From positions 1 to 28,981 of IMG/VR virus record IMGVR_UViG_3300009506_000296: 28,981 bases of DNA; one strand, written 5' to 3'. Below the pieces are notes generated by a model. It worked only from the letters and a program-made list of their open reading frames with translations. It had not been told where the DNA came from and made no database searches. The translations under genes and the position numbers were made by a program. This document shows positions 1 through 28,981 of the stretch, piece by piece. The DNA comes from a virus. How positions within the stretch are numbered: the stretch's first letter is position 1; each line of letters opens with the position of its first letter.

Positions 1-1
1 A

Positions 2-1108
2 GCAATGAGGTTTATTGATTACGTTATTGATGAGACGAGTCTTAAAGGTAACGTAAGAATCGTAAGATTTCGTAATGAAAATATGGATATTAATAAGGTT
101 GGCATTGGTACTCGTGTTGCAGTTCCAAAAAATGAAGCACGTGACCCTGGTGTTAGACGTGGTGTAACTATGTCAAAAATCACTTTGACTCCGTCAGCTT
201 TGATGGTACCGTTTGAAATTACCGAAGAATTTAAAGAATTGAATCTTGAAGGAGATAATTTCGAGGATCATGCAATTAGAATGTTTGCTACACAATTCGC
301 AAATGATATGGAAGAACTGTATATTAATGGTGATAAAAATGGTCCTGCTGTTTTAGAGAGCGATATTATTGATAATGGAAGTTCGACGCAATATATAAAC
401 GATAGTTTTTTGGCATTGCAAGATGGCTGGTCATTGTTGGCAGACAGCGGAAATGTTTATGATGCTGATGCAACTAATATTGGTTTTTCTGTTTTTTCGA
501 ACGCAATTAAATCAATGCCGACAAAATTTAGACGTAATAAAAAAATGTTGCGTTGGTTTATGAGTCCTGATTTAGTTCAGACATATGCGGAAAAAATGAC
601 TACGCGGGCAACTGACGCTGGTGATGCCGCTGGTTCCGGAGCAGTTATGAATCCGTTTGGTATTCAGATTGTCGAAGTTCCATTGTGGGATTTTAATGCA
701 AAAGTAGTTGAACATGTTACATTAAACGGTACTACTGCTGTTTCTCTTAAACACAAAAATATAACAAGTGTTATTGTGCTTCCCGAAACGCTTGCAGATA
801 CGCCTACAACGCCTTATGTTGTAACTACTGATTATACGCTTGATGCTACTGCCGGAACTATTGCAAGAGCTGGTGGAGGTTCAATTGGCGATGGTGATAC
901 GGTAAAAGTTACCTATCTTGCAGCTCCTCAAATGTTGCTTACTCATATGCAAAATTTTATTGTTGCGATAGGTAGGGATATTAGGATTGAAAGAGACCGA
1001 GATATTTACAAATCTGTTGACCAATATGCGATAACTGCAAAAGTTGGTTGCGGTATTGAAGAGTCAACGGCAATTGTAAAAATTAAAAATATCGGTGAAG
1101 GTGTTTAA
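2..1108 (+). CDS. Major capsid protein, HK97-like fold (5' partial)
   Basis: This is the shell protein of the phage head. The frame is open to the left edge. The first ATG (base 5) has no ribosome site in view, and family members carry more residues before the 'RFIDYVID' segment, so the N-terminus is probably cut off. Numbering from that ATG, residues 1-120 hold the family pattern: 'NVRIVRFRN', then 'PFEITEEFKELNLEGDNFED', then 'MEELYINGD', a helix common in HK97-type capsid proteins. Residues about 170-230 look like the P/A domain. Residues about 238-302 form an extra beta-rich insert ('NITSVIVL', 'DYTLDATAGTI', 'GDGDTVKVTY') of the kind found in phage fibre proteins. The chain returns to the capsid fold at 'HMQNFIVAIGRDIRIERDRDI'. 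No protease or scaffold is visible; these would lie upstream. The assignment is strong and the exact N-terminus unknown. Confidence 0.88.
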   Translation, partial: AMRFIDYVIDETSLKGNVRIVRFRNENMDINKVGIGTRVAVPKNEARDPGVRRGVTMSKITLTPSALMVPFEITEEFKELNLEGDNFEDHAIRMFATQFANDMEELYINGDKNGPAVLESDIIDNGSSTQYINDSFLALQDGWSLLADSGNVYDADATNIGFSVFSNAIKSMPTKFRRNKKMLRWFMSPDLVQTYAEKMTTRATDAGDAAGSGAVMNPFGIQIVEVPLWDFNAKVVEHVTLNGTTAVSLKHKNITSVIVLPETLADTPTTPYVVTTDYTLDATAGTIARAGGGSIGDGDTVKVTYLAAPQMLLTHMQNFIVAIGRDIRIERDRDIYKSVDQYAITAKVGCGIEESTAIVKIKNIGEGV

Positions 1109-1150
1109 TAATAGTTTCTAGCGGCCACCAAATTTAAAAAGGAGAAAAAA

Positions 1151-1510
1151 ATGTCAATAGCTAGAGTAATTTTAACAGGAAAAGGTCCAGCAACGCATCT
1201 TTATAATGGTCGAAAGTTTATTAAAGGACAACCTCAAACAATAACTAGCCAAAGAGAGATAAATTATTATAAAACCGAATACGGTTTTAGCGTTACTTAT
1301 CTTAGTGGTAAGGAACATGACGAAGAAACAGTAGTTGATGAAGAAGTAAATGATAAAAAGAATTATACAAAAGACGAATTAAAAGATATGAAAAAAACTA
1401 CTGTTTTAAATATTGCAAGAGGATTAAATATACCTGTACTTGGGACAGAAAAGAAAAAACAAATTATTGATTCAATTTTGTTATCTCAAGAAAGTGATGA
1501 AGATGAGTAA
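1151..1510 (+). CDS. Small head-region protein with SAP/Rho-N-like C-terminal domain
   Basis: A 119-aa protein of unknown role directly after the capsid gene. The start is fixed by AAGGAG seven bases ahead of the ATG. Residues 1-55 are a compact basic segment ('RVILTGKGPATHLYNGRKF') seen in many small genes that follow capsid genes. Residues about 58-72 are an acidic linker. Residues about 74-112 ('YTKDELKDMKKTTVLNIARG', then 'KKKQIIDSIL') match the helix-extended-loop-helix pattern of SAP, HeH or Rho N-terminal domains, which often bind nucleic acid or act as capsid accessories. The stop overlaps the start of the next gene, so translation is probably coupled. A role in DNA or RNA contact inside the head is inference. 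Confidence 0.6.
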   Translation: MSIARVILTGKGPATHLYNGRKFIKGQPQTITSQREINYYKTEYGFSVTYLSGKEHDEETVVDEEVNDKKNYTKDELKDMKKTTVLNIARGLNIPVLGTEKKKQIIDSILLSQESDEDE

Positions 1511-1784
1511 AACAGTTCAGTCTTGTTTTAGTATTCCTTTTCAAATCGATTTTAATAATTTGAAACAAGAATTTAGGAGTAAAAATGGTTCAATTTTTTT
1601 TACTCCTAATACTATTAAAATAATTACTGATGAGGAATGGAACGAAATTTGTAAAAAAGGATTTAAAAACAGATTTTTATTGAGAGATAAAAAACAAAAA
1701 ATTGAAAAAAAAGAACAAAAAAAAATCGTTTTAAAACGAGAAAAAAAAGAACAGAAAATAGAAAATACGGAAATTAAAAGTTGA
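1503..1784 (+). CDS. Hypothetical lysine-rich small protein
   Basis: A 93-aa protein not assigned to a family. The frame is open from further upstream, but the ATG at 1503 (or the one at 1497) overlaps the stop of the preceding gene and is the most likely start; there is no strong Shine-Dalgarno. Residues 1-58 look folded ('FSIPFQIDFNNLKQEF', 'NTIKIITDEEWNEICKKGF'). Residues 59-93 are a very lysine- and glutamate-rich tail made of 'KKEQK'-type repeats, probably extended or coiled. It ends in a TTGA overlap with the next gene. A 13-bp perfect inverted repeat lies inside the coding region (1573-1609). Confidence 0.55.
   Translation: MSKTVQSCFSIPFQIDFNNLKQEFRSKNGSIFFTPNTIKIITDEEWNEICKKGFKNRFLLRDKKQKIEKKEQKKIVLKREKKEQKIENTEIKS
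1573..1609 (+). promoter_or_regulatory. 13-bp perfect inverted repeat covering an internal AGGAG and ATG
   Basis: TTAGGAGTAAAAA (1573-1585) is the exact reverse complement of TTTTTACTCCTAA (1597-1609), with an 11-base loop. The left arm carries AGGAG (1575-1579) just ahead of an ATG at 1585 that opens a 12-codon hydrophobic reading frame (MVQFFLLLILLK). Folded RNA would hide that ribosome site. It lies inside the 1503-1784 gene; function is unproven and it could be chance in AT-rich DNA. Confidence 0.35.
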
Positions 1785-2182
1785 TAAAATTGCAGACTAG
1801 TAATGGTGATACTAAAATTTTTGATTTGAAAAATTGTTGTGAAGAAGATATGATTGGTTTTTTAAACAATAATGAAATAACTAGCGCAACAATAATTTCT
1901 AAGTGTAATAAAAAAATAAAATGTGAAAAATGTGGTAATCAATTGCTAGTATGTAAAATTTGTGGGAATGAAATTAATTACAATTGTGAAAATACAATAA
2001 ATAATATTGTTTCAAAACCGCGTGAATTTAGAAGAACTATGTTTATTCCAGAAATTAAAGAGTGTGGAGAAAGGATTTCAATTTATAATGATGGTTTGAA
2101 AATAGCTTTAATGGTACACAAAAATCAAAATTCGTCAGTTTTTACATGTAGAAAAATTGGCAGCATAAGGTTTAAAAAATAG
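1781..2182 (+). CDS. Zinc-ribbon protein of unknown function
   Basis: A 133-aa protein starting from TTG at 1781, overlapping the previous stop as TTGA; no ATG lies near enough to replace it and the Shine-Dalgarno is poor, so coupled translation is likely. Cysteines C48/C51 ('CEKCG') and C58/C61 ('CKICG'), with C42 and C69 nearby, form a typical two-knuckle zinc ribbon. The rest (residues 80-133) is beta-rich with no recognised motif. Its stop overlaps the GTG start of the next gene. Position near the capsid gene suggests a head or connector accessory, but nothing in the sequence proves it. Confidence 0.6.
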   Translation: MIKLQTSNGDTKIFDLKNCCEEDMIGFLNNNEITSATIISKCNKKIKCEKCGNQLLVCKICGNEINYNCENTINNIVSKPREFRRTMFIPEIKECGERISIYNDGLKIALMVHKNQNSSVFTCRKIGSIRFKK

Positions 2183-2781
2183 TGGTTGTTAAAAGTTTAC
2201 AGAGATTATCTCAAATTGCTAAACCTGATAGTTTTGACGATCAAAAAACAGCAATTGAGATTGAAAATTCAGAAAGTGCTTCAGAAAATTTAGCACAATT
2301 TTTTGAAGCACTTTTGTCACAAATTAAAAGGATAATACACGGTAATGATTTAGGTAATTGGTATGATGATCCTATTAGTTTAATTGGTGATGTTCGTTGG
2401 TTAGTATATAAACAGGATGTTGCTTGTTTGAGTAGTGATAGTATAGGTGATTGGATGTGTATTCGCGGAGATAGAGTAAATGGTAAATGGAGAGTACAAA
2501 AAGCAGATCCTAGGGATATAGATAAAATGCCAGCTGTTGGTGTGTTAATTTCAAAAGCTACACCAACAGTTGGAGTGATACAATTAATGGGTCCTTGTGA
2601 ATTATTTACTAGTTTGGATTATACTAAACCAATTGCTTGGCTTGGTGATTATGGTTTGCAATATACGCCACCAATTGCGAATCATGGCGGTTATGTAATG
2701 GCACAAAAAATTGGGAAACCAATGGCCAACAACATATTTTGGATTAATGGTACATTGGAAATGATAAAAAGGATTGATTAA
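2182..2781 (+). CDS. Probable virion protein with cement-like (DUF2190-type) beta domain
   Basis: A 199-aa protein starting at GTG 2182, overlapping the previous TAG. Residues 1-60 are helical and acidic (probable oligomerisation segment). Residues about 80-150 ('VQKADPRDIDKMPAVGVLIS', 'TPTVGVIQLMGPCE') match a small beta domain that recurs in phage decoration and fibre proteins, where it carries phrases such as 'MPAIGVLISK' and a following 'VQ..G'. The end ('HGGYVMAQKIGKPMANNIFW') also fits that family. Likely role: capsid decoration, or a base for head fibres. The family resemblance is moderately sure, the role is inference. A stem-forming inverted repeat lies within (2531-2572). Confidence 0.5.
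   Translation: MVVKSLQRLSQIAKPDSFDDQKTAIEIENSESASENLAQFFEALLSQIKRIIHGNDLGNWYDDPISLIGDVRWLVYKQDVACLSSDSIGDWMCIRGDRVNGKWRVQKADPRDIDKMPAVGVLISKATPTVGVIQLMGPCELFTSLDYTKPIAWLGDYGLQYTPPIANHGGYVMAQKIGKPMANNIFWINGTLEMIKRID
2531..2572 (+). repeat. Inverted repeat inside coding sequence
   Basis: CTGTTGGTGT (2534-2543) pairs exactly with ACACCAACAG (2560-2569). The stem can be extended outward by a G-T, an A-T and a C-G pair. The repeat reflects the two 'VGV' segments of the protein, so it may be a by-product of the protein sequence. Confidence 0.35.
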
Positions 2782-2782
2782 A

Positions 2783-3211
2783 ATGCCAAAAAGAAAAGTA
2801 AAAAAAGTTGAAGTTAAAATAACAGAAAATAATGAAAAAATTAAACCATTTATTACTATTGATGGTGTTGATTTGCCATGTCTATCAAAAGAACATCTTT
2901 TGGAATCTGAAGTATTTAATCATAAACACGCAACAATAGTTGAAGGATTAAGAGCAAGAAATTTAGAAATGCAAAAAGTCGAACTTGATGCAAAATTAAG
3001 AATTGATGCATTAAGAAGAGAAATTATTTTCCTTACAGATCAATCGAATAGTTTAAAAGATCAAAATAAACGTTTTTGGAATAAATTGGGTGAATTATAT
3101 GGAATAGATTTTACAAAAGTTACTTATGATTCGGAAACAGGTGTGATTACTTTTATCGAAGATCGTGTAAAAGAAAAAGAAGAACGAAAATTAAAAAAGA
3201 AGCAAACATAA
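2783..3211 (+). CDS. Hypothetical protein with central coiled coil
   Basis: A 142-aa protein. A TTG nine bases upstream is also in frame, but ATG 2783 is preferred because AAAAAGGA ends nine bases before it. Residues 1-25 are lysine-rich. Residues 27-36 ('FITIDGVDLP') form a short beta segment. Residues about 50-105 have heptad-like spacing ('HATIVEGLRARNLEMQKVEL' through 'LTDQSNSLKDQNKRF') and should form a coiled coil. A short beta hairpin follows ('VTYDSETGVITFIED'), then a highly charged tail. It follows the previous gene by one base. A trimeric stalk or a chaperone for the fibre genes that follow is possible; I do not recognise the family. Confidence 0.55.
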   Translation: MPKRKVKKVEVKITENNEKIKPFITIDGVDLPCLSKEHLLESEVFNHKHATIVEGLRARNLEMQKVELDAKLRIDALRREIIFLTDQSNSLKDQNKRFWNKLGELYGIDFTKVTYDSETGVITFIEDRVKEKEERKLKKKQT

Positions 3212-3235
3212 ATATAAACAGAAAGAGGTTGAAAA

Positions 3236-4930
3236 ATGGCAACTCGAAAACCACTATTTTTAGGAGATTACGGATCAGAAGAAATGGCGACAACGGATGA
3301 TATTGCACTGGGCGGGCTTGCAATGTCCGGCAATATCACAATGGGTACAAACAAAATAACTGGATTGGGGTCGGCAACTTCATCTGGCGATGCTTTGGCC
3401 TATGGCCAAAGCGGTGCAAGTTTAGCCGGATTGACGTTGACCTCAGCTCTTGCAATGGGGACCAATAAGATAACGGGTTTAGGTGCGGGTACTGTTGCAA
3501 CAGATGCAGTAAATAAAGGACAACTTGATACGGCTGTTATTAATGGCGGACAAGTAAAAGAACTTGTATTGCACGAAAATCAACTTGATGATGCCGAAGG
3601 TGTGTTGGCTGCTGTAGCACTTACAATGGTCTCAAATCCTCAGACTGGCGATACTATTGTTATTACTGATGGAACGACTACCAGAACGTATGGAGCCGGT
3701 ACTGGTGGTGATGTACAATATACTATTGGTGCTACTGTTGCTGATAGTATGACAAATCTTGCCGCTGCAATTGTTGGCGACGGTTCAGCAATTTGGGAAG
3801 CTTATTTTTCAACCGATCTTGACGCTATTGATACCGATGGTGTTGTAGTTATTGTCGAGGATGATAATGACGGTTCGGCTTCGAGTATTTATGGTACTTG
3901 GGGCACTCAAGCAAATTGTCAAATTGTTGATTTTGGTGGTGAAACTCAATATACTAAAAAAACTTTGACTAATCTTCCTTCGTCTGTTCCTGGTTCGACT
4001 AATTTTGGATTTAATCGCACACAATCAGCTTTGACTCCTGGCGAAATTCATACAATTGAGAATTTAGATCAAGCTTATATTTGGGATGACGACGCTGATG
4101 CTTGGCAAGCAATGACGGGCGCAGGAGCCATTCCTGATGCTACTTCGGCGAGTGGTGGTGGTGTAAAAGGCAAAGTAACTTTTGATTCTGATTATGGTTT
4201 GGTTGTTTCTAGTGGAATTGCTGCAATTTCTCTTGCTACAGATCCAGGTTTGGAATTTTCAAGTGGCGATTTGCAAGTTAAAATTAATTCAAGCGCTGGT
4301 ATTGAAAGAACTTCGAGTGGTATTGGTATTGATTTGGCTGCTTCGAATCCTGGTTTGCAATTTGATGGTTCTGGTGATTTGGAGGCTTTGGTTGATGGTG
4401 TTACTATTTCAAAAGCAACTTCTCTTAATGTTCTCGGTGTTCCTTTGCAATTTACAATTAATAGTGTTGCAACAAGCACTAATGTAACCGCTGCAAATTT
4501 AAATGAGTTGACTGGTGGAAGTTCTACTACTTTGCATACTCATGCAATTGGCGCATCAAATAGAATCGAAGATGAATTGACGGCAGAGGAAACTTTGGCT
4601 CAAGGCGATGCCGTTGAATGGGGAACTACAAACAATCAAATTCGTGAATGTCAAGCAAGTGTTACGTCTCGGATTGATGCAATTGGTGTTGTTGAGGAAT
4701 CGGGCGGAATTTCTGCATCAAGTACCGGAACAGTTGTTAGGCGAGGTGTAGCCGTAGGTGTTATTTCAGCGGCAACTGTTGGTGATCGTTATTATGTTGG
4801 TGATTCAGGAGGTTTAGTAAGTGGAATTGGAAGCGTTTCGGCTGGAAATCATGTTATTTTCATCGGAACTGCAAAAAATGCTACTGATCTTGAGGTTAAA
4901 CCTCAGTATATTGGTAAGAAAGCTGCGTAA
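3236..4930 (+). CDS. Fibre-like virion protein with trimerising 'KITGLG' repeats and cement-like C-terminus
   Basis: A 564-aa adhesin- or fibre-type protein; GAGG ahead of the ATG sets the start. Residues 28-100 contain two copies of 'MGTNKITGLG', the second followed by 'TDAVNKGQLDT', a well-known phage tail-fibre repeat that forms interleaved trimeric beta structure. Residues about 120-230 are a beta domain ('NPQTGDTIVITDGTTTRTY'). Residues about 310-440 are low-complexity beta repeats ('SNPGLQFDGSGDLEALVDG') typical of fibre shafts. Residues about 450-564 ('LAQGDAVEWGTTNNQI', 'IDAIGVVEESGG', 'VGDRYYVGDSGG') are a cement-like domain similar to those at 2182-2781 and at the end of 6538-8679. 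Its place between capsid and neck genes suggests a head fibre as readily as a tail fibre. The first ~250 bases look richer in G+C than the neighbours. Confidence 0.7.
   Translation: MATRKPLFLGDYGSEEMATTDDIALGGLAMSGNITMGTNKITGLGSATSSGDALAYGQSGASLAGLTLTSALAMGTNKITGLGAGTVATDAVNKGQLDTAVINGGQVKELVLHENQLDDAEGVLAAVALTMVSNPQTGDTIVITDGTTTRTYGAGTGGDVQYTIGATVADSMTNLAAAIVGDGSAIWEAYFSTDLDAIDTDGVVVIVEDDNDGSASSIYGTWGTQANCQIVDFGGETQYTKKTLTNLPSSVPGSTNFGFNRTQSALTPGEIHTIENLDQAYIWDDDADAWQAMTGAGAIPDATSASGGGVKGKVTFDSDYGLVVSSGIAAISLATDPGLEFSSGDLQVKINSSAGIERTSSGIGIDLAASNPGLQFDGSGDLEALVDGVTISKATSLNVLGVPLQFTINSVATSTNVTAANLNELTGGSSTTLHTHAIGASNRIEDELTAEETLAQGDAVEWGTTNNQIRECQASVTSRIDAIGVVEESGGISASSTGTVVRRGVAVGVISAATVGDRYYVGDSGGLVSGIGSVSAGNHVIFIGTAKNATDLEVKPQYIGKKAA
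3392..3412 (+). repeat. 9-bp perfect inverted repeat with 3-base loop
   Basis: GCTTTGGCC (3392-3400) and GGCCAAAGC (3404-3412) are exact reverse complements separated by TAT, inside the fibre gene between its two N-terminal repeats. It would form a stable RNA hairpin, but no run of T follows, so it does not look like a terminator. Confidence 0.4.
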
Positions 4931-4937
4931 TTAAAAA

Positions 4938-5345
4938 ATGGCTATTGGCGAGGATAGAGTACAATTAACTAAAGTTGAATCTACTGCTTTAGGTGGTAAT
5001 GATTCTGATATAGATCCGTTTGGTGCTCCCTCGCCAATCGAGCCGCAAGAGGATGCAATAGAATCTTGCGGTTTGTATATTCAAGATAATTCTAATAGAG
5101 ATGAAAACGTTGGAATATATAGAGATGGAAATAATCTTTGTTTGTTTGATAACAATGGGGCAAGCAATCAATATCCTGGTTATACGTTAACACAATTAAT
5201 AACAAGCTCAGCTGTTGGTGTAATGAAGTTTATTCCAGTAGGAACAACAGTAAATGTTTTAGAAAATTATCAATATATTGTTCATCACAATATAACAATA
5301 GAGGGGGAACTGATTCTTGATGGCGAATTAGTTATTATAGAATAA
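4938..5345 (+). CDS. Small conserved phage virion protein ('VESTALGG' family)
   Basis: A 135-aa protein starting eight bases after the fibre gene. Its N-terminus ('RVQLTKVESTALGGNDSD', 'SPIEPQEDAIESCGLYIQD', 'NRDENVGIYRDGNNL') matches a short protein that I recall from environmental and gut myoviruses, usually unnamed and next to fibre genes. The last 35 residues ('VGTTVNVLENYQYIVHHNIT', 'GELILDGELVII') form a small beta-helix cap found at the ends of many trimeric phage proteins. A role as an adaptor between fibres or as a trimer clamp is plausible; no enzyme motif is seen. Confidence 0.6.
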   Translation: MAIGEDRVQLTKVESTALGGNDSDIDPFGAPSPIEPQEDAIESCGLYIQDNSNRDENVGIYRDGNNLCLFDNNGASNQYPGYTLTQLITSSAVGVMKFIPVGTTVNVLENYQYIVHHNITIEGELILDGELVIIE

Positions 5346-5347
5346 AA

Positions 5348-6535
5348 ATGTCAGAAATAACTTTAAAAGAAACAGACACCCATGATACTCCAGCAACTGG
5401 TTATCAAAAAATATATGTAAAAACTGACGGAAAACTATATAGAAAAGAAGACGATGCCACAGAAACTGAAATAGCTGGGAATGTAACTGGTGATTCTAGT
5501 TCAACAGACAACGCTATCGTCAGATTTGATGGAACAGATGGAAAAACTTTACAAAACAGCTCTGTGACAATTGATGATTCAGGCAATATTATTACTTCTG
5601 CAAATGTTGATGGCAGAGATTTGTCAACTGATGGAAGTAAATTGGATGGTATAGAATCTGGTGCTGATGTTACTGATGCAACTAATGTAGCGGCCGCAGG
5701 CGCTGAAATGACGGCCAATAAAAATCAAGTTAGTGGTTATGCTGGATTGGATGGAAGTAGTAAATTAACAGGTTCTCAGCAAGTTTATGGTTCATCTGCG
5801 AACACTGCTTGCGAAGGGAATGATAGTAGATTAGGTGTATTCCCACCCGGTCATTTGTATAAATGTAATGTAAGTTACTATTCTGCTACCCAAATTAAAA
5901 TATCAACGGGTTTTTGTAGAGATAGCGCAAATGCATATAATATTACTGTATCGAGTGAATTAACTGTTGCAATAACATCATCAGGAGCTAACGGTCTTGA
6001 TACAGGATCAGAAGCAACAGATCAACCGTATATGGTTTATGTCTGTGTTGGTAGTTCAGGGGTTTGTGGCTTATTAAGCGTTTCATTGACACCAACATTA
6101 CCATCTGGATATGATTATGGTTATCGTTGTGTTGGTTCTGTAGTAAATCATTCCGGCGATTTTGTTAATTTTACTCAGGTTGGTGTCAGTTGTGATAGAG
6201 AAACAATATTTAATCGTGTAAGATCTGAAGGAATAGTATTATCAAGTGGTTCTGCAACTAGTTGGACTGATATTGATTGTTCGGATTGGGTTCCATTATC
6301 AGCAACTCAGGTACTTTTAGGAATGTATCACGTGCAAGATACTGCCGGAAGATTAGCTATGCTTAGACCATATGGATGGACGGCAAGTACAACAGGGGTT
6401 CCGCAATTATCAGCAACTCCGGAATTAAAACGCGATATGTATGTTTTTGTTGTTGATCAAAAAATACAATATCAGGTAGATCATAGCAGTTCAACTCTTG
6501 GGGCGAATGCTTTAGGGTATAAGGAGAGTTTGTAA
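5348..6535 (+). CDS. Fibre-like virion protein with 'VDGRDLSTDGSKLDGIE' repeat
   Basis: A 395-aa protein starting two bases after the previous stop, with no clear Shine-Dalgarno, so probably coupled. Residues 18-40 ('KIYVKTDGKLYRKEDDATET') and residues 45-75 ('TDNAIVRFDGTDGKTLQNSS', then 'IDDSGNIITSA') are the usual opening of phage fibre shafts. Residues about 78-110 ('VDGRDLSTDGSKLDGIESGA') are a very common fibre motif. Residues about 160-395 form a beta-rich domain with several cysteines, perhaps a receptor-binding head. It lies directly before the glycosidase-like gene. Family type is clear; receptor and position on the virion are unknown. Confidence 0.68.
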   Translation: MSEITLKETDTHDTPATGYQKIYVKTDGKLYRKEDDATETEIAGNVTGDSSSTDNAIVRFDGTDGKTLQNSSVTIDDSGNIITSANVDGRDLSTDGSKLDGIESGADVTDATNVAAAGAEMTANKNQVSGYAGLDGSSKLTGSQQVYGSSANTACEGNDSRLGVFPPGHLYKCNVSYYSATQIKISTGFCRDSANAYNITVSSELTVAITSSGANGLDTGSEATDQPYMVYVCVGSSGVCGLLSVSLTPTLPSGYDYGYRCVGSVVNHSGDFVNFTQVGVSCDRETIFNRVRSEGIVLSSGSATSWTDIDCSDWVPLSATQVLLGMYHVQDTAGRLAMLRPYGWTASTTGVPQLSATPELKRDMYVFVVDQKIQYQVDHSSSTLGANALGYKESL

Positions 6536-6537
6536 AA

Positions 6538-8679
6538 ATGGCTGCAATAATAAGAATAGTTGTAGATAAAACAGGTACACCAAGTACTAAACGGTTAGTT
6601 TGGAAATATGGCCATACTGATTTTACAGGTCAGTTTGATACGGATACACAAGAACAACTTACAATCACTACAAAATTAATAATTGATTTAAGGAAATACA
6701 TTGTCTATTGGCATACCGATACAGAAACTTTTGAGCAAGGAACTGAAATAGAATATATTTCACCGGAAATAGCTCAACATCTTACAGATAATCAAATTTG
6801 GACAGATTCGGTAACTGATAAAAAAGGTCCACCTATACCAATGCTGGCGTTTCATAACGAACGCGAAATAAATAATAATCCTGATAATCCTCTTTATATA
6901 AGTAGTGGTTTCACACCAATGCAAACACAAATAGGAACTTTAAATAGTTTGCATGCAGGTGTAAAATATGGTTCTGGTGGTTGGCATCAGAAACAAATTG
7001 AAAAATCGTTATATACAGGTCCTAAAAAGCTTTTGATTTATTATGGCTGGCCGTATGCTTTTAATTCTGCACAAAATGGTTGGGATTGGAAAAAAGTTTC
7101 TGATGATATGGTCAAATACGATCAAATAGTATTTGGAAATACTCTTCAAGAAATTTTAACTCAAGGTACGCATACAGGTTCTGGTGATGCTTCAACCCTT
7201 ACTGATTCGACAAAATCATGGTCAACCGACGAATTTGTTGGTAAGATAATAATTAATACTACCGATGGATCAATCGGAACTATTACTGCAAATAGTTCGA
7301 CGACGATTACAGCAACATTATCAGGCGGAACCGAAAACGATTGGGATAACGGTGATGCGTATATTGTTGGGAATCATGCCGATATAGGTAATTTTTGGAG
7401 AATAATTCAAAGATTAAAATTACTAAAACCAAGTATTCAGTTGTTTGGTTATGTAACTGTAAATCAGAGCTATTCAAATTTTGAAACTAAGGCGGATGAT
7501 TGGAATACATTAGGCGTGACCGGTGTATTTATGGACGAGGCAGGATGGGATTATGGGGATTCGTCAACAAACGGTCGTGAAGCATTTAATGATAAAGTTG
7601 ATCATGTACATGGTTTAAGTTCGGCTAATGTCTGTTTTGTAAACGCTTGGACGATTGATAATATATTATCTAGTGATTATGATGCGACATGGAATCCAGA
7701 TAGTTTGGATTCGAATTTAATACACAGCGATTGGTATCTTTTAGAATCATTTCCCATTAATGATGCCGCTTATACAGCATCAACTCCAGATGGCTATGAA
7801 CCTAAAGCAGATTGGGTATATAGGGGTATCAAAGCAACTGGTTATCGTTATTCTATGGGAATTAACCTTGCTGCTTGTGGTATTATCACAAACAGTAATA
7901 GCATTGGACAACAATTATTTGATTTTGGATTTATTTCTGCATTAATGTGGGCGTTAGATTCATTTGGAACATCAGATATATATTACGCTGCTAGTTCAGC
8001 AGCAGTAAAATATTGGAGAAGAAATGATCAAACACCGTTAGGAAAAATATATGAATTATCACCATCAATACAAGTAAATTTAATTGATAGTGATTTGTAT
8101 CAAAGATATGTTGAACATGCTGAATTAAGATTAGATTTTTCTGATTCTAACGCTCAAAAATCTGAAATAGCATACCATCAAGGAGTTTTGCCTTATACAT
8201 ATGGACCAAAATCAACTTCTGAAATGGAATTGATTTTGAATCCCAAAATAGGTGATACTTGTTTTAATACAGATTGGAAAAAATTAGCTTATTATGATGG
8301 TGATATTTGGCTTTGTGACCAAATTATCAAATTTACAAATAATTCTGGCGGAACTTTATCAACTGGTGATGTTGTTATTTTACATCAATCATCTTCAGAA
8401 AGTGTAAATACTACTACAACAGCAAGTGATATTAATGTTTTGGGAGTAATTGTAAAAGGAGGCGATGATTCTGAATTTGTATCTGTTGCGATAAAAGGTA
8501 TTTGGGATGTTCTTGTTACTGCAACTACTGCAATAGGAGACGGCTTATACGCAAGTACTACTGCCGGTTCTGCTTCGCCAAACACAAATGGGTCTGTAGG
8601 GGTATTTGCTCAAGCTGTGGCTGTTAGGACTGGTGCGGGGCTCGTTAAAGCAATGATTTGTGGAACTGAAGCTACATGA
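6538..8679 (+). CDS. Virion-associated glycoside-hydrolase-like TIM barrel protein (spherulin-4/GH114/GH135 type)
   Basis: A 713-aa protein; AAGGAGAG inside the end of the previous gene sets the start. Residues 1-150 are an N-terminal structural region. The barrel runs from about 160 to 520: strand 1 'KKLLIYYGWP' (163-172), strand 2 'YDQIVFGN', then 'LFGYVTVNQS', strand 4 'GVTGVFMDEAGWDYG' with D333-E334, 'NVCFVNAW', and 'WYLLESF' with E403. The GYV..GxFxDE order is that of spherulin-4, GH114 and GH135 enzymes, which cut amino-sugar polymers such as galactosaminogalactan; D333, E334 and E403 are the likely catalytic set. A 70-residue beta domain (about 210-279, 'ATLTDSTKSW'-like) is inserted after strand 2. 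Residues about 590-713 are a cement-like domain as in 3236-4930. Probable job: cutting a capsule or exopolysaccharide during adsorption. Substrate and activity are inference; the fold call is moderately firm. Confidence 0.65.
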   Translation: MAAIIRIVVDKTGTPSTKRLVWKYGHTDFTGQFDTDTQEQLTITTKLIIDLRKYIVYWHTDTETFEQGTEIEYISPEIAQHLTDNQIWTDSVTDKKGPPIPMLAFHNEREINNNPDNPLYISSGFTPMQTQIGTLNSLHAGVKYGSGGWHQKQIEKSLYTGPKKLLIYYGWPYAFNSAQNGWDWKKVSDDMVKYDQIVFGNTLQEILTQGTHTGSGDASTLTDSTKSWSTDEFVGKIIINTTDGSIGTITANSSTTITATLSGGTENDWDNGDAYIVGNHADIGNFWRIIQRLKLLKPSIQLFGYVTVNQSYSNFETKADDWNTLGVTGVFMDEAGWDYGDSSTNGREAFNDKVDHVHGLSSANVCFVNAWTIDNILSSDYDATWNPDSLDSNLIHSDWYLLESFPINDAAYTASTPDGYEPKADWVYRGIKATGYRYSMGINLAACGIITNSNSIGQQLFDFGFISALMWALDSFGTSDIYYAASSAAVKYWRRNDQTPLGKIYELSPSIQVNLIDSDLYQRYVEHAELRLDFSDSNAQKSEIAYHQGVLPYTYGPKSTSEMELILNPKIGDTCFNTDWKKLAYYDGDIWLCDQIIKFTNNSGGTLSTGDVVILHQSSSESVNTTTTASDINVLGVIVKGGDDSEFVSVAIKGIWDVLVTATTAIGDGLYASTTAGSASPNTNGSVGVFAQAVAVRTGAGLVKAMICGTEAT

Positions 8680-8691
8680 TAGGAAAAATTT

Positions 8692-8961
8692 ATGATTAAT
8701 GAACCAATATGTGGAACTGAAATTTATGAAATTTCTATTTTTCCAAATAAGGGGTGGAAAAAGTTAACTAAAATTGTTAGTTTTGACAGAACACTTTCTG
8801 AAATTCCAAAAAAAATAATTTTTAAAAAAGTTAGATTTGATGGGATGGGTAAGTTAGAATTAGTAAACATTACGAAAAAACATTTTGTTTATTCTGTTTA
8901 TGCAACCGACCGGGGGGACGGTGTTAAAAGTGTCCAATTTGATTGGGAGGTTGTAAAATGA
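8692..8961 (+). CDS. Small H-type-lectin-like protein
   Basis: An 89-aa protein twelve bases after the glycosidase-like gene, with AGGAAA ahead of the ATG. Residues about 25-89 follow the layout of the H-type lectin fold: 'IVSFDRTLSEIPKKIIF' (the 'V.F.r.F...P.v.v' strand pair), then 'LELVNITKKHFVYSVYATD' (the 'v.nvT..gF.v.v' strands), and 'SVQFDWEVV' (the final 'v.W.A' strand). Such domains form small trimers that bind N-acetylgalactosamine in other proteins. It fits well next to an enzyme predicted to act on amino-sugar polymers, but sugar binding here is inference. The stop overlaps the next ATG (ATGA). Confidence 0.45.
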   Translation: MINEPICGTEIYEISIFPNKGWKKLTKIVSFDRTLSEIPKKIIFKKVRFDGMGKLELVNITKKHFVYSVYATDRGDGVKSVQFDWEVVK

Positions 8962-9506
8962 CTCAATATAATGGTTTGCCTGATAATTCTGTGTATGGTG
9001 ATACTATCGGAACACATGATTTTGCTAATCCTGATAGTTGGGTTAGTCAAGATAATTCAATTTGGGAATTAAAACCTAAACCTGGACAAGCGATTGAAAT
9101 ACTTGGTGTACAAATGGACTTTAGTGAAGACATTTTTATCCCACAATCTGGGCAAGCCATTTTGATCAAATTTTGGATTGATGGGCAAAATGAACCAATA
9201 AGAACACACGTTTATGAAAACATGTCAAAATGGATAAGCAGATCTAAGAAAAAAACAAGAACTGAATTTATTAATATAGGCGGAGCGATAACAGGACCTA
9301 CTTATCAGTTTGATTTAGATTTTGCTTTGCCTTTACCTGTTTTATGGTCATCAAGCGGATTTGATGGAATCGGTTTCCCTAAAATAAATAGAATGACTGT
9401 AGAGATAGATGGAAATATACCATATAAGAAAAATAGTGTTCGAAATATAAACGCAGAAATGGCCGTTGCCAGATATTTTGTACAAGTTTATTCAGAAGAA
9501 GAGTAA
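8958..9506 (+). CDS. Hypothetical virion beta-sandwich protein
   Basis: A 182-aa protein. A TTG at 8943 is in frame, but ATG 8958 is preferred because GGGAGG lies at 8945-8950, seven bases ahead, and the ATG overlaps the previous TGA. Beta-rich throughout, with 'NSIWELKPKPGQAIEILGVQ' near residues 33-52 and an alternation of aromatic and polar residues typical of phage receptor-binding or neck-decoration domains. Residues 'RSKKKTRTEFINIGG' form a basic loop. No catalytic motif is seen. It belongs to the fibre cassette by position and spacing. Confidence 0.5.
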   Translation: MTQYNGLPDNSVYGDTIGTHDFANPDSWVSQDNSIWELKPKPGQAIEILGVQMDFSEDIFIPQSGQAILIKFWIDGQNEPIRTHVYENMSKWISRSKKKTRTEFINIGGAITGPTYQFDLDFALPLPVLWSSSGFDGIGFPKINRMTVEIDGNIPYKKNSVRNINAEMAVARYFVQVYSEEE

Positions 9507-9510
9507 AAAA

Positions 9511-9969
9511 ATGAAAAACGGCAATGGTATAAATGATGAAATAAGAGAAATAAGAACCAATTATGCAACTATTGGTTATGTAAATGCAAAAAGCAAACCT
9601 CTCGATGACAGTTTAAAAGAAGTTTGGAAAACAATTGATAATTTAAGAAATCATGAATGTAAAAAGGAAGATACGTTTAACAACATACAGAATAGTTTAA
9701 AAAAAATTTATGATATGAAAACTGAAATAGAATCTTGGAAAATGTTTAAAAAAATAATGTTAGGATTGGCAGGGATATTGATTGCTTCAATAGTAAGTGC
9801 AATAATATCTTTTACAAATTTAAAAGCGGATAGTGAATATTCAAAACAATCTATAAAAGAACAAAAACAAAAAATAGAAGGTCTCGAAAGTAATGGCAAA
9901 GAACAACAGAAAATACTAATATTGATAAAAAATTCTGTTGATAACATTGAAAAAAATATAGGTGATTAA
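9511..9969 (+). CDS. Single-pass membrane protein flanked by coiled coils, holin/XhlA-like
   Basis: A 152-aa protein. The frame is open upstream, but ATG 9511, four bases after the previous stop, is the natural start. Residues 1-75 are charged and helical ('EIREIRTNYAT', 'SLKKIYDMKTEIESW'). Residues about 81-101 ('KIMLGLAGILIASIVSAIIS') are a clear transmembrane helix. Residues 105-152 are a lysine/glutamate coiled coil. This helix-membrane-helix layout recalls XhlA-type haemolysin/holin accessory proteins, usually 70-100 aa, so this one is longer. It could take part in lysis, in anchoring virion assembly to the membrane, or in superinfection control. It is the only membrane protein in the fibre cassette. 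Function uncertain. Confidence 0.5.
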   Translation: MKNGNGINDEIREIRTNYATIGYVNAKSKPLDDSLKEVWKTIDNLRNHECKKEDTFNNIQNSLKKIYDMKTEIESWKMFKKIMLGLAGILIASIVSAIISFTNLKADSEYSKQSIKEQKQKIEGLESNGKEQQKILILIKNSVDNIEKNIGD

Positions 9970-10272
9970 ATGTCACTTTATAATTCTGTACTTGAAAAAC
10001 TCAATGGAACTATAGACGGTGTTAATAAATCATTTGAAACTCCAACTAAATTTGTTTCTGGAACAATAAAAATTGTTGTAAACGGGCAAATATATGAGCC
10101 AGACGATGAAAATTTTGGTTGGATTGAAACGAGTGATAGTTCTATCGATCTTGAAACAGCACCAATTGATGGAGATATTTTACAAGCGTTTTATCAAGAT
10201 TTAGACACAGAACATTTAGGGCTTAATAATGTTATAGGCACCCCATTTGATCCAGATGGAATATTACCATAG
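9970..10272 (+). CDS. Small virion beta protein ('VNGQIYEPDDE' fibre-type domain)
   Basis: A 100-aa protein whose ATG directly follows the previous TAA. Almost the whole chain is one domain: 'LNGTIDGVNKSFETPTKFV', 'TIKIVVNGQIYEPDDENF', 'DLETAPIDGDILQAFYQD'. This is a familiar phage module ('G.v.G.N..F.T......s..V.vNG..l...D.y.....')  seen in tail fibres and baseplate accessories. It resembles in layout the insert in the major capsid protein. It is probably a decoration or fibre-attachment piece. No catalytic residues are visible. Confidence 0.6.
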   Translation: MSLYNSVLEKLNGTIDGVNKSFETPTKFVSGTIKIVVNGQIYEPDDENFGWIETSDSSIDLETAPIDGDILQAFYQDLDTEHLGLNNVIGTPFDPDGILP

Positions 10273-10281
10273 GAGATAAAA

Positions 10282-10917
10282 ATGAAAAAAGAATTTGAAA
10301 TATTAGTAGAAAAATCAATTGAATTAATGGAAAATGAAACATTAGAATCATATACAATTAAATTAAAAAATAAAGCACGTGAATATTTTAATAAAAATTT
10401 ACCAGATAACGAATATTATGTAAATGAAATATATAAACAACATATAATAATGTGTAATTCAAAAAATAATATAGAAAAATATTATGCTATTAATTATTCA
10501 AGAAATGAATCTGGTGAATTCGAATTTTCAAATTATTTCGAAGTTGATAGAGTTACAAATTATATTCCTATGAAAAATTATAGTGTTACAAAAGAAGAAG
10601 TTTCAAAACCTTTTCCTAATGAACATGCCGCAAGACAAACTGAACCAGGTCAGTATGATTCTTTTAGACGTAATCACCCTAAAGGTTTCCCTGTTGGAAT
10701 TGATGTTATTTTCGGTTTAAAAACTGTAAATGGAAAAACTATTTCTGAAATACAAACCATAAGATTTAAATCTGACAAATGGACTCCTGAAAAAGCCAAA
10801 GAATGGTTGAAAGATCATAATTTTAAAACAAATTTGGAAGTGGCAAGCAAGCCAGTAAAAAAACATATTGGTTATTGGATTGAAACTGATAAAAGTTTTT
10901 GGAACGGAGTTATTTAA
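10282..10917 (+). CDS. Phage protein with HAARQ/FRR domain (capsid-gene associated family, role unknown)
   Basis: A 211-aa protein with a strong AGGAGA site seven bases before its ATG. Residues 1-105 are charged, helical then beta, and not recognised. Residues about 111-190 contain 'NEHAARQTEPGQYDSFRR' (113-130), 'GIDVIFGLKTVNGKTISEIQ' and 'RFKSDKWTPEKAKEWLKDHN'. That last phrase is shared with phage proteins of the XkdF-like or putative prohead-protease group ('W(T/S)..eAk.WL.eH.fk') and with unnamed capsid-region proteins. I see no clear Ser-His protease site in this copy. Its place just before the head-tail adaptor fits a head-maturation or minor head role, but a proteolytic activity should not be assumed. 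Confidence 0.5.
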   Translation: MKKEFEILVEKSIELMENETLESYTIKLKNKAREYFNKNLPDNEYYVNEIYKQHIIMCNSKNNIEKYYAINYSRNESGEFEFSNYFEVDRVTNYIPMKNYSVTKEEVSKPFPNEHAARQTEPGQYDSFRRNHPKGFPVGIDVIFGLKTVNGKTISEIQTIRFKSDKWTPEKAKEWLKDHNFKTNLEVASKPVKKHIGYWIETDKSFWNGVI

Positions 10918-12009
10918 ATGACTTCTTTAGCTAGAGGTGAAGCAAATACAACATCAGGTTTGAATTGGTTTATCCTTGTTAATGGAATAAAAACAGATGC
11001 ATATGAAGTCGGTTACAGAATAATTGATATTACAGGAGGTTTACCAGGTACTCAAGTATTTCCAGAAACAGAAGGCGAATATGAAAATGTAAGTAATGTT
11101 CCAGGTCATTTTGCTGTTGGATCGTATTATGCTTATGATAACGATGAGAGTACTGGTTGGACGCCATCTATAACTGAATCTATAGGTACGCATAGAATAG
11201 AGTGGAGATGGAAAATAACCGCTGCTGCTCCTTATCAGGCTGGTCAAGAGGATTTTGAAGTTTTAGTTCAAAGTGCTGGTTCATCTGTAGACACATATAT
11301 TTCTATTCAGGATGTTCGGGATCAGGGTTTGCTTGAAGCGGATTATGATGATGAAACAGTTTTGGCAGCAATAGAGATGTGGCAATCGTTTATAGATCGC
11401 GCTTGTAGACAATGGTTTAATCCAAGAGCATTGATTTTAAAAGTTGATGGAACTGACAGCGATACTCTACATTTTGGTATTCCTATAATAAGTATAACTT
11501 ATTTAAAGCTTAATGATAGCACAAGCGAATTAGATACAACTCTTTATAAAGTGTATAACAGGTTAAATGATTTTACAGATAAATGGAATCCAAGAATAAA
11601 ACTTGTAAATTCAATTGAAGAAACAGATATATATACAGCACCAATAACAGGAAGGGCTTTAATTTTTAGAAAAGGTAGACAAAATCAGGAAATAAGTGGA
11701 GTATTTGGTCATGTTGAAGATGATAATTCTCCTCCAAAATTAATTCAAAGGGCTTTATTGAAATTGGTTATTGAAAAATTAACTAAACCTTTATACTCAT
11801 CTGGACTTTCTTTGTCCGGCACAATACCTCCTATTTTGGGAAATGTGATTGAAGAACAAACTGATAACCACAGAATAAAATATGGTGGTTTTAAACAAAT
11901 TGCTCAAGGTTTAGCAGGTATAACGAATGACTTAGAGATTTTGACAATTTTAAAAATGTATAGAGCACCTATAGGTTGTATAACTCAAGCAAATCCTAGT
12001 TATAGGTGA
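10918..12009 (+). CDS. Head-tail adaptor (gp6/gp15-like connector) with extra N-terminal beta domain
   Basis: A 363-aa protein whose ATG follows the previous TAA directly. Residues about 126-363 carry the adaptor pattern: 'YISIQDVRDQGLLEADYDDE', then a helix with 'IEMWQSFIDRACRQWFNPR', a beta insertion, and a C-terminal helix region ('LIQRALLKLVIEKLTKPL'). Adaptors of this fold form the ring beneath the portal. Most are 100-180 aa; here residues 1-118 add an Ig-like or fibre-type beta domain ('NWFILVNGIKTDAYEVGYRI', 'IGTHRIEWRWKI') that could stick out from the neck and hold a fibre or collar. Followed at four bases by the head-closure gene, a typical order. The C-terminal role is well supported by context; the N-terminal job is inference. 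Confidence 0.7.
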   Translation: MTSLARGEANTTSGLNWFILVNGIKTDAYEVGYRIIDITGGLPGTQVFPETEGEYENVSNVPGHFAVGSYYAYDNDESTGWTPSITESIGTHRIEWRWKITAAAPYQAGQEDFEVLVQSAGSSVDTYISIQDVRDQGLLEADYDDETVLAAIEMWQSFIDRACRQWFNPRALILKVDGTDSDTLHFGIPIISITYLKLNDSTSELDTTLYKVYNRLNDFTDKWNPRIKLVNSIEETDIYTAPITGRALIFRKGRQNQEISGVFGHVEDDNSPPKLIQRALLKLVIEKLTKPLYSSGLSLSGTIPPILGNVIEEQTDNHRIKYGGFKQIAQGLAGITNDLEILTILKMYRAPIGCITQANPSYR

Positions 12010-12013
12010 TATT

Positions 12014-12418
12014 ATGGTATTACCAAGATTGTTACATCCGGTAAATATAACATTGCAAACTATGGATATTTCTAATACAATATATGATGAAAATCATAGA
12101 GAACCAATACCGCAGACAGTAAGAAATGGTGATGAGATTGTTTTAGGTCAAGCAAGTATTTATGGCAGAGAAATGGAAGTTGATATAGGTGGAAAAATAA
12201 TAAAAGCTACAGGATATGTTTTATTTAGGTATATTGATTTAGCTTCTAAATCAATAACATTAAAAACAGATGACAGAATAACAAAAATAGGAAATTTAAC
12301 ATGTGTTTATTATATTGTAGGTTTAACACCAACAGGTCATTATCCTGAATTTGGTGCTACAATGGTAAAAGCATTTTTTAATGATAGACACCCAAGTAAA
12401 AATAATTATTCGATATGA
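12014..12418 (+). CDS. Head closure / head-tail joining protein
   Basis: A 134-aa protein starting four bases after the adaptor gene. The opening 'LHPVNITLQTMDISNTIYDE' with a following 'NHREPI' and a beta-barrel-like middle ('IVLGQASIYG', 'KIIKATGYVLFRYIDLASK', 'DDRITKIGN') resemble phage head-closure or stopper proteins, which bind under the adaptor and gate DNA exit. Length (about 110-140 aa in the family) and gene order (adaptor, closure, neck, terminator, sheath) agree. The stop overlaps the next ATG as ATGA, so the two are coupled. Confidence 0.6.
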   Translation: MVLPRLLHPVNITLQTMDISNTIYDENHREPIPQTVRNGDEIVLGQASIYGREMEVDIGGKIIKATGYVLFRYIDLASKSITLKTDDRITKIGNLTCVYYIVGLTPTGHYPEFGATMVKAFFNDRHPSKNNYSI

Positions 12419-13059
12419 AAACTATTTTCAAAATAAATAAAAATTGGAAAAAACTTGAAAAAATGCTTGGTAAAGATGTTTTTAACAAAATAGTTAGAAA
12501 AAACATTAGACAGGCAAGCAGATTAAATGGGAAAATTTATGAAAAACATGTAAGAAATACTATAAAAAATGGTAATTTTCAAGATAATGCAGAATTAACA
12601 CAACTTATTAAAAATGATAATAAACCATTAATAGGTTTTGAACCTGGCGCTACATTGTTTAAATCTGTTACGTCTAAAGTTTTAGGAACAAGTTCACCAT
12701 TTTTAGATTATGTATTTGTCGGAATTTTAAGAACTAATCAATTTTACAATATAGCGTTAACTGTGCATTATGGAAAATCAATAAACGTAAGTGATAAAAT
12801 GCGCGGTTTATTTTTGGTTCTTGCTAGTGCAAGCCAAGGAAAATTAGATCCATCAAAATTATCAGGTAGAGCAAAAGAACTGTTTGGTTATTTTAAAAAA
12901 TGGAAACCATTAAATAGTAACACAACTAAAATAATTATTCCTCCAAGAAGTTTTATAGATGAAGCTTATAAAAATCAAGGAATGAAAAATTTGTTAATTA
13001 GGAATTGGTTCCAAGCATTTAAAACGGCTTATAGAGAACTAAATACGATGATAAAATGA
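12415..13059 (+). CDS. Neck / tail completion protein (HK97 gp10 or Mu gpG-like)
   Basis: A 214-aa basic protein. Residues about 36-95 ('ASRLNGKIYEKHVRNTIKNG', 'ELTQLIKNDNKPLIGFEPGA', 'TLFKSVTSKVL') follow the phage virion-morphogenesis pattern in which a helix is followed by 'L....I...KPLI.tG.L..si'. The later part ('TKIIIPPRSFIDEAYKNQG') has the 'iPPR.F...a' phrase that is common near the end of gp10-like neck proteins. It is expected to join head and tail at the neck. It overlaps both neighbours by four bases. Length is above the usual 120-170 aa because of a loop around residues 120-165. Confidence 0.62.
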   Translation: MKTIFKINKNWKKLEKMLGKDVFNKIVRKNIRQASRLNGKIYEKHVRNTIKNGNFQDNAELTQLIKNDNKPLIGFEPGATLFKSVTSKVLGTSSPFLDYVFVGILRTNQFYNIALTVHYGKSINVSDKMRGLFLVLASASQGKLDPSKLSGRAKELFGYFKKWKPLNSNTTKIIIPPRSFIDEAYKNQGMKNLLIRNWFQAFKTAYRELNTMIK

Positions 13060-13979
13060 GAACTAAAAATATAGTAAAAAGATTTTTATTTGAAGAGAAA
13101 AACAGAAATGAAATCGTCTTAGGAACTAATACTAGATTAAATCCTTATGAAAATTGTATACAATTAAAAATTGATGAAAATACTAACGAATATCCAACAG
13201 ATTCAGATTTATATGTAAAAACTTGGATATTTAATCCTGCCAATGTTGTAAATTTTGTTGGTTTTGATGTTCATGGAATAAATGTAAAAAATTATTTGAA
13301 TATAAAATTAACTAATTCCCAATTTAGGCTTGGTAATGGGACAAATGAATATTATTGGAATGGTTCTGATTGGGAAATAAACACAACTGATTGGAATACA
13401 GAAGATGAAATTTCTGAACATATAAATACTTTTGATTCAACAGAAAAAAAGTTACAAATAATAATAAATTTATTTACAGACGATTCTAGATACACGCCAA
13501 AAATTTATGAAATAAGAGTGTTATATACTTCAACAATAGATTTTCAAGATAATTTAATATATGATTCTGTAATTCCAAAATTTAAAGAATTGAGACCTAT
13601 AAGTGATCATATTATTATTATGCCTAGTGATAGTGATGAAATAGATTTAAATGATTTTGTGTTGGATACTGATTATGAAATAATTGACATTGATAGTTGT
13701 TTTGATTATACAAACGATTCTGATAAAATTACAGATATTTTTTCTAGTTATGATAACAATACAAAAATAATAACATTATCGGAAACTGTAACTGAATCAA
13801 ATAAAGTTTGGATAAAATTTATCTACAGACCGCTAGTTGCTTTTACAACCGGTGAAGATTATATAGAAGTTAGTAAAGTTCCGGCAATACATATTTTAAA
13901 TTTTGACATTTTAAAAAATATTCCATCATCGATTAAAACATATGTAAGAAATAAATATAATTATTCTATTCTTCAATAA
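13056..13979 (+). CDS. Tail terminator, N-terminal part (gene split by a 5-bp duplication)
   Basis: A 307-aa reading frame. Residues 1-180 are a beta-sandwich-like extra domain ('YVKTWIFNPANVVNFVGFDV', 'NEYYWNGSDWEINTTDW'). Residues about 195-260 are a second small beta domain ('DFVLDTDYEIIDID', 'NTKIITLSETVTESNKVWIK'). Residues 270-307 ('DYIEVSKVPAIHILNFDI') look like the start of a tail-terminator domain (typical text: 'lPai.v..id'), but the frame stops after 'KYNYSILQ'. The rest of that domain continues in the -1 frame (13961-14296). Removing one of two tandem TATTC copies (13962-13971) joins the frames into a protein of about 411 aa. So the gene is probably mutated, phase-varied, recoded or mis-sequenced. 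The start overlaps the previous TGA. Confidence 0.6.
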   Translation: MRTKNIVKRFLFEEKNRNEIVLGTNTRLNPYENCIQLKIDENTNEYPTDSDLYVKTWIFNPANVVNFVGFDVHGINVKNYLNIKLTNSQFRLGNGTNEYYWNGSDWEINTTDWNTEDEISEHINTFDSTEKKLQIIINLFTDDSRYTPKIYEIRVLYTSTIDFQDNLIYDSVIPKFKELRPISDHIIIMPSDSDEIDLNDFVLDTDYEIIDIDSCFDYTNDSDKITDIFSSYDNNTKIITLSETVTESNKVWIKFIYRPLVAFTTGEDYIEVSKVPAIHILNFDILKNIPSSIKTYVRNKYNYSILQ

Positions 13980-14296
13980 GTGTATTTCCTAGACAGTTTG
14001 ATTATGAATTTACTGTTTCTTTAATAACAAATAATTCATATGATTTGCAGAGATTACAAGATTCTGTACAAACAATTTTCGAAGAAAACAAAAAAATAAA
14101 TATTGTTGGACTTGATGAGTCTTTTGATTGGTTTATTAGCGATCAATTTAGTGGTCAAGGAGGTAAAAAAAATGGCGTATTTTCTGCTATTTTTAGATTT
14201 ATAGTTAAAAATGTTGTATTTTCATATAGCGACGAGACTAATGATCTTGTTGAAACAGTGAATATCAATGGTGATATGAATATCACTATCGTTTAG
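13961..14296 (+). CDS. Tail terminator, C-terminal part in the -1 frame
   Basis: This frame is open from 13961, but no ATG or GTG lies near its beginning; only ATA (13976, overlapping the TAA) or TTG at 14045 could start it, neither with a ribosome site. The translation ('SVFPRQFDYEFTVSLITNNS', 'DLQRLQDSVQTIFEENKKIN') is the central and C-terminal body of a tail-terminator domain (family text: 'r.P..yd..y.vdl.t......qL...v...F'), the ring that ends tail-tube growth. It directly continues the 'VPAIHILNFDI' segment of the preceding frame. It is therefore read as part of one gene rather than as a separate 83-aa protein. The sheath gene follows after nine bases. Confidence 0.55.
   Translation, partial: LFYSSISVFPRQFDYEFTVSLITNNSYDLQRLQDSVQTIFEENKKINIVGLDESFDWFISDQFSGQGGKKNGVFSAIFRFIVKNVVFSYSDETNDLVETVNINGDMNITIV
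13962..13971 (+). repeat. 5-bp tandem duplication TATTC-TATTC at the terminator frame break
   Basis: Two adjacent TATTC copies lie in the 19-base overlap between the two halves of the terminator gene. Removing one copy (5 bases) moves frame 0 into the downstream frame and gives 'NYSSISVFPRQF' without a stop. No canonical -1 slippery heptamer is present in the overlap. Confidence 0.6.
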
Positions 14297-14305
14297 GAGG
14301 ATTAA

Positions 14306-16588
14306 ATGACACAAAGACGTTTTGGACCTACAAGGGGCGCTGGTGTGGTCATAATTGAAAAATCTGGTCAACAGAGCATTTCGCCAGCTCCATTTGGCTG
14401 GAGTGGCTATGCTGGTTTGTTAGAAAAAGGACCTGTTGGAGAATTAATATCATGTCAAAATAAAGCATCATTTCTTAAAAAATGTGGTTCTTTTATTGAC
14501 GATTCATTACTTCCCGACAATTGTTTTAGTTATTATAAGCTGGCAAATGGTTCTGGCGGCTTGTATTTGGTTAGAGTTACTGACGGTAATGAAGTTCAAG
14601 CAGAAAAAACTATTTATGCAAGAAAAGATGGTATAATACCTGTCGCTATGGGAACAATTAAAGCTCACAATGGTGGGCGTTGGGGCGGAAAAAAACAAAA
14701 ATATGATGGCGACGTATCTGACGTCGCTGATATTGACGAAACAGAAATTGATACCGGAGTATTAACGTGGAAAACTAATGAATGGGCCGGTGGGTATGTC
14801 GAACTTGAAGGAGTAGCGAATACTCAATATCCTATTATTGGAAATACATCTGCTGGTGTGATTCAAGTTGCTTCTGATCAAACAATGGATACTGATTTGG
14901 GTGCTGGTTCTGAAACTGGATATACTTTGTTTTTGGATAATGATGAAAAAGCAGTTTCATTTGAAATTAGTGATGGTGAACAGAATCCAGATACTGAATT
15001 TTCTTTATCTGTTTATGTTGACGGAGAATTTGTAAAAAAATATTCTGATTTATCTACTGATCCTACATCAACAAAATATTGGGTTTCTATTATTAACAAC
15101 GATGATTCTAATTATGAAATTTCTGTTGTTGATTTATGGACTGGCGCTCATGTAGCGAATGTAAGACCAGCAAATTATTATGGAGTTGTTTCGAGTATTA
15201 CAGATACGGTTTTGACTGCAAGCATACACTATATGGATTTGGCTGGAGCCACAGGAAATCCGACAATTGCGCTTGGTACTATAAATGCTGAAATGGTAAG
15301 GCAAACTCTTACTATAACAATGACATCAGCAACCGAAGGTAGCGTTATTTCTTCAGAATTTGGTTCTCTAGGCACTATTACTTTCGGAACAGAATTTGAT
15401 TCTGGTCATAGGTTTATTCCTCCTTTTACAATAACGGCAGGAGTAACTCCATGTGTTGCTACAGATGTAATTGTAGTTTATTATAAACCAATGGACGATG
15501 GTGAATATGCAGGAGGTTATTTATATCCTGATAAAGTAAATAGTAAGCTCACAAAATATAGAATTGTATCTAATACATATTCGACAATTACAGTTGCAGA
15601 CGGCTCAGCAATGACGTCTATTTCAGAAGCAGACGATGAATTTATGGTTGTTTCACCAATTGAGCTTGGAGGTGGAATAGATGGTAACGCAGATATAGCA
15701 GATACTGATTACACACAACAGGCTTGGGATACCGCTTCAAGTCCGTTTAATCGTTTAAAAGGTACAAATGCCGGTCTCGTAAAATTTGCTACTCCCGGAG
15801 TGACATCAACAACTGTTGCAAAAGCTGGTGTTGCATATGCGGAAGCCAAAAATCATCAATACCGTTATGAAATTCCTTCAAATATTATAACTGAAGAAGG
15901 TGCTATTTCTCAAATTAATGATACGTATGGGAGAAATGATTTTGCAGTAGTTTCATTTCCATCATATTGTTATGTTGCCGATCCGCTTGGTAGTGGTGAA
16001 GGGAAAAGAAAGCTAGTTACTAATACAGGAATGATTCATGGTCGAGAATCAAGAATTGCTGCTGATTATGAAGGCTATCACAAAGCTGAAGCTGGGATTG
16101 ATGCGATATTGCCAGAAATTCTTTCCTTAACCACTGGGAATGTTATTTTAGATGAAGAAAGTTTGAATCCTGTAGGAATTTCAATTGTTAAAAAAATGAA
16201 AGGTAACTATATTATTTGGGGTGATAGAACATTGTATCTTGATTCTACTTGGAAGTGGAAACACCAAAGAGAAACTATGTCGTATTACGAACAAGTACTT
16301 GCTGAAAATCACGATTGGATTATTTTTCAATTAAACGATTCTGCTTTAAGAAATGATGTTAAAGCTTCTCTAACTGCATTCTTTTTGCCCGAATGGAGAA
16401 AAAAACATGCAATTGTTGGAAATTCTTTTGCAGAAGCATGTATTATTAAAATAGACGATGAAAATAACACATCGATTGATTCCGATAATGGAGATTTTAA
16501 TGCATCAATTTCTTTAAAATTTGTTGGTACTGTTGAGAGATTTAAAATTGAAATTGGTAAACAAGGAATTTTTGATTCTGCTAACTAA
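14306..16588 (+). CDS. Contractile tail sheath protein
   Basis: A 760-aa protein with a very strong site (AGGAGG) ahead of the ATG. The N-terminus 'PTRGAGVVIIEKSGQQSI' with 'APFGWSGYAGLLEKGPVGEL' is typical of phage sheath proteins, and residues about 480-760 hold the conserved core and C-terminal insertion domain: 'GTNAGLVKFATPGV', 'NPVGISIVKKMKGNYIIWGD', 'FLPEWRKKHAIVGNSFAEAC', 'SISLKFVGTVERFKIEIG'. The sheath subunits surround the tube and shorten on infection. Residues about 141-430 are large surface inserts. The first (about 141-205: 'IDTGVLTWKTNEWAGGYVEL') resembles the beta domain inserted in the glycosidase-like protein. Family sheaths are usually 390-660 aa, so this is a large one. 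The tail tube gene follows after one small gene. Confidence 0.9.
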   Translation: MTQRRFGPTRGAGVVIIEKSGQQSISPAPFGWSGYAGLLEKGPVGELISCQNKASFLKKCGSFIDDSLLPDNCFSYYKLANGSGGLYLVRVTDGNEVQAEKTIYARKDGIIPVAMGTIKAHNGGRWGGKKQKYDGDVSDVADIDETEIDTGVLTWKTNEWAGGYVELEGVANTQYPIIGNTSAGVIQVASDQTMDTDLGAGSETGYTLFLDNDEKAVSFEISDGEQNPDTEFSLSVYVDGEFVKKYSDLSTDPTSTKYWVSIINNDDSNYEISVVDLWTGAHVANVRPANYYGVVSSITDTVLTASIHYMDLAGATGNPTIALGTINAEMVRQTLTITMTSATEGSVISSEFGSLGTITFGTEFDSGHRFIPPFTITAGVTPCVATDVIVVYYKPMDDGEYAGGYLYPDKVNSKLTKYRIVSNTYSTITVADGSAMTSISEADDEFMVVSPIELGGGIDGNADIADTDYTQQAWDTASSPFNRLKGTNAGLVKFATPGVTSTTVAKAGVAYAEAKNHQYRYEIPSNIITEEGAISQINDTYGRNDFAVVSFPSYCYVADPLGSGEGKRKLVTNTGMIHGRESRIAADYEGYHKAEAGIDAILPEILSLTTGNVILDEESLNPVGISIVKKMKGNYIIWGDRTLYLDSTWKWKHQRETMSYYEQVLAENHDWIIFQLNDSALRNDVKASLTAFFLPEWRKKHAIVGNSFAEACIIKIDDENNTSIDSDNGDFNASISLKFVGTVERFKIEIGKQGIFDSAN

Positions 16589-16606
16589 GCAGTAAGGAGT
16601 AATAAA

Positions 16607-16828
16607 ATGACTATAACTATTAAAAAACATATTGGTGACGCTGGTGCAGGTATGGATCAGTCGCACGGAAGTGCAACATTATATGATGCTGTTAAAGCAA
16701 TAGCAACTCAAGTTGCAGCTTTAACTACTGCTTTTAATCAATTGCTTACGGATTATAATGCAGAAACTGATGCCGATCATGATACTTCGGGCGCCTCATC
16801 TGTTGATACAGAATTCACTATTGAATAA
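16607..16828 (+). CDS. Small conserved phage protein between sheath and tube
   Basis: A 73-aa protein with a strong AAGGAG site nine bases before the ATG. The text 'IGDAGAGMDQSHGSATLYDA' followed by a helix 'AVKAIATQVAALTTAFNQLL' and an acidic C-terminus matches a family of short, unnamed phage proteins near structural genes ('AGMDQSHG..sLyDalk.ia'). Alanine- and threonine-rich heptads suggest a small helical bundle or trimer. It has a good site and intact frame between two highly expressed genes, so it may be made in high amounts and could be a virion component or assembly aid. Function unknown. Confidence 0.6.
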   Translation: MTITIKKHIGDAGAGMDQSHGSATLYDAVKAIATQVAALTTAFNQLLTDYNAETDADHDTSGASSVDTEFTIE

Positions 16829-16840
16829 GGAGAAATAAAA

Positions 16841-17281
16841 ATGTTAAAAGGTTTATTTTTGCCCGATCATGCTGCTAAAAACAAATATACACTTAGTGTT
16901 GACGGGATGGTCGATTTAACTGTAACTATGCATGGTAATATTGAAGAAGAATTGAAAGTTGTTGATTTGCCAGATAATACAAAAGCAAGCGGAGGCGATA
17001 GTAATCCAGTTGAATTTACTTTTTCAATTCCATTACATCACAAAGTAGAAGTATTAGCACTTGAGGAATGGTGGCTTGAATGTAAAAATTCCGCTCCTAC
17101 ATACAAACGACCTGGTACTTTAACATATAAAACAGCGTCAGAAGAAACGGTTATCAGTTATTTTTTAGATGGAATGTTTTTGACGAAAAGAAATATGCCT
17201 GATTCTGAAATGGCTAATGATGGTGAAGCTCAAATGCTGGAATGGACTGTTTCGGCTGATAGTGTTGAACCACTTCCATAA
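16841..17281 (+). CDS. Tail tube protein
   Basis: A 146-aa protein with AAGGAG ahead of its ATG. It shows the myovirus tube pattern: 'KYTLSVDGMVDLTVTMHGNI' near the start, then 'NPVEFTFSIPLHHKVEVLAL' with 'EEWWLECKN', 'KRPGTLTYKTASEETVISYF', 'LDGMFLTKRNMPDSEMANDG' and the final 'MLEWTVSADSVEPL'. Subunits stack as hexameric rings to make the inner tube. Length (about 140-170 aa) and position after the sheath agree. A 61-base gap follows before the next ribosome site; it has a weak 5-bp hairpin (ATCTG/CAGAT) but no T-run. Confidence 0.85.
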   Translation: MLKGLFLPDHAAKNKYTLSVDGMVDLTVTMHGNIEEELKVVDLPDNTKASGGDSNPVEFTFSIPLHHKVEVLALEEWWLECKNSAPTYKRPGTLTYKTASEETVISYFLDGMFLTKRNMPDSEMANDGEAQMLEWTVSADSVEPLP

Positions 17282-17342
17282 ACAATTTAAATCTGTATAG
17301 CAGATCTAACATGAGCCTTTAGGTTAAATGGAGATAGCTAAA

Positions 17343-17411
17343 ATGTCAAAAAAAATAGAAATTTTAAAAAACATGAATGAATTACCATTAGGAATAATTA
17401 GGAATACTTGA
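17343..17411 (+). CDS. Tail assembly chaperone, N-terminal fragment (22 codons, cut by a 10-bp duplication)
   Basis: ATG 17343 has GGAG nine bases ahead and opens 'MSKKIEILKNMNELPLGIIR', stopping at TGA 17409-17411. 'LPLG' followed by a tyrosine- or leucine-rich stretch is the usual start of the chaperone family encoded downstream. The frame is lost because ATTAGGAATA is present twice in tandem (17387-17406). With one copy the protein reads 'ELPLGILDGNSYNKTF' and runs straight into the 17398-18165 frame. So this is the real start of the chaperone gene rather than a separate peptide. Confidence 0.6.
   Translation: MSKKIEILKNMNELPLGIIRNT
17387..17406 (+). repeat. 10-bp perfect tandem duplication (ATTAGGAATA x2) breaking the chaperone gene
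   Basis: Copies at 17387-17396 and 17397-17406 are identical and adjacent. Ten bases shift the frame by +1. Deleting one copy joins the ATG with Shine-Dalgarno at 17343 to the long frame ending at 18165. The codons TTA, GGA and ATA occur at matching places in both copies. Confidence 0.75.
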
Positions 17412-18165
17412 TGGAAATTCCTATAATAAAACATTTTCAATTAAACGTTGGACATTGAAACAAGAGCGCGAAATCGGTTTGTTAGCTGAGAAAAATAAAA
17501 ATGCTTCGACGGGTCGATTTATCGCAATGTTAATTGGGACAATGTTTACAAAAATTGGTCAGTGGGATTTTGAAAAATTAACATCAGAAGAAAAAATACT
17601 TAAAATAATGAGCATGTATTCTGGCGATGTTATGTTCCTGTATTGTTATTTAAGATTCAAATCTTTAGGACCTGAAATAAATATTAAACTGACATGTCCT
17701 ACTAGCGAAAGAGTTTGCGGTAAAAATTTTACTTTTGTTGGTGATGTTGGAAGTATAGATAATATTTGTTTTGATTCATTTAATGAGTCTGTTTGGGAAT
17801 ATAATTTGAAAGAACCATTCGAAATTAGAAAAAAACTTGTAAAAAAATTTAAAATGGGTCCTTCTAAATGGAATACTTACGAAACTATTACGTCCAAAGA
17901 TGTAAAGGGGTTTGGTGATATTAAAGCTAAAATTTTTGTATCAAGTATTATCGGTTTGAACAATGAAAAAGATTTTGTAAATCTCGTTGATCATGAACTT
18001 GATGAGATGGGAAAAGCAGATGTAGAGTTGTTATCAAACGAAATAGACAAAAACAGATTAGGACCCGATCTTTCAATTGAAACTAAATGTGATAATTGTG
18101 GAACTAAATTTACAAGAACTATTCCGTGGGAATATTCTAATTTTTTCGGAATTTCTTCCCAATAA
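17398..18165 (+). CDS. Tail assembly chaperone / T4 gp26-like baseplate protein, main part
   Basis: The frame is open from 17398; the only late start candidate is TTG 17455, without a ribosome site, while family text begins upstream ('LGILDGNSYNKTFSIKRWTL'). So it is best read as the continuation of 17343. The body ('KQEREIGLLAEKNKNASTGR', 'GDVMFLYCYLRFKSLGPEI') follows the pattern of the pre-tape-measure chaperone in contractile phages ('R.....E.ll......' then 'GDRD.L...LR'). Two cysteine pairs, 'LTCPTSERVCGKNF' and 'CDNCGTKF', likely bind zinc. The C-terminus 'WEYSNFFGISSQ' passes over a T TTT TTC slippery site where part of the ribosomes should move to the -1 frame (18141-18338). Chaperones of this type coat the tape measure before the tube forms. 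Role is well supported by position; the broken start is the oddity. Confidence 0.68.
   Translation, partial: LGILDGNSYNKTFSIKRWTLKQEREIGLLAEKNKNASTGRFIAMLIGTMFTKIGQWDFEKLTSEEKILKIMSMYSGDVMFLYCYLRFKSLGPEINIKLTCPTSERVCGKNFTFVGDVGSIDNICFDSFNESVWEYNLKEPFEIRKKLVKKFKMGPSKWNTYETITSKDVKGFGDIKAKIFVSSIIGLNNEKDFVNLVDHELDEMGKADVELLSNEIDKNRLGPDLSIETKCDNCGTKFTRTIPWEYSNFFGISSQ
18141..18147 (+). promoter_or_regulatory. Programmed -1 frameshift site T TTT TTC
   Basis: The heptamer T TTT TTC is in the X XXY YYZ phase relative to the upstream frame (AAT TTT TTC GGA). The -1 frame has a stop at 18138-18140 and is open from 18141 to 18335. Frameshifting here gives '...SNFFRNFFPISKLDDLWE'. A -1 shift in the gene pair just before the tape measure is a conserved feature of tailed phages. 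Confidence 0.72.
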
Positions 18166-18338
18166 GTAAACTCGATGACTTATGGGAACAAGTTTTTAGT
18201 TTAACTTATTGTATGAAAGGAATTACTTATTCTGATATAATGGATATGGAAGTTGTCGAAAGAGAGTGGTATTTGAAAAGATTGAATAAACAATTAAAAG
18301 ACGAACATGAAGCTTTAAAACGTAAAGGTAAAAAATAA
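18141..18338 (+). CDS. Tail assembly chaperone, -1 frameshift extension (lambda G-T type arrangement)
   Basis: This frame has no start codon with a ribosome site; it is read by -1 frameshift from the preceding gene. The translation from 18147 is 'RNFFPISKLDDLWEQVFSLT', then 'CMKGITYSDIMDMEVVEREW', then a basic helix ending 'HEALKRKGKK'. Phrases of the form 'LawhyG....ei..mp..er.wYl..L' are normal for this second part in other myoviruses. By analogy with lambda gpGT and the P2 E+E' pair, the longer product should bind tape measure and tube protein during tail assembly. The stop lies immediately before the tape-measure ATG. Internal ATGs exist but lack ribosome sites. Confidence 0.7.
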   Translation, partial: FFRNFFPISKLDDLWEQVFSLTYCMKGITYSDIMDMEVVEREWYLKRLNKQLKDEHEALKRKGKK

Positions 18339-20984
18339 ATGGCTTTTGAAAAAATAGGATTAGGTTCAATATTTTCAACAGATGCTACTCAGATGATAGG
18401 TTCTGTCAATAGAGCCCACGATTCTTATGAACGTTTTGTTAAATTAACAAATACAGTTCCGGGCTCTATGGACAGAATTGCAAGATCATCATCGTCTCTA
18501 ACTGCTAAAATGTCGGCAATGGCTTCTGGTGTCGCTTCAGGAGTGTCAAAAATATCATCTGGTGTTGGTAGTCTTGGAGTTGGTTTATCTCCTTTGTCCC
18601 TTGCTGTTGGTGCTGGTTTTAAACAAGCGGTTGATTATGAAAAACAAATGTCGGCTGTTGGTGCTGTTTCGAGGGCAACTGGGGGAGAAATGACTATGCT
18701 CGGAAATGAAGCTAAAAAAATGGGCATAGTATCCGTGTTCTCCGCCACACAGGCAGGGGAAGGTATGGAATATTTAGCTAGAGCAGGGGCTAGACCAACA
18801 GAGATTGTAGCGTCTCTTGGAGGCGTTATGAATGCTGCTGCTGCTGATGGAATTGAACTTGGTCAAAGTGCCGATATTGTTGCTCGTATTGTAAAGGGAA
18901 TGGGTAAAGAATGGAATGATGCTGGACATATCGCTGATGTTTTAGCCTTAGCAAGTGCGAGTTCAAATACAAATATACTTGGATTAGGAGAATCGTTTGT
19001 TTATGGCGCTTCTGCCGCAAAAACTCTTAATTTGTCACTTGAAGAAACAACATCGTTATTTTCAAAAGCAGCAGATGCAGGTTTAAAAAATACATTGGCT
19101 GGAACGTCGTTTACAAATATGATGAGCAAATTAGCTAAACCATCTGAAAAAGCACAAAAAATACTTAAAAAATTCAATATTAAACTTGTAGAAAGTGATG
19201 GTAGCTTAAGAAAGGTTGCTAATATAGTTGAAGACTTTAAAAATAAAGTATCCGGTATTAAATCGGTTATGGAGAAACAAGCCATTATCCAGGAAGTTTT
19301 TGGTCAAAGAGGTGCAAAGGCTTATAATGCGTTATCTGTAGCAGGTTCTAAAAGTATTTTACAGCTTGAAGAAGAATTAAAAAATTCTTCGAAAGATGGA
19401 GGTTCTGCTCTAGAAATGGCAAAAAGAAGATTAGATAATTTTGCCGGTTCTATTACTTTGCTTAAAAGTTCTCTTGAAGGTTTTTCAATTGGTTTTTTCG
19501 AACCATTATTAAAACCGTTTGCTGCATCAATAAGACAATTTACGGAAGGATTTAATAATGTCTTATTAATGCTAAATGATATAAATGATGCAACTACAGA
19601 CGGAAAAACAGATTTTACAAAATTAACCGGTGTAATGGGCAAATATGGTAAGGATGCTGTTAATATTGCTTGGGGACTTAGAGATGCAATTGATACAATA
19701 AGACATGCATGGGAATGGTTTACTGAAAAAATACAACAAGGTGCAAAATGGTTTAAGGATACTGTTGGAGGTTCTACTTCTTTAAGACAAATAACAAAAA
19801 TGGCATCATTGTTCTTGATTGCAGCCGCTGCTATAACTCCACTAATACTTGGTTTGGTAGGAGTAAAATTTATAATTGGCGGTTTAATTTCTATAGTTTC
19901 GGGCTTGGGAACTATATTGGCCGCTACTTTTTGGCCAATAGTTGTTGTTTCAGGAGCAGTATTACTTGCTTGGCAATTATTAAGGCGTGAAAACGAAACA
20001 TTTTTACAGACAGCATCAAGAGTTTGGTCAGAATTCAAAGTTTGGGCATTGGATGTATATCAAAATGTTTTGCAACCAATGTGGAGAGGAATAAAAGATA
20101 CGTTTATTCCTATAATCGATGAATTTGGTAAAGTATGGGCCGATATAGTTACAAACATAAAAATTGTTTTTGCAGATCTTTATACTTTTTTATTTGGTGA
20201 AATGGATAAAACAAAAGTAGACTGGAGAGAAGTTGGTAGAATAATTGGTTCAGTAATTGGAGCAATAGCAGAAACTATTTTAATTTTTGTAAAATACGCA
20301 ATCCCATTGATTGCTTCAATCGCTATTACAATTTATAAAGTAGTTAGTTTTGTTTGGAAAATTATAAGTGGAATAATAACTCAAATAGCAGAAGGTTTTG
20401 CAAAACTCGCAATAGCATTTGAAGATATTTTTGCTGGTGATATGGTAAGAGGTTTAGTAAAATTGGGCACTGCAATATTAGATTTTGTTTTGAAACCTTT
20501 GAGATTGATAATAGAAGCGGCATTAGCACTTGGCGACGCATTAAATATAGACGTACCTGATGCCGTTAGGACATTCGCAAAAGAAGGTTTGACAGGCAAT
20601 ATATTTAATATTCCGGCAAATGAAAAAACTTATAAAACAAGAGAAGAAATGTTAGGATCAATCGGAATTGTAGAACCTAAAAAACTTGTAGAACCAGAAG
20701 ATGTTAGCAAAAGAAATGCCGAATTAGCAAAATTAGCAACTGATTCAGCAAATATAGCTACAAAAAAAGAAGCTATTAAGAAAGAAGAAATAAAAGTTGA
20801 AAATGTAATAGAGGACAAAAGACAACTTAATATCGATAATAACGTTTCTGTTGATGGTGAATCTTTAAATATAATGAGTTCTAGAAAACAATTAGAAATA
20901 CAAGAACGATCTGGTTTTAAAGCTACTCCTTGGCAAAGAAGATCGTTGCTGGAGCACGGTTCGTCTCCAATGAATAGGGGTTGA
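18339..20984 (+). CDS. Tape measure protein
   Basis: An 881-aa protein directly after the chaperone extension (TAA then ATG). Residues about 80-340 are the TP901-type tape-measure core: 'AVDYEKQMSAVGAVSRATGG', 'MEYLARAGARPTEIV', 'TLNLSLEETTSLFSKAADAG', 'AIIQEVFGQRGAKAYNAL'. Hydrophobic stretches at about 490-545 ('LFLIAAAAITPLILGLVGVK' onward) and about 633-690 ('IFVKYAIPLIASIAITIYKV') are suited to crossing the host membrane during DNA entry. The C-terminus ends with 'RSGFKATPWQRRSLLEHG', also a family habit. It sets tail length by its own length; 881 aa would give a tail in the medium range. No lysozyme or peptidase domain is seen. Confidence 0.88.
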   Translation: MAFEKIGLGSIFSTDATQMIGSVNRAHDSYERFVKLTNTVPGSMDRIARSSSSLTAKMSAMASGVASGVSKISSGVGSLGVGLSPLSLAVGAGFKQAVDYEKQMSAVGAVSRATGGEMTMLGNEAKKMGIVSVFSATQAGEGMEYLARAGARPTEIVASLGGVMNAAAADGIELGQSADIVARIVKGMGKEWNDAGHIADVLALASASSNTNILGLGESFVYGASAAKTLNLSLEETTSLFSKAADAGLKNTLAGTSFTNMMSKLAKPSEKAQKILKKFNIKLVESDGSLRKVANIVEDFKNKVSGIKSVMEKQAIIQEVFGQRGAKAYNALSVAGSKSILQLEEELKNSSKDGGSALEMAKRRLDNFAGSITLLKSSLEGFSIGFFEPLLKPFAASIRQFTEGFNNVLLMLNDINDATTDGKTDFTKLTGVMGKYGKDAVNIAWGLRDAIDTIRHAWEWFTEKIQQGAKWFKDTVGGSTSLRQITKMASLFLIAAAAITPLILGLVGVKFIIGGLISIVSGLGTILAATFWPIVVVSGAVLLAWQLLRRENETFLQTASRVWSEFKVWALDVYQNVLQPMWRGIKDTFIPIIDEFGKVWADIVTNIKIVFADLYTFLFGEMDKTKVDWREVGRIIGSVIGAIAETILIFVKYAIPLIASIAITIYKVVSFVWKIISGIITQIAEGFAKLAIAFEDIFAGDMVRGLVKLGTAILDFVLKPLRLIIEAALALGDALNIDVPDAVRTFAKEGLTGNIFNIPANEKTYKTREEMLGSIGIVEPKKLVEPEDVSKRNAELAKLATDSANIATKKEAIKKEEIKVENVIEDKRQLNIDNNVSVDGESLNIMSSRKQLEIQERSGFKATPWQRRSLLEHGSSPMNRG

Positions 20985-20986
20985 TT

Positions 20987-21754
20987 ATGGGTCTTATTGA
21001 CGCAATATTTGGAAGAAGAACATTTTTCTTAAGGAATAAAGATACGGGACAAGAATTACAAGGTCAATTTCCAGCTGAAAATGTAACCGAAAATAAATCG
21101 GTAAATTATTCTGAAACGGCTGCATTAAATATGCAAACACCAATAAGCCAATTTATAAATGGCGACTTGGATACTATTAGCTTTCAAGCAACATTTTTTA
21201 ATAGGGATATTGTTTTTGGCCAAGCAAATGACGATATTGAATTACTTAATAGTTGGGTTGAAAGAGATAATTCTCTTACAAGACCTCCTATTTTATCTTT
21301 TTCGATTGGTGATGGTCATTTATCCATGGGTTCCTGTACGTTAAGAAGATTATCTAAACGTTTTATGATGCCGTATAAAACTGGTAAAATGACGGGTGTT
21401 GTTTGCGAAATAACTTTAGCAAAATATAAGGGTTATAGTCTTGAGTCTGAAAACCCTGGTGAAACGCGGTATCATATAGCTAAAATAAGAGATTATTATG
21501 AAATTTTAACTTATAGAGAATATGGTTCTGCGGAATTGGGTGATATTATTCGTCAACGCCATCCTGATAAATTAAATATTCAAGTTGCTGATGTAATAAA
21601 ATTGCCATCTGTAGAAGCAATAAGAACAGAAGTTATAACACAAAAAAGTAATATTTTTAAAACAGCTTATGGCAAAAAAGAAACAGAACAAAGAACTCTA
21701 AGATTATATATGTTGGAACAAAGAAACAGAAATTATACGAGTCACATAATATGA
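20987..21754 (+). CDS. Baseplate hub / tube initiator protein with C-terminal LysM-like domain (gp53 / gpU-gpX-like)
   Basis: A 255-aa protein. TTG 20981 is in frame, but ATG 20987 is six bases after AGGGG and is preferred. Residues 1-160 follow the tube-like layout of contractile-system adaptor proteins: 'NYSETAALNMQTPISQFING' and 'LTRPPILSFSIGDGHLSMGS', the 'PP...f.wG' phrase. Residues about 168-225 ('YYEILTYREYGSAELGDIIR', 'ADVIKLPSVEAI') are a LysM/gpX-type domain, expected to hold the protein to the hub. Gene order (tape measure, this protein, gpD, gpV) is the standard one. The stop overlaps the next start (ATGA). Confidence 0.75.
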   Translation: MGLIDAIFGRRTFFLRNKDTGQELQGQFPAENVTENKSVNYSETAALNMQTPISQFINGDLDTISFQATFFNRDIVFGQANDDIELLNSWVERDNSLTRPPILSFSIGDGHLSMGSCTLRRLSKRFMMPYKTGKMTGVVCEITLAKYKGYSLESENPGETRYHIAKIRDYYEILTYREYGSAELGDIIRQRHPDKLNIQVADVIKLPSVEAIRTEVITQKSNIFKTAYGKKETEQRTLRLYMLEQRNRNYTSHII

Positions 21755-22902
21755 GTTTGTTAGATAATATAAATGGCGTTCAAGATTCTACGTTAGCACC
21801 TAAATTTTCAATTGACGTTGCGAATACAAATGTTGATGGAAACATTAAAGATTTTATTACTAGTGTAGAATATGAAAGCTGTGATGGAATAGCCGATGTT
21901 TTAAGATTAAGATGTGATAATCCGGACGGTATGGTTTCGAATGCAAAAATTTTTCAACCAGGCAATGAAGTTTCTGTTTATTTTGGATATAAAGAACCAT
22001 TAAAACATATAGGTAGAATAATAATACAAAGACCCGTTCTTGATTTTCCAGAAAATGGCATGCCTAGTATTCAAATAGTAGGTTATACAAAAGATGCTTC
22101 TATGACTGGTTCACCAGAAGAGTCTAAAAAAAGAAGATTTAAAAACTATCGTTATTCAGATGCAGTTTACGAAATAGCCGATCGTTACAAAATGGAATAT
22201 GACATAGATGATACAGAAGAAGATCCTCACAATTGGTTTCAAAAATCTGGTGTTTCTGATTATGAATTAGTTCAAGGAATGGCTAACTTGTCAGGTTATA
22301 TTTTTTGGGTTGATGGTGATTCAATTGGTAAATGGTATTTGCATTTTAAAAATCCAAATAATTTAAAAGATCAAGAAAAAAAATATACATTTAAGTATAA
22401 CGATGGTGATTATTCTACTCTTTTAAGTTTTCGACCAGAAATGTTAATAACAGGAGCGAAAACAAAAATTACTGTTGTTACAAAAGACAGAAAAACAGGA
22501 AAAATAATAAAAGTTGATGTCGAAGAGGAAAACAATAATTCGCCCGATATACAAGTATCTGGTGACCCGCAAGATACTGTTAAGGGAAATTATACGACAG
22601 CAAGTGATATTAAGCTTTTTTTTGGTGAATATTCGTTTGAAGCAATATCAAATAAAAGATTTAAAAATCAAAAACAAGCTTTGTTATGGGCTCAGCAATG
22701 GTTTAGACGAAATAGAGAAAATTTTATTTTAGCAAACAATTGTAAATGCATAGGAACCGAAACACTAATGGCTAGACAAATCCATGCTATTTCAAATATT
22801 GGTACAACTTACGACGGAGATTATTTTTTTTCAAAAGTAAAACACACATTTAATTCGTCTGGTTATAATTGTTATTTTAGTTGTAGGAAGGTTATGCCGT
22901 GA
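21751..22902 (+). CDS. Baseplate hub protein, P2 gpD / T4 gp27-like (late control D)
   Basis: A 383-aa protein. It shows the gpD layout: an N-terminal barrel ('ISVEYESCDGIADVLRL'-like segment, then 'GNEVSVYFGYKEPLKHIGRI'), the 'IQIVGYTKDASMTGSPEE' segment, a helical middle ('SDAVYEIADRYKMEY', 'DYELVQGMANLSGYIFWVDG') and a second barrel ending 'SKVKHTFNSSGYNCYFSCRK'. In the baseplate it forms the trimeric hub under the tube and carries the spike. The next gene begins at GTG inside its stop. Confidence 0.8.
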   Translation: MSLLDNINGVQDSTLAPKFSIDVANTNVDGNIKDFITSVEYESCDGIADVLRLRCDNPDGMVSNAKIFQPGNEVSVYFGYKEPLKHIGRIIIQRPVLDFPENGMPSIQIVGYTKDASMTGSPEESKKRRFKNYRYSDAVYEIADRYKMEYDIDDTEEDPHNWFQKSGVSDYELVQGMANLSGYIFWVDGDSIGKWYLHFKNPNNLKDQEKKYTFKYNDGDYSTLLSFRPEMLITGAKTKITVVTKDRKTGKIIKVDVEEENNNSPDIQVSGDPQDTVKGNYTTASDIKLFFGEYSFEAISNKRFKNQKQALLWAQQWFRRNRENFILANNCKCIGTETLMARQIHAISNIGTTYDGDYFFSKVKHTFNSSGYNCYFSCRKVMP

Positions 22903-23540
22903 TAGTAGAAAAACATGATGCCACTGTTTTATCGATTGATGATCCAGAAAAAAGAGGAAGGATTAAAATTGCATGTGCCGGTTTATTAGGTGACGAAGAA
23001 ACCGAATTACCAGACTGGATTGAACCAAATCAAGATTGGGGTTGGTTTGTTATTCCTGATGTTGGTGAAATAATTGAGATAGAAACAATAGCTGGAAATG
23101 ATCAAGATGAAATTTTTGGACAATCAACTATAGAGAACATGGAAATAAGATATACGGGTAAAAGATCTTGGACTGATGATGTTACTGATGAAAAAAATGA
23201 ACCTAGACCAATAAATGATGAATTCAAAACAAACTACGGCAAAAGGAGAGGATTTGTAACACCGAATGGACATATGATTTTTTTTGATGATACAAATAAA
23301 AATCAAAAAATAAATATAACTTGGCATCAAGAGGGGAAATATCAATATATTTCTATGGATGAAAAGGGCTCTATGACAATTGCAAATGCAAATGGTTCAA
23401 TGATTTATCTTGATGCTGATAACGGTGCGGCAACATTTGTCGACGAAAACGGGAATTATTATTCATCAGATACAAACGGATTAAAAATTGTAGATAAGTT
23501 TGGAAGTTTTATGAGTTATACAAGTAGTTTCTCAAGGTAA
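22899..23540 (+). CDS. Baseplate spike protein gpV-like, N-terminal part (frame broken near the end)
   Basis: A 213-aa frame starting from GTG 22899 with AGGAAGG ahead of it. Residues 1-90 are the OB-fold of gpV/gp5-like spikes ('DATVLSIDDPEKRGRIKIAC', 'NQDWGWFVIPDVGEIIEIE'). Residues about 105-213 continue into the repeating beta region ('KRRGFVTPNGHMIFFDDTNK', 'GSMTIANANGSMIYLDADNG', 'VDKFGSFMSYTSS') that forms the trimeric beta-helix. The frame stops after 'SFSR', while the natural continuation ('SQGNFVVMGSDATLKTATVN') is in the +1 frame, open from 23515. One extra base in the TTT run at 23528-23530 would explain this. No lysozyme domain is inserted. Confidence 0.72.
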   Translation: MIVEKHDATVLSIDDPEKRGRIKIACAGLLGDEETELPDWIEPNQDWGWFVIPDVGEIIEIETIAGNDQDEIFGQSTIENMEIRYTGKRSWTDDVTDEKNEPRPINDEFKTNYGKRRGFVTPNGHMIFFDDTNKNQKINITWHQEGKYQYISMDEKGSMTIANANGSMIYLDADNGAATFVDENGNYYSSDTNGLKIVDKFGSFMSYTSSFSR

Positions 23541-23550
23541 TTTTGTTGTA

Positions 23551-23757
23551 ATGGGCTCAGATGCTACTTTGAAAACCGCAACAGTTAATCTTTTAGACGG
23601 AGCAACAGACAGAATAATAAAAGGCGACACATTCATGACAACTTGTTTTGATATACATACACATGCAACGGCATTCGGACCGAGCGGTCCTCCTGTACCT
23701 CTAATGTCTACGCTACAGGCATCAGTATTGAGTACAAATGGAAAGATCGGAACATGA
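23551..23757 (+). CDS. Baseplate spike protein gpV-like, C-terminal part (+1 frame)
   Basis: A 68-aa frame from ATG 23551 with no good ribosome site (AAGG lies 13 bases upstream). The frame itself is open from 23515. The text 'GSDATLKTATVNLLDGATDR', then 'GDTFMTTCFDIHTHATAFGP' and 'SGPPVPLMS' is the normal end of gpV-like spikes, where HxH residues may bind a metal at the tip. It therefore most likely belongs to the preceding gene as the C-terminus of a protein of about 285 aa. An independent start giving a separate tip protein cannot be excluded. It overlaps the next gene by ATGA. Confidence 0.6.
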   Translation: MGSDATLKTATVNLLDGATDRIIKGDTFMTTCFDIHTHATAFGPSGPPVPLMSTLQASVLSTNGKIGT

Positions 23758-24074
23758 CAAAATGTAATTTTCCGTCATTGCCTTCTATTTCTCTACCTAT
23801 ACCTAGTATAGGCTTGCCTTCAATTCCTTCTATACCGACGCCACCAAACCTTCCTAGTGTCTCTGTAGTGCCTTCTCTTCCATCTATTTCTTTACCTATA
23901 CCTAGTATAGGCTTGCCTTCAATTCCTTCTATACCGACGCCACCAAACCTTCCTGGCGGTCCGATAATACCTATTTTTCCTTCTATTTCTTTACCTGTTC
24001 CTAATATAGGTTTACCATCTATACCGGCAATACCAAATTTGCCAAATTGGCCAGCGTGCCCATTGGATAATTGA
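23754..24074 (+). CDS. Proline-rich repeat protein (PSIP repeats)
   Basis: A 106-aa protein starting at ATG 23754, overlapping the previous TGA. It consists of three 33-residue repeats: 'PSISLPIPSIGLPSIPSIPT' with 'PPNLP', the same again, and a divergent third copy ('PSISLPVPNIGLPSIPAIPN'). 31 of 106 residues are proline; only K3 and D105 are charged; cysteines occur only at C4 and near the end ('NWPACPLDN'). Copies one and two are nearly identical in DNA. Pro-Ile-Pro spacing every three residues or so suggests an extended polyproline-type rod. Between spike tip and wedge genes it could be a spike sheath or tip, or tie the baseplate together. I recall short proline-rich proteins ending 'CPLD' at this place in other environmental phages but can name no characterised family. 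Confidence 0.65.
   Translation: MTKCNFPSLPSISLPIPSIGLPSIPSIPTPPNLPSVSVVPSLPSISLPIPSIGLPSIPSIPTPPNLPGGPIIPIFPSISLPVPNIGLPSIPAIPNLPNWPACPLDN
23784..24052 (+). repeat. Three direct repeats with 99-bp period in the proline-rich gene
   Basis: Copy 1 begins at 23784, copy 2 at 23883 and copy 3 at 23982, each beginning TCTATTTCT. Copies 1 and 2 agree over 72 bases (23784-23855 and 23883-23954) with one difference. Copy 3 is diverged. The 99-base spacing equals 33 codons, so frame is kept. Confidence 0.85.
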
Positions 24075-24075
24075 T

Positions 24076-24564
24076 ATGTTAACATCAACAAAAATGTCAA
24101 ATGAATTTTCTGATAAAATGATACCAGTTGATTCAGAATCAACTGGTATAAATAATTTTGCAACATCATTTGAAAATTATTTTTATGAATCAACTATTGC
24201 TGGTATTCCAGTAAATGAATTAAGTCTAGAACCGTGCACAAATGCTCTCAAATCTGCAATGACTAGTGTAGCATTAAATGATGCTGGATTAGCAATGCAA
24301 AGCGGCATAATAGCTTTTTGGACAATGGTATCGTCTGTATTTTTGACTATTTGGACTACAAGTCCGCCTTTAATAGCTGTTATTCCACCAATAAATTTGA
24401 GTACAATAAATGCGACATTACAATCTGTTTTTGCGTCTAATAAAAAAAATTCATTAAATAAAAATGATTCATGGAATGCAATTTCTAATGTTTTGCACCC
24501 ATTACAATTAGGCGGAATAGCAAAAATAGGACCGACTCCTGGTGTAGATACGCCTATATTATGA
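24076..24564 (+). CDS. Unknown tail/baseplate protein
   Basis: A 162-aa protein one base after the proline-rich gene. ATG 24076 is chosen by spacing, but ATG 24094 or 24118 could also serve; none has a clear Shine-Dalgarno. Residues about 45-110 form a hydrophobic helical region ('SGIIAFWTMVSSVFLTIWTT' then 'SPPLIAVIPPINLS') that looks membrane-active or buried. The end 'GGIAKIGPTPGVDTPIL' is glycine/proline-rich. I recall similar proteins between the spike and gp25 genes in other phages ('G...aFW.......w...p...a..PP') without known role. The beginning of the gene holds a near-perfect palindrome (24121-24149). Confidence 0.5.
   Translation: MLTSTKMSNEFSDKMIPVDSESTGINNFATSFENYFYESTIAGIPVNELSLEPCTNALKSAMTSVALNDAGLAMQSGIIAFWTMVSSVFLTIWTTSPPLIAVIPPINLSTINATLQSVFASNKKNSLNKNDSWNAISNVLHPLQLGGIAKIGPTPGVDTPIL
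24121..24149 (+). repeat. 29-base palindrome (14-bp perfect inverted repeat, 1-base centre)
   Basis: ATACCAGTTGATTC (24121-24134) and GAATCAACTGGTAT (24136-24149) are exact reverse complements around a single A. It lies 45 bases into the 24076 gene, encoding 'IPVDSESTGI'. Upstream, ATGTTAACAT (24076-24085) at the start codon is another short palindrome. No T-run follows, so this is not a typical terminator. It could be a protein-binding site, an mRNA hairpin or a recombination remnant. Confidence 0.6.
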
Positions 24565-24573
24565 GGTTTGATT

Positions 24574-24957
24574 ATGCCGACAGGTTTAAAAATTCCATTT
24601 AGTATAAATTCAGGTGGTGGTTTAAATATTGTCACTGGTGATGAAAATGATCAACAAACAATAATGGTGTATCTAGCATCTGGTGATAATGAAAATGCTT
24701 TTCAACAAGACATAACTCTTGGTCTAGATATGATTTTTAAAATAGATAATGAATTAATTAGACCAAAAATAATTAACACAATTGTTGAGATTTTTGAAAA
24801 ATTAGAAAGAAAAAAAAGATTTAAACTTTTAAAAAATACTATATCTTGGAAATCAGACGAAACAGATTCTGGCGAATCAATTCTTAGTTTTAGATATTTA
24901 AATCTTGAGAGTGATGAGACAAATATTTATGAATACAAATTTAATTCCGGAGCATAA
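24574..24957 (+). CDS. Baseplate wedge protein, gp25 / gpW-like
   Basis: A 127-aa protein. TTG 24568 is in frame, but ATG 24574, seven bases after GAGG, is preferred. The opening 'GLKIPFSINSGGGLNIVTGD' and 'QQTIMVYLASGDNENAFQQD' correspond to the gp25-like pattern ('G...Pf.i...G......g...i...i...L.t..gE....P'), although the usual EPR motif is not kept; here it reads 'NENAFQQD'. The rest ('IINTIVEIFEKLERKKRF') has the two-helix ending of the family. It forms the baseplate wedge core together with the next gene, the normal partner. Confidence 0.62.
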   Translation: MPTGLKIPFSINSGGGLNIVTGDENDQQTIMVYLASGDNENAFQQDITLGLDMIFKIDNELIRPKIINTIVEIFEKLERKKRFKLLKNTISWKSDETDSGESILSFRYLNLESDETNIYEYKFNSGA

Positions 24958-24960
24958 AAA

Positions 24961-27120
24961 ATGAGTATAATAACAATACCAGATTTTGATTTTGCAAATT
25001 TTTATTATGCTGAAGTTTTGGAAGCTTTACTTCAATATAAAAGAGTAAATTTGCCGAAATTAACTGACGAATCCGATGTTGAACCATCGATACAATTATT
25101 AAGAGCTTTTGCGTTAGTTTGTCATTTAAATAATGTAAATTTGGATATTGTAGCGAACGAAAGTACTTTACCAACAGCTAAATTAACCGAAACAGTTAGA
25201 AATATGTTGAGATTAATCGATTACGAATTAGATTCAGCAACACCAGCACAAGTAGATATTGTGTACGAATTATCAAGAGTATTTACTGTTTCAACACTTA
25301 TTATCCCTGAAAATGCACAGGTATCTACTCAAAAAACAGACGAATCTGATTCAGTTTATTTTGAAGCGTTAGAATCTCTTACTTTAACAAACAGAACTGA
25401 TGAATATAGTTATGTTTTGGGAGAAGAAGACGGAACCTTTACAGATTATACTACAAAAGCGAATAGTGAAACAACGCCAGCAGATGATTGGACTCCTTGG
25501 ACAACACCAATTTCAAAGGATTCTGTTTATTTTGGTCATACACAAATAATGTGGGATAAAATAGGAATTACTTTAACAACAGCAATGGCAAATATTATTG
25601 GCGTTTTGGAGTTTTATGACGGTAATTTTTTAAAAACACAACCGACAAGCGTAACCGATCTTGGTCCTAATTTGGAAATAGATTTGACTTCGTTACTTGG
25701 AATAAACAATAGGCAAGGTACTCTTGTTAGAATTCAATTGAATTCTACCACAGCATATGAAGATTTATATTCAACTTGGGATGGTTCTAAGAATATAATA
25801 ACTACAACTGGATTATTAGGACAAACAACACCATCAGAAGAAGAAAATGATTATACAATCGGTTCCGATTGGTCTATTTTAACAGTTACTGATACTACTG
25901 AAGATTTTACTGTTGATGGCAATATCAGTTTTATTTTGCCTCAAACAATTACACAAAATTGGATAACAAGTGAAATAGATAACAAAACTGCTTATTGGTT
26001 AAGATTTCGAATAATTTATGTTAACACACCTACTTCACCTGTATTTCAAAAAGTTACAATTGATGAAGGGAAACAATATGTTTTAAGAAATACAACCCAA
26101 GGCAGAACATATATTGAAAATCCTTTAGGTTCGTCAACCGGTTTGCCGAATCAAAATTTTGTTACAACTAAAGATCATTTTCTTTGGAGTAGCGAAACAG
26201 TTACTGTAGACAATGAGGAATGGACAAGAGTAGACAATTTTTTAAACAGTAGCAATGCATCAAAACATTATGTAGTTCAACTTGGCGAAAACGATAGAGC
26301 AACTATTAAATTTGGTGGAAATGGTAAAGGTCTTGTTCCGCCAGTAGGCGCAGGAAACATTGCTATAACATATAGATATGGCGCTAATTTAAGCGGAAAT
26401 GTAGGCTATGAAACTGTTGATATAGATAAAACTGGCCTTACATACATAAATAGAATTTGGAATCCAAGATCTGGAACGGGTTGGAAAATAGCTGAAGGTT
26501 CTACTGACGAAAGTCTTGAAGAAGCAAAAATAAAAGGACCTTATTCATTAAGATCAAGATATGTTGCTGTAGGTCCTGATGATGTAGAATATTTGGCGAC
26601 AAATTATATTGATAGTAATGGAGCATCACCATTTTCTAGATCTTTAGCAATAGAAGAAGGTTACGGCCCTAAAACTATAGAACTTGTTTTGGTTGCTAGC
26701 GGTGGCGGTTTAGCAAGTGCATCTCAAATAGAATCTATAGAGGAATATTTTAATGGTAACAAATATTCAAATCCAGTTATAGAAAAACATATTATTGCAA
26801 ATCAAGAAGTTACTGCTGTTAATTATACTCAAAAAATAATTAATGTTGTAGCAACTGTTTATGGAGATATTGACAAAGAAGAAGTAGAAAATAAATTATA
26901 TCAAATTTTACAACCTGAAGCAAAAAATGATAATAACGAATATTTATGGGATTTTGGTGGAATCGTTCCAGTTAGTAAAATAAATCACGAAATATTTAAT
27001 ATAAATTCAGAAATTACAAAAGTAGATATAACAACACCATCATCAGATACTGTTTTACAAAGCAAAGAATTGCCAATAGCCGGAACATTAACAATAACAA
27101 TTGTAAATCCAAATGATTAG
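24961..27120 (+). CDS. Baseplate wedge protein, gpJ / gp6-like
   Basis: A 719-aa protein three bases after the gp25-like gene. N-terminal residues 1-130 ('EPSIQLLRAFALVCHLNNVN', 'ETVRNMLRLIDYELDSATPA') are the gpJ/gp6 start, in which helices precede the 'p...v' beta region. Residues about 150-330 hold a fibre-type insert ('DDWTPWTTPISKDSVYFG'). The conserved core returns at 'SLRSRYVAVGPDDVEYLATN' and 'GYGPKTIELVLVASGGG', followed by the C-terminal 'NVVATVYGDIDKEEVENKLY' and 'FGGIVPVSKINHEIF'. Baseplate wedge proteins of this type change shape to trigger sheath contraction. It is about 150 aa longer than usual because of the insert. Confidence 0.8.
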   Translation: MSIITIPDFDFANFYYAEVLEALLQYKRVNLPKLTDESDVEPSIQLLRAFALVCHLNNVNLDIVANESTLPTAKLTETVRNMLRLIDYELDSATPAQVDIVYELSRVFTVSTLIIPENAQVSTQKTDESDSVYFEALESLTLTNRTDEYSYVLGEEDGTFTDYTTKANSETTPADDWTPWTTPISKDSVYFGHTQIMWDKIGITLTTAMANIIGVLEFYDGNFLKTQPTSVTDLGPNLEIDLTSLLGINNRQGTLVRIQLNSTTAYEDLYSTWDGSKNIITTTGLLGQTTPSEEENDYTIGSDWSILTVTDTTEDFTVDGNISFILPQTITQNWITSEIDNKTAYWLRFRIIYVNTPTSPVFQKVTIDEGKQYVLRNTTQGRTYIENPLGSSTGLPNQNFVTTKDHFLWSSETVTVDNEEWTRVDNFLNSSNASKHYVVQLGENDRATIKFGGNGKGLVPPVGAGNIAITYRYGANLSGNVGYETVDIDKTGLTYINRIWNPRSGTGWKIAEGSTDESLEEAKIKGPYSLRSRYVAVGPDDVEYLATNYIDSNGASPFSRSLAIEEGYGPKTIELVLVASGGGLASASQIESIEEYFNGNKYSNPVIEKHIIANQEVTAVNYTQKIINVVATVYGDIDKEEVENKLYQILQPEAKNDNNEYLWDFGGIVPVSKINHEIFNINSEITKVDITTPSSDTVLQSKELPIAGTLTITIVNPND

Positions 27121-27129
27121 GAGATATAA

Positions 27130-28818
27130 ATGACTCAATATTATATATATGCCAGTGTTGCTGGTGAAACACCGGGAAGTGCAGGCGAATTCCTTGTTTA
27201 TCCATATGGTAAAATAAAGGGAACTTCGCCAAGAATAACATTTCAATTATCGGATGTTGGCGGCGTTGTAAGCTATTCTTGGGAACTTCTTGGAAAACCT
27301 TATGGATCGTCTGCAACTTTGGTTGGTCCTACTACTAGTGCACCTTATATAGATCCTGATTCAGATTTACCAGGTACTTATTTTGTAAAATGTACAATCA
27401 ATGGTGGAACTAGTTATGCTTTACCAATAGGAGTAGCATTTACAACACCATATAGAGAACTAAGGATACCGTCACCGGAAGAGAGTGCAGAATCTGATTC
27501 ATCGTATGGTTGGGCTAAAGCGATGCACAGTTTGTTTATGGCTGCTGATAGTGCCGGACACGAATCGAGATTACAAAAAGTTTTGTCTATAGTTGATTGT
27601 ACAGCGTCACCACCGACAGAAAATGATGGCGATAGGTATATATTAGATACAACCGGATCGGTAAATGCCGGATGGGATGGAGCATCCCAAAATGATGTTG
27701 TTGAGTTTGATAGTTCGTCTGGTTTATGGATTCCAAACACGCCAATTGAAGGTGCGGTTTGTTATGTTGACGACCAAAATTTAGATTATCAATTTGTTGA
27801 TGACGGATCACCAATTTGGGAATCGAGACCTAATATTCCAGGTTATCCGTCTGATGCGATAGTTGTTGTACAACATGGTTCAAGTTTTTCTGAGAATGCG
27901 ACATATTTGTCAACAGCTTATGGAAATGCCAAATCTTTAACGCCCGGTGGTCAAGTATTATCAGCAACAAACAGAGCTTTAGTAATTGTTCCAACAGGTT
28001 CGTATAATTTTTCAGCAACATTAGAAATTGATACTGATTTTGTAGACTTTATAGGTCAGGGCATTGCTGGTAGAAATGGAACTGTTGATGATGTTGATTC
28101 AATAATAAAACCAAATTCTAGAATATATGGGAATTTTAACGATAACCTCGTAGAGATAACAGCTAGAGATGTTAGAATTTCGAATATTCATTTCGAACAA
28201 CAATATGCAAGCGCAATAAATGTCTTATTAAACGAATCTAATGGTTGTGATAAATTAATATTTGATAACATTGCTTTTACATCAGGAGCGACAAAGGGTC
28301 CATCAATTAGTGTTGATGATACCAATAATGAAGCGGCAGGATATTTTAAAAATTGCCATGCAGATTCAAATTTAATAACAGGTACGTCACCAATATTTTC
28401 AGGAACGGCGATAAATTGTTCTGCTAGTGATTCTAGTTTTGCGGATACTGGAAGTTTAACCGGAAAAATTATTGATAGTCAATGTTATGGTGATTCATTT
28501 GGAACTGTTTCGTCTTCTGCAATTTTAAAAAATGTAATTAATATAGGAAGAACAACAGATTTTACTTTTAATGGTTATGCAGAAAATTGTAAATTACAAG
28601 GTGATTGTGCTCCCGTTATTACTTTGGGCGCCGGAGCAATTTTGTTTAAAAGTATTGTTGAATCTAATGGTGAATTTAGCGTTGATGCAGTATCTTCCGT
28701 TGATGAAGTTTATATAGCACAATGTATGCTTAATTATGATGTTTCTGGCGATGTTTTGAATGGTATATTACAAGGTTATAATGTTATATCTACAAAAATT
28801 ACTTTACCCAGCTTTTAG
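27130..28818 (+). CDS. Tail spike / fibre with Ig-like N-terminus and pectate-lyase-like beta-helix
   Basis: A 562-aa protein with AGGAG before the ATG. Residues 1-110 are an Ig/PKD-like domain ('RITFQLSDVGGVVSYSWELL' and 'PGTYFVKCTINGG'). Residues about 118-150 are a helical trimer segment ('ESAESDSSYGWAKAMHSLFM'). Residues about 155-235 resemble the DUF2793 domain of phage tail proteins ('CTASPPTENDGDRYIL', 'WDGASQNDVVEF', 'GSPIWESRP'). Residues about 240-562 are a right-handed beta-helix ('RALVIVPTGSYNFSATLEID', 'NLVEITARDVRISNIHFEQQ' and many rung-like repeats). This is a common receptor-binding or depolymerase plan; no catalytic residues can be fixed by eye. It lies right after the baseplate wedge, so this is a true tail spike or long-tail-fibre candidate. 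Confidence 0.75.
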   Translation: MTQYYIYASVAGETPGSAGEFLVYPYGKIKGTSPRITFQLSDVGGVVSYSWELLGKPYGSSATLVGPTTSAPYIDPDSDLPGTYFVKCTINGGTSYALPIGVAFTTPYRELRIPSPEESAESDSSYGWAKAMHSLFMAADSAGHESRLQKVLSIVDCTASPPTENDGDRYILDTTGSVNAGWDGASQNDVVEFDSSSGLWIPNTPIEGAVCYVDDQNLDYQFVDDGSPIWESRPNIPGYPSDAIVVVQHGSSFSENATYLSTAYGNAKSLTPGGQVLSATNRALVIVPTGSYNFSATLEIDTDFVDFIGQGIAGRNGTVDDVDSIIKPNSRIYGNFNDNLVEITARDVRISNIHFEQQYASAINVLLNESNGCDKLIFDNIAFTSGATKGPSISVDDTNNEAAGYFKNCHADSNLITGTSPIFSGTAINCSASDSSFADTGSLTGKIIDSQCYGDSFGTVSSSAILKNVINIGRTTDFTFNGYAENCKLQGDCAPVITLGAGAILFKSIVESNGEFSVDAVSSVDEVYIAQCMLNYDVSGDVLNGILQGYNVISTKITLPSF

Positions 28819-28828
28819 GAGTTAAAAA

Positions 28829-28981
28829 ATGTCTTCTAATGCAAATCCAATTTTTAAAAATACTGTTGATATTGAATTGACAGATATTTCTGTAAGTTCA
28901 TCAAAACAACAGGTAATTTATTTACCCGATTCGGTTTTGTCTTTAACTATAGACGCTATCTCAGTTAAAATGGATAGCGGT
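28829..28981 (+). CDS. Fibre-region protein (3' partial)
   Basis: ATG 28829 follows AGGAG by eight bases and is ten bases after the spike stop. The visible 51 codons ('NPIFKNTVDIELTDISVSSS', 'VIYLPDSVLSLTIDAIS') run off the window without a stop. The beta-rich text fits another fibre or spike accessory, but too little is present to name a family. Confidence 0.5.
   Translation, partial: MSSNANPIFKNTVDIELTDISVSSSKQQVIYLPDSVLSLTIDAISVKMDSG

Follow-up and report, generated by a model that had tools for sequence, protein, structure and literature searches.

A (beta/alpha)8-barrel protein encoded among phage particle genes likely represents a new glycoside hydrolase family, distinct in sequence and retaining in mechanism

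The focal gene and its neighbourhood

The window, a viral record analysed over its whole length of 28,981 bases, carries genes for particle proteins in the order major capsid protein, fibre-like genes, focal gene, head-tail adaptor, neck protein, tail sheath, tape measure and baseplate wedge. The major capsid protein gene occupies positions 5..1108 (+ strand; phrog_1623, virion structural protein), and residues 244-309 of its product match phrog_807, an Ig-like-domain tail protein family, which suggests that an Ig-like decoration is inserted in the capsid protein. Downstream of the focal gene lie the adaptor (10918..12009, + strand; phrog_442), neck protein (12415-13059), tail sheath (14306..16588, + strand; phrog_23), tape measure (18339-20984) and baseplate wedge (24961-27120). 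The focal open reading frame (6538..8679, + strand) encodes 713 residues, exactly as an earlier sequence-only reading of this DNA had placed it, and its product comprises an anchor, a stem, a barrel with a beta module and a cement-like domain.

The fibre-like gene upstream of the barrel gene (5348-6535) has a weak C-terminal match to the second domain of Mtd. Its N-terminal half is kept in the related contig L001 and its C-terminal half is swapped, a pattern like that of a host-range cassette; in contig L008, a gene upstream of the barrel resembles the C-terminal part.

The order of capsid protein, fibre-like genes, barrel and adaptor is common to the window, L001 and L008. The tail sheath follows the adaptor in the window and in L001, and in L008 it would fall beyond the contig end. 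In L045, the barrel gene is immediately upstream of an adaptor-like gene, and the sheath is found approximately 5-9 kb downstream of the barrel gene in the L009, L011 and L045 contigs. BLAST detected no C-terminal homology between the focal protein and a 564-aa neighbour.

Outside the barrel, the focal protein begins with a variable region (residues 1-84; 6538..6789, + strand) that is modelled with low confidence, differs between the window and L001 and has no Pfam match. A conserved helical stem follows (residues 85-159; 6790..7014, + strand), which contains the motif NREI...NPLY...GWH and is common to most fibre-type relatives, whereas stand-alone barrels lack it. The C-terminal domain (residues 595-703; 8320..8646, + strand) weakly resembles phage cement (capsid decoration) proteins. 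Its match to PF09956 has an E-value of 0.046 (14.5 bits) with the whole protein, 6e-4 (20.5 bits) with the domain searched alone and 7.6e-4 (20.3 bits) in L001, each below the cut-off of 24 bits. Searches of the focal protein against NCBIfam and PADLOC returned no match. The product had been described as a fibre protein, which is plausible, but a position between capsid and adaptor genes and a cement-like C-terminus suit the head or neck at least equally well. We favour attachment to the head or neck over the tail tip because of this synteny and the sub-threshold PF09956 match.

Predicted barrel, candidate active site and family relationships

An AlphaFold2 model of the full-length protein, built with 30 relatives, contains a confident barrel between low-confidence ends (residues 1-75 and 550-713). 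A Foldseek search with this model was swamped by TIM barrels with poor TM-scores, pyruvate kinases among them, and we therefore folded the domain alone. Residues 145-550, modelled with 32 relatives, gave a pLDDT of 91.2 and a pTM of 0.90. The predicted domain is an interrupted (beta/alpha)8 barrel (residues 160-500; 7015..8037, + strand) with strands at 163-168, 196-199, 301-307, 329-333, 365-369, 399-408, 443-449 and 475-479. Short beta strands follow and form a C-terminal subdomain of the barrel unit (residues 510-549; 8065..8184, + strand), which aligns with the corresponding part of GH168 enzymes; the structure alignments with GH168 extend to model residue 403, equivalent to protein residue 547. 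A TIM barrel had been proposed from the strands LLIYYGWP, LFGYVTV, GVFMDEAGWDYG, VNAW and LLESF, all of which occur in the protein, and structure prediction bears the proposal out. The model shows this fold in place of a right-handed parallel beta-helix catalytic domain. The barrel is unlikely to be a chance prediction, because relatives with 40-56% identity in more than 30 viral contigs have the same one.

Three residues on the predicted strands are candidates for the active site: D333 at the end of strand 4 (329-333; codon 7534..7536, + strand), N369 at the end of strand 5 (7642..7644, + strand) and E403 on strand 6 (399-408; 7744..7746, + strand). Each is invariant in 32 of 32 aligned relatives, even though pairwise identity to the window drops to 42%; Y305, D338, W371 and R495 are equally invariant. 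The sequence-only reading had named D333, E334 and E403 as likely catalytic residues. All three are found at those positions and the conservation agrees with two of the choices, but E334 is kept in only 30 of the 32, with S in L072 and R in L039, and is therefore not required for catalysis.

In families of the GH135/GH166/GH191 type, the catalytic pair consists of an Asp nucleophile and a Glu acid/base (PMC12054363), and D206 and E264 are essential in the GH168 enzyme FunA (PMC7401878). In the model, D333 and E403 match the Asp/Glu pairs of GH168, GH135, GH166 and GH191 in topology, and we propose them as nucleophile and general acid/base, respectively. The GH168 active site conserves a Glu-Lys pair, Tyr-x-Asn, Asp, Asn and Glu, including N234 (PMC10778895), with which the strand-5 Asn of the focal barrel may be compared. 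Here, the invariant residues include Y305 on strand 3, D333 on strand 4, N369 on strand 5 and E403 on strand 6, and a comparison by strand position identified no Glu-Lys pair.

This conservation bears on whether the barrel is instead catalytically dead or lectin-like and serves to attach to host glycans in receptor binding or adhesion. A case for such a fate comes from gp050 of the cultured Bacillus phage vB_BauM_KLEB27-3, a divergent protein that is the only credible relative among 50,697 phage records. In this 2078-aa tail fibre protein (L046:8578-14814), a recognisable barrel close to the N-terminus scores 52 bits against the family profile; it retains E403, has K at the D333 position and has lost the N369 motif. 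A tail fibre has thus kept this barrel despite the loss of D333 and N369, which shows that the fold need not be catalytic to be retained, and every member must be judged by its own motif. For the family as aligned, we nevertheless regard a dead or lectin-like barrel as rather improbable, since D333, N369, E403 and R495 are invariant in 32 of 32 sequences, very divergent copies included, as is predicted for an enzyme.

Structure comparisons place the barrel nearest to GH168. With either model, the top 14 chains in VIA-align are the GH168 endo-fucanase group, with Z-scores of 17.9-19.9 for the full model and 17.8-19.7 for the domain model over 263-278 aligned residues that include the C-terminal strands. 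Foldseek with the domain model likewise ranks GH168 first (E 2.7e-6, TM ~0.4). GH191 (Z 15.7), GH166 PelA (15.4-16.4) and GH135 Sph3 (14.6-15.7) come next in VIA-align with 208-222 aligned residues, and these scores are near the background of other TIM barrels (Z about 14-15). A superposition on Sph3 or PelA had been suggested as a check; both align, but GH168 scores higher.

The rankings by two methods, the inclusion of the C-terminal beta subdomain in the match, and the shared strand-4 Asp, strand-6 Glu and strand-5 Asn (compare GH168 N234, PMC10778895) would all fit an endo-fucanase of the GH168 type with a sulfated or fucose-rich polysaccharide as its substrate. We consider this assignment unlikely: the low Foldseek E-value is accompanied by the TM-score of only ~0.4 and by 10-15% identity, sequence profiles matched no GH168 chain, and several GH168-like proteins are inactive on the fucans tested (PMC7401878, PMC10778895). 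Neither the protein nor three family profiles had sequence relatives among the solved glycoside hydrolases of the PDB, and hmmsearch of PDB chains with profiles A2, A6 and A7 found no GH168 chain at E<=10. Two weak esterase matches with profile A2 (E about 0.3) were dismissed.

Sequence comparison points, though weakly, to a different neighbour. Spherulin4 (PF12138) is matched at E<=0.1 by 25 of 30 aligned members, the best at 2.7e-6, and the focal protein scores 18.4 bits as a whole and 21.8 bits without its insert against a Pfam cut-off of 30.2. The structural features of GH135/Spherulin4, a (beta/alpha)8 fold whose fourth and sixth strands bear the catalytic Asp and Glu, respectively, are also present in the model. 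The sequence-only reading had placed the barrel in the spherulin-4/GH114/GH135 group; the fold and the sub-threshold similarity agree with that placement, but the score is below the cut-off and GH168 is structurally nearer (Z 18-20). A true GH135 (Sph3-like) enzyme, or a GH166/GH114/GH191 alpha-galactosaminidase, would cut GalN/GalNAc polymers such as Pel, and these are the only families with a Pfam or sequence link to the barrel as well as the next-best structural scores. Against such an enzyme stand the higher Z-scores and longer alignments with GH168, the Spherulin4 scores under the cut-off and the lack of a family hallmark. In GH114, GH166 and GH191, an inserted three-stranded beta sheet separates strand 3 from helix 3 (PMC12054363), whereas the model has only four residues there, between the last residue of the strand (307) and the first of the helix (312). 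We therefore judge an alpha-galactosaminidase of these families to be improbable.

The Spherulin4 name has also been given a quite different meaning. The one report on viral Spherulin4-annotated proteins that we found in the open-access literature describes three such proteins in Atacama soil viruses and interprets them as sporulation genes (PMC8269230). By analogy with these "spherulation-specific family 4" proteins, the focal gene would be an auxiliary metabolic gene tied to host sporulation. We think this highly improbable, as the gene is inside a virion structural operon and has fibre-like domains, and Sph3 is a glycosidase and not a sporulation regulator (PMC12054363). Conversely, the Atacama proteins of that report (PMC8269230) may themselves be particle enzymes rather than sporulation products.

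Because GH168 is the best match by structure and Spherulin4 matches weakly by sequence, we place the barrel in the same broad fold group and in no named family. Together, the sequence comparisons and models are best read as a new, sequence-distinct family that likely comprises retaining glycoside hydrolases on phage particles.

The inserted module and the distribution of the family

The interruption of the barrel is a beta module of ~74 residues (about 205-278; 7150..7371, + strand) at the junction of strand 2 and helix 2. A beta domain spliced in after strand 2 had been claimed at 210-279, and alignment to module-free relatives supports the claim with slightly shifted ends. The window, L001, L011, L072 and L097 carry the module here, and the other 27 of the 32 aligned relatives have a short loop instead, typically DPGHGDY. 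The module is a true insertion, since it is missing from these 27 relatives and recurs elsewhere: at least 136 viral-contig stretches encode it, at varied positions and in phage proteins that are mostly unrelated. On the barrel tree, the well-supported branches imply a minimum of two events of module gain or loss.

Copies of this ~70-residue module follow the pattern G[ST]HTG...LTDS...VG..I.N.TDGS.GTITAN...TITATL.GGT.NDWD..D.Y.I (window 7150-7371; L047-L125) and sometimes appear in tandem (L065, L069). No copy was found in cultured phages or plasmids at the sensitivity tested. At the nucleotide level, other copies are no more than 69% identical to that of the window (median 59%). The transfers must therefore be old, and we rejected a recent DNA-level mobile element, as such values show no recent jumping. 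The module is a widespread one in phage proteins for which we found no Pfam family, and it is perhaps a mobile accessory domain for glycan binding or spacing. Its place would be a substrate-side loop, where it leaves the barrel fold unbroken.

Protein and profile scans of IMG/VR identified one full-length relative, L001, with 72% identity, and barrels with 34-56% identity in more than 30 uncultured viral contigs, including contigs of 195-470 kb. Architectures differ across the family: some proteins have fibre-type N-termini, some end in collagen-like or other segments, and others, ~310-340 aa long, are stand-alone barrels. In several members the barrel is joined to fibre-type or structural parts. 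The 411-kb contig of L021/L030 and those of L025, L032 and L044 each carry two or three copies of the barrel, often side by side. The L021/L030 contig has an additional, distant stand-alone copy, and several stop codons interrupt one copy on the L044 contig. The barrel at L028:5923-6948 lacks fibre parts and begins with a stretch that resembles a signal peptide (MRKTVFVLTMIVSFLFATTVCAG); it is possibly a secreted free enzyme.

Plasmids yielded no relatives of the barrel. Two scans of 84,980 species genomes likewise found no cellular relatives, although these used short exact peptide patterns that divergent relatives could escape. A match in a Rhodococcus phage (26% over 15% of the protein, E 0.02) was dismissed as chance.

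Proposed role and comparison with known systems

We propose that the focal protein is probably a virion-associated retaining glycoside hydrolase that cuts host surface polysaccharide near the head-neck region. The N-terminal stem would carry the barrel, with the putative cement-like domain present at the C-terminus in this phage. D333 on strand 4 would act as the nucleophile and E403 on strand 6 as the general acid/base, with N369 and neighbouring aromatic residues holding the -1 sugar, and the polysaccharide would be cut by a retaining endo mechanism. A particle-attached barrel near the head-neck could clear capsule or exopolysaccharide and thereby give the tail access to its receptor, so that trimming would precede adsorption or DNA delivery. 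The sequence-only reading had suggested amino-sugar capsules or biofilm matrix as the target, which we regard as a guess. Stand-alone barrel copies need not be virion proteins, which counts against a particle-borne enzyme. More tentatively, the family may be an undescribed one, related in fold to GH168, GH135 and GH166, that serves as a depolymerase near the head-neck, and not at the baseplate, in many uncultured tailed phages, with contigs of 200-470 kb among them, and has diversified by repeated insertion or loss of the promiscuous module in a single loop at the active-site face.

A depolymerase on a phage particle is already known as a kind, and it is the enzyme architecture that differs here; the open-access literature yielded no description of a phage particle enzyme with a GH135- or GH168-like barrel. 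If our reading is correct, depolymerases would have a second architecture, a TIM barrel encoded on dozens of uncultured phage contigs, and the family would provide a source of enzymes against surface polysaccharides. It would also bear on the placement of depolymerases at the head or neck.

Among known systems, KLEB27-3 gp050 has a homologous barrel, but this barrel lacks the inserted module and belongs to a long fibre with an F5/8-type C domain. GH135 Sph3 (Spherulin4, PF12138) resembles the focal barrel in fold, in the strand positions of Asp and Glu and in the sub-threshold profile similarity of most members, but it is a fungal enzyme that acts on galactosaminogalactan, and its structural score is below that of GH168. 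The GH166 PelA hydrolase, GH191 and the GH114 alpha-galactosaminidases share the fold and the catalytic Asp/Glu positions, and differ in the beta sheet inserted after their strand 3.

The GH168 endo-fucanases (FunA/Fun168A 8YA6/8YA7, Fun168D/E, 9JP2 and also 9F9V) share with the focal barrel a (beta/alpha)8 fold followed by C-terminal beta strands, a strand-4 Asp, a strand-6 Glu and an Asn between them. They differ in sequence, with a structure-aligned identity of only 10-15% and no profile match in the PDB, and they are secreted bacterial enzymes, whereas the focal barrel is encoded among phage particle genes. We know of no GH168 enzyme with a beta module after strand 2.

Most well-characterised phage depolymerases are tailspikes, typically right-handed beta-helix trimers. 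These resemble the focal protein in its proposed role, as particle-borne enzymes that clear host polysaccharide, but the tailspikes are built on a beta-helix, whereas the focal protein is predicted to be a TIM barrel and is encoded between capsid and neck genes.
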